Assembly (NCBI GenBank): GCA_002011035.2
Contig: MTLY02000002.1
Location: 186,001-250,000, forward strand
Source: Candidatus Hecatella orcuttiae
GTDB taxonomy: Archaea > Thermoproteota > Bathyarchaeia > Hecatellales > Hecatellaceae
Length of the DNA: 64,000 nucleotides
Direction: 5' to 3'
In this document: piece after piece, positions 1-64,000 of the stretch
Layout: each line of letters begins with the position of its first letter
How positions within the stretch are numbered: position 1 is the first letter of the stretch
Translations under genes and position numbers: made by a program
Notes under the pieces: generated by a model
Databases searched by the model: none
What the model was told of the DNA's origin: nothing
What the model saw: the letters and a program-made list of their open reading frames with translations, nothing else

Positions 1-798
1 GATCTCGCCGCCTGATTTTTTAACCAACTCCGTAACCATCTCTTCAGCCTTGCGAATACGCTCCAAGGCTTCGCCGCCGGTTTTGGCGGAAGTTGAGAAG
101 TGAAGTTCAATGTGGTAATGCCCCTCCTCCCCATAGGGATGAGATTTAATGTAAACTTGCGGGTAAACTCGCATGACTTCGTCTATGATGGGGGAAAGCT
201 CAGGCTCCAGCACTTTCTTAACTATGAGGCTTTCCTCCCTAAACTGGACTTGAGCTTTTTCTGTGATCAATCCAGCTACAGCCTCGTCGAAGATGGCCTT
301 CATTTCGCTGGGCACACCCGGCAGGCAGAGAATGAGAGTGTTTTCCTCCCTGAGCATCACGCCGGGAGCCGTGCCTACGGGGTTGGACAGAGGCTCTGCT
401 CCTTGAGGCAGCCGTGCCATCTTCTCTCTTTCTGATGTCAACTCCCTTTGGAGGGTTAGGCCTTTTTCCAGCAGTTCACGATGCTTTTCTCTGACCATTT
501 CCAAGGCTTGGGAATTCACCTTCAAAGGCCGGGACAGAGCCTCAGCTACGCCTTGGAGGGTTTTGTCGTCGTGGGTAGGCCCTAAGCCGCCTACCATCAT
601 CAGCAGCCACGGCTTTCTTCGCAAAGCCTCTCTGATGGAGGAGGCTATTTCTTCCACGTCGTCGGGGACGGTGGTTATCCTACGGAGGCTTCCGCCTAGG
701 GCGGTTACCCGCTTGGCAATCCAGTGAGCGTTGGTGTTTAGAGTCTTTCCGATGAGTAATTCATTACCTACGGTGATCAGCTCAACAGCAGCCTGCAC
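1..798 (-). CDS. CinA-like molybdopterin-binding-domain protein (C-terminus cut off by window edge)
   Basis: Reading from a GTG at 798 toward base 1, the frame stays open for 266 codons and leaves the window without a stop. The N-terminus (QAAVELITVGNELLIGKT) and the following GGLGPTHDD are the hallmark of the MoaB/Mog-like fold at the start of CinA. The LCLPGVPSEMKAIFD segment further on is also typical. Archaeal members are usually stand-alone domains of roughly 250-280 residues, annotated as nicotinamide-nucleotide amidase-related, so almost the whole protein is probably here. The amidase domain of bacterial CinA is not seen. Function in archaea is unsettled: NMN or ADP-ribose metabolism is a family-based guess. 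The family call is secure, the substrate is not. Confidence 0.85.
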   Translation of the reverse strand, partial: MQAAVELITVGNELLIGKTLNTNAHWIAKRVTALGGSLRRITTVPDDVEEIASSIREALRRKPWLLMMVGGLGPTHDDKTLQGVAEALSRPLKVNSQALEMVREKHRELLEKGLTLQRELTSEREKMARLPQGAEPLSNPVGTAPGVMLREENTLILCLPGVPSEMKAIFDEAVAGLITEKAQVQFREESLIVKKVLEPELSPIIDEVMRVYPQVYIKSHPYGEEGHYHIELHFSTSAKTGGEALERIRKAEEMVTELVKKSGGEI

Positions 799-849
799 TT
801 AAACCGCCTCATTCCGTTTTTCCAGTGGAGGATGGCCCTCTATCCGAGG

Positions 850-1053
850 TCATTTTTCCTTCTTAGAAAGCCACCATTTTAAGTATTCTCGGCGTTCCTG
901 CCTTTTTTCCTCTTCTTCTCGAGGAGGTATGTTCCTCCTTTTAGCTTCTAGGATTTCGTGGTACTTCAATGTTAGCCCGCAGCTTCGACAGGAGTAGAGT
1001 TTCATGTTGAGGTCGTAGGCCATTTCTCCTCCACATTCAGGGCAATACTCCAT
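850..1053 (-). CDS. Small zinc-ribbon protein
   Basis: A 67-residue protein with two CxxC knuckles, CPECGG near residue 4 and CRSCGL near residue 22, the classic spacing of a single zinc ribbon. A highly charged Lys/Glu/Arg-rich helical tail follows. It sits about 50 bases upstream of, and on the same strand as, the CinA-like gene, so the two may be co-transcribed. Similar tiny zinc ribbons are common in archaea and usually have no assigned role; RNA or protein binding is likely but not shown here. Confidence 0.7.
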   Translation of the reverse strand: MEYCPECGGEMAYDLNMKLYSCRSCGLTLKYHEILEAKRRNIPPREEEEKRQERREYLKWWLSKKEK

Positions 1054-1193
1054 ATTCGCTCACTCAACCAATATTCAAACTCCGTTATTAGGGTTTAAGA
1101 CCCCCGGCGGCATGCCGTGCTGTTTAAGGGTCGGAACCCCTATTTATTATATGAAAAGAAAACCTAGCCGCCGAAGAGGGAGAAAGGCTGCCG

Positions 1194-2231
1194 GTGGAAG
1201 CAAGGCTTTACCAGAAAATTCGGGAAGACGGCCTTGTAAAGTGCATCGTCTGCGGTCGAAGATGCTACATTGCAGATGGGAAAAGGGGCTTCTGCAGGGT
1301 CAGGGAAAATCGGGGGGGAACCCTCTACGTCCTCAACTACGCCAAACTCACTGCCATGAACGTGGACCCCATTGAGAAAAAGCCCCTCTTCAACTTTTGG
1401 CCGGGAAGTCTCTCCTTTTCCATCTCCTCCATCTCCTGCTCCCTCACCTGCGAATGGTGTCAGAATTATTCTCTCTCGCAGGTGGAGCCCGGGGAGATAC
1501 CTGTTCGGGAGGTCTCTCCGGAAGAGGTGGTGGAGATGGCTAAGAGATATGGCTGCAAAACCATAGCTTACACCTACAATGAACCTATCATCTGGTTGGA
1601 GTACGTCGTGGACACGGCTAAGGCGGCTAGGAAACAGAATATACTGAATGTTCTAGTGACAAACGGCTACGCCACCGAAGAGTCCATTCGAGAGTTCTCC
1701 CCCTATATCGACGCAGCCAACGTGGACATCAAAGCCTTCCATCCTGAATTCTACAGCAAACACTGCCAAGGGAGGCTGGAAGACGTCCTCAACAGCGTCA
1801 AGCTGATGGTGAAGGAGGGCTGGCATGTAGAAACCACCTACCTCCTTATCCCCGGGTTAAACGACCGCGTGGATGAAATTAGAAAAATGAGCCGGTGGGT
1901 GGTGGAGGAATTGGGCGCTGATACCCCTCTTCATTTCAGCCAATTTTATCCCATGTACAAGATGACTCACCTGCCGCCTACCCCCGTGGGCACCCTCGTC
2001 AAGGCTAGAGAAATCGCCTTGAAGGAAGGCCTCCACTACGTTTACGTAGGCAATGTCCCCGGTCATGAGGGGGAAAACACCTACTGCCCCGGCTGCGGCT
2101 CAGTCCTAGTTCAACGGTGGGGATTCGACGTGCAGAAATGGAGACTCACGGAAAAGATGACATGTTCCTACTGCGGTACCAGAATAGCCATAAAAGGAAA
2201 ATTTGAACCCAGAAAGAAAAGGTTCCTCTAG
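1194..2231 (+). CDS. amrS: AmmeMemoRadiSam-system radical SAM enzyme (AmrS family)
   Basis: A 345-residue protein with GTG start. A first cysteine cluster (CIVCGRRC, residues ~17-24) precedes the radical SAM motif CSLTCEWC, with Cys82, Cys86 and Cys89 binding the 4Fe-4S/SAM cluster. It is followed by YTYNEPIIW and a TIM-barrel core. The C-terminus holds two CxxC pairs (CPGCG, CSYCG) that look like a rubredoxin-type or zinc site. This arrangement matches AmrS, formerly annotated as pyruvate formate-lyase activating enzyme-like and usually associated with AMMECR1 and Memo proteins. Neither partner is in this window. Its substrate is unknown in archaea. The gene seems to be a single unit: the nearest same-strand gene follows after ~180 bases with its own promoter. 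Confidence 0.9.
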   Translation: MEARLYQKIREDGLVKCIVCGRRCYIADGKRGFCRVRENRGGTLYVLNYAKLTAMNVDPIEKKPLFNFWPGSLSFSISSISCSLTCEWCQNYSLSQVEPGEIPVREVSPEEVVEMAKRYGCKTIAYTYNEPIIWLEYVVDTAKAARKQNILNVLVTNGYATEESIREFSPYIDAANVDIKAFHPEFYSKHCQGRLEDVLNSVKLMVKEGWHVETTYLLIPGLNDRVDEIRKMSRWVVEELGADTPLHFSQFYPMYKMTHLPPTPVGTLVKAREIALKEGLHYVYVGNVPGHEGENTYCPGCGSVLVQRWGFDVQKWRLTEKMTCSYCGTRIAIKGKFEPRKKRFL

Positions 2232-2363
2232 ACCACGCACGCGGCGACAATATTCGCAGCGTCTGTGGAGGTCTAGGGGGCTATAAAACCGCTTTACATG
2301 CTTCGCTCAATTGCCAAGAAACCGCCGGGGGAGAGACATTTTGCCGCTGGACTTAAACCGAAG

Positions 2364-2370
2364 TATATAA
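2364..2370 (+). promoter_or_regulatory. TATA box for the ATP sulfurylase gene
   Basis: TATATAA in an A/T-rich setting after a 130-base spacer. Archaeal transcription begins about 25 bases downstream, near 2392. That places the nearby ATG at 2378 upstream of the expected transcript start and favours the GTG at 2414 as the translation start. Assigned by motif only. Confidence 0.5.
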
Positions 2371-2413
2371 TTCTTTGATGATTAAACAGAGATGTATCCG
2401 CCGCGAAGCTGGA

Positions 2414-3574
2414 GTGGAATGCCTATTGTCCGTGCCTCATGGGGGAAGACTCGTAGACCGAGTGTTGAAGGGGAAGCCGAGGGAAAAAGCCCAAAAGGAT
2501 GCCGCGCTTATGCCGGCTGTAAGTTTAGATGAAGAAGTGGCAAAGGACGCTCAAAACATTGCTCAAGGAATCTACAGTCCCCTGGAAGGTTTTCTTCTCC
2601 AAGAGGACTACGAGCGTGTGCTTCATGAGAGACGACTCTCATTCAAGGACGTTTACTGGACGATTCCCATCGTTCTCGACGTTACGAAAGACAGGGCGGC
2701 TCAGCTGAAAGAGGGGGAGGATATAGCTTTAACCTGCAACAATAGAACGGTTGCTGTGCTTCACCTAGAAGAGAAGTACCCTTATGACAAGAAAGAGTTT
2801 GCTCGGAGGGTCTTTAAAACCGTTGACCCATCCCACCCGGGAGTAGCTTCCCTCTACAGTAAAAAGGAAATCCTCCTCGGGGGGAAAATTGACCTACTGG
2901 AGGAGGTTGAAAGCGCCTATAAAAGATACGCATTGACTCCCAGACAGACTAGGGCCATCTTCAAGGAAAGAGGATGGAAAACAGTAGTCGGTTTTCAGAC
3001 GCGGAACGTACCTCATCTCAACCACGAATTCCTTCAAAAAACCGCCCTCTCTTTTCTAGATGGACTCTTCATCAATCCCGTCATCGGTAAAAAGAAGAAA
3101 GGCGACTTCAGAGACGAGATTATCTTGGAGTCATACAGGGTGCTGATAGACAGATACTATCCCAAAGAGAGCGTGGTCTTGGCCATCCTGCCTTGGGAAA
3201 TGAGGTACGCCGGCCCTATGGAGGCAATACACCACGCAATAATACGGAAGAATTTCGGCTGCACACATCACATCTTCGGAAGAGACCACGCAGGAGTCGG
3301 CAGCTTTTACCGCCCCTATGAGGCTCAAGAAGTTTTCGACCAGTTCCCGGACTTGGGCATCACCCCTATCTTCTTCCGAGAATTCTTCTACTGCAAAAAA
3401 TGTCAAGGCGTAATGAATGAAAAAATATGCCCCCATGGAGCGCAGGACAGAATTGTCTTCAGCGGAACAAAGGTGAGAAGCATCTTTACCCGCGGAGAAA
3501 CTCCTCCAAAAGAATTAATGAGGCCTGAGGTTGTTGAGGTCATAAAAAAATACCCGAATCCCTTCGTGGAATAG
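2414..3574 (+). CDS. sat: Sulfate adenylyltransferase (ATP sulfurylase)
   Basis: Makes adenosine-5'-phosphosulfate from ATP and sulfate. Family motifs are clear: PHGGRLVDRV at the N-terminus, QTRNVPHLNHE (nucleotide/sulfate-binding HxxH region), GRDHAGVG and the C-terminal SGTKVRSIFTRGETPP. A CKKCQG...CPHG element near the C-terminus looks like the zinc site of thermophilic ATP sulfurylases. I prefer the GTG at 2414: it leaves seven residues before PHGG, as in other archaeal Sat proteins, and lies ~20 bases after the expected transcript start. An ATG at 2378 (or TTG at 2375) would add 12-13 residues of no recognisable similarity. No APS kinase, APS reductase or sulfite reductase is nearby, so assimilatory or sulfation use cannot be told from dissimilation by context. 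Confidence 0.93.
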   Translation: MECLLSVPHGGRLVDRVLKGKPREKAQKDAALMPAVSLDEEVAKDAQNIAQGIYSPLEGFLLQEDYERVLHERRLSFKDVYWTIPIVLDVTKDRAAQLKEGEDIALTCNNRTVAVLHLEEKYPYDKKEFARRVFKTVDPSHPGVASLYSKKEILLGGKIDLLEEVESAYKRYALTPRQTRAIFKERGWKTVVGFQTRNVPHLNHEFLQKTALSFLDGLFINPVIGKKKKGDFRDEIILESYRVLIDRYYPKESVVLAILPWEMRYAGPMEAIHHAIIRKNFGCTHHIFGRDHAGVGSFYRPYEAQEVFDQFPDLGITPIFFREFFYCKKCQGVMNEKICPHGAQDRIVFSGTKVRSIFTRGETPPKELMRPEVVEVIKKYPNPFVE

Positions 3575-3603
3575 CTTAAGAATGTTTTATCGTGAGGTAT
3601 TTG

Positions 3604-4227
3604 TTATGTTTTGGAAAGGGATCTCAATCTGTGTTGGTACTTTTCCTTATAGGAGGCTCGACAGGTTTTGCAGCAGAAGGAGTGTTCTCGGTCTCCTATT
3701 TTATGGGTTTCAGGTTTACCTTTTATCTCTCTGCCGCAGAAATTGCATGTCAACCGTAATCCCAGTCCAGGTCTGAGAATAATCCCCGGTTGCTCTTTGA
3801 CTATCTTGGCGATTATGTTGCTGGAGACCACTGTAACTCCTTCAAGTTTCGCTATGGTTTTCGCCAAGAAATCTTGGAGAGCTTTCAGGTCTTGGGCGAA
3901 CACTTTGATGAGAAGGTTGCCTTAGCCCGCTGTCAAGTAGATAGACCTGACCTCCTCGATTTTGTCCAAGACATTGAGGGTTTCTTCAAGCTTGGAGAAG
4001 TCAACTTTCAACATGACGTTTGAAACTACTCCCTGCTCTATTTTATCCGTGTCCAGCAGAGGGATTATCTTTTTTATGAGCCCTGAATCAAACATCCTCC
4101 GCATGCAACTTTCCACAGTTGGCGTGCTGACCAAGGCTTGCTTGGCTATTTGGCGCAGGGGCTTTCTTCCATCCTCCAGCAGAGCTCGGAGTATGGCTAT
4201 ATCTGTTTCATCCAACTTGATGGACAA
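3604..4227 (-). pseudogene. Lrp-type HTH / TRASH-domain metal-responsive regulator, interrupted by an in-frame TAA
   Basis: Residues 1-101 (from ATG at 4227) form an Lrp/AsnC-type helix-turn-helix followed by the first half of a RAM-like domain, ending EVRSIYLTAG. A TAA at 3922-3924 then interrupts the frame. Reading straight on in the same frame gives GNLLIKVFAQDLKAL, the expected continuation of the RAM domain, and then a C-terminal TRASH metal-binding module (CNFCGRE, then FCCKTC). Together the halves make a protein of about 207 residues, the size of archaeal CopR/CopT-type heavy-metal regulators. It is transcribed away from the copper genes that start at 4364, the usual layout for a local regulator. 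The TAA may be a sequence error, a genuine nonsense mutation, or a split gene; a GTG at 3903 could restart the second half. Confidence 0.75.
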
Positions 4228-4279
4228 GGGGTCTCAACGGGAAACCTCCTCCGCGATTAATTAACGTTTACAATTGAAA

Positions 4280-4329
4280 AATGAGCGACTCATTCTCTTC
4301 GCCTTTTTAAAGGTATACGCTTTAATACC
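4280..4329 (+). promoter_or_regulatory. Divergent copper-locus promoter region with two inverted repeats
   Basis: The 136-base spacer between the regulator and the Met-rich membrane gene contains AATGAG-CGA-CTCATT (4280-4294), a perfect 6-bp inverted repeat. A second repeat follows, GGTAT (4312-4316) with ATACC (4325-4329). Between them TTTTTAAAG (4304-4311) resembles a TATA element and would start transcription near 4335, about 30 bases before the GTG at 4364; a GGGGAG ribosome-binding site lies at 4351-4356. The palindromes are good candidates for the operator of the TRASH regulator. This is inference from symmetry and position only. Confidence 0.45.
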
Positions 4330-4363
4330 CTCCGGGACCAAGTCTAGATAGGGGAGTAGAAGC

Positions 4364-4777
4364 GTGAACGGGGAGAAGCCAACCGCAGCCTTCGTTTTAT
4401 CCCTCGTCGCAGGGGTTTTAATAGCGCTGGGCGGAGCTGTGAGCTCCGTTTTCATGGGAATGATGGGTCTGTACAGCGGCGGCTGGCGTGGGATGATGGG
4501 CGGATACGGCATGATGGGTTGGCCTGTTTGGGGCTTCGGTGTAGCCTTCGGCATAACAGGCCTAGTCGTAGGTGTCATCGTGATCATCGGCGCGATAATG
4601 CTGGATTCAAGACCTCAGGAACATAGGACATGGGGCGTTATAATACTGGTCTTCTCAATCCTGAGCATCCTAGGCGGAATGGGCGGCTTCGGCCTAGGGT
4701 TGATTCTAGGAATAATCGGAGGAGCATTAGCCATAGGCTGGACACCGCCGGCGCAGGCGACAGAACGTGTAAAATAG
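4364..4777 (+). CDS. Met/Gly-rich four-helix membrane protein of the copper locus
   Basis: A 137-residue protein with GTG start after a good GGGGAG site. It has about four hydrophobic helices (residues ~9-33, 52-78, 88-112, 113-128 by eye). The loop between the first two is packed with methionine and glycine (MGMMG, MMGGYGMMGW), typical of Cu(I)-handling segments. I do not recognise a characterised family; the helical pattern recalls small archaeal DUF-type membrane proteins that carry zinc ribbons. The stop is TAG at 4775-4777, but the same frame continues into a clear zinc ribbon (see next entry), so the natural product may be 29 residues longer. First gene of the likely copper operon. Confidence 0.7.
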   Translation: MNGEKPTAAFVLSLVAGVLIALGGAVSSVFMGMMGLYSGGWRGMMGGYGMMGWPVWGFGVAFGITGLVVGVIVIIGAIMLDSRPQEHRTWGVIILVFSILSILGGMGGFGLGLILGIIGGALAIGWTPPAQATERVK

Positions 4778-4864
4778 CCCACTAAAACCTGTGTCCACTG
4801 CGGTCGGGCGATTGTTTCAAACGCCAAGTATTGCCCTCAATGCGGAAAAGAGCAGCCTGAATAG
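4778..4864 (+). other. Orphan zinc-ribbon coding segment, in frame after a TAG stop
   Basis: Directly after the TAG, the uninterrupted frame reads PTKTCVHCGRAIVS followed by NAKYCPQCGKEQPE and a second TAG at 4862-4864. Two CxxCG knuckles 14 residues apart are a textbook zinc ribbon, a common C-terminal module on small archaeal membrane proteins. There is no start codon of its own, so it makes sense only as the tail of the preceding protein. Either the TAG is an error or recent mutation, or it is read through. Confidence 0.65.
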
Positions 4865-4879
4865 AGACGGTGCGGCGAC

Positions 4880-5608
4880 ATGTCTTATAACTGGAAGGTA
4901 AGCGCGCTGGTAATAGCTACAGCTTTGGCTGTGGCAGTAGTTGCGTTGTTTTTCTATTCTTACACCTACGTTCCCGGCATGAGGCCTCAACCTCTGGCGC
5001 CAACTCCGTCCACTGCCATGCCTCCCAGCATGATGGGCGAAGGACCAAGTGTAGGAGAGCCTTCTGCGGCTCAGGAGTTGCTGACGATGGAAGGGGCGCT
5101 GGCGGCCTCCCAAGATTACCTCCGAAAAGTAGGCGATCTGGATCTGGCTGTGGCTGAGATAATGGAGTTCAGCAACCATTATTATGTGGATGTTTATGAG
5201 CAGAGCACAGGTATTCACGCCTTCGAGCTTATCATAGAAAGGGATGGAGACATCTACCCGGAGCATGGACCGAACATGATGTGGAACACCAAGTACGGTC
5301 ACCATGGAGGCGGAATGATGGGTGTGGGAGGAATGATGGGGGCTTACTCCATGTCGGCAGAAATGCCCATCGACGAGCGGGAGGCATTGGTCTATGCTCA
5401 AAATTATCTGAATACATACATGCCGGGAGCCGTTGCTGTGGAGCCCCATAGATTCTACGGATACTATACGCTTCACGTGGAAATAGACGGCGGCATCGTC
5501 GGCATGCTCAGCGTAAACGGCTACAGTGGAGATGTCTGGTATCACAACTGGCATGGGGAATTCATCCGAATCATGGAGCTGCAAGAGCACCATGAACATG
5601 AGGATTGA
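4880..5608 (+). CDS. Membrane-anchored Met/His-rich PepSY-like extracellular protein
   Basis: A 242-residue protein. An N-terminal hydrophobic helix (residues ~8-28) is probably an uncleaved signal anchor, and is followed by a Pro/Met-rich linker with MMG clusters. The outer part has two PepSY-like repeats, the second ending in the characteristic YSGDVWYHNWHGEFI. Between the repeats lies a HHGGGMM...GGMMG stretch, and the C-terminus is HHEHED. The abundance of Met and His outside the membrane suggests binding of Cu(I)/Cu(II) or another soft metal. It lies 15 bases after the zinc-ribbon segment and 24 bases before the methyltransferase-like gene, so it is part of the same operon. PepSY domains are usually regulatory or peptidase-inhibitory; a metal-sponge role here is inference. 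Confidence 0.65.
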   Translation: MSYNWKVSALVIATALAVAVVALFFYSYTYVPGMRPQPLAPTPSTAMPPSMMGEGPSVGEPSAAQELLTMEGALAASQDYLRKVGDLDLAVAEIMEFSNHYYVDVYEQSTGIHAFELIIERDGDIYPEHGPNMMWNTKYGHHGGGMMGVGGMMGAYSMSAEMPIDEREALVYAQNYLNTYMPGAVAVEPHRFYGYYTLHVEIDGGIVGMLSVNGYSGDVWYHNWHGEFIRIMELQEHHEHED

Positions 5609-5632
5609 AAACGCCTCCTAGGGGGAGCCTCC

Positions 5633-6271
5633 ATGACGTGGGAGTTCTGGAATAGGTGGGACCTAGTCTTGGCGAATGTGGCATTGTTCTCCCTATTCCT
5701 CCTCCTCATGCCCTTCAAAAGGCGAAGCGCATGGGGTTCCCGCGGGGCCTTCATAGGTTTCTTGGTAGCCTTATTCACCGAAATGTACGGCCTACCTTTG
5801 ACGGTTTACGTCATCGCTCCTTTTCTTCTACCGTTTTCCGGCTCCAGCCAGTGGCTGTGGAGTGGACACCTATTCGGATGGGTGGGCATAGCCGTTGGAA
5901 CACCCATCCTCATCCTAGGCGGAGCCTTAATCGTGGCCGGATGGAGGGCGGTTCATAGAGCGGTGTCAAGCGATGGGGGACTTGTGACTGATGGAGTCTA
6001 TCGTTTTGTACGGCATCCTCAATACCTAGGACTGATGCTTCTCACCTTAGGCTGGTTGGTACATTGGCCGACCATCATAGGCGCGGCGATGTGGCCTTTT
6101 CTGGTTCTTCTATACTATCGGCTGGCGAGAAGAGAGGAAAAAGATCTGGAAATGAAGTTTGGAGAAAGATTTCACAAATACAGGAATACTGTTCCTATGC
6201 TTCTGCCAAAATCGAAGTTTAAATTACTCGTTATAGGGAATAATAAAAAAATGAGGGAATCACATGGCTAA
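5633..6271 (+). CDS. Isoprenylcysteine carboxyl methyltransferase-like integral membrane protein
   Basis: A 212-residue polytopic protein with about five hydrophobic helices. The C-terminal signature ([14 protein letters not shown], then [17 protein letters not shown] and a short basic tail) is that of the ICMT/phospholipid N-methyltransferase superfamily, in which RHPxYxG and the later Arg-Glu pair bind SAM. The substrate cannot be read from sequence: archaeal members have been linked to lipids or small thiols but are mostly uncharacterised. Its reading frame overlaps the copper ATPase start by 8 bases, so the two are probably translationally coupled. That makes this an unusual but apparently stable partner in the copper locus. 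Confidence 0.75.
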
Positions 6272-8345
6272 AGACCCGATTTGCGGCATGTATGTGGACG
6301 AAAACAAGAAAGAAGTCATCAAACGAGAGGTTAGAGGGCGAACATACTATTTCTGCAGTGAAAACTGTGCCGAGACGTTCATGAGGCCTGAGGTTGAATT
6401 GCGAAATCTTAAACGACTCGTAATATTCAGTTGGATCTTAGGAATTTTGACGTTTACCTTCACCTACATAAAGGTCTTGCCGGCTTTACCTAACAATGTT
6501 TGGCTCTTTATTTTCGCCACACCGGTTCAATTTGTAGCCGGGTATAGATTCTATCGAGGTACCTGGGACGCTTTGAAGAGTAGAAACGCCAACATGCACA
6601 CGTTGATAGCCATAGGTACTTCTGCAGCATGGCTCTACAGCACTATCGTTACCTTTTTTCCTAACTTCTTTCCTAGAGCGGAAGTATACTTCGACACGGC
6701 CACCTTAATTATTGCGCTGATACTTACGGGAAGACTATTCGAGGATATTGCCAAGGGTAAAGCCTCGGATGCGGTCAGAAAACTGATGGATCTTCAACCA
6801 AAATTAGCCCGATTGATAAAAGATGGAAAAGAAATTGAAGTTCCCGTCGAAAAAATTCAGTTGGGCGACATCTTAATCGTCAGGTCTGGAGAGAAAATTC
6901 CTACCGATGGTATAGTGATTGAGGGCCACTCCTCTGTTGACGAGAAGATGATCACTGGCGAAAGCATGCCGGTTGGAAAAAAAGTGGGTGACGAAGTTAT
7001 CGGCGCCACTATCAATAAAGTTGGGATGCTGAAGATAAAGGCAACAAAAGTCGGTGCGGACACAACTCTATCCCAGATAATAAAGTTGGTTGAGGAGGCT
7101 CAAATATCACGGGCCCCTATACAACGGCTGGCTGATGTGGTATCGTCCTACTTCGTCCCCATAGTCATCTTGGTAGCAGGTATTGCGTTCTTTGTATGGT
7201 ATCTGATAGGTTTGCAGAGCTTCCAGTTCTCCCTCACCGTAGCCATAGCTGTCCTCATCATCGCTTGTCCTTGCGCCTTAGGAATAGCGACACCTATGGC
7301 CATCATGGTTGGAACGGGAAAAGGGGCTGAAAACGGCATTCTCATCAAAGGAGGAGAATACCTTGAGAAAGCCCACAAGCTTCAAGCCATGGTCTTTGAC
7401 AAGACGGGAACCTTGACCAAGGGAGAACCCTCCTTAACTGACATCATTCCACTCAGTGGGCTGAATGAAGAGGAAGTATTAAAGCTGGCCGCCATCGCCG
7501 AGAAAGGCTCAGAGCATCCTCTAGGAGAAGCCATCATTCGGGGCGCTAAGGATAAAGGAATAGATATCCCTGACCCTGCAAAGTTCGACGTTGTTCCAGG
7601 GCATGGAGTGAAAGCGGAATACAATGGTAAAAAAATATTGCTCGGAAATAGGAAGCTCATGAAAGATAACAAGATAGACATAGAAAAACTTGAAGACAAA
7701 ATTAGCGCACTCGAAGAAGAAGGTAAGACGGCGATGGTGCTTGCTTTGGACGGGAAGGTGATTGGGATAGTTGCTGTGGCAGACACATTGAAGGATTATT
7801 CAAAAGAGGCAATAGAAGCCTTGCAGAGCATGGGAATTGATGTCATTATTCTCACCGGAGACAATAAGAGAACCGCAGACGCCATCGCCAGAAAACTTGG
7901 GATCAAACGGGTTTTGGCAGAGGTGTTACCGAAGGATAAAGTCAACGAAATTAAACGTCTTCAACAAGAAGGCAGAATTGTAGGGATGGTGGGGGATGGA
8001 ATAAACGATGCACCTGCATTGGCTCAAGCAGACATAGGCATTGCCATTGGAAGCGGAACCGATGTGGCCAAAGAAACTGGCGGCATTCTGCTGATCAAGG
8101 AAGACTTGAGAGACGTTGTAACTGCGATAAAACTGAGCAGAAAAACTGTTAGAAAGATCAAACAGAATCTCTTCTGGGCGTTCGCCTACAACACTGCCTT
8201 AATCCCTGTGGCAGCGGGAATACTATACCCTTCCTTCAACATACTACTTCATCCTATTTTTGCGGCTGCAGCTATGGGGCTCAGCTCCTTGACTGTGGTC
8301 GGAAACTCGATGCTCCTCAGGAGATTTAAACCTGAAAGGAGGTGA
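6264..8345 (+). CDS. copA: Copper-translocating P-type ATPase (CopA type, P1B-1) with N-terminal YHS domain
   Basis: A 693-residue ATP-driven Cu+ exporter in the cytoplasmic membrane. It begins with a YHS/TRASH-like metal module ([10 protein letters not shown]...YYFCSENC, residues 4-38) instead of the usual HMA domain. Core motifs are ITGES (actuator), [10 protein letters not shown] (~residues 335-344, membrane Cu+ site), [11 protein letters not shown] with the phosphorylated Asp near 379, SEHPLGEAI, and GDGINDAP near 578. The late helices carry YN and MGLSS, the pair that with CPC defines P1B-1 Cu+ pumps. The start overlaps the upstream methyltransferase-like gene. The free YHS protein and the CopZ-like chaperone follow within 165 bases, consistent with one detoxification operon. 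Confidence 0.95.
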
Positions 8346-8349
8346 TATC

Positions 8350-8493
8350 TTGGCGAAAGATCCTATATGTGGAATGGATGTGGACGAAGAGAAAATCCAA
8401 TACAAGTCTGAACATGCGGGAAAAACTTATTATTTTTGCAGCCCAACTTGTAAGTCTGAATTTGACAGAAACCCTGAAAAACACGCAAGATAG
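8350..8493 (+). CDS. Stand-alone YHS-domain protein
   Basis: A 47-residue protein with TTG start. The start is supported by GGAGGTGAT at 8338-8346, one of the strongest Shine-Dalgarno matches in the window, overlapping the end of the ATPase gene. The protein is a single YHS domain: [14 protein letters not shown], then YYFCSPTCKSEFD. Its first nine residues match those of the ATPase N-terminus, so it looks like a duplicated and detached copy of that metal module. Likely role: a small Cu+ carrier or donor for the pump, in parallel with the HMA protein downstream. Confidence 0.85.
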   Translation: MAKDPICGMDVDEEKIQYKSEHAGKTYYFCSPTCKSEFDRNPEKHAR

Positions 8494-8508
8494 GAGAAAA
8501 CCGAACCG

Positions 8509-8769
8509 ATGGAAGAGAAACACATCCGCAAGATTTTACCTGTAAGGGGTATGCCATGCGCTTCCTGCACCCTGACGATAGAGAAGGAACTGAAGAAACT
8601 GGAAGGTGTAAAGGATGCACAGGTGAGCTACTTGATGGAGAAGGTTGCTGTAACCTACGACCCTGAAAAAGTCGGAATCCCTGACATAGAGGGCAGAATC
8701 GAAAAGCTTGGCTACAAGCTTGCCTACAAGAAATATAAAAGCTTCTTCAGCAGAATACTCAGAACTTGA
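8509..8769 (+). CDS. copZ: HMA-domain copper chaperone (CopZ-like)
   Basis: An 86-residue single heavy-metal-associated domain. The Cu+ motif is GMPCASCTLTIEKEL (canonical GMTCxxC with Pro for Thr), followed by a beta-strand carrying VAVTYDPEK and a C-terminal helix, IEKLGYKL. A short basic tail extends past the domain. It is the last gene of the copper operon, 15 bases after the free YHS gene. It should ferry Cu+ to the ATPase, which itself lacks an HMA domain. A double function with the YHS protein is possible. Confidence 0.88.
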   Translation: MEEKHIRKILPVRGMPCASCTLTIEKELKKLEGVKDAQVSYLMEKVAVTYDPEKVGIPDIEGRIEKLGYKLAYKKYKSFFSRILRT

Positions 8770-8809
8770 GTTTAAAAAACCCTCTGTCGGAGGAGCCTCA
8801 TTTTCTTTT

Positions 8810-9493
8810 TTAGAAGAAACGGGAAAGTTTCGACTGGGTTATTTTTTCCAGAATTTCTCGCCTTGTTTCCCATTCCAACCTGACGATTTCCGGAAACTTC
8901 TTGTGCTTTCTAAAATATTTTTCCAGAAAACTGATCGTAACCTCATCTGAAGGATACCCCGAACCCATAGGCCCGTACTTTTTACAGTATTCTTCCATGA
9001 TCATGTCTCTTCTCACCTTTGCAAGTATTGAGGCTGCGCTCACAATGGGGTATTTCTTGTCAGCGAAATTTTCAGCTATAATTTTACCTCGATGTGTTTT
9101 CAGAAAATTTTTGAGGACGTTGAGAAAATTTTCAGGAGCAGAAGCAGGCGCATCTATGTACGTGACATCAGGGTTGAACCTTTCCATTATCTCCGCCATT
9201 TTCCGAGCTTCAAGCACGTTCAATTTCCCCCGCCTGACCGCCTCGTCTATCTCCCTTGGGTAGACCTCCACCATGTGAAAGCCTTGAATTGTCTTCATTA
9301 TCTTACTTTTCAACTCGACTCTTTTTTGACGGGTCAATTCCTTGGAGTCCTTCACACCCAATTCTTCGAGACGCCGGATGGATTCCTCCGTGGCTACGAC
9401 CCCGCAGACTATCATGGGGCCGATGACAGGTCCTCTTCCCGCCTCGTCGACGCCTAGGATCTTTTCCGTAGGTGTATCCCCGCCTGAAACCAT
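8810..9493 (-). CDS. rnhB: Ribonuclease HII
   Basis: A 227-residue endonuclease that cleaves the RNA strand of RNA-DNA hybrids and removes misincorporated ribonucleotides. The signature GVDEAGRGPVIGPM gives the first catalytic acid pair (Asp and Glu, residues ~15-16). YIDAP (~106) supplies a further Asp, and AASILAKVRRD (~153) supplies the last. MGSGYPSDEVTISFL is the expected C-terminal block. Length fits archaeal RNase HII. The MazG-like gene lies 57 bases upstream on the same strand, so the two may be transcribed together. Confidence 0.96.
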   Translation of the reverse strand: MVSGGDTPTEKILGVDEAGRGPVIGPMIVCGVVATEESIRRLEELGVKDSKELTRQKRVELKSKIMKTIQGFHMVEVYPREIDEAVRRGKLNVLEARKMAEIMERFNPDVTYIDAPASAPENFLNVLKNFLKTHRGKIIAENFADKKYPIVSAASILAKVRRDMIMEEYCKKYGPMGSGYPSDEVTISFLEKYFRKHKKFPEIVRLEWETRREILEKITQSKLSRFF

Positions 9494-9550
9494 GTGAATT
9501 GGCTGCTGTGCATTCCACCTTTTCCCAAGTTTGGGGCAAGTGAAAGTAGG

Positions 9551-9847
9551 TTAAGCTCTAGTTTTCAATGCTTCCAGTCTGGTCTTGTGTTTTTCCAGCG
9601 CCTTCATAAACGCATCGGAGGCATCCTTCCCAAGCCAGTTTAGGTAGGCTAGGCTGCAGACAATCAAGTCCGCTATGTCAACTTCGATTTCAGGCGCCTC
9701 CCGGCCTTTGTGCATGTACTTCTCAGAAACTTGACCTAACTGCTCGGTGAGAAGTGTTATAAAGAAGGCGGAGGTGTAAGCTTTTTTCTCGTCATATTCC
9801 TTCGATATTTCCTGCACAGCTTTCTGCGCTTCCCTTAAATGATGCAT
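9551..9847 (-). CDS. MazG-like nucleotide pyrophosphohydrolase family protein
   Basis: A 98-residue all-helical protein. LTEQLGQVSEKY followed by EVDIADLIVCSLAYLNWLGKD and a last helix KALEKHKTRLEAL reproduces the MazG/all-alpha NTP-PPase pattern, with two acidic motifs on successive helices. In canonical enzymes these are ExxE and ExxD; here the first reads EQLGQ, so one acidic ligand is replaced. Activity is therefore uncertain. Proteins of this type cleave non-canonical NTPs or act as housekeeping pyrophosphatases. It lies directly upstream of RNase HII on the same strand, which would fit a nucleotide-sanitation role. Confidence 0.6.
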   Translation of the reverse strand: MHHLREAQKAVQEISKEYDEKKAYTSAFFITLLTEQLGQVSEKYMHKGREAPEIEVDIADLIVCSLAYLNWLGKDASDAFMKALEKHKTRLEALKTRA

Positions 9848-10041
9848 AGGAATCCCTCCCTTGAATAGTAAACAATGCCTTTAAAGAAAAAAGTTAGGTT
9901 AAGCGCCTAAACCCGAAGCCTGTCTTCGAAGTACAAAGCACGACTCAGACACGGTTTTTCGGCTTAAATTACTCCATGGTTGTAGCGAAGCTTAAATGTG
10001 TTAGAGGTTTACATTAAACCAAAATCGTCGGAGTTTGAAAC

Positions 10042-11301
10042 TTGAAACACCATAGAGTTAAGGACCTATCCTTAGCCGAAGACGGCCGGAAGACTGTGGA
10101 GTGGGCTGAAAGCAAGATGCCTGTCTTGCTGAAGGTGAGGGAGGACTTTAAAAAACGCAGGCCCCTAGAGGGCTTGAGAATAGGAGCCTGCCTCCACGTC
10201 ACCAAGGAAACAGCAGTCTTGGTTAGGACTTTGAAGGCAGGAGGGGCCGAGGTGGCCCTCTGCGCCTCAAACCCCCTTTCCACCCAGGACACTGTGGCGG
10301 CCGCCTTGGCTGAGGAGGGGGTGAAGGTCTACGCTTGGAGAGGACAATCCAGCGAGGAATATTATCAGTGCATTCAAGATGTCCTGCAACATAGGCCGGA
10401 GGTCACTGTGGACGACGGAGCCGACCTCATCACCACCATCCACAGCAAACGCCAAGACCTCTTAGGCGAGATACGGGGAGGCACCGAAGAAACAACCACG
10501 GGAGTTGTGAGGCTGAGGGCCATGGCCCGAGACGGCAACCTCCGCTATCCTGTGATAGCCGTCAACGACGCCTACACCAAATATCTTTTCGACAACCGAT
10601 ATGGAACAGGCCAAAGCACCATCGACGGCATCCTCAGAGCTACAAGCATGCTGCTGGCTGGGAAAAACTTCGTGGTGGTCGGCTACGGCTGGTGCGGCCG
10701 AGGCATAGCCCTCAGAGCTCGAGGAATGGGAGCTCAGGTCATAATATCCGAAGTAGAACCCTTGAAGGCCTTGGAAGCCTTGATGGATGGTTTCCAAGTT
10801 ATGCCCCTCTCCAAGGCTGCGGAGATTGGCGACATTTTCGTCACCGCCACGGGGAACATCAACGTCATCCGCGGGGAGCACTTCGCCAAAATGAAAGATG
10901 GCACTGTTTTGGCGAATTCAGGGCATTTCAACGTAGAATTGGCCCTCCCTCAACTGGAGGAGATGACTGTCTCCAAGAGGACTATCAGGCCCAACGTGGA
11001 GGAGTTCCACCTCAAAAATGGAAGAAAGCTTTACCTCTTAGCCGAGGGCAGACTGGTGAATTTGGCAGCGGCAGAGGGTCATCCTCCCGAAGTGATGATG
11101 ATGTCCTTCGCCAACCAGGCTTTATGCATAGAATACCTGAAAAACAAAGGCAGAGAATTGAAGCCCCAAGTTTACAAGGTCCCGGAAAACATTGACAGAA
11201 GAGTCGCAACCTTGGCTTTGAAAGCCCACGGCATAAAGCTGGATGAACTCACGGAGGAGCAGAGAGATTATCTTCAAAGCTGGGAGTTGGGAACGGTTTA
11301 A
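10042..11301 (+). CDS. ahcY: Adenosylhomocysteinase (SAH hydrolase)
   Basis: A 419-residue NAD-dependent enzyme that removes the methylation by-product SAH, giving adenosine and homocysteine. It has a TTG start. Diagnostic segments are [11 protein letters not shown] near residue 52, DDGADL, the [18 protein letters not shown] block and the NAD-binding [17 protein letters not shown]. The C-terminus lacks the extra segment of eukaryotic enzymes, as usual in archaea. It is separated from the MazG-like gene by a 190-base divergent spacer with A/T-rich promoter-like sequence. aIF2-beta follows 23 bases later, so this gene may be the first of a long co-directional run. Confidence 0.97.
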
Positions 11302-11324
11302 AAGGAAAACCGTCTGATAATCTA

Positions 11325-11753
11325 TTGTGGGAAAGACACTTGGTTGACGTCACTGAATACGAAAAACAGTTAGACCGCCTCTACGCAAAGCTACCTAAGA
11401 CCTTGAGTGTAAAGGAAAGGTTCGAGGTTCCTGAACCTCAAACACTCATCTTCGGAAATCGAACTTTCATAAAGAATTTTAAAGCGATAAGCGACAGCCT
11501 TAACAGAAGCGAGCAGCATCTTTTAAGGTTTTTAGCCAAAGAACTGGCAACCGCAGGTAGCTTAGAGGGAGGTCAAGGAGTATTCCAAGGGAAGTTTAAC
11601 TTCACGGTAATAAAGCAGTTGATTGAAAACTACATCAAAGAATACGTTACATGCCCTGTTTGCCGAAGCCCAGATACAAGGCTTGTTAAAGAGGAAAGAT
11701 TCCGCTTTCTAATCTGCGAAGCATGTGGAGCCAAATCCTCCGTAAGAGGCTAA
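11325..11753 (+). CDS. aif2b: Translation initiation factor 2 subunit beta
   Basis: A 142-residue subunit of archaeal IF2, which brings initiator tRNA to the small ribosomal subunit. It has a TTG start; an N-terminal helix (residues 1-25) binds aIF2-gamma, an alpha-beta domain follows, and a C-terminal zinc ribbon (CPVCRSPDTRL, then CEACGAKS) completes the standard archaeal layout. RFEVPEP and the LLRFLAKELAT helix are also family-typical. The gene is followed within 6 bases by the DUF424 gene, an association common in archaea. Confidence 0.95.
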   Translation: MWERHLVDVTEYEKQLDRLYAKLPKTLSVKERFEVPEPQTLIFGNRTFIKNFKAISDSLNRSEQHLLRFLAKELATAGSLEGGQGVFQGKFNFTVIKQLIENYIKEYVTCPVCRSPDTRLVKEERFRFLICEACGAKSSVRG

Positions 11754-11759
11754 AGATGG

Positions 11760-12083
11760 TTGAAAAAACAATCCTCACAACATCAAGTCTACGTGAAGAT
11801 GGTGAAGGTCAGAAATGATACCGTGGTCGCTGTATGTGACGAGGAATTGTTGGGGAAAAAATTTGAGGATAAAAAGCGAGGTCTAAAACTGGAAGTAAAG
11901 GAGACTTTCTACAAAGGCTCAAAGATGGGGCTGGAAAACTGCATAGAGTATGTTAAGGCGGGCTCTATCGTCAATCTTGTCGGCTCGAGAATCGTTAGAA
12001 AAGCAGCCGAATGCGGGCTGATAAATCCCATCGCAGTGATAGTGATAGCCGGGGTTCCCCATGCCCAGCTGATAAAGATGTAA
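11760..12083 (+). CDS. DUF424 family protein
   Basis: A 107-residue protein, TTG start most likely. The core runs from AVCDEELLGKKF through LEVKETFYKG to ANLVGSRIV-like and GLINPIAVIVI segments, and matches the archaea-specific DUF424 family. No catalytic motif is visible. DUF424 genes usually neighbour aIF2-beta, as here, which suggests a role in translation or ribosome assembly, but no function is established. An internal GTG/ATG pair near 11791 could serve as an alternative start. Confidence 0.85.
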   Translation: MKKQSSQHQVYVKMVKVRNDTVVAVCDEELLGKKFEDKKRGLKLEVKETFYKGSKMGLENCIEYVKAGSIVNLVGSRIVRKAAECGLINPIAVIVIAGVPHAQLIKM

Positions 12084-12171
12084 AAAAATAAAAGTAAACT
12101 AGTGCACGCTGCTTATGAGAAAGGTTATATTTTGCCTGTTTATCAATAGAAAATAGTTTGTTGGTGAAAAT

Positions 12172-12474
12172 TTGAAGAGGAAGGTTCTGAGCGAAGAAGA
12201 GCTGAAAGAATTAATCCTTCCGGGAGAAGGCCAAGTTCTAGGCATAGTTGTGAAGATGCTGGGATTTGACAGAGTTGTGGTCAGGTGCACCGATGGGAAA
12301 GAAAGGTTCTGCAGAATAAGGGGGAAGATGAAAAGGCGAGTGTGGATCAGGGAAGGTGATGTGGTGCTTGTCTCTCCGTGGGAATTTCAAAGCGACAGTA
12401 AAGGCGACATAGAGTGGAGATACACAAAAAATCAAGCTGACTGGTTAAGGAAAAACCATTATTTGAATATGTGA
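12172..12474 (+). CDS. aif1a: Translation initiation factor 1A
   Basis: A 100-residue S1/OB-fold factor that binds the ribosomal A site and helps start-codon selection. It has a TTG start. LPGEGQVLGIVVKMLGFDR is the opening beta-strand pair, CTDGKERFCRIRGKMKRRVW the RNA-binding loop and VVLVSPWEFQ the end of the barrel, all as in aIF1A/eIF1A. A short C-terminal helix completes the fold. It is part of the aIF2-beta to Top6A gene run. Confidence 0.96.
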   Translation: MKRKVLSEEELKELILPGEGQVLGIVVKMLGFDRVVVRCTDGKERFCRIRGKMKRRVWIREGDVVLVSPWEFQSDSKGDIEWRYTKNQADWLRKNHYLNM

Positions 12475-12525
12475 TTTGCCAGCCTTTCATTCCCTGCAAT
12501 TATTAGACGGGGAAAACCGAAAACC

Positions 12526-13320
12526 TTGCCTAAAAATAAAATCGAAAAAAAACTCTTCATCCGGGAACGATACTACGACAAAGCGCAACGTATGAAGATA
12601 AAACGTTCAGAAGAATACGAAGTTCTCGAAGAAGTCTTCGACAAACCTACCCTTATGACAATTTACCACTTGATGAATCAGAAGGTCATAGACAAACTTC
12701 ATGGGGCTGTGAAAAGCGGGAAAGAGTCTAAAATTTTCTGGGCCATCGCTCCCTCAGGAGCGGAACTTGCGGTGAAAATATATCTCACTGTTTCCGCAGA
12801 GTTTAGGAAAGGAATGCTCCCTTACCTTGCAGGCGACCCGCGTTTCAAACGCGTGAAGAGCGGTAAACCTCTTATCTATACTTGGGCTGAAAAAGAATTT
12901 AAGAACCTTAAAATCGCCCTCAAAGCAGGCGTTCGAGTTCCCACACCCTACGCTGTGAGAAACAATGTTTTAGTCATGGAATTTATAGGGGAAAAAGGGG
13001 TTCCTTCTCCTCTTTTAAAGGATCTACCTCCTCCCAGCCCTCAAGAAAGTTATTTAAAGCTGCTGGAGTACGTAAAACTGTTGTACAGCAAAGGCAACCT
13101 AGTTCACGGGGACTTGAGCGAATATAATGTGATGATACACCGCGGAGAACCAGTTCTGTTCGATGTGTCCCAAGCCGTCCTCTTGAGTCATCCTCTCGCC
13201 GACCAACTTCTCCGCCGCGACATACGTAATTTAAACCAGTTTTTCAGAAAACTCGGCGTAAAAATTCAGGATGAAGAAAAAATATATGAGTGGGTGGTGG
13301 GAAATGGCTCAAGTGCTTAA
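12526..13320 (+). CDS. rio1: RIO1-type serine/threonine protein kinase
   Basis: A 264-residue atypical kinase needed for late maturation of the small ribosomal subunit. It has a TTG start. The phosphate-binding segment is SGKESKIFWA (RIO1-type, no classical glycine-rich loop), the ATP lysine sits in LAVKIY, the catalytic loop is VHGDLSEYN near residue 198 and the metal-binding segment is LFDVSQAV. These place it with RIO1 and not RIO2, since no N-terminal winged helix is present. Its last codons overlap the start of the KH-domain gene, a pairing found across archaea that reflects joint work in 18S/16S rRNA processing. Confidence 0.95.
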   Translation: MPKNKIEKKLFIRERYYDKAQRMKIKRSEEYEVLEEVFDKPTLMTIYHLMNQKVIDKLHGAVKSGKESKIFWAIAPSGAELAVKIYLTVSAEFRKGMLPYLAGDPRFKRVKSGKPLIYTWAEKEFKNLKIALKAGVRVPTPYAVRNNVLVMEFIGEKGVPSPLLKDLPPPSPQESYLKLLEYVKLLYSKGNLVHGDLSEYNVMIHRGEPVLFDVSQAVLLSHPLADQLLRRDIRNLNQFFRKLGVKIQDEEKIYEWVVGNGSSA

Positions 13321-13864
13321 GGTGCGCATTCCCATCGAACGAGTCGGAGTACTCATAGGCCCTAAGGGGACTGTAAAAGAGCGAATAGAAAAAGCTTGCA
13401 ACGTAGACTTGATCGTAAACGGCGAGACAGGGGAAGTGGAAATTTCATGCAAGGATACCTCTGGCGATCCGTCCTCCATCCTGAAGGCTCAGAGCATAGT
13501 TTCAGCCATAGGCCGCGGTTTTTCTCCGAAAAAGTCTTTCCGCCTCATGGACGAGGAGGTGATGCTGGACATCTTAAACTTAAGGGATATAATTGGCAGG
13601 TCTAAGGCGGATATGGCCAGGATAAAAGGAAGACTTATCGGGAAGAAAGGCAAAACTAGAAAGATAATAGAGGAAACTTCAGGCGCTGACGTTTCCATCT
13701 ACGGTCATACCGTGGCTCTCCTAGGGAGATTGGAGGAATTGGAGGCAGCTAGAGAAGCGGTGCGAATGCTGATTGCGGGAAGCCAGCATGCCACCGTCTA
13801 TCGTTTCCTAGGCAGAAAGAGGCAGGAGATAAAGAGAGAAAAGTTGAAGCTTTGGGAGGAGTGA
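13304..13864 (+). CDS. KH-domain RNA-processing protein (Pno1/Dim2-like)
   Basis: A protein of 186 residues starting at the ATG within the RIO1 gene's end (overlap 17 bases). It contains two KH domains: the first with VLIGPKGTVKERIEKAC, the second with GRLIGKKGKTRKIIEETSGADV, whose GxxG loops contact RNA. RFLGRKRQEIKREK forms the C-terminal helix. This is the archaeal relative of Pno1/Dim2, a 40S assembly factor that in eukaryotes works with Rio kinases and the Dim1 methylase. An upstream ATG at 13271 is possible but would add a poorly conserved leader. The stop TGA overlaps the GTG of the Top6B gene (GTGA). Confidence 0.92.
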   Translation: MAQVLKVRIPIERVGVLIGPKGTVKERIEKACNVDLIVNGETGEVEISCKDTSGDPSSILKAQSIVSAIGRGFSPKKSFRLMDEEVMLDILNLRDIIGRSKADMARIKGRLIGKKGKTRKIIEETSGADVSIYGHTVALLGRLEELEAAREAVRMLIAGSQHATVYRFLGRKRQEIKREKLKLWEE

Positions 13865-15409
13865 AAAGAGACGAGTTCTAGGGAAAATTTCTACGAGATC
13901 AGTCCTGCTGATTTCTTCTATCGAAACAAGGACATAGCCGGCTTCAGCAATCCTGCCAGAGCTATATATTCCGCTGTGAGGGAGCTTGTGGAAAACTCCT
14001 TAGATGCAGGGGAATTTTACAGGTATCCCCCAGACATCTACCTGAGGATAAGCTCCGAAGACGGAAAAGAAACTGAAGGGGCGACTGTTCATACCATAAG
14101 GGTTGAAGATAATGGCTCAGGTGTCCCAGCCCGCCACATCCCCTCGGCCTTCGGTCAGGTTTTCTACGGCTCTAAATATAAGCTCCGCCAGTCTAGGGGA
14201 ACCTTTGGGCTTGGAGGCACCATGGCCATCCTCTACGGTCAGATAACCACCAGCAAGCCTGTTAAGGTGATTTCCTCCACCGCGGGGAAGTGCATCCATG
14301 AATATGATGTACTCATCGACATCCGCCGCAACCGCCCTATGGTTTTGAGGCATAAAACCTACAATAACCCCGACCGATGGCACGGCACTGTCATCGAAAT
14401 CAAGATGGAAGGGGACTACAGCAGAGCCAGCGCAAAAGTCCTAGAGTACCTCAAGCAGACCGCCATCGTGGTTCCCTATGCCAACCTTTCCTTTGTAGAC
14501 CCTAAAGGCCGGCTTTACCGGTTTGAGAGAGCTACAAAAGAAATGCCCAAGCCGCCCACGGAGACAAAGCTTCATCCTTACGGCTCGGATGTGGAGACTC
14601 TTAAACGAATGGTTTCGACGACTTCCTGCAAGAACATGGTCAGTTTCATGATGGAGCACTTCCACAAGGTGGGGAGGAAAATGGCTTTAAACTTTCTGGA
14701 ATACGCCAAGATACCTCCCAAAAAGCGGCCTCACAGACTTAAGACTGAAGACCTTGTGAAACTGGCTAAAGCCATGAAAGAGTTCCCGCACTTCCGCGCC
14801 CCTTCCGCCGACTGTCTTTCCCCTCTGGGAGAAGACTTGCTCAGAACCGGGATTCAAAAGGAGTTGAAGCCTGAATTTGTGGCGGTTAGGCAGCGTAGTC
14901 CCTCCGTCTATTCCGGTTACCCTTTCATCGTGGAGGTGGCAGTAGCCTACGGGGGCGAGATTCCTAAAACGGGGTCTATCCTCCTTTACAGATTCGCCAA
15001 CAGGATACCTCTCCTCTACGACGAAGCCAGCGATGTGGCTTGGAAGGTGGTGAACGAGGAGGTGAACTGGAAATATTACAACGTAAACCCGGCAGAAGCC
15101 CCCTTAGCCGTCTTCGTCCACATATGCTCCACCAAGATACCCTACAGAAGCGTGGGCAAAGAGTTCGTTGCCGAGGTTCCGGAAATCGAGAGGGAGATTC
15201 TCAACGGAGTGAGGGAGGCCGCTCGGGAACTCTCCCTCTTTCTATCCCGCAGAAAAAGCGTGGAGCGGGAGAAACGCCGGTTAGACATTTTTGAAAGATT
15301 CCTTCCCAAGATCGCACGTTTCTCTTCCGAGTTAGCTGGGAAGGATAAAGTTCCTGAAGTTAAACCTTTGTTGAAGAGTGTGGCTAAGTATGGTGCGGAA
15401 GAAGACTGA
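13861..15409 (+). CDS. top6B: DNA topoisomerase VI subunit B, with a probable 1-base frame break at its start
   Basis: GHKL-type ATPase subunit of topoisomerase VI. The conserved N-terminus FYEISPADFFYRN is encoded from 13889, and the ATP-binding motifs follow (ELVENSLDAG, EDNGSGVP, FGLGGTMA). A transducer domain and helical C-terminal region bring it to about 515 residues, near the family norm. No ATG, GTG or TTG exists in frame between the upstream TGA (13862-13864) and this N-terminus. The GTG at 13861 overlaps that TGA in the usual GTGA way but is one base out of phase. Dropping one A from the AAAA run at 13864-13867 gives an intact start, MKETSSRENFYEIS. A homopolymer error is the simplest reading. 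If no correction is made, the first usable start is GTG 13976, which would remove the conserved N-terminus. Confidence 0.9.
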
Positions 15410-16484
15410 GTCCATGAAGGATAGGAAAAAACAGGTACTGGAGAGGTTGAAAGAGTTAGGGGAGAACATCTGCGGCCAGATTGAGAAAGGCATTTTCCCC
15501 TGGCTGGAGATGCCCAGCCGTTCAACTTCAAACATCCAGTACGATAAAAAAATCCGCCAATATGTGCTGGGAGATAAAACAATAAAGCGGGTCACCCGCA
15601 ATGTCCGCCACATCCGCCCTTTCACCCAGCTGGTTTGGCTGGGGGACATGGTGAACATGCTCATCCGCCAAGGCAAAACCAGCACCCTGAGGGATATGTT
15701 CTACATGTCCCAAGCCTATGAGGTGGATTTCACCGACCAAGCAGAGTCAGACGACATCGTCACAGACTTGGAGAGTCTGATTAAATTCGCCCGAGAGGAC
15801 TTCAACGTCTTCCCCGAAGAGAGGTCGGCCATCTACGCCAATCTGACCATCGAATACACGGTGCCGAGATATGAGGGAAAACGGCTGAACCTCACCGTTC
15901 ACCCCGACGGCGTTATCATCGGCCCGGCTTTGGCCAGCGCTGAGTTTATAGACACTGACGCTGAGATGGTTCTCTGCATCGAGAAAGGCGCTATGTTTAC
16001 GAGATTTCTGGAGGAAGAAGTTCATAAAAAGTTTAAGGCGGTGCTCATCCACACAGCCGGGCAGGCTCCTAGAGCTACAAGGCACATCATCCACAGGCTT
16101 AACCGGGAGCTGAATCTCCCCGTCTACATCTTCTGCGACGCCGACCCTTGGGGAATGCACATCGCCCAAGTCATCATCAGCGGCTCAGCCAACGCAGCCC
16201 ACCTGAGGGAGCTGACCACTCCCGACGCCAAATGGGCTGGAGTCTGGGCTTCCGACATCGTCAAATATCAGCTGCCCTCGGAGAGACTGAAGGAACTGGA
16301 TTTGAAGAGGCTGAAGGAACTGGAGCGGGACCCCCGCTACAGGGAGGAGTTGTGGCAGAGGGAAATTCAAGTTTTCTACGACATCAAGAAGAAAGCTGAG
16401 CAAGAGGCCTTCAGTCGTTATGGTTTGACTAAAATTGTGGAGGACTATCTGCCTAAACGAATGGAAGAGATTAAAAGCTATTAA
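15390..16484 (+). CDS. top6A: DNA topoisomerase VI subunit A (Spo11-related)
   Basis: The DNA-cleaving subunit. A winged-helix/CAP domain carries TSTLRDMFYMSQ, whose tyrosine is the catalytic residue that attaches to DNA. The Toprim domain has CIEKGAMF and the acidic CDADPWG motif. With the ATG at 15390 the protein is 364 residues, the usual size; GTG 15378 would add four. It overlaps the end of Top6B by 20 bases in the standard B-then-A order, so the two subunits should be made from one message. Confidence 0.96.
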   Translation: MVRKKTESMKDRKKQVLERLKELGENICGQIEKGIFPWLEMPSRSTSNIQYDKKIRQYVLGDKTIKRVTRNVRHIRPFTQLVWLGDMVNMLIRQGKTSTLRDMFYMSQAYEVDFTDQAESDDIVTDLESLIKFAREDFNVFPEERSAIYANLTIEYTVPRYEGKRLNLTVHPDGVIIGPALASAEFIDTDAEMVLCIEKGAMFTRFLEEEVHKKFKAVLIHTAGQAPRATRHIIHRLNRELNLPVYIFCDADPWGMHIAQVIISGSANAAHLRELTTPDAKWAGVWASDIVKYQLPSERLKELDLKRLKELERDPRYREELWQREIQVFYDIKKKAEQEAFSRYGLTKIVEDYLPKRMEEIKSY

Positions 16485-16687
16485 CAAGTTGAAAACCTAG
16501 AGTCGCATGGTAGCTTAACAGTTTTTTAGCGGTTGGACGCTGGAGGCGGAATAAGGTTAATATCTTTATGCCGTTATGTTTATAAGAATATTTCGATAAA
16601 ACTTTTGTCAAACACCGCCAAGCCAGCGTATTATCTCGCTTAAAGGCGATGGAGGAATTCATTAACCCAACTTTAAGTTGATAGACT

Positions 16688-17392
16688 ATGGTCTGGGAGG
16701 CTGTGGAGGGCGCTCAAAAGGCTTTAGAGCTCATAATGTCCGGAGACCCCATGGTGATAGAAATCACCCTGAGGTCGGTCTACGTTTCAGGCTTAGCCAC
16801 TCTTTTAGCTTCTTCATGGAGCTTGCCTCTGGGAGCAGCGATAGCTCTGAAAAATTTTAGAGGAAAACGGCCGGTTAAGGGCTTATTCAACACGCTTTTG
16901 GGCATGCCTACGGTGGCTTTAGGGCTTCTTCTCTATCTTGCCCTTTCAAGAAGCGGGCCGTTGGGATTTCTCCAACTCTTGTATACCCCTATGGCGATAG
17001 CCTTGGGGCAAGCCATCTTGGTGACTCCCATCATCGTCAGCTTCACCGTCAGCGCCATCGAATCCGTGGACCCTGAAATTCGGGATTTGGCCAGGACTTT
17101 GGGGGCTTCGGAACTCCAAGCAGGCTTGGCTGTTCTAGGGGAAGCAGCGGGAGGTGTTGTCTTAGCGGTTACAGCAAGCTTCAACAGGGCCATAGCCGAA
17201 CTGGGTGTGGCTTTGATGGTGGGAGGCAACATTCGAGGGGCCACCAGAGTTTTGACAACGACCATCGCCCTTGAAACGACCCGTGGGGAGATAGTGTTAG
17301 GAATAGCTTTAACCATCATCCTGTTGCTTGTGGTTTTCTCCTTGAGCCTTGCTGTAAACCTAGCTGGGAGGAGGACGACTTGGAGGTTTTGA
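16688..17392 (+). CDS. tupB: Tungstate-type ABC transporter permease
   Basis: A 234-residue inner-membrane permease with about five or six helices. The segments LLGMPTVALGLLLYLALSRSGPLG and YTPMAIALGQAILVTPII are close to TupB of tungstate importers, and the LARTLGASELQAG loop is the EAA motif that docks on the ATPase. The paired ATPase follows with a 13-base overlap. A periplasmic-type binding protein (TupA/WtpA) is absent on either side, which is unusual for an importer, so it must be encoded elsewhere. Tungsten would serve archaeal aldehyde:ferredoxin oxidoreductases or formate dehydrogenases. Molybdate cannot be excluded as substrate. Confidence 0.85.
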   Translation: MVWEAVEGAQKALELIMSGDPMVIEITLRSVYVSGLATLLASSWSLPLGAAIALKNFRGKRPVKGLFNTLLGMPTVALGLLLYLALSRSGPLGFLQLLYTPMAIALGQAILVTPIIVSFTVSAIESVDPEIRDLARTLGASELQAGLAVLGEAAGGVVLAVTASFNRAIAELGVALMVGGNIRGATRVLTTTIALETTRGEIVLGIALTIILLLVVFSLSLAVNLAGRRTTWRF

Positions 17393-18099
17393 TGGAGCTC
17401 AAGGACATCGTTAAAACCTACGGGAGGATAACCGCCCTAGACCACGTGAGCTTGAAAGTTAGAAGAGGAGAGACCCTCGCCCTCCTCGGCTCCAACGGAG
17501 CCGGAAAGACGACGATGCTGAAGATCATGGGAGGAATCCTCAAACAGGACAGCGGAAATATCTACTACGGCAGGGAGAAGATCGATGACCGTAACCTGAA
17601 GCTTCTCCGAAGAAACAGCACCATGGTTTTCCAGAAAACGGTGCTCTTTAACTCCGATGTATATGGGAACGTAGCCTACGGGCTTGAGCTGAGACGCATC
17701 CCTGAAGCAGATTTAGAACATCGAGTCCGGGAAGCCTTGAGCCAAGTGGGACTGGAGGGCTATGAAAAGAGACCTGTGAAAACTCTCTCGGGAGGAGAAC
17801 AGCAGAGAGTGTCTCTCGCCAGAGCTCTTGCCTTAAAGCCTGAGCTTTTGCTCCTCGACGAGCCTACAGCAAACCTAGACCCTGAGAACGCGGCTGCGGT
17901 TGAGAAAATCATAAAGGAGTTCAAAGGCGCCACCACCGTCATCCTAGCTACCCATAATCTTTTTCAGGCGAAAAGACTGTCGGACAGAATTGCATACATG
18001 GCAAGGGGAGTTTTGGTTGAAGAAGGTTCTCCGGAAGAAATCTTTCAAAGACCTAGGGATGAAAGGACAGCGAGATTCGTCCGAGGCTTCGCCTTTTGA
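17380..18099 (+). CDS. tupC: ABC transporter ATP-binding protein (tungstate-type)
   Basis: A 239-residue ATPase. Walker A is LLGSNGAGKTTMLK, the ABC signature is LSGGEQQRVSLARAL and Walker B is LLLLDEPTANLD, with the switch histidine in ILATHNLFQAKR. It overlaps the TupB-like permease gene and is clearly its energising partner. No extra C-terminal regulatory (TOBE/Mop) domain is present, in contrast to ModC and in agreement with TupC. A short inverted repeat downstream may end the transcript. Confidence 0.9.
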   Translation: MEVLMELKDIVKTYGRITALDHVSLKVRRGETLALLGSNGAGKTTMLKIMGGILKQDSGNIYYGREKIDDRNLKLLRRNSTMVFQKTVLFNSDVYGNVAYGLELRRIPEADLEHRVREALSQVGLEGYEKRPVKTLSGGEQQRVSLARALALKPELLLLDEPTANLDPENAAAVEKIIKEFKGATTVILATHNLFQAKRLSDRIAYMARGVLVEEGSPEEIFQRPRDERTARFVRGFAF

Positions 18100-18134
18100 A
18101 AAGTTTTCTGGAAATGCGCTGCTGAGTCTAACGA

Positions 18135-19151
18135 TTACGCTCCTAATCTGTTTATTAGGCTTGATTTTTCGCGGTTCACAGTTTCTCTGACCAGAGCGGC
18201 TATCGCCCTGTGGTCTCTAGGATTGAATCCCGCTGTCTCCAGCTTCTTTAAGCTTTCCATCATGCCTTTGAGGTGGGGTTCTGGCAGTTTTTCGAGGAGG
18301 AAAAGATTCTCCTTCAGATAGCTTCCAACGTCTCGAAGGCTTATCTGCCTGATTTTTTTCTCCTCACAGAGAACAGCTATGACCACAGGGTTGGTTTCTT
18401 TGTTCGCAACGTCTTCCTCCAGCTTTCTGAAGTCATTGGCTGCCATCTGCATCAAAACCGCGGAGCAAAGCCAGAATTCAGAAAGATAGTCTTGGATTTC
18501 TTCGCTCTCTCCTCCGCTCTCCATGTAGACAATTCTAGCTATATACGCACCCATCAAGCCGAGTTTTTTCTCTAAAAGTTTAACTGCGCTTTCCCAGCTT
18601 GGAAATTTCTCCCTTAACCAGTCGACATCATCTTGCAAAAGGTGGAGGCGGACTGCCTTGTCTTCTTCTTGACCTGCCTCCAGCCGGGTTCTGCCTTCCT
18701 GGTATAGGTTTAACGATGAAGAGTGATACTGCCTGAACCTTTCATAGACAAGGCTTTTTAAACGCTGAGAGACCTTTGCTAAAAAATTGTAAGTTCTCCG
18801 CCTAGCTTCAAATTCCTCAGCATAAAGCTTATGTTTCAAGCTGAGAACTTCTGGGCGAAACTCGTCGTCCATGGTGTCCAGCACATCCGACTCGAAGGCT
18901 GTGAGTCGGAGGGATGCTGCCAACCGAAGGGACGGCTTCCGGAACGCTGCGTCAACGTATCCTCTGTTTCCTTTCCACACCACAAATGATTGGATAGTTG
19001 CCGCCTTCGACAGTCTGGTATGATAGTTTAGTAGAAAGCTGAGTTCTTCCGGGAAATTTTTAAAATGTTCCTTCAAAGTCTTTTTCATCATGAAGCTGGC
19101 AAGCTGGTCTGAAAAGGAGTAAAGCAAACCCAGATACGCCTTAGGCATCAT
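18135..19151 (-). CDS. Unknown helical protein, possibly a divergent isoprenoid-synthase fold
   Basis: A 338-residue protein predicted to be almost wholly helical, without signal peptide or obvious membrane span. I do not recognise it by overall similarity. Two regions recall trans-prenyltransferases. AASLRLTAFESDVLDTMDDE (residues ~78-97) resembles the helix carrying the first aspartate-rich motif. LMQMAANDFRKLEED (233-247), followed by ETNPVVIAVL, resembles the second (QxxDDxxDxxED...PVxxAL). Neither motif is canonical. The gene is 29 bases downstream of a divergent cis-prenyltransferase-like gene, which raises the plausibility of an isoprenoid link. Alternatives are a DNA-binding or scaffold protein of unrelated all-alpha fold. 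Confidence 0.4.
   Translation of the reverse strand: MMPKAYLGLLYSFSDQLASFMMKKTLKEHFKNFPEELSFLLNYHTRLSKAATIQSFVVWKGNRGYVDAAFRKPSLRLAASLRLTAFESDVLDTMDDEFRPEVLSLKHKLYAEEFEARRRTYNFLAKVSQRLKSLVYERFRQYHSSSLNLYQEGRTRLEAGQEEDKAVRLHLLQDDVDWLREKFPSWESAVKLLEKKLGLMGAYIARIVYMESGGESEEIQDYLSEFWLCSAVLMQMAANDFRKLEEDVANKETNPVVIAVLCEEKKIRQISLRDVGSYLKENLFLLEKLPEPHLKGMMESLKKLETAGFNPRDHRAIAALVRETVNREKSSLINRLGA
18142..18170 (+). terminator. Possible terminator after tupC
   Basis: CCTAAT (18142-18147) and ATTAGG (18154-18159) form a 6-bp stem with a 6-base loop, followed by a five-T run on the plus strand. It lies within the 3' end of the convergent minus-strand gene. Weak but well placed. Confidence 0.35.
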
Positions 19152-19180
19152 CGGTGAACAACTTAGCCTCCGCTACCGGC

Positions 19181-20110
19181 TTAGAATTCATAGATTTCCG
19201 GCCCAAAGATCCCTGCGATTATAACTCTCTTTCTGAGGATATGAGGCGTTGGAGGGGGGGCGGTAATTTTACCCTCTGGTGTGAAAACTCTAAATGAAAG
19301 AGACCCAAGTTTTTCGTGAACGAAATACATTTCAGCCTCCCTCTTCGACCGAACAAGAGCCCTTTCGCCGGAGCTGTATTTTTTAAGGTACTGGGTTGCC
19401 TCGTTGAGCATCATGCTTCTCAGCGCCAAGGCTACTAGGTAGATGAGTTGAGGGTCAGTCCAAGTTCGGCTGGAGGAGCCCTGTTGCACGTAGACAAAGC
19501 TGCTGTAGTCGGATTTCGAGGGGGGAAGCATCATGCCTGTGGGACATTGAAGTTTGGTATGCCTCACTGTCACGTTTACATCTGGAAGAAGTTGGAAGAG
19601 GGCTTCGTTTTTGACAGCCCAGTCTAGGGAGTAATTGATGAGGAAATGGGCAGTGAAAGTTGAATTGTTTTTCGTTTTCTCCTCCAACTTCTTGAGGTCT
19701 TGGGCGAAATGACCTGAAACTCCCTCAGGCTCTATACTGGAGTCTAGGTCTCCTAAAAACCTAAGCCTCACATTGAATTTGGCTGCGTAGTCGTCGTAGA
19801 TTACGTAAAGCCGTTTGAGGGCGTCGTAGATCTGGGGATAATTCTCCCTCAACCTATGTCTTTCCTCGATCACATTGATGTAACAGGCGGGACTGCCGAG
19901 GATTCTGAGAATGTGAAACAATCTTAAGGAGAAAATCCCCCCATCCACATAGGCTTCCGAACCCTCTAGGTCCGTGGAAGTCCTCATGCCGTCGGTCATC
20001 TCGTAAATGACCATCTTCCTGACCTTCTCCAAGGGATGCTCTATTCTGAGAGCCTCGCAGGCAGCGAGAAAAGTGTCGAGTACCTCTTCGCCTTCGGGAA
20101 GTTTAAACAA
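19181..20110 (-). CDS. Divergent cis-prenyltransferase-like protein (UppS/NgBR superfamily candidate)
   Basis: A 309-residue protein with TTG start. Several blocks line up in order with undecaprenyl-diphosphate synthase: MTDGMR (residues 38-43) with UppS MDGNxR, including the catalytic Asp; NVRLRFLGD (113-121) with NVRLRxIGD; EEKTKNNSTFTAHFLINY (143-160) with the TxxNTGLTLNIAxNYGG region; and VTVRH (180-184) with the LxIRTGG arginine. The second arginine of RTGGxxRxS and the later Mg-binding glutamate seem to be missing (CPTGMM, SSFVYV). Thus it may be catalytically altered, or act as a non-catalytic partner as NgBR does in heteromeric enzymes. The C-terminal ~80 residues are not recognised. 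Confidence 0.45.
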   Translation of the reverse strand: MFKLPEGEEVLDTFLAACEALRIEHPLEKVRKMVIYEMTDGMRTSTDLEGSEAYVDGGIFSLRLFHILRILGSPACYINVIEERHRLRENYPQIYDALKRLYVIYDDYAAKFNVRLRFLGDLDSSIEPEGVSGHFAQDLKKLEEKTKNNSTFTAHFLINYSLDWAVKNEALFQLLPDVNVTVRHTKLQCPTGMMLPPSKSDYSSFVYVQQGSSSRTWTDPQLIYLVALALRSMMLNEATQYLKKYSSGERALVRSKREAEMYFVHEKLGSLSFRVFTPEGKITAPPPTPHILRKRVIIAGIFGPEIYEF

Positions 20111-20219
20111 CCTTATCTACAGCTCCAAGATAGGGTTGCTAAAAGTTTAAGCTAACCTTTTTGTCTTAAGCTTTTCTCCGACTCGAAAACGTGAACGAGG
20201 GTCTCAGGGAAATTCGCAG

Positions 20220-21278
20220 CTATGGGTGTATGGCCACCTTGATGGCCTTGCCTTGAGCCATGGATTTTAAGCCTTCTTCCACCCGGCTGAGCGGCATCTC
20301 CTGGGTGATAAATTCCTTTGCTTTGATGGCGCCGGAAGATATCAGACTTAAAGCTTTTTCGACACAGTGAGGTGTATGGTGGAAGACGCCCTTTATTGTA
20401 AGCTCCCCGTAGTGAACAGTCCCCGCGTCGAATGGTACAGTGCTTCCAGAAGGGCAGCCTCCGAAGAGGATGATTCGGCCTCCTTTCCCAGTCATCTGCA
20501 CGGCTTTTCTCCATGTTTCCGGAGAGCCCACGGCTTCGATGACAACTTCCGCTCCTCTTCCGCCCGTAAGTTTTCTCACTTCTTCCACCTGATCCACTTT
20601 CGACGCGTCGACTAAGCAGTCGGCTCCCAGTTTACGGGCGTTCTCAAGCCTTAAATTCGACAGGTCTGAAACTATAACCTCCCTCGCACCTTTTATCTTC
20701 GCCAGTTGCAGGTGCAGGAGGCCTATGGGCCCCGCCCCTATGATGGCCACCCGCTCGCCTAGGCCGATGTCGGCAAGTTCCACACCGTGGACTACGCAGG
20801 CTAAGGGCTCCAGCAAGGCGGCTTCCTCAAAGGAAACATGGCGGGGCACTTCGTACATGTTTTGCTGAACTATTCTGGCTGGGATTTTGATGTACTCCGC
20901 GTAGGCTCCTGGAATGGAGAAGCCGATTACATTTTCACTTAGGTTTTCGCAGAGGTTAGGTTTTCCCCTTTTACAGTAGTAGCAAGTGTTGCAGGGGGCT
21001 GTGTTGGCAGCGACGACCCTCATCCCCTTCCTGAAGCCTACAACTTCCCCGCCTATCTTGACTATGCGGCCGGAAAATTCATGTCCAATTATCATGGGAG
21101 GCTTAGTCAGGGGATGGCCAACCTTGTACATTTTCAGGTCGGTGCCGCAGGTTAAGACGACTTCAACCTTAACTAGAACATCCCGTGGGCCGATTTTAGG
21201 TATGTCCACTGTTTCCAGCTTTATGTCGCCTGGCTTATGGTATACCGCTGCTTTCATCCTACCATCCATTTTCATCAC
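20220..21278 (-). CDS. Zinc-dependent medium-chain dehydrogenase (first of a pair)
   Basis: A 352-residue alcohol/polyol dehydrogenase. Catalytic zinc ligands are CGTD and GHEFSG; the structural zinc is bound by the four-cysteine loop CNTCYYCKRGKPNLC. The NAD(P) Rossmann motif is IIGAGPIGLLHLQLAK. The cofactor loop VSDLSNLRLENA, with Asp after the second strand, favours NAD over NADP. An internal ATG (MKAAVYHKPGD) is the likely true start, seven codons in. It lies 26 bases after a related dehydrogenase and ~110 bases before the cis-prenyltransferase-like gene. Threonine, sorbitol or prenol substrates are all possible; family alone does not decide. Confidence 0.88.
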   Translation of the reverse strand: MMKMDGRMKAAVYHKPGDIKLETVDIPKIGPRDVLVKVEVVLTCGTDLKMYKVGHPLTKPPMIIGHEFSGRIVKIGGEVVGFRKGMRVVAANTAPCNTCYYCKRGKPNLCENLSENVIGFSIPGAYAEYIKIPARIVQQNMYEVPRHVSFEEAALLEPLACVVHGVELADIGLGERVAIIGAGPIGLLHLQLAKIKGAREVIVSDLSNLRLENARKLGADCLVDASKVDQVEEVRKLTGGRGAEVVIEAVGSPETWRKAVQMTGKGGRIILFGGCPSGSTVPFDAGTVHYGELTIKGVFHHTPHCVEKALSLISSGAIKAKEFITQEMPLSRVEEGLKSMAQGKAIKVAIHP

Positions 21279-21304
21279 TCCACTCGCTGGTGCCGGGTCC
21301 TCCT

Positions 21305-22336
21305 TTAAGGGGTGATGATTATTTTCAGCGATTCTTTTCCTTCAGCAGCCAACTTTAAAGCATCAGCAACCTGGTCCAGCTTAAAAGAGTGGGTTATCAG
21401 TCCGCTCAACTCAAGCCGTTTGGTTTCCATCAGCCTTAAAGCCATATTTGTTTCCAGCTCCGTCGTCGAGTAGCTGGGAATGAGGGATATTTCCTGGATG
21501 AAAATTTTGCTAACATCATAGGAGAACACGGCTCCCTTCAGGGGAGCTCCGAAAAGAACCACGGTTCCACCTTTCCTCACCGAATCCAAACCCTGCCTGA
21601 TCGCTTCAATGCTTCCAGTAGCAACTATGACAGCGTCCACGCCTAAGCCGTGGGTGAGATTCTTCACAGCGAGAACAGGGTCTTCGCGCAGAGAGTTGAA
21701 GACAGCTTCAGCCCCAAATTTCTCAGCCGCCGCTAACCTAAAATCGACGAGGTCGCTGACGAAAATTCTACCTACTCCTAACAACTTCAGAAGCTTGGCG
21801 AAGATCAGCCCTGCAGGTCCGGCGCCGATGATCATCACGTCATCACCGGGTTGAAGACTTAGTTTCTTCGCACCTCTTATGCAACAGCCTACAGGCTCTA
21901 TGAGGGTGGCTTCTTGGAAAGAGATACCCCGCGGAATTTTAAGGACGGCGCCTCTCTTCACATTGGCGGCGGGGACTTTGAAATACTCTGCAAATCCTCC
22001 GGGGTCTAAGTTTGTGCGCGGAAATTCTTCGCACATCGTGTAGTCTCCATGCCTACAATAGTGGCATTTGTAGCAAGGGACATGATGATGAGTGAAAACT
22101 CTGTCGCCCACTCTCAGTCCCTCTACCCCTTCACCAACTTCCACAACTTCGCCCACTACTTCATGGCCTAAAACAGGGGGGGTGAGAAAGTAACCAGCAG
22201 TTTTCTCCACATCCGTTCCACAGACCCCACAAGCTTTCATCTTCACCAGCACTTCTCCACGCCCTATCTTGGGGATGGGGACATCCTCAACTCTTACGTC
22301 GCTGGGACCCCTCAGAAAAGCGGCTTTCATCTTCAC
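21305..22336 (-). CDS. Zinc-dependent medium-chain dehydrogenase (second of a pair)
   Basis: A 343-residue member of the same superfamily as its downstream neighbour, with catalytic zinc residues in CGVCGTDVEK and GHEVVGEV. Its structural zinc cysteines (CYKCHYCRHGDYTMC) are complete, the Rossmann motif is IIGAGPAGLIFAKLLK, and SDLVDFRLAAA holds the NAD-preferring Asp. The two paralogues are clearly diverged rather than a recent copy. PSYSTTELETN near residue 285 is characteristic of a subgroup of thermophile zinc dehydrogenases. First gene of the four-gene minus-strand run; its upstream spacer of 236 bases should hold the promoter. Confidence 0.88.
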   Translation of the reverse strand: MKMKAAFLRGPSDVRVEDVPIPKIGRGEVLVKMKACGVCGTDVEKTAGYFLTPPVLGHEVVGEVVEVGEGVEGLRVGDRVFTHHHVPCYKCHYCRHGDYTMCEEFPRTNLDPGGFAEYFKVPAANVKRGAVLKIPRGISFQEATLIEPVGCCIRGAKKLSLQPGDDVMIIGAGPAGLIFAKLLKLLGVGRIFVSDLVDFRLAAAEKFGAEAVFNSLREDPVLAVKNLTHGLGVDAVIVATGSIEAIRQGLDSVRKGGTVVLFGAPLKGAVFSYDVSKIFIQEISLIPSYSTTELETNMALRLMETKRLELSGLITHSFKLDQVADALKLAAEGKESLKIIITP

Positions 22337-22572
22337 CTACCTAATTGATTTAAGATTTCAATCAATTAATGAGGCTTTAAAGCCCGCTGAAAGTTTAAAA
22401 ACTTTCCATTCCTCTAACGCTGCAAGTTGCACTTTTTCCTCCGTTGCGATCGTAATGTTATTTAGGCATCAGTGTCAAGATCTTTTTTGAAAAATGGCTG
22501 ATTTTAACCTAAGGGAAGGACCTTCAAGCTTGACTGGGAAAATAGGTTTGCTTATTCTTTTGTCAACGTATT

Positions 22573-23946
22573 TTGAATATTGAGGTGTTGAAAATCACGG
22601 ACGTTGTCCTTATCTATCCATACTTCGCCCCTAAGATGGATAGGTCCATTTTTAGAGTTCCTCCCCTCGGTCTGGGCTACATTGCCTCCTACATAAGGCG
22701 CAACGGTTTTTCTGTAAAAATCGTAGATTGCACATTTCTGAGCTGGAAAAAAGCTGTTGACTCGGTGAGGCGGCTGAAACCATCCATCATCGGGATTTAC
22801 TCCATGTTTTCCATGGCGGAGCCTGCGACTCGGTTTGCTCAAGTCCTGAGGGGTGATTGCGCGCTTCTGGTCGCAGGGGGGCCTCTACCAAGCGTGAGGC
22901 CGGAGATTTTTTTGGAGAATTTTGACTTAGCAGTCAAAGGGGAAGGGGAGCAAACGTTTCTGGATATCGTGAAATGTTTTACGGAAGGAGGAGACCTTTC
23001 ACGTATCCCTGGCATTTTCCACAGCAAGAGTGAAGAAATAGCATTCACGGGGAACAGAAAGCCCTTTAAAAACTTGGACACCCTTCCCTTTCCGGCGCGA
23101 GACCTCTTTCCCAACAGGGATTACATCCTTTATTGGCGGAAGCGAGGTCACCCTCCTAAAACATCGATAATTACAACCCGGGGTTGCCCTTTCAGCTGCG
23201 ATTTTTGCAGCAACGCTGTCTTCGGTGTATCCTACCGGGAGAGAACAGCGAAGAATGTAGTCGAAGAAGTGGAAGATGCTTTGAAATTTGGATATGATGG
23301 CATATTTTTTGTCGACGATTGTTTTACTCTCAACAGGAAGAGGGTGGTGGAGATTTGCGATGAGATCCTAGCTAGAGACCTCGACTTTGAATGGGAATGC
23401 CTCTCTAGGGTTGATAACATAGACCGCGAGCTGGCGGGAAAGATGAAGCGGGCAGGATGCCGCAGGATTTTCTTCGGTATAGAGTCGGGAAATGAGAGAA
23501 CCCTGAGAATCATGGCGAAACACTTCTCCTTGGAGGAGGCTAGGAGAACCGTGGAGAACGTGGCTTCAGCCGGAATAAAGGCAGGAGCATTCTTCATCAT
23601 CGGCTACCCTGGGGAGACGGATGAAAGCATCCTAGATACCATCAATTTTTCAACCTCACTCCCTCTGGAATATCTTTCTTTCACACTGCCCTATCCTATT
23701 CCCGGCACAGGGTTGTATGAAAAAGTCAAGGATAGAATGACCCTCACAGACTGGGTCAGGCCGAAACTGGGATTGATCGACCATTCGCTGATCTACAAGT
23801 CGCATTTCTCCAGCGCTAAACTGAAATTTGCCATCCTAAAAGGCACTGTTCAATTTCAAATCAAGAAGCGGCTGGGTAGGTTCTCATGGCCCGTTGAGAA
23901 GCCCTTTAAAAAAATAACCAACTATGTTTTCAAAAAGTTGGTGTAA
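22573..23946 (+). CDS. Cobalamin-binding-domain radical SAM protein
   Basis: A 457-residue protein. Residues 1-135 form a B12-binding-like Rossmann domain (PPLGLGYIASYIRRNG, then VAGGPLPS), without the base-off DxHxxG motif, as in many class B radical SAM methylases. RGCPFSCDFCSN near residue 200 is the 4Fe-4S/SAM site, and the TIM barrel includes FFGIESGNERTLRIM and FFIIGYPGETDE. A C-terminal region with basic residues follows. Class B enzymes methylate unactivated carbons or rearrange skeletons of lipids, hopanoids or natural products. The gene diverges from the dehydrogenase/prenyltransferase-like run across a 236-base spacer, so a lipid-related role is conceivable but unproven. Confidence 0.85.
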   Translation: MNIEVLKITDVVLIYPYFAPKMDRSIFRVPPLGLGYIASYIRRNGFSVKIVDCTFLSWKKAVDSVRRLKPSIIGIYSMFSMAEPATRFAQVLRGDCALLVAGGPLPSVRPEIFLENFDLAVKGEGEQTFLDIVKCFTEGGDLSRIPGIFHSKSEEIAFTGNRKPFKNLDTLPFPARDLFPNRDYILYWRKRGHPPKTSIITTRGCPFSCDFCSNAVFGVSYRERTAKNVVEEVEDALKFGYDGIFFVDDCFTLNRKRVVEICDEILARDLDFEWECLSRVDNIDRELAGKMKRAGCRRIFFGIESGNERTLRIMAKHFSLEEARRTVENVASAGIKAGAFFIIGYPGETDESILDTINFSTSLPLEYLSFTLPYPIPGTGLYEKVKDRMTLTDWVRPKLGLIDHSLIYKSHFSSAKLKFAILKGTVQFQIKKRLGRFSWPVEKPFKKITNYVFKKLV

Positions 23947-23970
23947 AATCTTTAAAATAAATGGAAAACC

Positions 23971-23985
23971 GCAAAATTGTTTTGC
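23971..23985 (+). terminator. Possible terminator between convergent genes
   Basis: GCAAAA-TTG-TTTTGC is a perfect 6-bp inverted repeat between the radical SAM gene and the convergent L15e gene. It has T-rich sequence in both directions. It could end transcripts from both sides. Confidence 0.3.
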
Positions 23986-24015
23986 ATTCTTCATCGCCCT
24001 TCCGCAATCCGGCCT

Positions 24016-24477
24016 TCAACGGCATATCCAGTTTATCTTGGGGTCGCTTTTAACGGCCGGATGGTGCGGATCCACCAAGATGACTTCAAACCATTTGTAT
24101 TTTCCATCTTTCCAAAGCCAGTAGCTGTTGAGGACTTTGAGGTTGGGGTACTTCTTAGCTACCCTCTCCTCGGCTATCTGCTTCAAGCTTTTGGCTCCCT
24201 TGATTTTCAGGACGCCCATTTTCTTGGGTCTTCTCCCTCCCTTAGGCCTCAGCCGCTGGAATCCCCCGCGGCCAACCCGCACTCTGACCACCACGTAGCC
24301 TGGTTTAGCGCGGTAGCCTAGGCTTCTAGCTCTATTTAGCCTAGTGGGTGTTTCCACTCTGACTATGGTGGGTCCCCGACGCCAACGGATAGCTCGGTCT
24401 CGTATGACTTGTTTGAGACTTGACTTCTCAGGGGATTTCCACATCTCCGCTAGCTGTCTATACACGTTCAGTCCCAT
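24016..24477 (-). CDS. rpl15e: Ribosomal protein L15e, lacking the usual C-terminal tail
   Basis: A large-subunit ribosomal protein. From the ATG at 24477, placed just after GGGAAGGA, it has 153 residues; GTG 24492 would add five. [32 protein letters not shown] and GGRRPKKMG are L15e hallmarks. Most archaeal L15e proteins run to about 190 residues and continue past INWIC into an Arg/Gly-rich tail. Here the frame stops at INWICR. No such tail is seen in any frame downstream, so the shortening seems real, not a frameshift. It may be a lineage trait. Confidence 0.93.
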
Positions 24478-24652
24478 TCCTTCCCTTTTCACGGATCTCC
24501 GAGATCGGCTAGACAGTTAGTTCTATTGGGAGTTCCCTAAAAACGTTGCTCCCAGCTAGAGGGAAACTGTTAATAGGTTAAAAATTATCTTTTTTAAAAA
24601 GAACAAACTCGGCTTGTTAGGAGTTGAAAAAGCAGAAAGGTGACAGCCAACC

Positions 24653-25756
24653 ATGGTTGCCTATGATACAGTCCTTCAAGCTTTGCCTACTGAAGTTAAG
24701 GCCAAACACCGGCCTAAATCCTTCGGAAATCTTCTTACAGAGGTTGTGAAAAAGAACTTATGCGATAGCTGCGCAGCCTGCGCTGCTTCCTGCCCTGTGG
24801 ACGTCATCGCCTTCAAGGGCGACTCGGAGTTTCCTACTTTGGCAGGGAAATGTATCCTCTGCGAATACTGCTACTACAACTGTCCTAGGACAGGGACCTC
24901 AAGGCGGGAGCTGGAAGAAGCCGCCTTCGGACGAACTAGGACTTCGGAGGAAGAAGTTGGTGTGCTCTTGGAAGCTCACACTGCCAGAGCTCTAAAAGAT
25001 GAAATTTTGAAAAGAGCTTCGGATGGAGGCGTGGTCACAGCCATTCTGGCCTACGCTCTCGAGAAAGGGATCATTGACTCCGCCGTGGTTTCAGGTTTGA
25101 AGCCGGGAGAGCAGTGGAGGCCTATCCCCCGAGTGGTTGACACCTACGAGGACTTGCTGAAAGCCATGGGAACCCGCTATTCCACTAGTCCTACTCTTTT
25201 GGGTCTCCGTTCCGCCGTGGAAGAATGGGACAAGGAGAGAGTAGCCGTGGTGGGTGTTCCCTGTCAAATTAAGGCGATAAGGCGGATGGAAACTTCCCCT
25301 TATGGAATTCGAAAGTTGACGGAGAGAACAGTTCTCAAGATAGCCCTCTTCTGCTATGAAAGCCTCTACCATCAAGCCTTGATGACCTACCTTGAAAGTA
25401 AAGGTGTAGACCTGAACAGGATCACTAAGTTCTCCATTCGAGAGGGTAAGTTTAGAGTTCGGGCGAACGGGGAGGAAGTCCTCAACGTTCCCATCAAAGA
25501 GCTGAAAGACCAATTCCGGCCTAACTGTCTCCAGTGCATTGACTTTACAGGGGAATATTCCGACATCTCCGTGGGCTCGGTAGGCTCTCCAGAAGGTTGG
25601 TCCACAGTTCTCATTCGAACGGAGCAGGGGAAGAAAATCTTCCAGGGAGCTGCGGAAGCAGGGTTTATAGAATTCAAACCTGTGGAAAACATGAAGGCGG
25701 TGGAAAAGCTAAGCGCTGTTAAAAAGAAGAGAACAGACCCTGCCCACCGAGATTAA
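24653..25756 (+). CDS. Coenzyme F420 hydrogenase/dehydrogenase beta-subunit family protein
   Basis: A 367-residue FrhB/FpoF-like protein. The N-terminus carries two 4Fe-4S ferredoxin clusters ([14 protein letters not shown] and [12 protein letters not shown], residues ~39-90). The FrhB N-domain includes [10 protein letters not shown], and the C-domain includes [13 protein letters not shown] and [17 protein letters not shown]. FrhB-like proteins move electrons between F420 or flavin and iron-sulfur clusters and serve hydrogenases, sulfite reductase, glutamate synthase or Fpo complexes. No partner subunit adjoins it, so its redox partner is unknown. The stop region overlaps the end of the convergent ilvD gene by four bases. 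Confidence 0.88.
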
Positions 25757-27417
25757 CCTCGCAGAGGCACAGCCCCTTCAGCTGCGGAACCTACCATTTT
25801 AGAGTACCTCAGAAGATAACCCCCTGCCACTTTAGGTTTAGGAGGCTTCCAAGCCTTCAGTCGCCTCTTCAGCTCTCCCGCCTTCAACCTCACCTCGAGT
25901 CTTCGGCGGGGTATGTCGATGATGATGAGGTCTCCGTCATGAATTACAGCAATAGGCCCGCCTTGAGCGGCTTCCGGGCTGATGTGGCCTATACAGGGGC
26001 CGGTGGTGGCTCCTGAAAATCTGCCGTCGGTGAGAAGAGCCACAGAGCTTTGGAGGCCCATTCCTTTGATGGCGGTGGTGGCTGCCAGCATTTCCCTCAT
26101 ACCCGGCCCGCCTTTTGGGCCCTCGTACCTGATGACCACAGCGGAGCTGGGAGGTATCCGACCGGTTAGAATGGCTGTAAGAGCGTCTTCTTCGCTGTCA
26201 TAGACTTTAGCTCTTCCTTTCCATCTGAGCATTTCCGCTACCACCGCCGACTGTTTAACCACAGCGCCTTCGGGAGCTAGGTTTCCTTTTAGAATGGCAA
26301 TGCCGCCCTCCCTGTGCACAGGGCGGTTGAGCGGCCGGATGACGTCTCTCCTCCTTGTTCGGGCTTTCTTCAGGTTTTCTTTCACCGTTCGCCCTGTCAC
26401 CGTCAGACAGTCTAGGTGAAGGAGAGGCGCCAGTTCCTTCATCACCGCGGGGATACCGCCCGCTTCATGAAGGTCCTTTACGTAGTAGGGCCCCGCGGGG
26501 TTAAGGTCGCAGAGGTGAGGAGTCTTCCGGCTCAGCCGGTCGAACGTGTCCAAGGCTAAAGGTAAGCCAGCTTCTCTGGCGACGGCCATGAGATGGAGGA
26601 CGGTGTTGGTGGAGCCTCCTAGAGCCATGTCCACCATGATGGCGTTTTCCAGCGATTTCCTCGTCACGATCTTTCTGGGAACTATGTCTTTCTGCAAAAG
26701 CATCATCACCTGACGGCCTGCTTCTTCAGCTATTCTATACCTTTCAGCCGAAACAGCCAGAGCAGTACCCCCATAGGGCAGAGTTAAACCCAAAGCCTCA
26801 GTCAGACATTGCATGGTATTAGCAGTGTACATTCCCGCGCAGGAACCTGGGCCTGGGCAGGCGCAAGCTTCCATCTCCCTGAGAATCTTTTCTGAGATAG
26901 CTCCCGCCTTGGCAGCGGAGACACTCTCAAACATTTCAGAGTAACTGAGAGAACGCCCCTCATACCAGCCGGGTAACATGGCCCCCCCGGAGACGAAGAT
27001 AGCCGGCAGGTTCAGCCTGCACATGGCCATCAGCATACCGGGAACTATCTTGTCGCAGGAAGATATGCAAACCAAGGCGTCGAAGCCGTGAGCGTTGACG
27101 GCCAGCTCCAAGGAGTCGGCGATAATTTCTCGGCTGGGAAGAGAGTTTCTCATACCCTCATGCCCCATGGCGATGCCGTCGCAGATGGCTATGGTGTTAA
27201 ACTCCAGTGGGGTTCCCCCTGCGGCCACCACTCCCTTTTTAACAGCCTCCGCCAAGCCTTTCAAATGCTGATGCCCTGGAACAACTTCCGTCCAAGAATT
27301 GGCTATGGCGACCAGAGGCTTTTCGAGGTCTTCATCCATCAGACCTACGGCTTTAAACAAAGCCCGGTGGGCTGCCCGCTCTATTCCTTCTACAACTTTT
27401 CGACTTCTAAGCTTCAT
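25753..27417 (-). CDS. ilvD: Dihydroxy-acid dehydratase
   Basis: A 554-residue Fe-S dehydratase in valine, isoleucine and leucine synthesis. Family blocks are [37 protein letters not shown] and [16 protein letters not shown], which contain the three cluster-binding cysteines, and [23 protein letters not shown] near the C-terminus. Length and ends agree with the family. No other branched-chain genes are adjacent. The MtmB-like gene lies 90 bases upstream on the same strand. Co-transcription is possible but would be functionally odd. Confidence 0.96.
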
Positions 27418-27507
27418 AGCTGAAAAACCTCCTTATTCTAAGTTAAACTTTTCCGCCGATCTCCACCTAGACAGCCACGAACGCCTTATCGCCACTCAGT
27501 TCAGCTT

Positions 27508-28899
27508 TCATGGTTTTTGGAGGCCTAGGTTTTCGAGTTCTTTCCACACTTTCTGGTAGATGGCCTGCCACTCCGGGGTGGGTTGGAGGGTTTTGAGGTC
27601 GGTGCACTGGGGGAAGCTGAGCCCTTTTGGGGGGCGGCGGAGGCGGTCCTCGTAGCGGGGCAGCAGCGCCTTCACCAGCTCGCAGGCCTCCCCCCGCCTG
27701 AGGCCCGCCGAGGCCTTGACCACCTCCGCGCAGAACCTGTTCTCCAACCCGCTGGCATAATCAGGAAACCTACAACCCGTAGGACGAGTGCCGAAGCCTG
27801 AAGCGCAGCCTGAAGCAGCATCACAAATTTCGAAGGCAGCTGTCTCGTAGAGAAGCATGTCCGTGCAGGGGCCGGCTGTTTGAGTGACAACCCCGGTGAT
27901 GATCGCGTGCGTGTTCAGAGTTTGAGCTTGCCGGCTGATGCTTTGCGCCCAGAGGGCTTCCCTTCCACAGTTGCCCAAGTATCTTAAGTCCAAAGTTGCA
28001 ACATCACCGTAGGTTCCCATGTGTGTCGCCATGTGCAAAATGAAGGCAGCTATCGCCTCCAAGGCGGCGCCTTCCGGTGAACCTGCATAGCCTCCGATCA
28101 TAGAGTGGTATCCAGGCTTGATCATGGCTCCGCAGGTGAGAGCATGAGCTGTCTTATGTAGCAGTTGGTAGCTTGTCACCAGAGGGTTCACAAGAAGGGG
28201 AATAGCGACGGTTAACGTCGGGTTAAACCCCTCAGGCATTCCCAGCCCGCCGAGCTGCCCGTACTCGGTGGGACTGGCTTCGGGTCCTTGAACAGGCATT
28301 CCCACCCTGTTCGCCCTCCTTAAGGCTTCCTTTATCAAGGCAGCTTCATAGGCTCCTAGCAGAGTTTCATAGGGGGTTCGGGCTCTGGGGCGGCGGCCCA
28401 GTATCGTGGCGGGGACTCCTCCGGCTATGATGTCGATCACCCGATATTGGGCGATGCTCTGCATGAGGGGGATGTACAGCTCCTCTGAAATCTCCAGCCC
28501 AAGGGGCGCCATTATTGCCCTCGGCCTAGTCTTGTCCTCTGGCTTTCGGGCTTTCATCGTCACCCTGTTTGCACCCGCCCCCAACTGTAGTTCGCTGGGC
28601 GCCTCGGCTAACACCGTCTTCAGCTCATCTTCTGTGAAATTGATGACCCGTTTGGTGTCGGAGCAGTACATTCCGGTTTCCACGGCCAGCTCAAAGCCGG
28701 CTTTCCAAAAATCGTTGGCCAAACCGTCATCGGTGTTTACCGGGTTTTCCGGGTCGCAAACACCCTTAAGCCCGTATTTCTCCAGTTTCTCCCTAATCTT
28801 TCCCGGAAAGATCTTCAACTCCCAGTTTTTCTTATCAACCACAGGGCCTGTGTGGGCTCTATCCAGAACATCTAGGAACGTGACTTTCACGCAAACCAC
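27508..28899 (-). CDS. Monomethylamine methyltransferase (MtmB) homologue without pyrrolysine
   Basis: A 463-residue protein that matches MtmB end to end: WKAGFELAVETGMYCSDTKRVI, PYETLLGAYEAALIKEA, the FGGYAGG-like segment MIGGYAGSPEG, AGPCTDMLLYE and the C-terminal TPEWQAIYQKVWKELENLGL. In methanogen MtmB an in-frame UAG encodes pyrrolysine at about residue 202 in GMGV-Pyl-GPE. Here the same place reads GMPVQGPEAS, with Gln204 encoded by CAA. This parallels the split between Pyl-containing MttB and Pyl-free glycine-betaine relatives, and suggests a corrinoid-dependent methyltransferase for another methylated amine or related substrate. No corrinoid protein (MtmC), MtbA or activase RamA is adjacent. 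Family assignment is firm, substrate unknown. Confidence 0.85.
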   Translation of the reverse strand: MVCVKVTFLDVLDRAHTGPVVDKKNWELKIFPGKIREKLEKYGLKGVCDPENPVNTDDGLANDFWKAGFELAVETGMYCSDTKRVINFTEDELKTVLAEAPSELQLGAGANRVTMKARKPEDKTRPRAIMAPLGLEISEELYIPLMQSIAQYRVIDIIAGGVPATILGRRPRARTPYETLLGAYEAALIKEALRRANRVGMPVQGPEASPTEYGQLGGLGMPEGFNPTLTVAIPLLVNPLVTSYQLLHKTAHALTCGAMIKPGYHSMIGGYAGSPEGAALEAIAAFILHMATHMGTYGDVATLDLRYLGNCGREALWAQSISRQAQTLNTHAIITGVVTQTAGPCTDMLLYETAAFEICDAASGCASGFGTRPTGCRFPDYASGLENRFCAEVVKASAGLRRGEACELVKALLPRYEDRLRRPPKGLSFPQCTDLKTLQPTPEWQAIYQKVWKELENLGLQKP

Positions 28900-28930
28900 C
28901 TTTTAAGGAAGATAAGGGCGAGCGGAGATA

Positions 28931-29440
28931 TTATAGATTTTTATGTTTCTGCGCAAGCTCAGCGTACATTTCAACGCCTTTCCTTATTCTGCCCATATGC
29001 TGATCGGTGATCTTTTTTACAACTTTAGCCGGAATACCTAAAGCCAACGATCCAACCGGAATCCTTGTCTTCTCGGTCACCACGGAGCCAGCTGCTACAA
29101 CACATGATTCACCTATCTCAACGCCGTTAAGGACCACAGCGCCTATGCCGATGAGGACGTTGTTCCCTATCTTGCATCCGTGGAGAACTACGCGATGCCC
29201 GATTATGGCATTATCGCCCACATAGGTTGGGTAACCTTCATCCACGTGTAAAACAGAGTTGTCTTGGATGCAGGTTTTCTTGCCGATGACGATTTCGTCC
29301 AAATCTGCCCGTATTACTGTGTTATACCATATGCTGGAGTGTTCACTCACAGTCACGCTGCCGATTAGGGTGGCATTGGGAGCTATGAAGCATGTTTTGT
29401 GAACCTTAGGCTTCCTTCCGTAAAAATCTAAGAGTGTCAA
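28931..29440 (-). CDS. Gamma-class carbonic anhydrase-like protein
   Basis: A 169-residue left-handed beta-helix protein built from hexapeptide repeats. The metal-binding histidines appear in the expected places (VLHVDEGYPTYVGDNAIIGHRVVLHGCKIG), and a C-terminal alpha helix closes the trimer. YrdA/PaaY/CamH-type members have these His residues but lack the acidic loop of Cam, and several show only weak carbonic anhydrase activity. It lies 31 bases upstream of the MtmB-like gene on the same strand. A CO2/bicarbonate link to methyl metabolism is possible but only inferred. Confidence 0.85.
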   Translation of the reverse strand: MTLLDFYGRKPKVHKTCFIAPNATLIGSVTVSEHSSIWYNTVIRADLDEIVIGKKTCIQDNSVLHVDEGYPTYVGDNAIIGHRVVLHGCKIGNNVLIGIGAVVLNGVEIGESCVVAAGSVVTEKTRIPVGSLALGIPAKVVKKITDQHMGRIRKGVEMYAELAQKHKNL

Positions 29441-29587
29441 TCTTCACACCCAGTCTTCTCTCATGGTTAAGCTTATTAGATAAGGGGTATACGTTTCAGT
29501 TTTTCGTCTCTAGCCAATTTTTACAATCAGCCTACCCGGATTGTTCGCCGAAAATATGAAGTGGAAAATCACCTGATGGAAATCTGG

Positions 29588-29617
29588 AAAAAAGGCGTTG
29601 CTCAGCCTTTAAGGCTG
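29588..29617 (-). terminator. Terminator for the Alba operon
   Basis: Read on the minus strand, CAGCCTT-A-AAGGCTG (29617-29603) forms a 7-bp hairpin that includes the stop codon of the small gene above it. An uninterrupted run of six T follows at 29593-29588. Hairpin plus oligo-T is a reasonable archaeal terminator. Confidence 0.5.
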
Positions 29618-29968
29618 GGAGATGCTCGACTTATCTTTCAGTTTGTCCTTTGTATCCAGCAAGTAGTTTGGTATGCGGAGCTGAGCCACTAGGCTGCCTT
29701 TTTTGGTTATGCGGAAAACGGCGTGGTTTTTTGTTTTTCCGCGGCATTGGATGGTTAAGGTTTTACATGCTGACTTTGACTTTTCGTTTTCTCTCGCTTC
29801 AACAATTTTTTGGAGGAACTTGTCGAGGCTGATGCCATGTTTTTGGGAGATCCGGGTGACATAGGTGAAAAGTCTCTTATCATAGTAGGAATGCCATGGG
29901 CTGGGAGGTCGGCCTCTTTCTCCATCCGTTATTTTACTCCACACAATCCGCATGACGTTTACCGGCAT
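29609..29968 (-). CDS. Small basic protein of unknown function, linked to Alba
   Basis: A 119-residue protein rich in Lys and Arg. I do not recognise the family. It has an N-terminal part with YYDKRLFTYVTRISQKHGISLDKFLQK, which looks like a helix pair, and a beta-rich second half ending VAQLRIPNYLL. No metal or catalytic motif is visible. It starts nine bases after the stop of Alba, in the same transcription unit, and its end is embedded in a terminator hairpin. The operon position and basic character suggest nucleic-acid binding. This is inference only. Confidence 0.6.
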   Translation of the reverse strand: MPVNVMRIVWSKITDGERGRPPSPWHSYYDKRLFTYVTRISQKHGISLDKFLQKIVEARENEKSKSACKTLTIQCRGKTKNHAVFRITKKGSLVAQLRIPNYLLDTKDKLKDKSSISQP

Positions 29969-29976
29969 GTTTTAAG

Positions 29977-30255
29977 TTACACGCTTAACGTGATCTCGAT
30001 GGTTGAAATGTTCCTCGTTCCACCTTCACGAAGCTGCACAGTGTCGGTTCCTAGGTTTATTCTGCTTACTTTCAAGTCTTTCATGAACCTGCTTCTGGTT
30101 ATTTCCGCCACATCCACGGCCGTGGTTATGGCTTGTCCTCTCGCCTTCAACGTAACTTCCTTAGTGTCAGGTGTGTTGAAGCAGGTTATGACGGTGAGGA
30201 CGTAGTTCATAGGCGGCTTTCTTCCAATGAAGATGGTGTTTTGCTCCTTAGACAC
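29977..30255 (-). CDS. albA: Alba DNA/RNA-binding chromatin protein
   Basis: A 92-residue dimeric protein that coats DNA and also binds RNA. It has a GTG start preceded by GGAGGAGGAA. IFIGRKPPMNYVLTVIT is the nearly invariant N-terminus, with the DNA-contacting lysine region, and VTLKARGQAITTAVDVAEITRSRF is the core helix. The C-terminal beta-hairpin (LREGGTRNISTIEITL) contacts the minor groove. A clear TATA box lies upstream. A small unknown gene follows in the operon. Confidence 0.96.
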   Translation of the reverse strand: MSKEQNTIFIGRKPPMNYVLTVITCFNTPDTKEVTLKARGQAITTAVDVAEITRSRFMKDLKVSRINLGTDTVQLREGGTRNISTIEITLSV

Positions 30256-30311
30256 TTTTCCGGTTCCTCCTCCACCATGGCCCTCGATGAACGTAGTTTA
30301 GGGCCTTAAAG

Positions 30312-30319
30312 TATATAAG
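30312..30319 (-). promoter_or_regulatory. TATA box for the Alba operon
   Basis: On the minus strand CTTATATA (30319-30312) lies in a short A/T block. Transcription would start near 30290, giving a leader of about 35 bases before the GTG at 30255. The start is helped by a GGAGGAGG ribosome-binding stretch just upstream of it. Confidence 0.55.
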
Positions 30320-30397
30320 GAAATGCTAAAAGAACCAGTTAAACGTTGAGAAACCATAACGAGAGCCGCCTAGGTGAGCCTATGGGAGCTGAATTTT

Positions 30398-31612
30398 TCA
30401 AGCTCTACCTTTGGAAGACACTATCTTGATTACGTCTCTATGCTTGATCCGGTAGTCTTCGCCAACCCGCCTCTTGCTCTTAGCTTCCACAGCGTAGATG
30501 AAAGTTTCAGCCAGTTCGCTGTGAATCATGCCAGCCAAATCCCTCGCTCCCGTGTCTGGAGGCACCAAATAACAGTCAGGGAGGACTCTTCCTTCGTGGT
30601 CTGTGAGTTTCTCCACATCTTCCACGGGAAAAATGGCGACCATTCCTAGGAGGCGGAAGAGAGCAAAGTCTAGGGCTTCCTGAACTCCCGTGGAGCCGAA
30701 CTTCTTCAACACTTTCTCTTCCACAGCGCGGAGAGCGGAAGTTTGTTCAACTGTAAGCTTCTGAGGTTGGAGGATTTTAAACTCCTTGTCCCCCGGCTTG
30801 TATTCTATCATTCCCTTCTCATCCGCTCTCCGAAGGACCAGTTCCGCCTCAGCGCTACAAGGCACCACAGCGTAGCCAGCCTCCCTCAGCCTAGCCACAT
30901 TTTCTTCAGCCGGCTCAAGGTCTATCTTGTTAGCAACGATCAGGAGAGGTTTGGCGAGTTTCCGAAGCCTCTTAGCTAGGTTTTGAAGCTCCCCCTCGGT
31001 CCACCGGGTGGGCTTCTTAGCTTGAAGACCCAACTCGTCGACAGCCCTGAACACGTCCTGTCTTCGAATCTGAAGGCCGGCTAGCTTTTCTGAGAGAACT
31101 CCTACGATGTTCTCCCCCAACGTCTCGGCTTTCCTAGCGATTCTATCCCAGTCTTTTTTGAGAATCTGGAAAATCCACATGTCAAACTCCTTCTCGAGGA
31201 AGGCTACATCTTGAAGGGGGTCGTTAAGCCCGGGTTTGCAGGGTTTTCCATCCATGTCCGTGGACCCAGCAGCATCCACCACCAGCAGAAGCACGTCCGC
31301 CTTCCTAACCTCGTCGAGAAACTGGTTTCCCAAACCTCTCCCTTCCCAAGCTCCGGGAACCAGCCCCGGGCAGTCAACCATTTTGACTGGGATGAAGCGG
31401 CGTCCTCCAATGCAGGCGGAGTTCACCGGGTTGTCTTGGACGCCGAACTCACGGCACACGCAGTCCACGGCCACGTAGGTAATGCCCACATTGGCCTTGA
31501 CGGTGGTGAAGGGGTAGTTGGCTATAGGCACGGAGGCTAGAGTGGCGGCGGAAAAGAAAGTACTCTTGCCCACATTGGGCTTTCCAGCCAAACCGATGAG
31601 AGGATTTCGCAA
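30398..31612 (-). CDS. ychF: YchF/OBG-family GTPase/ATPase
   Basis: A 404-residue P-loop protein: G1 GKPNVGKSTFF (residues ~11-21), G3 DCPGLVPG and G4 NKID. A helical insert and a C-terminal TGS domain (DVIKIVSSKGRA) follow. This archaeal branch, related to YchF/Ola1, binds ribosomes and in several members prefers ATP. The TGS domain and ribosome association are known from the family; no ligand preference can be read here. It is a monocistronic-looking gene between Alba and the second B12-radical SAM gene, all on the minus strand. Confidence 0.93.
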   Translation of the reverse strand: MRNPLIGLAGKPNVGKSTFFSAATLASVPIANYPFTTVKANVGITYVAVDCVCREFGVQDNPVNSACIGGRRFIPVKMVDCPGLVPGAWEGRGLGNQFLDEVRKADVLLLVVDAAGSTDMDGKPCKPGLNDPLQDVAFLEKEFDMWIFQILKKDWDRIARKAETLGENIVGVLSEKLAGLQIRRQDVFRAVDELGLQAKKPTRWTEGELQNLAKRLRKLAKPLLIVANKIDLEPAEENVARLREAGYAVVPCSAEAELVLRRADEKGMIEYKPGDKEFKILQPQKLTVEQTSALRAVEEKVLKKFGSTGVQEALDFALFRLLGMVAIFPVEDVEKLTDHEGRVLPDCYLVPPDTGARDLAGMIHSELAETFIYAVEAKSKRRVGEDYRIKHRDVIKIVSSKGRA

Positions 31613-31709
31613 AACCGTCTTCCCCGTCTTCCTGAAGAGGCTGCTTCACCTTAACCTAATTACTTTTCTACACTTAAAACAAGCGACGGGAGGGGTCTGT
31701 TCTCGCCTT

Positions 31710-33029
31710 TCAAGCCGACTTGGCGGGGAAAATGTCGGCTATGGTTTGGTCGCAGAGAGAGCTGAGGTCGTTGAACACTTGTTCAATCTGGTCGATGGAG
31801 AGGTGGCGGGTTGTGAACAAAGGTGTGACAAAGTCGTATCTGTCAGTGTCCTCCGACAGGATGGATATTCCCAGCTCATTGGCGTAGGTGCGAAGGTAGG
31901 TTCCCGGGAAAGGTGTGGTCATGGAAAGAACTAAGTGGGCGCCCATTCCCTTCAACTCCTTCATCAATTTTTCAGTTTCCTTCAACGTCTCCAAAGTGTC
32001 CTCTGGGAAAGGCATCATAAAGTTACAGAACGTGGATATCCCCGCCTCCACCGACCGTCTCACCGCCCTCTTAACCTGCTCCACCGTTATGCCTTTCCGA
32101 ATGTGGTTCAGGATCCTCTGAGACCCAGACTCAACTCCGTATTGAATGCAAACACATCCGGAGCGAGCCATTTCCTGAACCACATCCCTGCTCACCGTGT
32201 TCACTCTAGCCTCACATGACCATCCGACTTTCACACCCAGCTCCCATATGCCGCGGCATATTTTTTCAGTCCTATCTCTGAACACGGTGAAGGTATCGTC
32301 GGCAATGAAGAAATAGTCGACACCAAACCTGTTGATAAGCTGCCTCATCTCAGCCACCACATCCTCGTGGCTTCGAACACGATACCTGCCTCCGGACAAT
32401 GTCCCCGCTGAGCAAAAGATGCAGTTGTAAGGACAACCCCTACTCGTCACCAGGGTGCCAGGTATCTTGTAGAGCCTCATGGAAAACAGATGCCGCGCTG
32501 GGTAGGGAAGACCGTCGAGATTCTGGATCAATGGTCGGTCTGGGTTGTTTACCACCTTTCCGTCCTTTTTGTAGCTGATGCCTTGAACTTCATGCAGCCG
32601 CCTATCTCCCTTCAGCAGTCGGCTTGCAAGCTCCAGCATCGTGGCTTCTCCCTCCCGGCGGACGACAATATCAACCTGCGGATTTGCAAGGGTTTCCTCG
32701 GCTGTAAAAGTGACATGCGGACCTCCTAGGATGGTACAGATCTCCGTGTTCAGTTCCTTAGCGGCTTTCGCGATCTTCAAAGCGTTTTTGTAGGTGAGAG
32801 TGTTCGCTGTTATCCCGACGAGTTTAGGCTGGTGACGACTGACTTCGGATTTGAACGCGTCCTCTTCCATTTTCACTATCGCCATGTCGACGACATGGGT
32901 GTCGAAACCGTGAAAGAGAAGGTTTGAGGCGATGTAGCCGAGACCTAAAGGCGGGCAGAAAACAGCTTCCTCCACGTAGTCCGCCATGGTTTTAGGCAAA
33001 GGCGGCTGCACCAAGAGGACATCAGCCAT
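31710..33029 (-). CDS. Cobalamin-binding-domain radical SAM protein (second in window)
   Basis: A 439-residue protein with N-terminal B12-like domain (PPLGLGYIASNLLFHG, ILGGPHVTFTAEE), then the radical SAM site SRGCPYNCIFCSAG (near residue 198), a barrel with YGVESGSQRILNHIRKG and a C-terminal domain. It is similar in plan to the protein at 22573, but the two are well diverged. FNTLTYKN-type and MMPFPEDTLETL segments put it in the broad class that includes methylases and lipid-modifying enzymes. It is flanked by unrelated genes, so context does not identify the substrate. Confidence 0.85.
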   Translation of the reverse strand: MADVLLVQPPLPKTMADYVEEAVFCPPLGLGYIASNLLFHGFDTHVVDMAIVKMEEDAFKSEVSRHQPKLVGITANTLTYKNALKIAKAAKELNTEICTILGGPHVTFTAEETLANPQVDIVVRREGEATMLELASRLLKGDRRLHEVQGISYKKDGKVVNNPDRPLIQNLDGLPYPARHLFSMRLYKIPGTLVTSRGCPYNCIFCSAGTLSGGRYRVRSHEDVVAEMRQLINRFGVDYFFIADDTFTVFRDRTEKICRGIWELGVKVGWSCEARVNTVSRDVVQEMARSGCVCIQYGVESGSQRILNHIRKGITVEQVKRAVRRSVEAGISTFCNFMMPFPEDTLETLKETEKLMKELKGMGAHLVLSMTTPFPGTYLRTYANELGISILSEDTDRYDFVTPLFTTRHLSIDQIEQVFNDLSSLCDQTIADIFPAKSA

Positions 33030-33167
33030 CTATCACATCCCTCAAAGGAAGAGAAGACTTTTCATGGAAAACGCGGAACGGATAATTAAACACGTCTTTT
33101 TTCAAACCAGTCCTAGGATAGGTGATCAAAGAAGCCACGGCTTTCTACTCCGCTTAAACCTTCCTTT

Positions 33168-34442
33168 CTAAGAGCTTTGCTTAGCCGTGAAGAAACTGTT
33201 AGGAGGAAGGTCGGAGTAAACAGTGAGGCCTGGAGCTATTCGAGTGTAAGGGCCCACTTGAACGCCGGGCATGAGGCTGACATTGACTCCTGTCTGAACG
33301 TGGTCTCCCAAGATTGCTCCCAGCTTTCTCAAGCCGCTGTCCACTTTCACCCCTTTCACCGTGATTTTCACAGTTTCGCCGTCAAGCCTCACGTTCCCCA
33401 CCACCGTCCCAGCCCCGAGGTTGCAGTTTTCCCCGAGGATGCTGTCGCCCACGTAGGAGAGATGGGGAACGCGGGCGCCATCCATGAGGATACTATTCTT
33501 AACCTCACACCCCTGCCCCACAAAGGCATTTCTGCCGATGACAGTGAAAGAGCGTATGTAGGCGTTAGGACCGACGGTGCTGCCCTCCCCAAAGAAAGCA
33601 GGGCCTTCTACGTAGGTTCCAGCCCTCAAACAGGCTCCAGCTTCAACCCTCACAGGCCCCTTAATCCTAACTCCTCTATCAACTCGACCTTTCCTCAAAG
33701 GTTTAAGCTTCTTCAGAGCCCTTTTATTGGCTTCCAAAAGGTCCCAAGGTCTGCCTATGTCCAGCCATTCTTCGCTGCTGAATTTTACTGCATAGAAAGG
33801 CTCAGACTCCTCTTGGATCATCCTGTTAACGGCGTCCGTTAGTTCGATTTCCCCCCGAGACGACCTCCGAACATCTCTCAACGCCTTGAAAATTTTTTGG
33901 GTGAAAACATAGACCCCCGCGTTGGCGAGGTTGGAAAGCGGCCTCTTCGGCTTCTCCACGATGTTAAGGACGTTTCCCTGAGAGCCGAGTTTGACGACGC
34001 CATATTGTTGGGGGTTCTCAACTTCAACCACCCCCATGAGGCCTGAAAGTTTTTCCCCGTCCTTCTTCCATACGTTCCTCAGTCTCTCCAAGGCTTGAGG
34101 TTTGAGGTAAAGGTCTCCGTATACGGTGAGAAATTCCTCGGCTTCGAGGAAACGTTCAACGGAGTTTAGGGCGTTTCCCGTTCCTTTCTCCTTTTTTTGA
34201 GAAACATGGTGAACCGTTAAACTCGGATGTGATGTTTCACTCAAGGTTTCTCTAATTTTTTCTCCGAGGTAGCCTACCACCAGAAAGACCTCATCCACAC
34301 CTACATGCTTCACGGCTTTTAGGAGGTGAAGGAGAAGGGGGACACCGGCTACAGGGAGCAGGGATTTCGGTTTAGTCCAAGTGAGAGGCCTAAGCCGAAC
34401 GCCTTCTCCCGCTGCCAAGATGACTGCTTTCAACTTTTCCAT
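33168..34442 (-). CDS. GlmU-like bifunctional sugar-1-phosphate nucleotidyltransferase / acetyltransferase
   Basis: A 424-residue enzyme. The N-terminal nucleotidyltransferase has AAGEGVRLRPLTWTKPKSLLPVAG, the activated-sugar-binding YGDLYL and the ADAVNRM-like LTDAVNRMI. The C-terminal ~180 residues are left-handed beta-helix repeats ending ...TRIAPGLTVYSDLPP, as in acetyltransferases. This is the layout of archaeal UDP-GlcNAc pyrophosphorylase/GlcN-1-P acetyltransferases such as ST0452. The product feeds surface glycans and lipids. Related archaeal enzymes also use dTTP and glucose-1-P, so the exact sugar is not certain. Confidence 0.88.
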   Translation of the reverse strand: MEKLKAVILAAGEGVRLRPLTWTKPKSLLPVAGVPLLLHLLKAVKHVGVDEVFLVVGYLGEKIRETLSETSHPSLTVHHVSQKKEKGTGNALNSVERFLEAEEFLTVYGDLYLKPQALERLRNVWKKDGEKLSGLMGVVEVENPQQYGVVKLGSQGNVLNIVEKPKRPLSNLANAGVYVFTQKIFKALRDVRRSSRGEIELTDAVNRMIQEESEPFYAVKFSSEEWLDIGRPWDLLEANKRALKKLKPLRKGRVDRGVRIKGPVRVEAGACLRAGTYVEGPAFFGEGSTVGPNAYIRSFTVIGRNAFVGQGCEVKNSILMDGARVPHLSYVGDSILGENCNLGAGTVVGNVRLDGETVKITVKGVKVDSGLRKLGAILGDHVQTGVNVSLMPGVQVGPYTRIAPGLTVYSDLPPNSFFTAKQSS

Positions 34443-34487
34443 CCATCAAACTTAGGTTTGTTGAAAAATTAAAATATGCTGACAACG

Positions 34488-35108
34488 TTAAGCAGCCACA
34501 AGCTTCGGTTCTTCATACGTAGAAGGCATGGCTAAAAGCTTACTCTTTCTGACACCAACATGTCTTAGCGGGAGAATTTTAGTGGATTTGTTGTATATTT
34601 CTGAAGCAACCTTACCTAAGACCAGCTCTTGGACCAGTTGATCGAAATTCAAAGTTTTACTTTTCTCTTGGATGACTTCTTGAGCTATTGTCCTTATGGC
34701 TGTCTCTTGGGATGGATTAGCCCTTCTCTTTGTGAAGGCTGTTGCCAGAATCCTAAGCTTAAACCCGTCCTTGGTGGTGGTGTCCACTACCGCGTCCACC
34801 TTGGAGCTCCAACGGCGGACGAGACTTCGCAGGTACTCCCGAGCATACTCATGGCCTTTGAACACGGTTTCCGCCTTAGCGCCTTCCACCTTCACGACTT
34901 GGAAGAAAATCTTGATGCTCATGTGGGAAACATTCTGCTTGGTTAAATCATAGAGAGTTGTTTCCACAACTCTCCCCATCAAATGCTGACTGTCAGAGGC
35001 AGGGAGGAGGGCGATTTCATGGCCTCCGAAATAGGGGGGTGCATAGGCTGTGAACCATGTTTTTAAACGCCACTTATCTCGGATTTTCCCCCTTTTCTGA
35101 GACGACAA
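34488..35108 (-). CDS. rps3ae: 30S ribosomal protein S3Ae
   Basis: A 206-residue small-subunit ribosomal protein found in archaea and eukaryotes. DKWRLKTWFTAYAPPYFGG at the N-terminus, GRVVETTLYDLT, and the ARATAFTKRRA-like ATAFTKRRANPSQ are typical. Length agrees with archaeal S3Ae. The next upstream gene on the same strand is SerRS, 75 bases away, so they may form a translation operon. Confidence 0.95.
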   Translation of the reverse strand: MSSQKRGKIRDKWRLKTWFTAYAPPYFGGHEIALLPASDSQHLMGRVVETTLYDLTKQNVSHMSIKIFFQVVKVEGAKAETVFKGHEYAREYLRSLVRRWSSKVDAVVDTTTKDGFKLRILATAFTKRRANPSQETAIRTIAQEVIQEKSKTLNFDQLVQELVLGKVASEIYNKSTKILPLRHVGVRKSKLLAMPSTYEEPKLVAA

Positions 35109-35183
35109 GCTTCACCACCAAAGCTCAATGAATATCGAAGTAGAAGTTTATAAGACTATAGGGAAGACTTTCTCAGAAAACTG

Positions 35184-36758
35184 TTAGGTGGAGGTTTTCT
35201 TAGGCCAGAGGAGGGTCTTAGGCAGCTTGTAGGCTCCAAACCTTTTCCTGACTGTTTCAGGCCAATTCTCAGGGTTGAAGCCGTAAGATGCCAGAAAAGC
35301 AGCAGTCCAGCGGGAGATCCCCAACCCAGTGCAACCGGTCCAGAGAGGGCGGTTTTTAGCCTCGTGGAGGCTGAAGCTTTTGACAAACTTATCCTTGTGA
35401 ACAAAGCAGCCTGCGATCTCCAGCCATTCAGCTTTTTTCCTTTCCCCTCGGTAGGGGAGGTAGACCTCCACATCGAAGGCGGCGACATTACGGCTGTCCT
35501 GGATGTCTCCGATTTCTCCCTCCTTCATGTAGAAGGGGGCGGCTGCCACAATCCGCCAATCCAGCTCCAGCAGTTTGTCAACCACGTCTACCACGCTGTC
35601 TCTTACTGCATCCCTGATCTCCACCACTTGTTCCGGGGAGCCGAGGTAAACCAGCTCTATTCTCCTGAACTCTTGGATTCGAACCAGCCCCTCTACGCCT
35701 CCCCCTTCCCACCGGTAGGTCCACCCTGACCTGTCGTAAAGCTTGATAGGAAGATCCTCAAGCCTCAGGGTTTCATGGCTGAAAAACTGCCAAAAGGGCT
35801 CACACTGAGCAGGTGCAAGGACATATTCAGGTTCTTTCAGGATGCGTTTTAACAGCTCCTTGGGGATCCTCTTGGTCACTTTCACCGTCTCTTTAAACTC
35901 GGTGAAGGCCTCGGGGTCTCGGGGCGGAGGGCATACGTAGTACATGCCCTCAGGGATGCCCTCCAAGTAGCCGGGCATCCGCTTCATAACCGCCAAAGGA
36001 ATAAGCTTCGGGAGCATGAAAGGTTGAAACCCCAGTTTCTTCACGACATTTTCCATGAGAAGCTGCTCTATGACCTCGGAAAGCATGGCATAGGGTGTAG
36101 TGTAAATCCACTGGCCTCTCCCCGGAAACTCCTTAAACCAGCCCAGCTCAACTCCAAGCTCGACAGGGTCTCCTCGGAAGGCCAGTCGACGGGGAACCCC
36201 CTGCCTAACCACTGGATGAACTTCTTCCAGCCTAGCTTCAACCTTTTCTTCCGCCAGCCTCCTCGCAAGGCTGACAACCCTATCAGGGAGGTTATCCTTC
36301 AACTCCGTTTCAGTGAGAGTCTTAAACCGCAGAATCAGTTTTCCATCTTTCCCATAAGCATCCTTGATGTGAGGAAGCCCACGAATTTTTTCCAGGCTTT
36401 GTTGAGAAACTTCTGCGGAAACTTCTACAACCAGATCCGAGACCTCTAAGCCCCGGATGCCAACTTTAAGCTTGGAGCCCAACTCTTGAGCTAGAGCTTT
36501 TCTAAACCTTATCACCGCTGAGGGAGCTCTGACATGGGAGCCAGACCTCACCTGAATAGACAGGGTTCTGCCTTTAACTGTCCAGCTGACTATTTGAGCC
36601 GCCTCCTCTGATCGGCCTGGAGGCGCCCCTTTCAGTAGAAGTTCACGGTTGGCTTTGTCCACCAGTCTTTTGATCACCGCCTCAGCCTCAGCGCCTTCGG
36701 CTTCCCGGCTTAGGGTTAAATGGCAAGTGAGCTGCATCATTAAGGATGGGAGAGTCAT
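35184..36758 (-). CDS. serS: Seryl-tRNA synthetase, methanogen-type (type 2, zinc-dependent)
   Basis: A 524-residue class II synthetase. It lacks the coiled-coil arm of common SerRS and instead has a distinct N-terminal domain. Zinc ligands of the atypical family are present: Cys319 in APAQCEPFWQ, a Glu in the class II motif 2 neighbourhood (RIQEFRRIELVY) and Cys476 in WTGCTGLGISRW, with motif 3 arginine immediately after. Type-2 SerRS was first found in methanogens, and outside them it is restricted. The gene ends ~75 bases upstream of S3Ae. Its start lies one base from the stop of the Pcc1 gene, so it is probably co-transcribed with Pcc1. Confidence 0.92.
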   Translation of the reverse strand: MTLPSLMMQLTCHLTLSREAEGAEAEAVIKRLVDKANRELLLKGAPPGRSEEAAQIVSWTVKGRTLSIQVRSGSHVRAPSAVIRFRKALAQELGSKLKVGIRGLEVSDLVVEVSAEVSQQSLEKIRGLPHIKDAYGKDGKLILRFKTLTETELKDNLPDRVVSLARRLAEEKVEARLEEVHPVVRQGVPRRLAFRGDPVELGVELGWFKEFPGRGQWIYTTPYAMLSEVIEQLLMENVVKKLGFQPFMLPKLIPLAVMKRMPGYLEGIPEGMYYVCPPPRDPEAFTEFKETVKVTKRIPKELLKRILKEPEYVLAPAQCEPFWQFFSHETLRLEDLPIKLYDRSGWTYRWEGGGVEGLVRIQEFRRIELVYLGSPEQVVEIRDAVRDSVVDVVDKLLELDWRIVAAAPFYMKEGEIGDIQDSRNVAAFDVEVYLPYRGERKKAEWLEIAGCFVHKDKFVKSFSLHEAKNRPLWTGCTGLGISRWTAAFLASYGFNPENWPETVRKRFGAYKLPKTLLWPKKTST

Positions 36759-36759
36759 G

Positions 36760-37005
36760 TCAGAGCACCTTCAAAGTCTTTTCAGCCGCCTGCAAGCATG
36801 AAAGCAAATCGTCTAAGGTGGCTAAAAAGGTTTCAAAGTTTTTGTCGCATTCTACGGTTGAGAAGAAGGTTTTATTCTTGAACCAAGATTTTACAGAAAG
36901 CTGAGGTGGCGTCTGAAGATTATCCGCTTTCACGCTTTTCGCCAGAGCTTCGGCTTTTCTTCTCCTCTCCATCTTAATCCTCAGCTCAGCCTTAAACTTC
37001 GCCAA
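36760..37005 (-). CDS. pcc1: KEOPS complex subunit Pcc1
   Basis: An 81-residue protein. The N-terminal KAELRIKMERRRKAEALAKSVKADN and C-terminal FLATLDDLLSCLQAAEKTL correspond to the two helices of the Pcc1/CTAG fold, and the middle (KTFFSTVECD) to its beta-strands. Pcc1 mediates dimerisation of KEOPS, which makes t6A37 in ANN-decoding tRNAs, including seryl tRNAs read at AGY. It lies immediately upstream of SerRS. KEOPS catalytic subunits (Kae1, Bud32, Cgi121) are not nearby. Confidence 0.8.
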   Translation of the reverse strand: MAKFKAELRIKMERRRKAEALAKSVKADNLQTPPQLSVKSWFKNKTFFSTVECDKNFETFLATLDDLLSCLQAAEKTLKVL

Positions 37006-37082
37006 CTAAACCGTAACCTCCTCTGAGAATCATCTGGTCAACTGGCCCTAATACGTTTTCCATCATCAGAGAGATAGAGGCT

Positions 37083-37877
37083 TCACTTCAACTGATCGGT
37101 ATAAATTTTGGAAAATAACTTGATAGGCCCCGGATACTTGCCAGCCCTTATTTCGTCAAGTCCCATAGCCGCAAACTTTAAAGCCTCTCTGGCTTTTTGA
37201 GCAAGCCCTACCCCCACCTTGAACTTGACTCCGGTTTCCTCATACACGGCGGTTATAATTTCGTGCAGCTCAGAAGTAGACAAACCATTACATGGTGAGA
37301 TAAAGTTGTCTCCTCCGCAGAAAAAGAGGAGAGCCTCTTTTTCTTTAAGGAGGAAAGCTAAAGTTTGAAATGAACGGTCTATCGCCAATGCCGCATCATA
37401 CGCCGATCTAGTGTCGAGGAAAAGTTTGGTTGAATCATCTACGTCAAAGTGGGCTATTTGAACCAAGCCTCCACCTTCATCCACGATTTTTTCGGAATTT
37501 ATGAGAATCATTCTTTGACTATGTACGGGGGATGTATTGCGTTTGATAAGTTCCTCCGACGCCCATCTTTGAGCCTTGTAGGCGGTAGAACTTACACCGA
37601 CGCTCATGCTTACCGATATGGGGTAGCGGCTACAAATTTCAGATTGAATACGCCTATGGGATCCTTCATCTATTCCGTTAGTTACCGCCATCATGGTATC
37701 AAAGCTGTGGAAGAATGCTATTCCGCCAAGCGAAGAAAAAAATCTTTGAACATCAGTGTAGAGACTGGCCTGCAATATTTGCAGTTTATCTTCACGGTCA
37801 TATCCCAAAGAAGAAGTCCAGCGGCCATAATTATCGATCTGGATGAGGGTTATCTGTATTAGGCCGTTGGAAAACAT
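37083..37877 (-). CDS. gch3: GTP cyclohydrolase III
   Basis: A 264-residue archaeal enzyme that hydrolyses GTP to a formamidopyrimidine (FAPy), first step of riboflavin and deazaflavin (F420) synthesis. IQITLIQIDNYGRWTSSLG is the diagnostic N-terminus, followed by FDTMMAVTNGI; the second half repeats the same fold (HFDVDD, then FFCGGDNFISPC), as expected for a tandem GGDEF-like domain. It replaces bacterial-type GTP cyclohydrolase II, of which none is present. Last gene of the riboflavin operon, 12 bases after ribH. Confidence 0.95.
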   Translation of the reverse strand: MFSNGLIQITLIQIDNYGRWTSSLGYDREDKLQILQASLYTDVQRFFSSLGGIAFFHSFDTMMAVTNGIDEGSHRRIQSEICSRYPISVSMSVGVSSTAYKAQRWASEELIKRNTSPVHSQRMILINSEKIVDEGGGLVQIAHFDVDDSTKLFLDTRSAYDAALAIDRSFQTLAFLLKEKEALLFFCGGDNFISPCNGLSTSELHEIITAVYEETGVKFKVGVGLAQKAREALKFAAMGLDEIRAGKYPGPIKLFSKIYTDQLK

Positions 37878-37889
37878 CTGCCACGTCCT

Positions 37890-38357
37890 CTAAGAGATTG
37901 TTATCGGATAGCTCTCGGCGGAAGCTACTTTTACCAACCTGACACGTTTAACCATCTTGACGGCTGCTTCTACTGCCCTCTTCGCATACTCATCTATTCT
38001 TTCTGTACCTTGCAGCCTCGTCATTCCCGGACCTGACATACCCAAGCTGACAGGTTTTCTATACTCGACTGAAAGGTCGGCGATTTTTCTGGAAGCATGC
38101 TGGGCTACAAGTTCGTCGTGTTTAGTGTCTCCTTCCACAACGGCGCCTAGGGTTACCACGGCGTCAACTTCCTCCATTTCTAAGAGCTGTTTTATTGCGA
38201 GGGGCATATCAAAGGCTCCCGGAACTTTGTATATGTGGGTGACCTCTGTCTCTAAGAACTTTGCATGGTCTAATGCTCTCTGTAGCATTAGGTAGGTTAT
38301 GTCGTAATTAAACTCGGAAACTACTATTCCTAGGCGAATTTTTTCTTCCATTCTCAC
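37890..38357 (-). CDS. ribH: 6,7-Dimethyl-8-ribityllumazine synthase
   Basis: A 155-residue enzyme that joins the 4-carbon unit from RibB with the ribityl pyrimidine. [30 protein letters not shown] with the catalytic His, and the C-terminal [20 protein letters not shown] are characteristic, with the SGPGMT loop before it. Length fits archaeal lumazine synthases. Third gene in ribB-ribC-ribH-gch3, with only six bases between it and the archaeal riboflavin synthase. Confidence 0.96.
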
Positions 38358-38363
38358 TCCTCC

Positions 38364-39604
<1,241 letters not shown>

Positions 39605-39739
39605 AAAAGAGTATAAGAAGCTGGAAATCTGCGGTACTTTTATAGGCTTCGGAACGAAATCAGTAAATCAACCGCAGGCAAGCAGATGATAAGCTTAGTG
39701 CTTACAGCCTCAGCGGAAACCTTGTTGCGGGTTGAAGGG

Positions 39740-40228
39740 ATGGCAATGAAAAGCAGGGAATTATCTCTAGTCGCTGTTTTTGCGGCGCTTTACGCCGGTT
39801 TGGTGACGGCTTTTGCACCCTTGAGCTTTCTCATGGTTCAGGTGCGTATCGCAAATGCCTTGATAGGACTTGTTCCTTTAGTGGGCATGCCTGCCGTGTA
39901 TGGCATCGCCTTAGGGGTTCTTTTGGGAAATTTAACCAGCCCTTTGGGTGCGATAGACTTGGTCAGCGCCGGGCCCTCTTTCCTTGGCTTGCTCGCCGTG
40001 TATAAGCTGAGAAAAACCAGTGTCACCGCCGGCCTTTTCCTATACACGTTGACGTTGTCGTTGTGGGTTGCCTTCATGTTATACTATGTTTTAGGTCTCC
40101 CCTACGGCTTAACTTTCATCTACGTCTTTGTGGGGATAGCCATAGCGACCGTCGGTTTGGGGTATGCCCTCTACAAGGGTGTACACAAGGTCATGAGCTT
40201 CAGGGAAATTGAGGTGAAGCTAAAATGA
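39740..40228 (+). CDS. queT: QueT-type 7-deazaguanine precursor transporter
   Basis: A 162-residue membrane protein with five or six helices, of the QueT family (an S-component-like transporter). RELSLVAVFAALYAGLVTA, VQVRIANALIGLVP and GVLLGNLTSPLGAIDL are family-typical, the last being the conserved N-x2-SPLG loop. Start chosen at the ATG 39740, after GAAGGG; an ATG at 39686 would add 18 residues without support. The gene overlaps queC by four bases, which supports import of preQ0/preQ1-type bases for archaeosine. Confidence 0.88.
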   Translation: MAMKSRELSLVAVFAALYAGLVTAFAPLSFLMVQVRIANALIGLVPLVGMPAVYGIALGVLLGNLTSPLGAIDLVSAGPSFLGLLAVYKLRKTSVTAGLFLYTLTLSLWVAFMLYYVLGLPYGLTFIYVFVGIAIATVGLGYALYKGVHKVMSFREIEVKLK

Positions 40229-40872
40229 AGGAAAAAGCCGTCGTTATAATGTCAGGCGGGGTTGACAGCTCAACCCTAGCGTATTGGGCGAAAAAGAGAT
40301 ACGGGGTTTATGGTTTAACTTTCAACTACGGGCAGCTGGCGGCTAAGGAAACACTTCACGCAAAGCTTGTGGCGGAAACTCTGGGAATCTCCCTGAAGAA
40401 AATAGACCTTTCACAGTTGGAGACAGTGTTTAGGGGTGTTTCTCCACTGTGCGACAGAAACATGGAGATGCCTCCATCGTTCCGTTCAACCCTCATCGTT
40501 CCCTTTAGAAACGCTATCTTCCTCGCGGTTGCGGTTGCCTATGCTGTATCCATCGGAGCTAAGGCTGTTTTCTACGGAGCCCACAGGTCAGATGCGCCCT
40601 TCTATCCAGATTGCAGAAAAGAATTCTTCGAAGCATTTCAAGAAGCTGCGCGAAGCGGAACCGCCACGGGAATCGTCGTCGACGCACCATTCCACAACAT
40701 GGCTAAATCTGAAATAGTTAAGCTGGGTAAAGAGCTAAACGTACCCTTCGAGTTAACTTGGAGCTGTTATCTGGACGGAGATAAACACTGCGGAAAATGT
40801 GAGTCCTGTGTAAACAGAAAAACCGCCTTTAAGGAAGCAGCTGTGGAAGACCCGACTTCCTACCAAGCATAG
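40225..40872 (+). CDS. queC: 7-Cyano-7-deazaguanine synthase
   Basis: A 215-residue ATP-dependent enzyme that converts 7-carboxy-7-deazaguanine to preQ0, precursor of tRNA archaeosine. The PP-loop SGGVDSST is near residue 10; FNYGQLAAKE and FYGAHRSDAPFYPDCRKEF follow. The C-terminal zinc site is CYLDGDKHCGKCESC. It overlaps queT in an ATGA junction. A strong inverted repeat follows the stop. QueD/E and TGT are not in the window. Confidence 0.95.
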   Translation: MKEKAVVIMSGGVDSSTLAYWAKKRYGVYGLTFNYGQLAAKETLHAKLVAETLGISLKKIDLSQLETVFRGVSPLCDRNMEMPPSFRSTLIVPFRNAIFLAVAVAYAVSIGAKAVFYGAHRSDAPFYPDCRKEFFEAFQEAARSGTATGIVVDAPFHNMAKSEIVKLGKELNVPFELTWSCYLDGDKHCGKCESCVNRKTAFKEAAVEDPTSYQA

Positions 40873-40877
40873 CAGAG

Positions 40878-40903
40878 GCTTAACTTCGCCACCTAAGTTA
40901 AGC
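40878..40903. terminator. Bidirectional terminator between queC and the RecJ-like gene
   Basis: GCTTAACTT (40878-40886) and AAGTTAAGC (40895-40903) are a perfect 9-bp stem with an 8-base loop. It lies exactly between two convergent genes and includes the final codons of the RecJ-like one. It can serve both strands. Confidence 0.5.
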
Positions 40904-42317
40904 TCTCTCCAACCATCTGTTCGACGAGTTGAACGAAGCTTTCTTCCCCTTCTGGAGGGATGGTGGCCCCTGCGGCTACATTGTGGCCGCCTCCCTTTCC
41001 CCCTACTTTTTCAGCCGCTGCCTGCATGATGACCCCCAAGTTTAGGCTTCGATCCACCAAGGTTTGGCTGGCTCTGATGGACGCCTTCACCTCTCCTGTC
41101 CTGGTGTTCGTTAAGGCTAAGAGGGGCTTGGAGGGGGGAAAACTCCCTGAGCCTGAAAGGATGGTGGCTATGGGGCTGATGAGGTTCTCATCCACCAAGC
41201 CGTGGCCTCGGATGAGGGTGAGCTTCAAAAGCGTTTTTACGCGGTCCTTGTCCTCCATCAGGCTGGTTACGGTTCTTCCCAAGGTTCGCCTGTAATCGTT
41301 GAGGACGGCTTGGGCTTCCTCCAGGGCTTTTCCCCTTTCCCCTAGGCAGAGGGCTACTCCAAGTCCTGTTTTTTCCATCTTGGCGCAGGCATTAAGGAGG
41401 GCGGCGTACTCCCGGCCGTCCCGCAGCGGAGTCCATTTGTCTTCCTTCTTGAAAGTGTAAACACCGCCCAGCAGGCTTAGGATTGTGTTCTGAGCAAAAC
41501 CCTTGGAAGATAAGTAGATGGTGATTTCGGAGAAGATTTTCTGCTTCTCATCAGGGGTGAGGTCTGAAATCGTCCTCCACCGTTCTCCAGCTTTCAAAGG
41601 TATGTCCAGCTGGGAAAGAAAACCTAGGCAGCGATCCTCTTCCCCACTCAAGCCGGGGATGAAGGGGTTCAGGGTGGTGGCCAAGGCTTGGGGCAGAGGC
41701 CTAGTTTCCCTTCCATAGAAGAGAAGGTCTGTGGAGACCTCTAGGAGGCCGTTTGCCTCAGCGTCCTTCACAGCTTCCAAGTTCAGCCCCTGCAGCGTCC
41801 TAGCCTCGTTTTTGTCCTGAAGGTCTCCCAGGGCTCCTACCACTGCGAGAGGAGCTAAGTCCACGTTCTCCCGGCTGAGCTCTCTAACTACTAGATAACA
41901 CATCCCAGCGCCGCTTATGTCTCGGGCTCCATCGAAGCCGTAGGGGTGAGGGTTCACATGAATGAGGCTGGGAAAGTCCAGCGGGAGAGGCTTATGATGG
42001 TCTATCACCAACACTGCCTCTGAGGAAAGCTTTCCCAGCATGTCCAAATAGCCGCTTCCTATCTCTGTGAAGACGCAGAACTTGAAGCCGGCTTTTTCAT
42101 GCCGGTCTAGGAAGCGGTCGTCGATGCGGGGTATAATTCTTAAGAGAAATTTACCTCCCAGCCTATGCACAGCTTTAGCCACAATAGAGCCAGCAGCCAA
42201 GCCGTCAGCGTCGTTGTGGGAAAAAATGGGGATAAAAGCTTCTTTTTCCACCCATTCTCGGAGAATTCGCGCCGCTTCTCCGCACTGCCGAGTTAAGTCT
42301 TGGATAGATGAGCACAT
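40893..42317 (-). CDS. RecJ-like DHH-family nuclease (GAN type)
   Basis: A 474-residue phosphoesterase. The DHH domain carries SHNDADGLAAGSI (motif I), AVLVIDHHKPLP (the DHH motif) and ISGAGMCYLVV; the C-terminal DHHA1 domain ends in VGGKGGGHNVAAGATIP, which binds substrate. In archaea such proteins include GAN, a 5'-3' single-strand exonuclease bound to the GINS complex at the replication fork. Others act on short RNAs. It lies 16 bases after S15, on the same strand; the S15-RecJ order is common in archaea. Confidence 0.9.
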   Translation of the reverse strand: MCSSIQDLTRQCGEAARILREWVEKEAFIPIFSHNDADGLAAGSIVAKAVHRLGGKFLLRIIPRIDDRFLDRHEKAGFKFCVFTEIGSGYLDMLGKLSSEAVLVIDHHKPLPLDFPSLIHVNPHPYGFDGARDISGAGMCYLVVRELSRENVDLAPLAVVGALGDLQDKNEARTLQGLNLEAVKDAEANGLLEVSTDLLFYGRETRPLPQALATTLNPFIPGLSGEEDRCLGFLSQLDIPLKAGERWRTISDLTPDEKQKIFSEITIYLSSKGFAQNTILSLLGGVYTFKKEDKWTPLRDGREYAALLNACAKMEKTGLGVALCLGERGKALEEAQAVLNDYRRTLGRTVTSLMEDKDRVKTLLKLTLIRGHGLVDENLISPIATILSGSGSFPPSKPLLALTNTRTGEVKASIRASQTLVDRSLNLGVIMQAAAEKVGGKGGGHNVAAGATIPPEGEESFVQLVEQMVGESLT

Positions 42318-42333
42318 GTCTTTTAGCCTAAGC

Positions 42334-42783
42334 CTACATGAAGGAGCCTACGATGGGCTTATATTTCCAGTCAGCCGGAAGCTTGCCTCTTCTCTTGTAA
42401 TATTCGACAAGCCGATGGATTCGTGACTCCAGAAGATAGAGGCTGTGGACGTTTTTATGGTCGCCTCGGTTCTTTTCCAAGTGCCTAGCTAGCTGGCTGC
42501 TTCTCTTCAGCAGAGCCGCCAAGTCCTCGGGAATCTTCGGAGCCAAACCGGCTTGGGAGAGAATCTGAGTGATCTTTTTGTTAGTAATAGACCTAGTCAG
42601 CGGAATACCGTACTGATCTCGAAGGATCATTCCTATCTTGTCAGGGGGATTCCCTTCTTTGGCTAGTTTGATTATCTGAGATTCCACTTCCTCCGGCCTG
42701 TAGGTACACCAAGAGGGGGGCCTTTTGGTCACAGGCCTAGTGGAGTGGGACTGCCCCCTTCTATGAGCGTGAACCCTCGCCAA
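42334..42783 (-). CDS. rps15: 30S ribosomal protein S15
   Basis: A 149-residue protein of the archaeal/eukaryotic S13e size class. MARVHAHRRGQSHSTRP at the N-terminus, LAKEGNPPDKIGMILRDQYGIP in the middle and the core HLEKNRGDHKNVHSLYLLESRIHRLV are diagnostic. It precedes the RecJ-like gene and follows the ITPase gene with a ~50-base gap. Confidence 0.97.
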   Translation of the reverse strand: MARVHAHRRGQSHSTRPVTKRPPSWCTYRPEEVESQIIKLAKEGNPPDKIGMILRDQYGIPLTRSITNKKITQILSQAGLAPKIPEDLAALLKRSSQLARHLEKNRGDHKNVHSLYLLESRIHRLVEYYKRRGKLPADWKYKPIVGSFM

Positions 42784-42831
42784 CTTCGATCACCCGACGA
42801 ATATGCGCTCCGTAAAATAGAAGCATATCCT

Positions 42832-43431
42832 CTATAAGAATTTAGCCTTAGCCAACCAGCATGCCAGTTTCCGGAAGGCTTGGGCCCTGTGGGAAAACTG
42901 GTTTTTCACAGCCAAAGACATCTCCGCAAACGTCTGGGAGCATCCGTGAGGCTGAAACAGGGGGTCGAAGCCGAAGCCTCCCTTCCCACGGCTTTCTTCC
43001 ACGATCAGCCCTTCTACTTTTCCGGTGAACAGTTGAGGCTTCGCCTTTGGGGAGCCGTAGGCTATGACTGAAAGAAAGTAGGCTTTCCGCCGGTTTTGCC
43101 CTTTCATCAGCCTTAGGACACCTTCCACACCCAAGGTCCGGTAAACGTAGGAGGAGTAGGGGCCGGGGAAGCCTCGGAGGCTCTGGATGAATAAGCCGGC
43201 GTCTTCCACCATTACTGGGAGGTGATGTTTTTCCAGCACTTGAGTTAGGCTGTTTCGGGCTATGGATGCCAGGTCTTCGGATTGAATTTCCACAGGCTTA
43301 AAAGCCAGCCTTCTTACGGTGAGGCCGTAGCCGGCGGCTAAGGTTTTTATTTCTTTGAACTTGTGGAGGTTTGAGGTGGCGAAGAAGACTTCTCTCCGTT
43401 TCTTGGACGAGGGGTTAGAGGAGAAGAACAG
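42832..43431 (-). CDS. rdgB: XTP/dITP diphosphatase (HAM1/RdgB), start codon unclear
   Basis: Removes deaminated purine nucleotides (XTP, dITP) from the pool. The conserved N-terminal nucleotide-binding segment EVFFATSNLHKFKEI is encoded at about 43392-43348, followed by MVEDAGLFIQSLRGFPGPYSS with the catalytic Asp and KGGFGFDPLF. No ATG, GTG or TTG lies upstream in frame before a TGA at 43449-43447. The only near-start is CTG at 43431, eight bases after an AAGGGAAG stretch at the end of gatB. The GTG at 43293 gives a clean frame, but would remove the ATSN motif and almost surely inactivate the enzyme. I use CTG 43431 provisionally. A sequencing error is also possible. Confidence 0.85.
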   Translation of the reverse strand: MFFSSNPSSKKRREVFFATSNLHKFKEIKTLAAGYGLTVRRLAFKPVEIQSEDLASIARNSLTQVLEKHHLPVMVEDAGLFIQSLRGFPGPYSSYVYRTLGVEGVLRLMKGQNRRKAYFLSVIAYGSPKAKPQLFTGKVEGLIVEESRGKGGFGFDPLFQPHGCSQTFAEMSLAVKNQFSHRAQAFRKLACWLAKAKFL

Positions 43432-43432
43432 T

Positions 43433-44878
43433 TCAGCTTCCCTTCTTCATCTGGGAGAGTTTTTTCCTGATGAGAGCGTTGGTCAACTCTGGGTCCGCTT
43501 TGCCCCCCGTGGCTTCCATGGTCTTGCCGATCAGATAGTGGATTGTTTTTTCGTCGACCAAGGCATCTTCCACGGCTTTGGGATACTCTTTGAAAACTTG
43601 GGCTATGTAGCCTTCTAGGGTTTGGAGGTCGGTGATGCGCCACCAGTCCTTTTCCCTGACGACGGTGGAGGGGCTTTTTCCGTGTTTCATCACCTCCCAA
43701 AGGACTTTCTTGGCTATTTTGATGCTTATGTCCCCTCGGTCCATCAGCTTCAGCATTTCCGCTAGATATTGAGGAGCCAGCTTAGCTTGGTCTATGTCCA
43801 CCTCGAGGCTGTGGAGGCATTGGAGCACATCCCCCATCAGCCAGTTGGCAACAGCCTTGGGTTTATCGTAGAGTTTAGCGCATTCCTCGAAGAAATCCGC
43901 CATAGCCCGGTCGCTCGTCAGAACCTCCGCGTCATATTCCGGAAGACCGTAGGCTTTTAGGAAGCGTTCTTTCCGGGCGTCTGGAAGCTCCGGCATCCGG
44001 CTGCGGAGGAGCTCTACCATCTCTTGGGATATCCGAACAGGCGTTAAGTCGGGTTCCAGGAAGTACCGGTAGTCTTGTTCCTCCTCCTTCACCCTGAGGC
44101 TGAGGGTCGTTCTTCTCACATCGTCCCAGTGGCGGGTTTCCGTTTGAATCTTTACTCCTTTTTTTAATAGATCCCGCTGCCGGACTATTTCGAAAGTCAA
44201 GGCCCTCTCCACATCCTTGAAGGAGGAAATATTCTTCACCTCAACTCGGCCTCCGCCTTCGATGGATATGTTCGCATCGCACCTCATCGCTCCCTCCAGC
44301 CCGCCGTCGGAAACACCCAAGTGTTCAAGGATAGAACGGAGCTTTTGGAGGAAAGCTCGGGCCTCCGCGGGAGCCTCCAACTCCGGCTCGGTGACGATTT
44401 CGAGGAGAGCAATTCCAGCCCGGTTGTAGTCCACCAAGGTGTAGGGGGAAGTGTCGATGGTGCCGTGGTAGAAAAGTTTCCCAGGATCCTCCTCCAGATG
44501 GATCCTCCTAAGCCTCACTGTCTTCCGGGTTTTTCCCACTAGAAAGCCCACCCAGCCTCCGGAGGCTATGGCTATGCTTCCCCCTACATCATACTGAGAG
44601 ATCTGGAAGTTCTTAGGCATGTCAGGGTAAAAGTAGTTCTTGCGGACGAAGAAAGTTTGAGGCGCCACCTCACAGTTTAGGGCCAAAGCCACCATGACGG
44701 CCAACTCTACCGCTTTCTCGTTAAGCACAGGCAGCGAACCTGGAAGACCCAAGCATACAGGGCAGACGAAAGTGTTAGGGGTCTTCCCTCTGTAATCCGA
44801 GGAGCAGCCGCAGAAAAGCTTAGTCTTGAGACTGGTCAGCTGGCAGTGGATTTCCAGCCCTATCTTCACTTTCTCCAA
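43433..44878 (-). CDS. gatB: Aspartyl/glutamyl-tRNA amidotransferase subunit B
   Basis: A 481-residue subunit that positions misacylated Asp-tRNA(Asn) or Glu-tRNA(Gln) for transamidation and carries the kinase activity. KIGLEIHCQL at the start, CPVCLGLPGSLPVLN with zinc cysteines, KNYFYPDMPKNFQISQYD and LEEDPGKLFYHG are hallmarks; the C-terminal YqeY-like tail ends MEATGGKADPELTNALIRK. Ordered gatC-gatA-gatB on the minus strand; 14 bases after gatA. Confidence 0.97.
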   Translation of the reverse strand: MEKVKIGLEIHCQLTSLKTKLFCGCSSDYRGKTPNTFVCPVCLGLPGSLPVLNEKAVELAVMVALALNCEVAPQTFFVRKNYFYPDMPKNFQISQYDVGGSIAIASGGWVGFLVGKTRKTVRLRRIHLEEDPGKLFYHGTIDTSPYTLVDYNRAGIALLEIVTEPELEAPAEARAFLQKLRSILEHLGVSDGGLEGAMRCDANISIEGGGRVEVKNISSFKDVERALTFEIVRQRDLLKKGVKIQTETRHWDDVRRTTLSLRVKEEEQDYRYFLEPDLTPVRISQEMVELLRSRMPELPDARKERFLKAYGLPEYDAEVLTSDRAMADFFEECAKLYDKPKAVANWLMGDVLQCLHSLEVDIDQAKLAPQYLAEMLKLMDRGDISIKIAKKVLWEVMKHGKSPSTVVREKDWWRITDLQTLEGYIAQVFKEYPKAVEDALVDEKTIHYLIGKTMEATGGKADPELTNALIRKKLSQMKKGS

Positions 44879-44892
44879 GGCCCTTCACCAGC

Positions 44893-46350
44893 TCAGAGCG
44901 TGGGAGTTCTTCCCTTAAAGGCCGCAGCCTGCTCGTAGGCGAAGGAAACCTGCAGAGCTAGGTCTTCCCTGAAGGGAGGAGCTATCACCTGGGCTCCGAT
45001 GGGAAGCCCTTGGTGGAAACCACAGGGGAAAGACACAGCCGGCAGGCCGGCGAGGTTGACAGGCACGGTGTCCACATCGCACATGTATAGAGCCAAGGGG
45101 TTGTCTATTTTTTCTCCAAGCCTGAAGGGAAGCAAGGGCATGGTGGGCGCTAGGAGGACATCGACCTGCTGGAAGGCTTTTTCGAAGCTTCTCTTTATCA
45201 AGGTGGCGACCTTAAGGGACTTGAGGAAAAACCTGTCATAGTAGCCGGCTGAGAGGGCGTAGGTGCCTAGAATGATCCTCCGTTTCACCTCGGCTCCGAA
45301 GCCCTCCCGGCGGCTTTTGGAGAAAACCTGGTTCCAATCCAAGTCGACTTCAGTCCTATAGCCGTACCTTACACCATCGTAGCGGGCTAGGTTGGAGCTG
45401 GCCTCCGACATGGCGATGAGGTAGTAGGCTGGGAGAGCGTAGCTAAGGACGGGTAAGGAGATCTCTTGGCAGAGGGCTCCCATCTCCTCCAGCTTGGAGG
45501 CGCATTCCAGCACAGCCTTCACCACCGCTTCATCCGTCCCCAGCCCTATCAACTCTCGTAGGACGCCTACCTTTAAGCCTCGGAGGTCCTTCCCCAAGCT
45601 TCGCGTATAATCTCGCGGAGCTCTGTTCACCGACGTGGAATCCCTTTCATCGTACCCCCCTATCACGGACAGCAGCAAAGCGCAGTCGTACGTGCCCCTA
45701 GCCAGCGGACCTATCTGCTCCAAGCTGTTGGCGTAGGCGATAAGTCCGTAACGGCTGACCAGCCCGTAGGTGGGCTTGAGTCCCACCACACCGCAGAAGC
45801 TAGCCGGACATCGGATGGAGCCCCCTGTGTCGCTTCCTAAGGCCAGCGGAGCCTCTTGGGCTGAGACTGCGGCGGCGCTGCCTCCTGAGGAGCCTCCTGG
45901 AACCCGGCTGAGGTCCCAGGGGTTTCTCGTGGGGCCAAAGTAGCTGGTTTCCGTGGAGCTGCCCATAGCGAACTCGTCCATGTTAGTCTTTCCGATGACG
46001 ATACCGTCCTCCGCCTCAATCCTCTCCACTACAGTGGCATCGTAGGGGGGAACAAAGTTTTCCAGAATCTTAGAGGCGCAGGTGGTCTTCACCCCTTTGG
46101 TGCAGATGTTGTCCTTCACAGCTACGGCTACACCTGCCAGCATCCCCACCCGCTCGCCCCGTTTCACCTTTTTATCTATTTTTTCAGCCTTCTTGAGGAC
46201 TGCTTCTCGGAGGACAGAAACGTAAGCTTTGACTTTAGGCTCAAGACTGTCTATCCTACTGAGGAAGGAGACAATACACTCCCGGGCAGTCAATTCCCGG
46301 TTTCTGATTTTCTGGGATATTTCCCAAGCTCCGAGCTTGTAAGGTTCCAT
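44893..46350 (-). CDS. gatA: Aspartyl/glutamyl-tRNA amidotransferase subunit A
   Basis: A 485-residue amidase that releases ammonia from glutamine. The Ser-cisSer-Lys triad is visible: Lys in GVAVAVKDNICT (~residue 77), cis-Ser and Ser in PGGSSGGSAAAV and LGSDTGGSIRCPA (nucleophile Ser). The catalytic frame and length match GatA. It is 12 bases after gatC and 14 before gatB. The presence of GatCAB shows that tRNA(Asn) and/or tRNA(Gln) are charged indirectly; archaeal GatDE may exist elsewhere. Confidence 0.97.
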   Translation of the reverse strand: MEPYKLGAWEISQKIRNRELTARECIVSFLSRIDSLEPKVKAYVSVLREAVLKKAEKIDKKVKRGERVGMLAGVAVAVKDNICTKGVKTTCASKILENFVPPYDATVVERIEAEDGIVIGKTNMDEFAMGSSTETSYFGPTRNPWDLSRVPGGSSGGSAAAVSAQEAPLALGSDTGGSIRCPASFCGVVGLKPTYGLVSRYGLIAYANSLEQIGPLARGTYDCALLLSVIGGYDERDSTSVNRAPRDYTRSLGKDLRGLKVGVLRELIGLGTDEAVVKAVLECASKLEEMGALCQEISLPVLSYALPAYYLIAMSEASSNLARYDGVRYGYRTEVDLDWNQVFSKSRREGFGAEVKRRIILGTYALSAGYYDRFFLKSLKVATLIKRSFEKAFQQVDVLLAPTMPLLPFRLGEKIDNPLALYMCDVDTVPVNLAGLPAVSFPCGFHQGLPIGAQVIAPPFREDLALQVSFAYEQAAAFKGRTPTL

Positions 46351-46362
46351 GGCCTGCTTCCC

Positions 46363-46674
46363 TCAGAGGATCCGGGGAGCTTCGAAGAAGCGGCCCCTTT
46401 TCCTTGGGGCGTTGGCCAAAGCTTCCTCGGGGGGGAGAGAAGGCTTCACTTCATCTTTCCTGAAAACATTAACCAACTCTAAGACGTGGAGAGTGGGCGG
46501 AACTCCCTCCGTGTCCAGCTCATTCAGCTTTTGGAAGTAGTCTAGGATGTCATTGAACTGCTGGGTGTAGAGTTCTTTTTCCTCCTCTGAAAGCTCCAGC
46601 CTCGCCAACCAAGCGACATGCTCCACCTCTTCCTTCGAAATATGCCTTTTCGAAAGGGCCATCCTCAACTTCAC
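46363..46674 (-). CDS. gatC: Aspartyl/glutamyl-tRNA amidotransferase subunit C
   Basis: A 103-residue small subunit that wraps around GatA and GatB. ISKEEVEHVAWLARLELSEEEK, FNDILDYFQKLNELDTEGVPPT and the C-terminal RKRGRFFEAPRIL are conserved. It starts the gatCAB operon. The first five residues may not belong to the protein (an internal ATG leads into ALSKRHISKEE). Confidence 0.93.
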   Translation of the reverse strand: MKLRMALSKRHISKEEVEHVAWLARLELSEEEKELYTQQFNDILDYFQKLNELDTEGVPPTLHVLELVNVFRKDEVKPSLPPEEALANAPRKRGRFFEAPRIL

Positions 46675-46804
46675 CTTAGAAATGGCGACAGAGCAGATGA
46701 ACTGCTAAACCTCAAATGACTATCTGCAACAACTATAATAACCGTTCGCTGAAGAGATGTAAAAATTTCGATCCTGAAGCTGATGGAAACTGGTTTTAAT
46801 CCTT

Positions 46805-47716
46805 TCACCCTAGCTCTTCAGCCTTCCCAATCCAGCTTAGGATCTGCCTGCTTAGGGATGGATGCTTCCTTCTCCTAGGCCTCGAGACCGATGGGCAACC
46901 GCCTAGGAGCCGGTAGGCGCGTAGGGCCAACGGGTCAGCTTCACCGACCCTGTAACTTCGCCAACCTTCATAGTGCTTGAAGCTTTCCACGCAGGCCTCT
47001 TCTGGGGAGAAATCTTCCAGCTTCTCGGGGTCGATGAACACAGCGACCTTGTCCAGTTCCCTGTGCAGTGAGAGAGGGCAGACGAAAAGCCTTTGGAGGT
47101 CCATTTCATTGTCAACCCTTAACCCCGCCGACCCCAGCCTCAGGGCGGCTTCTTCCACCTTGGGGTGAACTTTCACCCTCACATACTCGACGGTGGCGTA
47201 GGCGAGGTCCAAGGGGTTAACCTTCGCCCTTAGCTCCGGGGAGAAGGCTGAGGGATGTATGTGGACATGGGCTCCTCGACCGCTGAACTTAACGGCCACA
47301 GACTCAGAGACTCCATAGGTTTCTAGGCATCGGAGTATCTCCTTCACCGCCTCCACCGTGGCCCTCCATCCTTCCAGCCGGTTGTCTACATCCCATGTGG
47401 CCATGCAGGCTTGGATGTTGGCGGGGTCGTAGATGTTTTCCTCTCGCTCCAGCTGCCGGTAAAGGTTGGCTGTGGCATGAATGGTTCGCGGCTGAAGCCT
47501 TCGGTAGGCTTTAAACAGGTAGTCTAGGTCTGAGGTCTTCCCGACCCTCAAGGGACGATGCCCCGGTTTTTGATAGCGAACTAATATTCTCCGGCCTCGC
47601 TCGTCTTTTTGTTCGCAGTGAATTCCAACCCACCTGTCCCTGCAAAATTCAACGATCTCCCTCTGAACCTCAGGCTTGCTGTAATGGTGGAGGATTTGCT
47701 CGTAGGCTAAGGGCAT
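46805..47716 (-). CDS. PriS-like archaeo-eukaryotic primase superfamily protein
   Basis: A 303-residue AEP-superfamily protein. Motif I (catalytic acids) is ATWDVDNRLEGW, motif II is VKFSGRGAHVHIHP and motif III appears as LRVDNEMDLQRLFVCPLSLHRE. In PriS the corresponding motifs are hhDhD, SGRRGxHxW and hD. The zinc-binding CxxH/CxxC insertion of PriS is absent, and the N-terminal 100 residues are shorter, so this is not the replicative primase subunit by default. AEP relatives act in repair (LigD-Pol), PrimPols and mobile elements. Two genes upstream encode a KaiC-like ATPase and a winged-helix protein, all on the minus strand within 2.4 kb. Family sure, role unknown. Confidence 0.75.
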   Translation of the reverse strand: MPLAYEQILHHYSKPEVQREIVEFCRDRWVGIHCEQKDERGRRILVRYQKPGHRPLRVGKTSDLDYLFKAYRRLQPRTIHATANLYRQLEREENIYDPANIQACMATWDVDNRLEGWRATVEAVKEILRCLETYGVSESVAVKFSGRGAHVHIHPSAFSPELRAKVNPLDLAYATVEYVRVKVHPKVEEAALRLGSAGLRVDNEMDLQRLFVCPLSLHRELDKVAVFIDPEKLEDFSPEEACVESFKHYEGWRSYRVGEADPLALRAYRLLGGCPSVSRPRRRKHPSLSRQILSWIGKAEELG

Positions 47717-47758
47717 AGCTTCACCTCGAAGTTGGTAAGGAAGGCGAAGCAGGCAGAC

Positions 47759-48550
47759 TCACGGAGGCATTTCCTTTTCTCTTTCCTCAGCCGCCTTGAT
47801 GACCTTCTCCGAAACCTTGGAAGGCACAGCTACATCTTCCCTTCTTTGCTTGGCGGAGCCTAGGAGGGTGAGGCCTCGGCCGTCCAGCACCGTGACCTCC
47901 TGCATAACCAAAGAGTGGGGAGTCTGCCTCATCTTCTCCACTAGAAGGTATCTTCTCAGAACCCCTCCGCGGACAAACCTTCGAAACCTGATGATGCCGT
48001 CGGCTATATGCTCCACCCCGAAGCCGAAGGCGTCGGAGGTGGTGATGGCGTACTGGGAGACGGCTAGGACGGTGAAGTCCCATTTAGTCAGGACTTTTTT
48101 GACGGTATAAGAGTACCGCCGGGCCATAGCCGGCTTATCCAACCAGAAGGCAGAGAGGCTGTCGATGACCAATCTAGCCCGGCCGTAGCCTAAGGTCTTC
48201 TTAGCCTCGATGACCTTGTTCAGCAACTCGTCGATTTCAAGGCTTTTCAGAGACCAAGGATCTTCCAAGCCCATGAGGGCGTCGACGATTATCAGTCTCC
48301 CACCCTCCACAGCCCGGCGGAAGTCGATGCCGAACTGAGCTGACTGCTGGATGATGGAGTCCCTAGACTCCTCGGTGGTGACGTAGATGCAACGGTCTCC
48401 CTCCTTTATCCCTTCCGCTATGAAGTGTATGGAGAACACAGTCTTACCTGTTCCCGGCTCCCCTGTCACCGCCACCAGAAAACTTCGGGGGATACCTCCC
48501 CCAACCAGCCTGTCGAACTCAGGTATACCTGTGGACAGCCTTTCACTCAA
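47759..48550 (-). CDS. KaiC-like RecA-superfamily ATPase
   Basis: A 263-residue single-domain ATPase. Walker A is VTGEPGTGKTVFS, the KaiC-type catalytic glutamates are in VTTEESRDS and Walker B is RLVIDSLSAFW. STGIPEFDRLVGGGIPRS is the standard N-terminal segment. The C-terminal tail (KVIKAAEEREKEMPP) is charged. Archaeal KaiC-like proteins regulate signalling, transcription or motility, or relate to RadB/RadC; no clock is implied. It sits ~42 bases upstream of the primase-like gene and 18 bases after the winged-helix gene. Confidence 0.85.
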   Translation of the reverse strand: MSERLSTGIPEFDRLVGGGIPRSFLVAVTGEPGTGKTVFSIHFIAEGIKEGDRCIYVTTEESRDSIIQQSAQFGIDFRRAVEGGRLIIVDALMGLEDPWSLKSLEIDELLNKVIEAKKTLGYGRARLVIDSLSAFWLDKPAMARRYSYTVKKVLTKWDFTVLAVSQYAITTSDAFGFGVEHIADGIIRFRRFVRGGVLRRYLLVEKMRQTPHSLVMQEVTVLDGRGLTLLGSAKQRREDVAVPSKVSEKVIKAAEEREKEMPP

Positions 48551-48568
48551 GAACCGGAGCAGCCCCCC

Positions 48569-49213
48569 TTACAGCTTCCCGAGGTGAAGCTGTTTGAGAG
48601 TTTCTAAACCTGCAGCCTTAGCGCCCAGTTCAGCAGCCTTCTCCCTATCGGCGCTCCCGATGATGATGACGTCACCTTCCTTGGGGTGAAGACCATCCTC
48701 CAACCTTCGGCGGATTTCAGGGAAACCCTCCAAACAGTTTTCTTCCCCACCCCCAGGCATGATGTAGACGCCCTTCCGGTAGATGAGAGTTGTCGCCCCT
48801 AAGGCTCCAGCTTTCAAAGCGGCATCCCGCTGCTCGAGGCCGTACCTCACGGCCCCCGCCGCCTTTTTCACCAAAACACCCGCATTATATTTTCCGAGAA
48901 AGAGGGGGCTCTTGGGCACCTCCACCGGGCCGGCTGTCCAAGTTTTGATGAAATCGTAAAGTTCTTTCCCCCGGTCAGTAAGGCTGTTTCCTCTTCGAGT
49001 TCTTTTGATGAGGCCCAGGTTTTTCATATGCCTTAGGAGGGTTCGAACGGCTCCTTCCCCGATTTTAAGCTCCCCGGCCAGTCGGATCCGTCCCACAGTT
49101 TTTTCGTCCCCAATAAGCTCTAGAGCTTTCATGACGTGAGCCTCGAGGAAGGTTAACCCCGGCCCGGGCGCAGCCTTCTCCATGATTTTAGCCAGCATCC
49201 TGAGAGGGTGCAA
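48569..49213 (-). CDS. Winged-helix DNA-binding protein (DUF4443-like)
   Basis: A 214-residue protein. The N-terminal ~85 residues form a winged helix-turn-helix (TVGRIRLAGELKIGEGAVRTLLRHMKNLGLIK, followed by a basic wing TRRGNSLTDRGKELYDF). The C-terminal half (AAGAVRYGLEQRDAALKAGALGATTLIY...GDVIIIGSADREKAAELGAKAA) looks like the DUF4443 ligand-binding-like domain of archaea-specific regulators, possibly sensing a metabolite. It is the first gene of the run with the KaiC-like ATPase and the primase-like protein. Role not established. Confidence 0.75.
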   Translation of the reverse strand: MHPLRMLAKIMEKAAPGPGLTFLEAHVMKALELIGDEKTVGRIRLAGELKIGEGAVRTLLRHMKNLGLIKRTRRGNSLTDRGKELYDFIKTWTAGPVEVPKSPLFLGKYNAGVLVKKAAGAVRYGLEQRDAALKAGALGATTLIYRKGVYIMPGGGEENCLEGFPEIRRRLEDGLHPKEGDVIIIGSADREKAAELGAKAAGLETLKQLHLGKL

Positions 49214-49271
49214 TTTGAAGGCCCACTAGTACAATCGCCCAAGACGGTTATAAAACTATCAGCCTAGGCTG

Positions 49272-51935
49272 TCAGTCGCCCTTTTGAGGGCTGAGACTTA
49301 CCTTTTCCTCCTTCAGCTTAGCCTGAGCAGCTGCCAGCCGGGCTACTGGCACCCTGAAGGGAGAACAACTCACGTAGTCGAGGCCTAGGCTGTGGCAGAA
49401 TTCGATGGAGCTGGGTTCCCCGCCGTGTTCTCCGCATATGCCGACTTTAAGGTCTTTCCTCGTACTCTTACCTAGCTCCACGGCTATCTTCATGAGCTTC
49501 CCCACCCCTTGGCGGTCTAGGACCTCGAAGGGGTTAACCTCCAGAATCTTCCGATCCAAGTATTCATGGATGAACTTGGCCTCAGCGTCATCGCGGCTGA
49601 AGCCGAAGGTCGTCTGAGTTAGGTCGTTGGTTCCGAAGGAGAAAAACTCCGCGTGCTTGGCGATCTCGTCAGCAGTGAGGGCCGCCCGGGGCACCTCCAC
49701 CATGGTTCCAATGGAATAGTTCACCTTGATGCCTCTCTGCTCCATGACCTCCTGGGCCTTCTGCTCTACCAGACGGCGGAGCTGGGCTATTTCCTCCGCT
49801 ATTCCGACCAAGGGAAGCATGATTTCTAGGTCAACTGTCACACCTTCTTTGGCCAGCTCCGTAGCCGCTTCGAAGATAGCCCGAGTTTGCATTTCGTAGA
49901 TTTCCGGGTACCTGATGCTCAGCCGGCATCCCCTATGCCCCAGCATGGGGTTATGCTCCGCCAATTCTTGGGCTTTCTTCAAGATTTTCTCCTTAACCTT
50001 CAAGGCTTCAAGGTCCTTACCTGTCAGCCTTAGGGTGGCGACTTCCTCGATGAGTTCGTCGATCCGGGGGAGAAACTCGTGGAGAGGCAAGTCCAGAAGC
50101 CTTATGGTGACGGGAAGTCCTTTCATTTCCCTGAAAATCTGCTTAAAGTCCTCTTTCTGCATGGGCATAAGCTTCTCCAAGGCTCTTTTCCGGTCCTCAT
50201 CCGTAGGGGAGAGAATCATCTCCTGAACGATGGGCAGCCGGTCTTGAGCATTGAACATTCTCTCCGTCCGGCATAAGCCGATGCCTTCCGCCCCGAAAGA
50301 CCTCGCCTTAGCCGCGGCGACGGGAGTGTCCGCGTTAGCTCTGACCTTCAAAGTCCGAGCCTCGTCAGCCCAAGCCAAAAGTTGGCCTAGCTCTTTGCCG
50401 ATTTCCGGCTCAACCATGGGCGCTTTTCCCAAGATCACCGAGCCTGAGGCCCCGTCGATGGTGATGATGTCGTCCTTGTTTACCTCCACGTCTCCTGCGT
50501 AGAATTTTTCCTTTTGGAGGTCGATTTTTATCTCCTCGCATCCCACTACGGCAGGCTTACCCATCCCTCTGGCTACGACGGCAGCGTGGCAAGTCATGCC
50601 TCCTCGGCTTGTGAGAACTCCCTTAGCGGCCACCATGCCGTGGATGTCTTCCGGGGTGGTTTCAGGCCTTACAAGGATTACGGCTTCCCCTTGGCTGCCT
50701 CTTCTGTCGGCTTCATCCACATCGAAGACAACCCTGCCCACAGCGGCCCCTGGGGAGGCGGGGAGGCCTTTGGCTATGGGCTTAACATCAGCCTTAGGGT
50801 CGATGTGGGAGTGGAGAAGCTGAACCAGTTGGTTAGGCTGAACCCTCAAGAGGGCTTCCTGAATGTCTATCAGCCCTTCCTGAACCATGCTTACGGCGAT
50901 GGTGAGAGCCGCTTGAGCCGTTCGCTTACCTGCCCTAGTCTGAAGCATGTAGAGTTTACCTTTCTCCACGGTGAACTCCATGTCCTGCATGTCTTTGTAG
51001 TGTCTTTCAACCCGCTCGCAGATCTGAGCCAGCTGCTCGTAGAGAGCAGGAGCCTCTTCCTTGAGGCTTTCCACAGGTTTAGGGGTCCGTATGCCCGCTA
51101 CTACATCTTCACCTTGAGCGAAACTCAGATACTCACCGTAGAGCTTCTTCTCCCCTGTGGAGGGGTTTCTAGTGAAGACAACTCCTGTCCCGGAGTCAGG
51201 GCTTAGGTTTCCAAAGACCATGGTCTGAACGTTTACAGCCGTGTAGAGGTCGTCGGGAATCTGGTTAACCCTCCGATAGACGATGGCTCGAGGGGTATAC
51301 CAAGACTTGAACACGGCTGTGACGGCCATGAAAATTTGCTCCCAAGGGTCTTGGGGGAAGTCCCGGCCTGTCTCCTCCTTTATGAGTCTTTTGTATTCTT
51401 CCACGACCTCAGCTAGGGCTTCAGCGTCCAGTTCTAAGTCTAGTTTAACGCCTCTCTTCTCCTTAGCTGAGTTGAAAATCTTCTCAAACTTCTCCCCGTT
51501 GATCCCGAGGACAATCCTCCCGAACATTTGGAGGAGTCTGCGGTAGCAGTCCAAGGCGAACCTCCGGCTTCCACTCAGTCTTTCCAAACCCTCCACGGTG
51601 CGGTCGTTAAGGCCTATGTTCAACACCGTGTCCATCATGCCCGGCATGGAAATAGGGGCTCCTGAGCGGACTGAGAGAAGAAGAGGATTAGAAGGGTCGC
51701 CTAACTTTTTCCCTGTCTTAGCTTCTATGGTTCGGAGTTTTTCTCGAAGTTCATCCTCTAATCCCGGGGGAAATTTTTGCCCATGGGTGAAAAACTCTCT
51801 GCAGGCTTCTGTGGTGACGGTTAAACCTGGGGGGACAGGGAGGCCCAGCTGAGTCATCTCCGCTAGGTCTGCGCCTTTACCTCCCAAGATTTTTCTCAGA
51901 TGTTTTCCTCCTTCTTCGAAAAGGTAAACCCACAT
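49272..51935 (-). CDS. ppdK: Pyruvate, phosphate dikinase
   Basis: An 887-residue enzyme that interconverts pyruvate, ATP and phosphate with phosphoenolpyruvate, AMP and pyrophosphate. The N-terminal ATP-grasp domain is followed by the swivelling domain with the phosphorylated His in GGMTCHAAVVARGMG, and the C-terminal TIM barrel with GTNDLTQTTFGFSRDD and GICGEHGGEPSSIEFC. Length agrees with PPDK, not with PEP synthase. It serves gluconeogenesis or a reversible glycolytic step in anaerobes. It is monocistronic-looking, divergent from the nitroreductase. Confidence 0.97.
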   Translation of the reverse strand: MWVYLFEEGGKHLRKILGGKGADLAEMTQLGLPVPPGLTVTTEACREFFTHGQKFPPGLEDELREKLRTIEAKTGKKLGDPSNPLLLSVRSGAPISMPGMMDTVLNIGLNDRTVEGLERLSGSRRFALDCYRRLLQMFGRIVLGINGEKFEKIFNSAKEKRGVKLDLELDAEALAEVVEEYKRLIKEETGRDFPQDPWEQIFMAVTAVFKSWYTPRAIVYRRVNQIPDDLYTAVNVQTMVFGNLSPDSGTGVVFTRNPSTGEKKLYGEYLSFAQGEDVVAGIRTPKPVESLKEEAPALYEQLAQICERVERHYKDMQDMEFTVEKGKLYMLQTRAGKRTAQAALTIAVSMVQEGLIDIQEALLRVQPNQLVQLLHSHIDPKADVKPIAKGLPASPGAAVGRVVFDVDEADRRGSQGEAVILVRPETTPEDIHGMVAAKGVLTSRGGMTCHAAVVARGMGKPAVVGCEEIKIDLQKEKFYAGDVEVNKDDIITIDGASGSVILGKAPMVEPEIGKELGQLLAWADEARTLKVRANADTPVAAAKARSFGAEGIGLCRTERMFNAQDRLPIVQEMILSPTDEDRKRALEKLMPMQKEDFKQIFREMKGLPVTIRLLDLPLHEFLPRIDELIEEVATLRLTGKDLEALKVKEKILKKAQELAEHNPMLGHRGCRLSIRYPEIYEMQTRAIFEAATELAKEGVTVDLEIMLPLVGIAEEIAQLRRLVEQKAQEVMEQRGIKVNYSIGTMVEVPRAALTADEIAKHAEFFSFGTNDLTQTTFGFSRDDAEAKFIHEYLDRKILEVNPFEVLDRQGVGKLMKIAVELGKSTRKDLKVGICGEHGGEPSSIEFCHSLGLDYVSCSPFRVPVARLAAAQAKLKEEKVSLSPQKGD

Positions 51936-52031
51936 CTAGACCACCACGGTTAAGGCGACTATAACTACAAAACTCATGTAGGTTATATACATTTCTTACC
52001 TTCGAACAGCCTACGAAGCTGGAGCCCATTG

Positions 52032-52040
52032 CTTTTATAC
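52032..52040 (+). promoter_or_regulatory. TATA box for the nitroreductase-ligase-TrkH run
   Basis: CTTTTATAC, with the expected transcript start near 52062, about 11 bases before the ATG at 52073. This gives a very short leader, as is frequent in archaea. Confidence 0.4.
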
Positions 52041-52072
52041 CGCCAACATCCAAGACAGTTACGGGAAGGCAG

Positions 52073-52594
52073 ATGGAAGTCTTAGAAGCCATCCGAACTA
52101 GGAGAAGCATTCGAAGCTACAAAAAAGAAGAAGTGAAAGATGAAGATCTGAACAGGCTCTTGGAAGCAGGCCGCTGGGCGCCTTCAGCCGGCAACGTTCA
52201 ACCTTGGGAGTTCATCGTTGTCAAGAGGGGAGAAGCTAAGGCCAAACTGGCTCAAGCCGCCCTAAACCAGAGGTTCATAGCCGAAGCTCCCGTGGTCATT
52301 GTAGTTTGCGCCGACTTGCAGAGGGCTTCGTGGGCCTATGGGGAACGAGGGGAGACTCTCTATTGCCTTCAAGACACAGCTGCTGCTGTCCAAAACATGC
52401 TACTCGCTGCTCATGCCCTAGGTTTGGGAACATGCTGGGTGGGAGCCTTCCACGAAGAAGCCGTGAGACGCTCGCTAGACATCCCCCCACGGGTCAGACC
52501 TGTAGCTCTTCTACCCATCGGCAAGCCCGCGGGGAGACCTCCTTCCATGTCTAAAAGGCCCTTGGGCGAGATCCTTCATTTCGAAAGATTCTAA
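52073..52594 (+). CDS. Nitroreductase-family FMN flavoprotein
   Basis: A 173-residue flavin reductase-like protein. AIRTRRSIRSYKKEEVKDED (FMN phosphate-binding Arg-Ser pair), LLEAGRWAPSAGNVQPWEF and DTAAAVQNMLLAAHALGLGTCWVGAF are the standard signatures; ALLPIGKPAGRPP ends the fold. Substrates of this family range from quinones and nitroaromatics to F420-linked reactions, and none can be inferred from sequence. First of three co-directional genes with DNA ligase and TrkH. Confidence 0.92.
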   Translation: MEVLEAIRTRRSIRSYKKEEVKDEDLNRLLEAGRWAPSAGNVQPWEFIVVKRGEAKAKLAQAALNQRFIAEAPVVIVVCADLQRASWAYGERGETLYCLQDTAAAVQNMLLAAHALGLGTCWVGAFHEEAVRRSLDIPPRVRPVALLPIGKPAGRPPSMSKRPLGEILHFERF

Positions 52595-52641
52595 AGAGAC
52601 TCTTCAACCATTAAAAGCAGAGTTCCCGGAGCCCGAAAGAC

Positions 52642-54417
52642 TTGGGCAAAGAAGACATGAACTATTCCCTCCTCGTGGAGATGTATGAGAGAATAGAGGC
52701 GACGACCAAACGCTTAGAGATCACCGACTACCTAGTAGATCTTTTCAAGAAGACACCGAAGAAGCTCATCGACAAAGTCGTATATATGACCCAAGGAAAG
52801 CTTCACCCCGATTATATGGGGATAGAGCTGGGAATAGCGGAAAAACTGGCCATCAAAGCCATCTCCCTCTCCTCCGGAGCTGGAGAAGTCGAAGTGGACA
52901 AGGCGCTGAAAAAAATAGGGGACATTGGGGAGGCGGCTGCGAAATTTCTGGGAAAAAAAACTCAGGTTACTCTCTTCCACGAGCCCCTCACCGTTAGCAG
53001 GGTGTATGAAACTATGGACAGGATAGCCTTGTCCACAGGGGAAGGTGCCCAAGAAGCCAAGATCAAGCTTTTGGCCAGCCTCCTTTCCGACGCTGAGCCT
53101 GAAGAAGCCAAGTACATCGTCAGAACGGTGACCGGGAAGCTTCGGCTTGGGGTAGCGGACATGACTATTCTAGACGCCTTGGCTGTTGCTTTCTGCGGCT
53201 CCAAAGAAAACAGACCTCCATTGGAAAGGGCCTACAACCTCTCCTCAGACCTAGGAGGCCTAGCCGCGGCGGTGGCGGAGAGGGGTTTGGAGGGCGTCAA
53301 AAAATTTAAAATAACCGTAGGGAAACCCATCAGGCCCATGTTGGCTGAACGGCTGGCATCCCCTCAGGAAATCCTTGAAAAGATGGGAGGCCGGTGTGCC
53401 GTAGAATACAAGTACGATGGAGAGCGACTTCAGATTCACAAGGAGAAAGACAAAGCCACAATTTTTTCCAGGAGGCTGGAGAACATCACCCACCATTACC
53501 CGGATGCTTGCCAGCTGGTAGTGAACCATGTTCAAGCCTCAGCGGCCATCGTGGAATGTGAAGCCGTGGCTATAAACCCTGACACAGGGGAAATGATGCC
53601 CTTCCAAGAGCTGATGCATAGAAGGCGGAAATATGGCATCCAAGAGGCGATGAAGCTTTATCCTGTTTCCCTTTTCCTCTTCGACCTCCTTTATGCGGAC
53701 GGGGAAGACCTCACCCTTAAACCCTATCCTGAAAGACGGAGGGTTCTGGAGAGCTTGGTGGAGGAGGGGGAGAGCATCAAGCTTGCCAAAGCTTTGGTCG
53801 TTGACAACGCGGAGGCCTTGGAGAAGTTTTTCGAGGAAGCCGTCGCGGAGGGATGCGAAGGCATCTTAGCTAAAGCCGTCTATCCTGAGTCCGTCTACCG
53901 GGCTGGAGCTAGGGAGTGGCTTTGGATAAAATATAAACGGGACTACCAGGCTCTTTTAACAGATACCGTGGACTTGGTGGTCGTCGGAGCCTTCCACGGC
54001 CGAGGGCGGAGGGCTGGAACCTACGGCGCTCTGCTCCTCGCAGCATACAATGAAAAGGAGGACGTCTTCCCCACTGTGTGCAAGATCGGCTCAGGCTTCA
54101 CCGACGAGGACTTGGAGAAACTTCCCAGGATGCTGAAAGACTATATCATACCTCACAAGCATGCTAGGGTTGTAACTCAGATGAAGGCGGATGTCTGGTT
54201 TACCCCCAGCCTAGTCCTCGAAGTTTTAGGAGCTGAAATAACCCTGAGCCCTGTTCACCCTTGCGGGATAAACCGTATAAGAAAAGGAAGCGGCTTGGCC
54301 ATTAGGTTTCCTAGATTTACAGGCCGATACCGGGAGGACAAAAGCCCGGAAGACGCCACCACTGAGGATGAGATCGTCGAGCTTTACCTTAAACGGCTGA
54401 AGAAGGTTGAAGCATGA
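52642..54417 (+). CDS. lig: ATP-dependent DNA ligase
   Basis: A 591-residue replicative ligase of archaeal type. The nucleotide-binding lysine is in VEYKYDGER (~residue 257), with motifs at FSRRLENIT (III), VECEAVAIN and EGILAKAVY (IV), and WLWIKYKRDY (V). The N-terminal DNA-binding domain and C-terminal OB fold are complete, and the protein ends DEIVELYLKRL. It has a TTG start; ATG five codons in (NYSLLVEMYE) is an alternative. Thermophile-like length. Confidence 0.97.
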   Translation: MGKEDMNYSLLVEMYERIEATTKRLEITDYLVDLFKKTPKKLIDKVVYMTQGKLHPDYMGIELGIAEKLAIKAISLSSGAGEVEVDKALKKIGDIGEAAAKFLGKKTQVTLFHEPLTVSRVYETMDRIALSTGEGAQEAKIKLLASLLSDAEPEEAKYIVRTVTGKLRLGVADMTILDALAVAFCGSKENRPPLERAYNLSSDLGGLAAAVAERGLEGVKKFKITVGKPIRPMLAERLASPQEILEKMGGRCAVEYKYDGERLQIHKEKDKATIFSRRLENITHHYPDACQLVVNHVQASAAIVECEAVAINPDTGEMMPFQELMHRRRKYGIQEAMKLYPVSLFLFDLLYADGEDLTLKPYPERRRVLESLVEEGESIKLAKALVVDNAEALEKFFEEAVAEGCEGILAKAVYPESVYRAGAREWLWIKYKRDYQALLTDTVDLVVVGAFHGRGRRAGTYGALLLAAYNEKEDVFPTVCKIGSGFTDEDLEKLPRMLKDYIIPHKHARVVTQMKADVWFTPSLVLEVLGAEITLSPVHPCGINRIRKGSGLAIRFPRFTGRYREDKSPEDATTEDEIVELYLKRLKKVEA

Positions 54418-54478
54418 AGCTTGGCGAAATGAAAAGTCAGCGAGCTGCGTTTCTTCAACCTTCCTGTTGACGTAAGCG

Positions 54479-55921
54479 GTGGAAACGGTGTCCAGAAACA
54501 TACCTTCCTACTTGGCTTACATCATTCTCGCAATAGGCTTAACTTTGTTCATTCCAGCTCTTTTAGGTCTTTTTTACGGGGAATTTCGCGAAAGCATGGT
54601 CTTCACCACCATAGCAGGGTTATCATGCACCGCAAGTTTGCTAACACTGTGGAGGACTACTCCTGGAGAAATTTCATACCTAGAAGCTATGGTGATAGCG
54701 GCTCTGGGGTGGTTACTGGTTTCGTTTTTAGGCGCCATTCCCTTCATACTAATAGCCCAGATGACGCCTTTAGATGCTTATTTTGAGGCTATGTCCGGCT
54801 TCACCACCACGGGAATGACCTTGCTAGACGTGGAACATATTCCTTTCAGCCTACTTTTCTGGCGGGCCCTCACCCAGTGGATCGGAGGCGTGGGTATCGT
54901 CCTCCTTTTCATTCTCTTCGCTTCCCCTGCGGGAATCGGCATTTGGAGGCTTTATAGAGCGGAAGCACGAGAGGAACGGTTGGCGGCTAAGGCTAGGGAC
55001 ACCGTGAAGATGATATGGGTAACCTACGTCGGCTACACGGCGGCATGCGCCCTTCTCCTGTGGATAGTGGGGTTTAGTCCTTTCGACGCTCTTACTCATT
55101 CTTTTACAACTTTATCCACGGGCGGTTTCTCGACCCGTAACCTGAGCATCGGGGCCTTTGGCAACCCCTTTGCGGAAGTCATAATAATGATCTTCATGTT
55201 TTTGGGAGGAACAAGCTTCCTCACCCACATGAGAGTCTTTACTAAGACTCCCAAAGCCTTCTTCAGAAGCATTGAGGTTCAAATCTGCTTACTCATCATC
55301 GCCGTCTCCACCTTCCTTGTCACAGCCGACTTGCTCACCCATCAAGTATACCAAGGAATTGAGACCCTCAGAGCCGCTGCTTTTCAGGTGACATCCATCT
55401 TAACGACCACGGGATACACCACGGTGGACATAAACAGTTTTCCAAACCTCTCCAAAAGCATCTTCACTGTTTTGATGACAATAGGTGGAGGGGTAGGCTC
55501 TACCGGGGGAGCTATGAAAATTCTCAGAATCGTCATCTTATTCAAGCTTGTAGCCTACACTATAACAAAAGCCATTCTTCCCCCGGGAACCGTTAGACCC
55601 ATGAAGCTGGGCGGACATGCGCTTCGGGAGGAGGAAATCCTCAGAGTAGCCGGCTTCTTCGCCGCCTACATTTTTCTTCTCACAGTCCAATCTCTAATTC
55701 TGGCGTTTTCTGGCTACGATATCGTAGGTTCTGTATCTGCAGCCTTCTCAGCTCAAGGAAACATAGGTCCAAGCTTTCTATCCATCAGCAGCAACATGCC
55801 AGTCCTACCCAAGCTCACCCTTATTTTCGGCATGTGGGCTGGCCGGCTGGAAATTCTCCCTATATTAATTCTACTTTCCCCGGCCACTTGGCGGGAGTTC
55901 TCAAGACTTGGAGAAAGGTAA
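54479..55921 (+). CDS. trkH: TrkH-family potassium uptake protein
   Basis: A 480-residue membrane protein with about ten to twelve helices and four pore loops: SGFTTTGMT, LSTGGFST, LTTTGYTTVD and SAQGNIGPS. These form the potassium filter of the Trk/Ktr class. It has a GTG start. The TrkA-like NAD-binding partner is encoded convergently 5 bases downstream, an unusual tail-to-tail arrangement for a channel and its regulator. Confidence 0.95.
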   Translation: METVSRNIPSYLAYIILAIGLTLFIPALLGLFYGEFRESMVFTTIAGLSCTASLLTLWRTTPGEISYLEAMVIAALGWLLVSFLGAIPFILIAQMTPLDAYFEAMSGFTTTGMTLLDVEHIPFSLLFWRALTQWIGGVGIVLLFILFASPAGIGIWRLYRAEAREERLAAKARDTVKMIWVTYVGYTAACALLLWIVGFSPFDALTHSFTTLSTGGFSTRNLSIGAFGNPFAEVIIMIFMFLGGTSFLTHMRVFTKTPKAFFRSIEVQICLLIIAVSTFLVTADLLTHQVYQGIETLRAAAFQVTSILTTTGYTTVDINSFPNLSKSIFTVLMTIGGGVGSTGGAMKILRIVILFKLVAYTITKAILPPGTVRPMKLGGHALREEEILRVAGFFAAYIFLLTVQSLILAFSGYDIVGSVSAAFSAQGNIGPSFLSISSNMPVLPKLTLIFGMWAGRLEILPILILLSPATWREFSRLGER

Positions 55922-55925
55922 CAAC

Positions 55926-56606
55926 CTAATGGGTTTCTAGTTTTCCAGTGAACATTTCCACTATTTTTTTGATGCCGTCAAGTTTGTTGGCATGGATGAG
56001 AACTTCGTCGTCAGGCTGTATGGAAAGGTCTTTACTGAGAGGAGACAGCTTGCCTTTCCGGAAGATTCCTAGAATAGTGTAACCATTGGGGAGGTGAAGT
56101 TCGCTTGCCGGCTTGTTAACTACTTTTGAATTTTTTTCAACCTTTAAAGTGAAGATTTCAGCTTCTTTATCCCCTAAGAGGAGGAAATCTCTAATTCTGA
56201 ATAGGGACTGATAAAGGTGCTCAGCCACGATCTCGTCCGGGGTGATCGTTGTTCCGATTTTGCTGAAAAGCTGAATGTGCTCGGGATCTCTGACAACCGA
56301 TATGAGGTGGGGGATTTTGAACTCCTTACCCAGAGAGCCCACCATTAAGTTCACTGAATCATCCCCGGTGGCTACAACCAGCGCGTCTGCCTTATCGGCT
56401 CCTGCGTTGTCAAGGTTCTCCTTGTCTCCAGCATCTCCGCAGATTACCAAGGCGTCGACTTCAGAGGCGAAAGTGTTGCATCTGTCTTCATTTTTGTCGA
56501 TAATAGCCACGGTGTGCCCCCGGTTTATGAGGGTTCGGGCGAGACTTTCTCCGACTCCGCTCAGTCCTACGATTATCACGTACAAAGGAAAATCTTCCCC
56601 ATCCAT
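55926..56606 (-). CDS. trkA: TrkA-type NAD-binding potassium channel regulator
   Basis: A 226-residue cytosolic protein. An RCK/Rossmann domain with IIVGLSGVGESLARTL, AIIDKNEDRC and CGDAGDKENLDNAGADKAD is followed by a TrkA-C domain (~residues 145-226: VVNKPASELHLPNGYTILG, DLSIQPDDEVLIHANKLDG). It gates TrkH with nucleotide or NAD(H). Stop codons of trkH and trkA are almost adjacent and convergent, and a short upstream spacer follows at 56607-56829 without any recognisable gene. Confidence 0.93.
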   Translation of the reverse strand: MDGEDFPLYVIIVGLSGVGESLARTLINRGHTVAIIDKNEDRCNTFASEVDALVICGDAGDKENLDNAGADKADALVVATGDDSVNLMVGSLGKEFKIPHLISVVRDPEHIQLFSKIGTTITPDEIVAEHLYQSLFRIRDFLLLGDKEAEIFTLKVEKNSKVVNKPASELHLPNGYTILGIFRKGKLSPLSKDLSIQPDDEVLIHANKLDGIKKIVEMFTGKLETH

Positions 56607-56829
56607 CCCCTTGTATGCTGAACTACACGCAAGGTGGGGAGTATGAAAACTAGGTCTGAAATATTTGGAAGAGGACCTGGGAATCCTTCTTTCAGAGACA
56701 GGGTCACCTTATGTCAATGGGGATTTCTATCCCTTAGGTATAAAAAGATTGAGGTAGACGCCTCCTTATACGGCTTTCGCCTGCACTTTTACAACTTTCA
56801 AATTCAAGTTAATGTGGAAGTTTTCTCTC

Positions 56830-58104
56830 TTAAGAGGCTATTCTCCTCAATACTCCTATTATAATGACTCCTACACCTAAGATAACCCAGAACGGAAGAA
56901 TTTTCATGAAATACTCACTTTCTGATGTCGATTCCCCCAGATCTTCCACAGAAATAGAGGTGTCTACCGGTTTTGATGCTGGCGTAGGCGTGGGGGTGGG
57001 GGTAGGAGTGGGAGTAGGAGTGGGGGTTATTTCAGGCGGAGATTTAGAAGCGGGAGTGGGAGTAGGAGTGGGTATGGGCGTAGGGGTAGGAGTGGGAGTA
57101 GACGAAGAGATGTCTTCCAGACTTGCTGTTTTCGAAGCCAGTTTTTTGCCTGTAATGGCGAAGACGGATAGCCCTGGGGTTTCAGCCTCAAAATATGTAT
57201 TGTCAACATCTTCACCAATCTTAGTCGTGGGCATGATGTTCCACCTATCCTCAGAGTATCTTTGTAGCGAAATTGTCAACTCGTCGATATTGCTTTCCAC
57301 AATCCATCGATTCTCCACTTTAAAGGAAATCTTCACCGCCAAGATGTCCGCATCCTCCAAGTTGAATTTTTCAATCACTATGTAAGCATATGCTTCCCCG
57401 GTAGCAACCTCTTCAACAGAGGCAGGGACAGACTCGACTCTTGTTAAGAAAATTTTCACATCGTCAACGTCGGTTTTAGCTTTGATCTTCAACTCTATGA
57501 TAGGTAATCCTCCAGCTTCCTCAAGGGTAACGTTCACCCATCGCCCTTCTTGGAGGGAGGGTATTGTGAGAGCAACTCCTCTGGGTATAGTAGAAATTGT
57601 TAGGGCTGCCTCACCGTTGGAAAAAGCATAGGTGGGAGATTGGAAAAGCCAATCTGACGGCGAGTCTGTATCTTCTCCATTGGGAAACCTCTGCCAGCTT
57701 CGAAAGTCGTCAAAGAGGTCGCTCAAGATAGGCGTTCTGTCTACCTCGTTTCCAAAGCTGTCGCTCAGGATGAGAGATTCTTCTTCATCGCTTAGCCACT
57801 GAGAGGATAAACGGATAATGTAATAGGAGCCGGCGGGTATCACGGTGTTTGGTCCTATTATGTAGCTTGTTACTCTTCCATGAGTAGTAGTGATAGTCCA
57901 GCCGCTTATGTCCACTTCCTTATCCGAAGGATTGTACAGTTCAATCCATTCTTTCCCCACATCCGCTCCCGGAGGGTTCTGTTCAAACTCGTTGATTACG
58001 ATAGGATAGGCGGGAGCGGAGGTTAATGGAGGATAAACAGCAAGATAACTAATGAAAAGCAGGGATAGCAAGACCGATGCGTTTAAAAAAATTGTTTTGC
58101 TCAC
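56830..58104 (-). CDS. Secreted/anchored protein with lamin-tail domain, PGF-pre-PGF domain and Thr-Pro linkers
   Basis: A 424-residue surface protein. Residues 1-30 are a signal peptide. Residues ~32-150 form a lamin-tail domain (VINEFEQNPPGADVGKEWIELYNP, DISGWTITT). A beta-rich PGF-pre-PGF-like domain follows (ISFKVENRWI, SLQRYSEDRW, TPGLSVFAITG). Then come two Thr-Pro repeat linkers and a final hydrophobic helix (PFWVILGVGVIIIGVLRRIAS) that anchors it. The Thr-Pro repeats are the usual O-glycosylated stalk of archaeal cell-surface proteins. No PGF motif of the archaeosortase type is visible at the C-terminus, so anchoring may be by the helix itself. Flanking genes suggest no specific partner. 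Confidence 0.85.
   Translation of the reverse strand: MSKTIFLNASVLLSLLFISYLAVYPPLTSAPAYPIVINEFEQNPPGADVGKEWIELYNPSDKEVDISGWTITTTHGRVTSYIIGPNTVIPAGSYYIIRLSSQWLSDEEESLILSDSFGNEVDRTPILSDLFDDFRSWQRFPNGEDTDSPSDWLFQSPTYAFSNGEAALTISTIPRGVALTIPSLQEGRWVNVTLEEAGGLPIIELKIKAKTDVDDVKIFLTRVESVPASVEEVATGEAYAYIVIEKFNLEDADILAVKISFKVENRWIVESNIDELTISLQRYSEDRWNIMPTTKIGEDVDNTYFEAETPGLSVFAITGKKLASKTASLEDISSSTPTPTPTPIPTPTPTPASKSPPEITPTPTPTPTPTPTPTPASKPVDTSISVEDLGESTSESEYFMKILPFWVILGVGVIIIGVLRRIAS
56981..57101 (-). repeat. Tandem Thr-Pro codon repeats
   Basis: Two blocks of 6-base ACT/CCT-type repeats (56981-57027 and 57051-57101), separated by a short spacer. They encode the Thr-Pro linkers of the surface protein. 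Arrays like this change length by slippage, so the linker is a likely source of strain variation and of assembly error. Confidence 0.85.
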
Positions 58105-58228
58105 TGATCTCTAATAGACTCATCGTTGAGAGAACATAAAAACGTAGTGCTTGTTTTTCCTTGTAAGGGGAAAATAGGCGCCCAGAAGCCGGCTATATGC
58201 CCCCTTTTACGGCAAGCTAGAGGGGATA

Positions 58229-59689
58229 CTATTTATATTCGTCGAAAACGATGGAAGTGCTGGTCTCTAATATCTCCCTGTTTTCCCTTCGGATTTCTCC
58301 TGTTAATCGGTCAAGAAGCTGGGGGCTGCGGATTCCTCGAACATCCAAAATGAAATCCCAGTCTCCAGACACGTCCCTAATCCTTACGGGAAGAGAATTT
58401 TCCAAGAATTTTTTCCTGATTCTTTTAACCAAACTTAACTCGTCGCAGGCAGGTTTGACTTTGAGGAAAATTAAGGCGTCAAGTTCAGTTTCGCCCGTGC
58501 CGGCTTGGTCGGAGGGTGGGGTTCCCAGTTTTTCTTCAATGATCCTCCAAACTTCAGGTCGACGGAGGGGGCGTCCCTTAGCCATGGAAATGTCCCGGAT
58601 GTTGTCAATGATGGCGGCTTTGACCTCCTTAGGAACTTCACAGCCTTCTAAGAGCTTCTCCACCAGTTCTTTAGACTGCATGGCTCCAAACTCGAACTCT
58701 CTTTTTAACCCGTATTTCTCCCAGTTGATGGTCTCGTAAGTTTCAGGACAGCGTAACACTCCTTTCTGGTGGGAGCCGGCCTTATGGACCCGAGCAAAGT
58801 AGCCTAGGATGGGAAAAGTAGGCGGGATAGGTATTCCGGAAGCCGCTGACACATAACGGTAAAGGGGAGGAATCTCCTTAAAATTGACGCCCGTGTCCAC
58901 TCCGTAGAAGGTTTCTAGGTTATCCATCAAAGTGGCTAGGTCGGCTATTCCGCATCTTTCTCCCAACCCCATGACGGCTACATGGACGCCGGTTGCTCCT
59001 CCCATGAGACCGGCCACGGAATTAGCCACCGCTAAGCCGCGGTCATTGTGGCAGTGAACATCCACTGGAACCCTAACGTTTTTCACCAAGGTTTCGATGA
59101 TGCTTCGGAAGCGGCTGGGCTCAACCTGACCCTTGGTATCAGGGATCCTCAGAACGTCGACTCCCGCCTCCTCAGCTACATGGGAGACCTGGATGAGGGT
59201 TTCCAGGGGGACGCTGGTAGCGTCTTCCATAGTGTATTGGACTACCTTAAAGCCTAGATCTTTTTTGGCAAACTCTATTATCTCGCCTATTCTCTGGAGA
59301 GCCTTCTCCAAAGGGAGACCGTCAAGTTTATACATGAGATGCTTCTCCGAGGGGGCTAAGACCACCACTACACCGTCGGTTTCGCATTCCTGAGCCACTT
59401 CTACATCTGCCTTGAGAGTTCTGCAGTGGCTGAGTAGTACGGCATCTCTGTAGCCTTTCTCTTTGAAGAGTTTAACAACCGCCTCAACCCCCTCCCGATA
59501 TTTGGGGCTGTAGGGTTGCCCTATTTCTAGGACTGTTTTCTTCGCCAAAACCCTGTAAAGCATCTCAGCTATAGCACATTTTTCCTCGGGTTTGAAATAA
59601 ACCCCGGGAGTCTGCTCTCCCTCTCGCAAGGTTGTATCCAGAATCCTCTGTAAGGCTATCTTCGCCTCAGCCACAGGTGTTCCCTTCAA
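58229..59689 (-). CDS. Homocitrate/2-isopropylmalate synthase-family enzyme with C-terminal RAM-like domain
   Basis: A 486-residue acyl-CoA-dependent aldol enzyme. The active-site segment LDTTLREGEQTPGVYF, HCHNDRGLAVAN with metal-binding His residues and VAVMGLGERCG place it in the HMGL-like family. The C-terminal ~85 residues (TELDALIFLKVKPACDELSLV ... DVSGDWDFILDVRG) look like a RAM/Lrp-type ligand-binding domain, not the LeuA dimer domain. In Sulfolobus a homocitrate synthase with a RAM domain opens lysine synthesis and is inhibited by lysine. That makes homocitrate the leading guess, with citramalate or isopropylmalate synthase as alternatives. No lysine genes adjoin it. Confidence 0.85.
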   Translation of the reverse strand: MKGTPVAEAKIALQRILDTTLREGEQTPGVYFKPEEKCAIAEMLYRVLAKKTVLEIGQPYSPKYREGVEAVVKLFKEKGYRDAVLLSHCRTLKADVEVAQECETDGVVVVLAPSEKHLMYKLDGLPLEKALQRIGEIIEFAKKDLGFKVVQYTMEDATSVPLETLIQVSHVAEEAGVDVLRIPDTKGQVEPSRFRSIIETLVKNVRVPVDVHCHNDRGLAVANSVAGLMGGATGVHVAVMGLGERCGIADLATLMDNLETFYGVDTGVNFKEIPPLYRYVSAASGIPIPPTFPILGYFARVHKAGSHQKGVLRCPETYETINWEKYGLKREFEFGAMQSKELVEKLLEGCEVPKEVKAAIIDNIRDISMAKGRPLRRPEVWRIIEEKLGTPPSDQAGTGETELDALIFLKVKPACDELSLVKRIRKKFLENSLPVRIRDVSGDWDFILDVRGIRSPQLLDRLTGEIRRENREILETSTSIVFDEYK

Positions 59690-59714
59690 CTTTTCAAGAT
59701 CGATACTTTGAGGA

Positions 59715-60866
59715 TTAATAAACCCTCTTTTGACTTTCGGTTAGAAGCCTAGGGCCGCTACGGGTAACTGCCACAAGGTCTTCAATCCTTACTCCGAAAC
59801 TTCGAGGAAGATAAACCCCCGGTTCCACGGTTACCACGTTTCCATGCTGGAGGACATCTTGGCTACGGGCAGAGAGCCTAGGGGCCTCATGTACATCAAC
59901 CCCAACCCCATGCCCGAGACTGTGGATAAAATAAGCGTCGAAGCCTTCTTCGCTGAGAACCTTCCGTGCCATGGCATCCACTTCCCAGCCTTTCAGTCCC
60001 GGGAAAAGCCTTTTCAACACCTCAGACTGAGCTTTGCAAACCGCCCGGTAGACTTTAATCTGTCTTGGAGACGGCTTACCTACGAAGACCGTTCTCGTCA
60101 AGTCTGAGTGGTAGCCGGCGAACCTAGCTCCGATGTCTATGACCACCGTGTCACCCTCTCGGAGCCTTCTATCAGTACATCCGCCATGGGGGAAACTGGA
60201 CCTCAGCCCCGAGGCTACTGTGGTGTCAAAGGCACATCCTTCAGCACCCTTCTTCCTCATGGCATACTCGCCTTCAGCAGCCACCTCATATTCCTTAACT
60301 CCGGCTTTGACGGCTTCCACAGCTGCTTCCAAACCTGCATCAGCAATCTTGGCCGCTGCCTTCAGTATTTCCAGTTCAGCCTCGTCCTTAACCTGCCTCA
60401 TGCGAGAAAGAATTTCAGGACGATGTTCGAATTTCCTCTTGGAGAGTTTTTTTCTAAAAAATTGAAACCTAGGGAAAGACAATTCGTCGAAGCCTATTTT
60501 CTCCGCAGGAAAGTCTTGGAGCCTTTCAGCCACACTCTCATCTGGGTTTTCACTCGTCCTTAAAATTTCCAAATCCATATCTTTAACTTCATTCTTAACC
60601 AAAGCACTGTCCATGAGGGAGGTGAACAGAATCGGCCTAGCTTCGGGGGTTACCAGCATCGCGTGAGCGGCCCTGCGTAAGGGAGAACTGGCGGTTAGAT
60701 ACTGAATATTAGAGGGGGATGCACAGAGATAAGCGTGAAATCCGAGTTTGGTCAATTCAATGTTTAAATCTGCAACACGACGGCGAGACTTATTCCTGAG
60801 GGAGCGCATCTCTTTCGCCTTTGGAGGATACTTTTTAAATCTTTTAGGCATATTTTCGACCGACAT
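59715..60866 (-). CDS. pepQ: M24-family metallopeptidase (Xaa-Pro dipeptidase/aminopeptidase)
   Basis: A 383-residue creatinase-fold peptidase. The dinuclear metal ligands are visible: Asp in VIDIGARFAGYHSDLTRT (two), His in HSLGHGVGVDVHEAP, Glu in VTVEPGVYLP and Glu in VRIEDLVAV. The N-terminal domain (ECLCASPSNIQYLTASS-like start region) is shortened but present. A basic first 35 residues may not be conserved, so the start is uncertain. Upstream is a 288-base spacer divergent to smc, with A/T-rich promoter-like sequence but no other gene. Confidence 0.93.
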   Translation of the reverse strand: MSVENMPKRFKKYPPKAKEMRSLRNKSRRRVADLNIELTKLGFHAYLCASPSNIQYLTASSPLRRAAHAMLVTPEARPILFTSLMDSALVKNEVKDMDLEILRTSENPDESVAERLQDFPAEKIGFDELSFPRFQFFRKKLSKRKFEHRPEILSRMRQVKDEAELEILKAAAKIADAGLEAAVEAVKAGVKEYEVAAEGEYAMRKKGAEGCAFDTTVASGLRSSFPHGGCTDRRLREGDTVVIDIGARFAGYHSDLTRTVFVGKPSPRQIKVYRAVCKAQSEVLKRLFPGLKGWEVDAMARKVLSEEGFDAYFIHSLGHGVGVDVHEAPRLSARSQDVLQHGNVVTVEPGVYLPRSFGVRIEDLVAVTRSGPRLLTESQKRVY

Positions 60867-61154
60867 TTCTTGGGAGGGGGTCTCCGTATCAGATCATTTT
60901 ATACAAATGTATCTAAATAGATCTGCTTAAGATAGAAAGCTTTTTAAAAGTTTTAAGATAAAAATACAGCAAGTTGAACGAGAACTGCCCCTTCTTCAGC
61001 CTATTTTATCCTGTTCTGGTGAAAAAAAGATTTTTACCGTTATTTGGACAGGATATATTAGGTTTTGATATGCCCCGACGTTTCGCTTTTCTTATCTTTA
61101 GAGGGAACTCTCAAAAAACAGTAAAATCAGCAATAAGGGAATAGGAGGAGCCCA

Positions 61155-64000
61155 TTGGTAACCATAAAAAAATTGGAGATGGTGGGTTTCAAAACCTTCG
61201 CCAGGAAAACTTCGATTACCTTTGATAAAGGCCTCAATGTCATCGTAGGGCCCAATGGAAGTGGAAAAAGCAACATCGTGGACGCCATCCAGTTTGTCCT
61301 CGGAGAGCTAAGTTGGAGGGCTTTGAGAGCGACCAGCAACTTTTCCTCTCTCCTGTTTCACGGCAACGGGGAAGTACCTAGGGCTAGGTATGCCACCGTC
61401 ACCCTTCATCTGAACAACCAAGACAGGAAAATTCCAGTGGACACAGATGTGGTCACAATTTCAAGGCATATTGGAAGCGACGGAACGAGCATTTACAAGG
61501 TTAATGGGAAAAAATACTCCCGAAGCACATTACTGGATCTTTTGGGTGTAGCTTCTCTTACAGGAAGCATGAACATCATCTTCCAAGGAACAACTATGAA
61601 AATAGCGGACTATTCTCCGGAAGAACGTAGAGAGAACATAGAGAACATTATCGGGATATCGGAGTACGACAAGAAAAAGCAGGAGGCACGGGAGCAACTT
61701 AGGGAGGCTGAAACCAACATCAAAGTTGCCCAAGGAAAATATGAGGAAATAAAGAAAAGAGTTATCGAATTGGAAAGAGAAAGAAACGACCTTCTTCGAT
61801 ATAATTACGTGAAAAATCAGTTGGCGACGTTGAAAGCAAATCGTCTTTCAGTCCGCATCCAGAAACTAGACGAAGAGCTGGAAAGGCTGAAAAAAGAGGT
61901 GGAAGATAGGTCAAGGCAGCTGAGCGATTACCGGCTTCAGAAGGAAAGACTGGAAGCTGAACGCCACGCCAGGCAAAAGGATATGCATGAATACACTGTT
62001 AGAGTGGTAGATAAAGGTGGAGATCAGCTGGTTTCCATCCAAAGCCAGATCGGCGACATCAACTCCGAGATCGCGGGCCTTAAGACCACCATATCTTCGG
62101 CTCAGACAAATCTCAAAACCCTAGAAGTTATGCGCTTAGAAAAAATGGAGGCGTTGAAGAAACTACGCGAAGATGCAGTCGCTGTTCGGAGAGAACGGGC
62201 GAGGCTTATAAGAGCTAGAAATCAGATTCAGGCTCTTCTATCCCAAAAAGAAAAAGCTGCAGAGCAGATTAAAGGCAAAATATGGGAGATAAAAAATTCT
62301 CTGGACGAAAACGCTGCTAAACTTTCCAGCTTAGAAGAGGAAACGAGGAAACTGGAATCCGAGCTGGCTCGTCTACACGTGAAAATCAAGGCTGAAAAAG
62401 AAAGCGTTAATGTGTTAACAGATCAGCTTCAAGTTTTAAACTCTCGAAAGGCAACCTTCGAAAACCTGCATGAGAGTTTCTCCAGCCGCCTGAAGGAAGT
62501 TAATGGACTTAAGCAGAAGGAACAGAAAGGCTACCAAGAAGTATTGGCGGCCATAGAGAGAATTAAAACTCAGAGGGAAATTGCTGAAGCTGAAATCTCC
62601 AAGGCTGACAAGATTGCGAAGCGGGCGAGAGTTAATGTGGCTGAGTTTGAATCTCGAAGAAATTTAGCCGACTCAGTACTTTCTGAGGAGAAGGCATTGG
62701 CGCACATAGAAGGCCTCGCTGAGTTGAAAGCTCTCTCGGGCGTTCACGGCAGACTGGCTGGGAAAATAAGGATTGCAGCCGGGTACAGAAAAGCGGTGGA
62801 AGCCGCTGCGGAAGGCTGGCTTCAAGCCTTGATAGTTGAGAACTTGGAAGTGGTCAGAAGATGCGCGGACAGTTTGAAGAGGGCTAAAATAGGCAGGGTT
62901 AAGCTTCTTCCCTTAGCGAGTTTAGAAAAAGTTCGGTCCGTAGGGAAACCGCCTATTGAAGGCATATTGGGCTCAGCGGCTTCTTTTGTGGAATGCGCCA
63001 ACAAGTTTAGACCTGCTGTCAACTTTGTTCTAGGAGACACTCTTGTGGCGGTGGACGGGGAAACAGCCCTCCAAGCTTCGGCGAAAGGCTACAGGGTTGT
63101 AACGGTGGAGGGGGAAGTCTACGAGCCAGGCATACGGCTGGAGGTAGGCTTCTACAGGGAGCCCATAGACCTTTCAGACGTTATCCCCAGCGGGGAAACC
63201 GTTAAAATGCTGAATGAAACTGTAGCCTCTTTTGAACGCCTCCTCAGCAGGAGACAGGCTGACTTGAAGCATCTGAGCGAAGAACTAATCAGGCTGGAGG
63301 GTGAGAAGGTGCTTCGGGAGGATACGATAAAGTTTCTTGAACGGGAGGCCGCGGGCTTAACCCAAAACATGGAAAGAGCTCACAAAAGCATTGTTGAATT
63401 GAATAGGAGAATCAGAAGTTTCACCCATCGACGCGATAAACTTCAAGCTGAAATCGAAGGAGCAGAGGCTAGAGTAGCTCAGATTGAACAGAGGCTGCAT
63501 AAGCTACGGGTTGAGGCAGCGAACATAAGGAAAAAGTTGAAGCCGGAAACCATGACCAAGTTGGAAGGTGAGAACGCTGAGTTGGAGAGTGAAATCAGTG
63601 AATATCACCGTCGACTCAACGAGATTAACAGTCAACTGTCCTCCAACGAGTCCAACCTAGAACACGTATATCTGCCTTCTCTGAAAACAGGGAAGAGAGA
63701 ACTCTCTGGAATAGAGAAAAACATCAGAAAACGAAGAGAGGAAATAGAGGTAGCTAAAAGGAGAATGGAGGAAGCTGAGTCTAAGCTTAAAAGTTTACAG
63801 CGGGAGAAAGAAAACTTTTCAGCAATGATGACTACGAAGAAGGAGGAATACAGGAAATTCGAGGAAGAAATCGAGAATATCAACAAGGAGCTCCAGAGGA
63901 TTGAAAAACGATGCGAGCCCCTCAACGAAGAAATCAACGGACTAAACCAGAGAATTCTCAGACATCAATTGGAACGAGAGCAGATCATCAACGAACTTAA
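61155..64000 (+). CDS. smc: Chromosome segregation protein SMC (3' end outside the window)
   Basis: An ABC-type ATPase that organises and segregates chromosomes. The TTG start at 61155 follows GGAGGAG (61144-61150). The first ~150 residues hold the head, with Walker [18 protein letters not shown] near residue 32. A long N-terminal coiled coil runs to about residue 510. The hinge follows around residues 515-680 ([27 protein letters not shown]), then the second coiled coil. The window ends at about residue 948, before the C-terminal head with signature and Walker B. Canonical SMC proteins are ~1,150-1,200 residues, so the missing part is about a fifth. The scpA/B gene is not visible. Confidence 0.95.

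Follow-up and report, generated by a model that had tools for sequence, protein, structure and literature searches.

A divergent cis-prenyltransferase-fold protein as a candidate substitute for GGGP synthase in uncultured Bathyarchaeia

The stretch of DNA analysed here (the window, 64,000 nucleotides, G000:C2:186001-250000) belongs to the genome of Candidatus Hecatella orcuttiae (G000), a 1.75 Mb assembly in three contigs that is 97% complete. A first-pass annotation, made from the letters alone, described four consecutive minus-strand open reading frames (ORFs) in it. The ORFs are real, since their coordinates and the gaps of 26, 109 and 29 bases between them were confirmed, and all four, including the last one, show coding-like codon usage in the annotated frame. 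In the order of reading, and with CPT standing for cis-prenyltransferase, the features are:

21305..22336, minus strand: DH1, medium-chain zinc dehydrogenase (PF08240 and PF00107)
20220..21278, minus strand: DH2, medium-chain zinc dehydrogenase, threonine/polyol-dehydrogenase-like (PF00107/PF08240; TIGR00692 at 243 bits, below cut-off)
19181..20110, minus strand: divergent CPT-fold protein of 309 aa with a TTG start, a candidate for a non-orthologous GGGP synthase (from the model, the orthologues and the complementarity with GGGP synthase)
19973..20011, minus strand: motif VIYEMTDGMRTST, residues 34-46 of the 309-aa protein (from alignments)
18135..19151, minus strand: orphan 338-aa protein, predicted all-helical and soluble (from the ORF and codon bias; 29 bases after the CPT gene)

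The two dehydrogenases were correctly recognized at the outset (PF08240 and PF00107, E 1e-24 to 1e-32). The third product is a far outlier among CPTs: its matches to PF01255 (16.8 bits, Pfam cut-off 27) and to NCBIfam uppS (17.2 bits, cut-off 109.6) both fall under the cut-offs, and it ends in an extension of about 60 residues, closing with GPEIYEF, that contrasts with canonical CPTs. The block-by-block CPT likeness claimed for it is therefore weak by sequence, but it is upheld by structure. The AlphaFold model built from the nine-member family alignment (pLDDT 75.8, pTM 0.80) superimposes through residues 1-245 on human DHDDS (6w2l) with a VIA-align Z of 20.2 over 219 residues at 2.6 A, the best Z among solved CPTs and far above the 7-8 reported by the tool when a model resembles nothing clearly. 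Foldseek matched the model to UppS (6szg, E 8e-9) and placed Rv3378c of Mycobacterium tuberculosis among the top rows. On the predicted structure the CPT fold can be regarded as settled. Profile-profile alignment of the family with canonical UppS was weak, and therefore fold comparison and topology-consistent MAFFT alignments were used; a genafpair MAFFT variant, in which the C-terminal half was misaligned, was dropped. The same genome encodes an ordinary UppS (260 bits, G000:C2:183196-183873) about 22 kb from the divergent gene, and canonical UppS was found in eight of the nine genomes that carry the divergent CPT, so that the latter is not the housekeeping UppS or polyprenol synthase. This bears out the early judgement that the protein is too divergent for a housekeeping enzyme, and the accompanying pointer to lipid biosynthesis was also right.

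Orthologues of the divergent CPT, 55-58% identical to the window copy, were found in only eight others among 256 Bathyarchaeia genomes, and a phylum-wide sample of 398 genomes held no further member. A scan of 84,980 species with the family alignment as query gave seven named loci, all of them from Bathyarchaeota or Nitrososphaerota metagenome-assembled genomes (MAGs); a scan of genome contigs with the single CPT sequence found nothing. Viral contigs contained no relatives of either the CPT or the helical protein. Weak CPT-like matches came from G189, G188, G150, G192 and G043; the three inspected, in G189, G188 and G150, were recognized as chance resemblance of diaminopimelate-decarboxylase-like proteins. 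Within family f6 the CPTs of three lineages share 59-61% identity, about as little as they share with the window's copy and far less than the 75-82% of the UppS from the same genome pairs; this suggests that the gene was acquired repeatedly or has had long separate histories.

In all eight other genomes the gene next to the CPT encodes a UbiA-family prenyltransferase, which overlaps it or lies within about a dozen bases. The two partners tested against PF01040 matched with E 4e-29 and 2e-35 (102 and 123 bits, cut-off 34.2), and both Asp-rich motifs, NDxxDxxxD and DxxDxxxD, are kept in each of the eight. For the three partners tested against NCBIfam the best match was GGGP geranylgeranyltransferase, i.e., DGGGP synthase (DGGGPS; NF009521, 189-212 bits), under the equivalog cut-off of 296, as standard bathyarchaeal DGGGPS are also under these cut-offs. 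In a tree the CPT-linked UbiAs form a clade apart from the standard bathyarchaeal DGGGPS of CPT-less genomes. The pair also occupies a site of the standard enzyme: after a syntenic block made up of glyS (glycyl-tRNA synthetase), two small genes and a gene for a sugar nucleotidyltransferase, G119, G109 and G035 have standard DGGGPS but G157 and G129 have CPT-UbiA, so the pair replaces DGGGPS at this site in two genomes. A literature search found no report of CPT-UbiA linkage in archaea.

If CPT-UbiA is a cassette for the lipid core, the genomes that carry it might be without the standard lipid enzymes, and this prediction held. Geranylgeranylglyceryl-phosphate (GGGP) synthase (GGGPS, PF01884), the enzyme that forms the first ether bond in archaeal lipids, was searched for in 38 genomes, drafts rather than closed genomes; it was found in none of the nine that carry the divergent CPT versus 28 of the 29 without it (E < 1e-50 in those 28). 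Fisher's test gives p 6e-8 for this exclusion, a value uncorrected for relatedness, and the nine positives cannot be counted as separate events. Weak PF01884 matches in G000 and G131 were inspected and turned out to be HisA and a Fae-Hps-type enzyme; a third one in G107 (20 bits, 415-aa frame) falls in the same C-terminal part of the profile as those two. In many CPT-less genomes the usual site of the GGGPS gene is between an Elf1-like gene and that of the DNA polymerase D large subunit, both named by sequence reading. As the divergent CPT occurs only in genomes without GGGPS, in nine uncultured archaea, it may be the substitute for that enzyme.

The window's own genome differs in its arrangement. 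It has no PF01884 match above cut-off and no standard DGGGPS was found in it, and its CPT gene is not adjacent to a UbiA gene; the slot held by UbiA in the other CPT genomes is taken by the 338-aa helical gene. Four UbiA proteins are encoded elsewhere: a heme O synthase, a MenA-like protein, a decaprenyl-phosphate phosphoribosyltransferase-like protein and a weakly DGGGPS-like one (88 bits), which lies on another contig than the CPT and is the best DGGGPS candidate of this genome. In the sister genome G001 the genes for G1PDH, GGGPS and geranylgeranyl reductase (GGR) stand together, with DGGGPS beside them.

The nine divergent CPTs were aligned with 21 canonical Bathyarchaeia UppS, and the residues of the active site were compared; the alignment is remote and less certain after Arg183. 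The motif VIYEMTDGMRTST, invariant across the nine sequences except for E/D at residue 37, is the counterpart of the UppS motif MDGNRRW. Its Asp40, invariant in all nine, aligns with the catalytic Asp26 of E. coli UppS, and Arg183, also kept in the family, aligns with Arg194. Other residues, numbered here as in E. coli UppS, are changed: Asn28 to Met and Arg30 to Thr (DGNRRW becomes DGMRTS), His43 to Tyr (variable) and, in 9/9, Asn74 to Glu and Glu213 to Ser, the last in a remotely aligned region. Arg200 and the C-terminal RXG motif are missing from all nine in a C-terminal region that is likewise remotely aligned. The RXG motif of CPTs touches Mg2+ and the acceptor diphosphate (PMC8131916). 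Since the Asp and the Arg are kept and residues of the IPP site are changed, the pattern fits a retained donor site, which may still bind an allylic diphosphate, and an altered acceptor site no longer suited to IPP.

What reaction could such a protein perform? It is reasonably likely to be a non-orthologous GGGP synthase of CPT fold, a candidate that would transfer a geranylgeranyl group to glycerol-1-phosphate (G1P). It also appears moderately probable that this is a second, independently evolved enzyme for the first step of ether-lipid synthesis in archaea; in several lineages of Bathyarchaeia it would have ousted GGGPS of the TIM-barrel type, in most cases along with a UbiA DGGGP synthase of its own. 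The fold, the gene linkage, the mutual exclusion with GGGPS, the replacement at the site of DGGGPS and the changes of residues are observed; the substrates, the reaction and the roles of residues that we infer are as follows. GGPP would be bound in the retained donor site by Mg2+ on Asp40 and by Arg183, and G1P would enter the acceptor site; with one phosphate, it would need fewer contacts there than IPP with its diphosphate. The Glu at the former Asn74 position might act as a base for the 3-hydroxyl. The C20 chain would then go not to IPP but to sn-glycerol-1-phosphate, at its 3-hydroxyl, making the first archaeal ether bond, and the GGGP product would be passed to the UbiA DGGGP synthase, which would add the second chain; the two are paired in eight Bathyarchaeia, while in G000 the partner UbiA would be encoded elsewhere. 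A chemical precedent exists, since the CPT MM_0014 O-prenylates glycerol in vitro, an activity that its authors consider unlikely to be physiological (PMC8131916). No CPT-type GGGPS or other GGGPS replacement was reported in the literature that was searched.

The tight CPT-UbiA linkage would also be expected if the CPT-like protein made a cis-configured or irregular prenyl diphosphate as donor for UbiA, with GGGPS having been lost as a by-product of some other lipid chemistry or because an unrelated gene had replaced it. The Asn28 position is altered in irregular (head-to-middle) CPTs too, being His in lavandulyl diphosphate synthase (PMC7839719). However, this explanation accounts neither for the absence of GGGPS from nine of nine genomes nor for a CPT without adjacent UbiA in G000, and the residues of the IPP site are gone; we regard it as rather unlikely. 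Less likely still, and in our view improbable, is that the protein is a non-catalytic or regulatory prenyltransferase partner of the NgBR type, GGGPS function being supplied by another protein. NgBR/Nus1 is a precedent for non-catalytic subunits of CPT fold, and several catalytic-site residues do differ; yet an Asp40 invariant in 9/9 within a long invariant motif is unlike a decayed partner, and a distribution complementary to GGGPS speaks against it as well.

The annotation itself had proposed that all four genes belong to a single pathway for prenols or terpenoids, in which two enzymes resembling isoprenoid synthases would work with two dehydrogenases of prenols. In its favour are the common strand and the short gaps in G000. 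It is rejected, because the genes occur scattered in the neighbourhoods of relatives, an outcome that the annotation had named as refuting it. The DH1-DH2 pair is widespread in CPT-less Bathyarchaeia, in several of which the two genes are adjacent, and it often lies beside genes for a 2-oxoacid dehydrogenase; in G012 and G025 it comes after those for E1-alpha, E1-beta and E2 of such an enzyme (pyruvate/acetoin-type). In eight genomes the CPT is accompanied by UbiA but not by the dehydrogenases; the helical gene is in neither arrangement. The same survey thus refutes the four-gene unit but not the reading of the CPT gene. In G028, DH1 adjoins a tungstate-type permease (TupB-like) that is 57% identical to one beside the window's cluster, and therefore the CPT and helical genes look, from gene order, inserted into a pre-existing neighbourhood. 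DH1 and DH2 are probably neighbours and not part of the lipid function. As for the helical protein, it is all-helical by prediction, and the trans-prenyltransferase echo once seen in it found no support among Pfam or NCBIfam families. The protein has no relevant relative in Pfam, NCBIfam or PDB and none in the 256 Bathyarchaeia genomes, where a weak match in G079 proved to be cysteinyl-tRNA synthetase, and its single-sequence AlphaFold model reached pLDDT 39 and pTM 0.22, values too low to read a fold from. With an orphan among its members, the single pathway is very improbable.

It is just as hard to credit that incompleteness or phylogeny makes GGGPS absent from the nine genomes by chance, with no relation to the CPT: each of the nine is a draft MAG, and the association was calculated without phylogenetic correction, but seven of them are at least 95% complete and two 90-93%. 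G017, which has neither the divergent CPT nor GGGPS, also speaks for this view, and there another solution or a genome gap must have occurred at least once. On the other side, genomes with and without the CPT are interleaved, with opposite CPT/GGGPS states inside one family and two genera (G000 versus G001; G107, G111 and G129 versus G109 and G119; G155 and G157 versus G035), so that ancestry alone is a poor explanation.

GGGP synthase catalyses the reaction that commits precursors to archaeal membrane lipids, its solved structures are all TIM barrels, and its specificity for G1P underlies the "lipid divide" (PMC9385802). If the CPT-fold GGGPS is true, the making of archaeal lipids would gain a new enzyme, the committed ether-lipid step could be reinvented or swapped with another fold, and the reading of lipid capacity from archaeal genomes would change. 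Set against known systems, the 309-aa protein shares with UppS and DHDDS/NgBR (PF01255) the fold over about 220 residues, the first beta-strand ending in an invariant Asp-Gly and the Arg194 counterpart, whereas it stays below the Pfam and NCBIfam cut-offs of that family. With GGGP synthase (PF01884) it would share the proposed reaction and pathway position, the complementary distribution and the pairing with a putative DGGGP synthase, and yet the former is a TIM barrel and the two are unrelated in fold and sequence. MM_0014 of Methanosarcina mazei is likewise an archaeal protein of CPT fold without the Arg of the RXG motif (PMC8131916), but it uses IPP/DMAPP as acceptors and has no reported link to loss of GGGPS. 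Rv3378c, the tuberculosinyl transferase of M. tuberculosis, joins the CPT fold to a non-IPP acceptor; its donor and acceptor are different, and it has no significant sequence match to the 309-aa protein. Finally, the standard UbiA-type DGGGP synthase (PF01040) has the same Asp-rich motifs as the CPT partners, which nevertheless form a separate clade.

The two zinc dehydrogenases of the window cluster, DH1 and DH2, adjoin 2-oxoacid dehydrogenase genes in three of the Bathyarchaeia genomes compared:

L073:6423-11777 (G012), DH1-DH2 with E1-alpha, E1-beta and E2 genes
L074:1498-6964 (G025), DH1-DH2 with E1-alpha, E1-beta and E2 genes
L072:710-6368 (G021), DH1-DH2 with an E2 gene nearby

This neighbourhood suggests that the pair serves in oxidation, either of the diol/acetoin type or of a polyol. 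Two further window genes were considered:

18135-19151, minus strand, orphan helical protein (338 aa)
22573-23946, plus strand, B12-binding radical SAM gene

The former has coding-like codon usage and no relatives among 256 genomes of its class. The latter is read divergently from the four-gene cluster, and no link was found to the divergent cis-prenyltransferase-fold protein (CPT), with which the first-pass annotation had tentatively joined it in one pathway; it scores under all NCBIfam cut-offs (nearest BchE, HpnJ and PhpK, 150-160 bits).

Two genomes carry GGGP synthase (GGGPS) homologues that belong to a second and strongly diverged type, with ~25-28% identity to the other bathyarchaeal GGGPS:

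L148:1501-2181 (G028), match with one internal TAG reported
L142 (G014)

The Bathyarchaeia genome G017 (98% complete) contains neither PF01884 GGGPS nor the divergent CPT, which may reflect a further solution to the first ether bond, or else a gap. Directly 3' of the CPT-UbiA gene pair, G155 carries a Snf7/ESCRT-III-like gene (PF03357, E 6e-6, slightly below cut-off), whose homologue also follows the pair in G129:

L022:2164-2814 (G155), Snf7/ESCRT-III-like gene
L024:7857-8627 (G129), its homologue

Follow-up and report, generated by a model that had tools for sequence, protein, structure and literature searches.

A pyrrolysine-free MtmB homologue of Candidatus Hecatella orcuttiae belongs to a separate clade of the family

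Described relatives of MtmB

MtmB1 of M. barkeri (1L2Q/1NTH) is a pyrrolysine (Pyl)-dependent enzyme that acts on monomethylamine. The first functional Pyl-free MtmB homologue was described in 2026 in the form of MtqB of Methanococcoides methylutens Q3c, which acts on tetramethylammonium (37 nmol/min/mg) and choline (42 nmol/min/mg) and slightly on monomethylamine (11 nmol/min/mg), and the tree published with it holds many uncharacterised Pyl-free homologues (PMC13044021). The Pyl-free MtmB homologue is thus already known as a kind, and the statement of an earlier note on this DNA that such relatives are not well described has been overtaken. MtgB and the other Pyl-free members of the MttB family share a general logic with this group, in that a Pyl-free methyltransferase works with a corrinoid protein and MtrH or MtbA, but they are defined by a different domain, PF06253. 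Pyl systems and Pyl methyltransferases have previously been reported for Bathyarchaeota (PMC5424206), as have mtmB, mtbB, mttBC and a nearly complete Mtr for one family of Bathyarchaeia (PMC8407382).

The gene considered here lies in a window of 64,000 nucleotides (contig MTLY02000002.1, positions 186,001 to 250,000) from Candidatus Hecatella orcuttiae, class Bathyarchaeia, whose genome amounts to 1.75 Mb in three contigs; the stretches sampled from the three agree in tetranucleotide make-up (r 0.93-0.99). The window protein resembles MtmB1 in homology over its full length, by extension in family fold, and presumably also in using an MtxC corrinoid partner, whereas it differs in lacking Pyl, Glu229, Glu259 and Gln333, in belonging to another clade and in having no adjoining MtmC gene. 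With MtqB it shares membership of the Pyl-free part of the family and a genome that also carries Pyl methylamine systems. However, MtqB comes from a methanogen, is encoded alongside MtqC and, by its published description, branches near the Pyl-containing MtmBs, whereas the window gene has no adjoining corrinoid gene and the clade to which it belongs, here called clade A, does not branch there. Proteins of the same clade, 50-51% identical and likewise Pyl-free, are encoded in Ca. Terraquivivens and an Aigarchaeota MAG (L009-L012), where they have His at the Pyl site and belong to an operon with a RamA-like protein, MtxC, an MtaB-like protein and a BMP importer.

The window gene and its Pyl site

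The Pyl-free MtmB-family methyltransferase gene, assigned by domain match and clade, occupies positions 27508-28899 of the minus strand and runs from a GTG start to a TGA stop, encoding 463 amino acids. The earlier claim of a full-length MtmB homologue is borne out, as residues 7-460 match the PF05369 profile at 279 bits (cut-off 25), from position 2 to position 450 of its 450, and residues 9-460 align with M. barkeri MtmB1 (1TV2/1L2Q) at an E-value of about 1e-60. PF05369 is the sole domain matched, PF06253 not being found in the protein; no NCBIfam model matched it, and a plasmid search returned no homologue. A structure prediction from a six-sequence alignment reached a mean pLDDT of 36.6. 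In the alignment with MtmB1, Gln204 stands opposite Pyl202 and is encoded by CAA at positions 28288-28290 of the minus strand (TTG on the plus strand), in agreement with the earlier note, which had glutamine in place of the UAG-encoded residue.

The departures from MtmB1 extend well beyond this codon. By alignment, and with coordinates counted on the minus strand, Glu229 is matched by Ile233 (28201-28203), Glu259 by Gly263 (28111-28113) and Gln333 by Val337 (27889-27891); these are the residues around Pyl to which, we assume from the MtmB structure papers, special roles belong, although our literature searches on the roles of Glu229, Glu259 and Gln333 found nothing. Thus the four positions read Q/I/G/V in the window protein and Pyl/E/E/Q in the Pyl-MtmB of the same genome. 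Just before the Pyl site, where GRPG is near-invariant in the family set (G195 in 54 of 55 rows, P197 in 51 of 55), the window protein has NRVG (residues 197-200, positions 28300-28311 of the minus strand, also aligned and counted), and the near-invariant K237 is replaced by V. At the Pyl site itself, 16 kinds of residue other than Pyl are seen among the 55 rows.

A TAG codon masked by sequencing or assembly error would be one way to explain the CAA codon, and the genome is indeed a draft in three contigs. Yet two bases separate CAA from TAG and Pyl is also missing in 10 of the 11 other PF05369 copies of the genome, so that a single read error is not credible, and the alteration of further active-site residues likewise speaks against a masked TAG, which we regard as exceedingly improbable. 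An enzyme that still acts on monomethylamine, with Gln204 standing in for Pyl, would fit the full-length homology, and Pyl-free MtqB does retain slight activity on monomethylamine. Against it stand the substitution of all three partner residues, the variety of residues accepted at the Pyl site and the presence in the genome of its own Pyl-MtmB, MtmC and pyl genes, and we consider it very unlikely; judged from sequence, the loss of Glu229, Glu259 and Gln333 makes the window protein an unlikely monomethylamine enzyme.

Clade A and its neighbourhoods

The genome holds 12 PF05369 genes, one a true Pyl-MtmB and 11 Pyl-free. The former, at C1:354k (contig and position), reads TAG in frame at the position of Pyl and adjoins tRNA-Pyl, pylS, pylB, pylC and pylD, the four encoded proteins each exceeding their curated cut-offs; the genome-wide search for pyl genes proposed in the earlier note is thereby answered, and MtmC accompanies this copy as well. 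An in-frame TAG is also present in one of the four MttB genes and, as read from the sequence, in two MtbB genes. In the window, TAG terminates 15 of the 59 ORFs of at least 100 amino acids, so that it still seems to function as a stop codon although the genome decodes Pyl. A further Pyl-free MttB with its own MtxC lies near HyuA/HyuB-type (caprolactamase-like) and M24 peptidase-like proteins (L118:8103-16840, C1:104-113 kb). Across the class, PF05369 occurs in 20 of 257 genomes and PylS exceeds its cut-off in just three of them, the lower-scoring PylS matches seen in most genomes being counted as other synthetases. No PF05369 protein was found in seven relatives from the same family and order. 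Three other genomes of the class (G213, G214 and G216) each yielded at least 12 PF05369 candidates at first look, six of which were scored in each.

In a tree of 55 rows from which the Pyl column was left out, 11 rows form clade A with a support of 100: the window protein, the copies at C1:10k, 181k, 186k, 512k, 531k and 532k, and the four Terraquivivens/Aigarchaeota proteins. The Pyl-MtmB of the genome pairs with that of M. barkeri, away from clade A. Joining the window protein to this pair is rejected (AU p of about 1e-123), as is a single in-genome expansion giving rise to all 12 copies (AU 1.9e-6). Pyl and non-Pyl sequences are one change apart on this tree. The earlier note had read the protein as an MtmB with Pyl exchanged for Gln and had proposed a phylogeny of the family as a check, naming placement outside the MtmB clade as evidence against that reading; the protein does fall outside the Pyl-MtmB clade and, with Glu229, Glu259 and Gln333 also gone, the reading was abandoned. 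The companion suggestion of a new methyl donor fares better, a donor other than methylamine being likely. With good confidence, the window protein can be classed as a corrinoid methyltransferase that lacks Pyl and belongs to a distinct clade within the MtmB family. The presence of clade A in two archaeal lineages suggests that it spread between them by horizontal transfer; for comparison, SecY of the window's genome is 54-56% identical to that of five of seven class relatives, 48-49% identical to that of the other two and 46-49% identical to that of Terraquivivens.

The window gene is flanked by housekeeping genes, with neither an importer nor MtxC, nor any other corrinoid gene of the MtqC type, beside it. 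MtxC does adjoin the clade-A copies at C1:10k and C1:181k, and in other Bathyarchaeia Pyl-free MtmB adjoins MtxC and in some cases also RamA and MtrH. The four Terraquivivens/Aigarchaeota genomes share one gene order, RamA-like, MtxC, MtmB, MtaB-like and then a four-gene BMP importer, and these four loci may go back to a single event. The MtaB-like protein directly 3' of MtmB in these genomes matches NF040651 in L009 (540 bits, under the cut-off of 720), and MtaB was not found in the window's genome; given this protein, the substrate of the Terraquivivens operon may be an O-methyl compound.

Importers are also linked to clade A in the window's own genome, where four of its six genes for BMP binding proteins are found no more than 5 kb away from clade-A genes (binomial 2e-5 genome-wide and 9e-4 within C1, in a post hoc test on six genes of one contig). 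Among solved structures, 7X0R, AtzT (guanine Kd of about 110 nM) and 3S99 (adenine modelled) come closest to these binding proteins. Of eight mtmB-linked binding proteins, seven retain the Trp/Trp sandwich and Ser97 of AtzT, which are missing from the two BMP proteins encoded far from mtmB; the polar contacts that AtzT makes with its ligand are not conserved in the linked proteins. Ligands of the BMP family are varied. Near 512k, 531k and 532k lie genes for SsnA/TRZ-type amidohydrolases, two carbamoyltransferases, a dihydropyrimidinase, a carbamate kinase and PreA/PreT-like proteins, all recognised by family, with SsnA and other amidohydrolases scoring under their curated cut-offs.

A possible substrate and route for the methyl group

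This linkage and context point to N-methylated purines or similar flat nitrogen rings as clade-A substrates, and a purine-like substrate is a real, if still tentative, possibility. For the window copy, which lacks an operon, a purine substrate would be carried over from its kin. A more speculative extension is that clade A comprises corrinoid-dependent N-demethylases for methylated nucleobases, such that a non-methanogenic, Pyl-decoding archaeon would import methylated purines, for instance from RNA turnover, and draw carbon or energy from their methyl groups, while the products of the adjacent amidohydrolase and pyrimidine/purine genes would break down the ring. Our searches found no precedent for a corrinoid-dependent removal of methyl groups from methylated nucleobases or methylxanthines, and clade A, its importer link and its nucleobase context are new as far as the literature was searched.

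A quaternary-amine methyltransferase resembling MtqB, in which the space emptied of Pyl would hold tetramethylammonium, choline or betaine with a methyl group pre-activated by the positive nitrogen, is less probable but deserves serious consideration: MtqB alone among the Pyl-free MtmB homologues has a demonstrated function, and a missing Pyl is what an already quaternary substrate would lead one to expect. However, MtqB is described as lying near the Pyl-MtmBs, where clade A does not branch, and the importers next to clade A look like purine-binding ones. It is also conceivable, though rather unlikely, that the window gene is a redundant, decaying or non-enzymatic paralogue kept through recent gene conversion from C1:10k. 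Positions 27509-27792 of the minus strand form a 284-bp tract near-identical to the 3' end of this closest paralogue (C1:10080-10363; two exactly matching segments, of 41 and 237 bp, separated by a short gap), whereas DNA identity elsewhere in the gene is about 60%; the tract is either a gene conversion or an assembly artefact. A conversion-like tract, a missing operon partner and departures from near-invariant motif residues would all suit decay. On the other side, the frame of 463 codons is intact, GC3 is close to that of the paralogue (0.655 and 0.668, respectively), and over the 368 codons outside the tract dN is 0.40 and dS 1.93 (near saturation), a ratio of about 0.2 that suggests purifying selection on the window gene.

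The explanation that we prefer overall, while holding it with some reserve, is that of a Pyl-free clade-A methyltransferase that uses an N-methylated purine-like donor and an MtxC supplied in trans and passes the methyl group to coenzyme M or tetrahydromethanopterin. This proposal of an activity, a substrate, a partner and a direction of flow builds on the computed family and clade, the absence of Pyl and of the residues that accompany it, the downstream genes, the importer linkage and the similarity of binding pockets. The earlier note had stated that no corrinoid partner lies nearby, which is correct for the neighbourhood but not for the genome, where about 14 corrinoid proteins of MtxC size are encoded and DxHxxG is present in all 13 corrinoid proteins examined. 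Nor does the acceptor remain as open as that note left it: the search it proposed for MtmC, MtbA and RamA found MtmC, a single RamA encoded next to a URO-D (MtbA-like) protein, and other MtbA-like candidates, and there are in addition two MtrH proteins and a complete-looking MtrE-D-C-A/F-H operon in which MtrA is fused to an MtrF domain (C2:107551-112574, L124).

In the proposed route, N-methylated purine bases or like flat nitrogen rings would enter through BMP-type ABC importers, and the window enzyme would take a methyl group, most likely from such an N-methylated compound and not from monomethylamine, and hand it to an MtxC-type corrinoid protein. The most plausible partner in trans would be the MtxC adjoining the closest paralogue (C1:11457-12143). 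RamA would re-reduce the corrinoid, and MtbA-like or MtrH proteins would carry the methyl group to coenzyme M or tetrahydromethanopterin, with Mtr connecting the two. As Mcr alpha was not found in the genome, the methyl groups would probably be used for carbon or energy and not for methane.

Among the Pyl-free MtmB homologues, a function is known for MtqB only. With 11 Pyl-free copies beside one Pyl-MtmB, in neighbourhoods that point to a class of substrate, this genome opens the question to direct testing. The PF05369 set also informs the evolution of Pyl, in that a single change between Pyl and non-Pyl on the tree is combined with a site that otherwise varies freely. Should nucleobases prove to be demethylated by clade A, nucleic acids bearing methyl groups would represent an anaerobic source of methyl groups.
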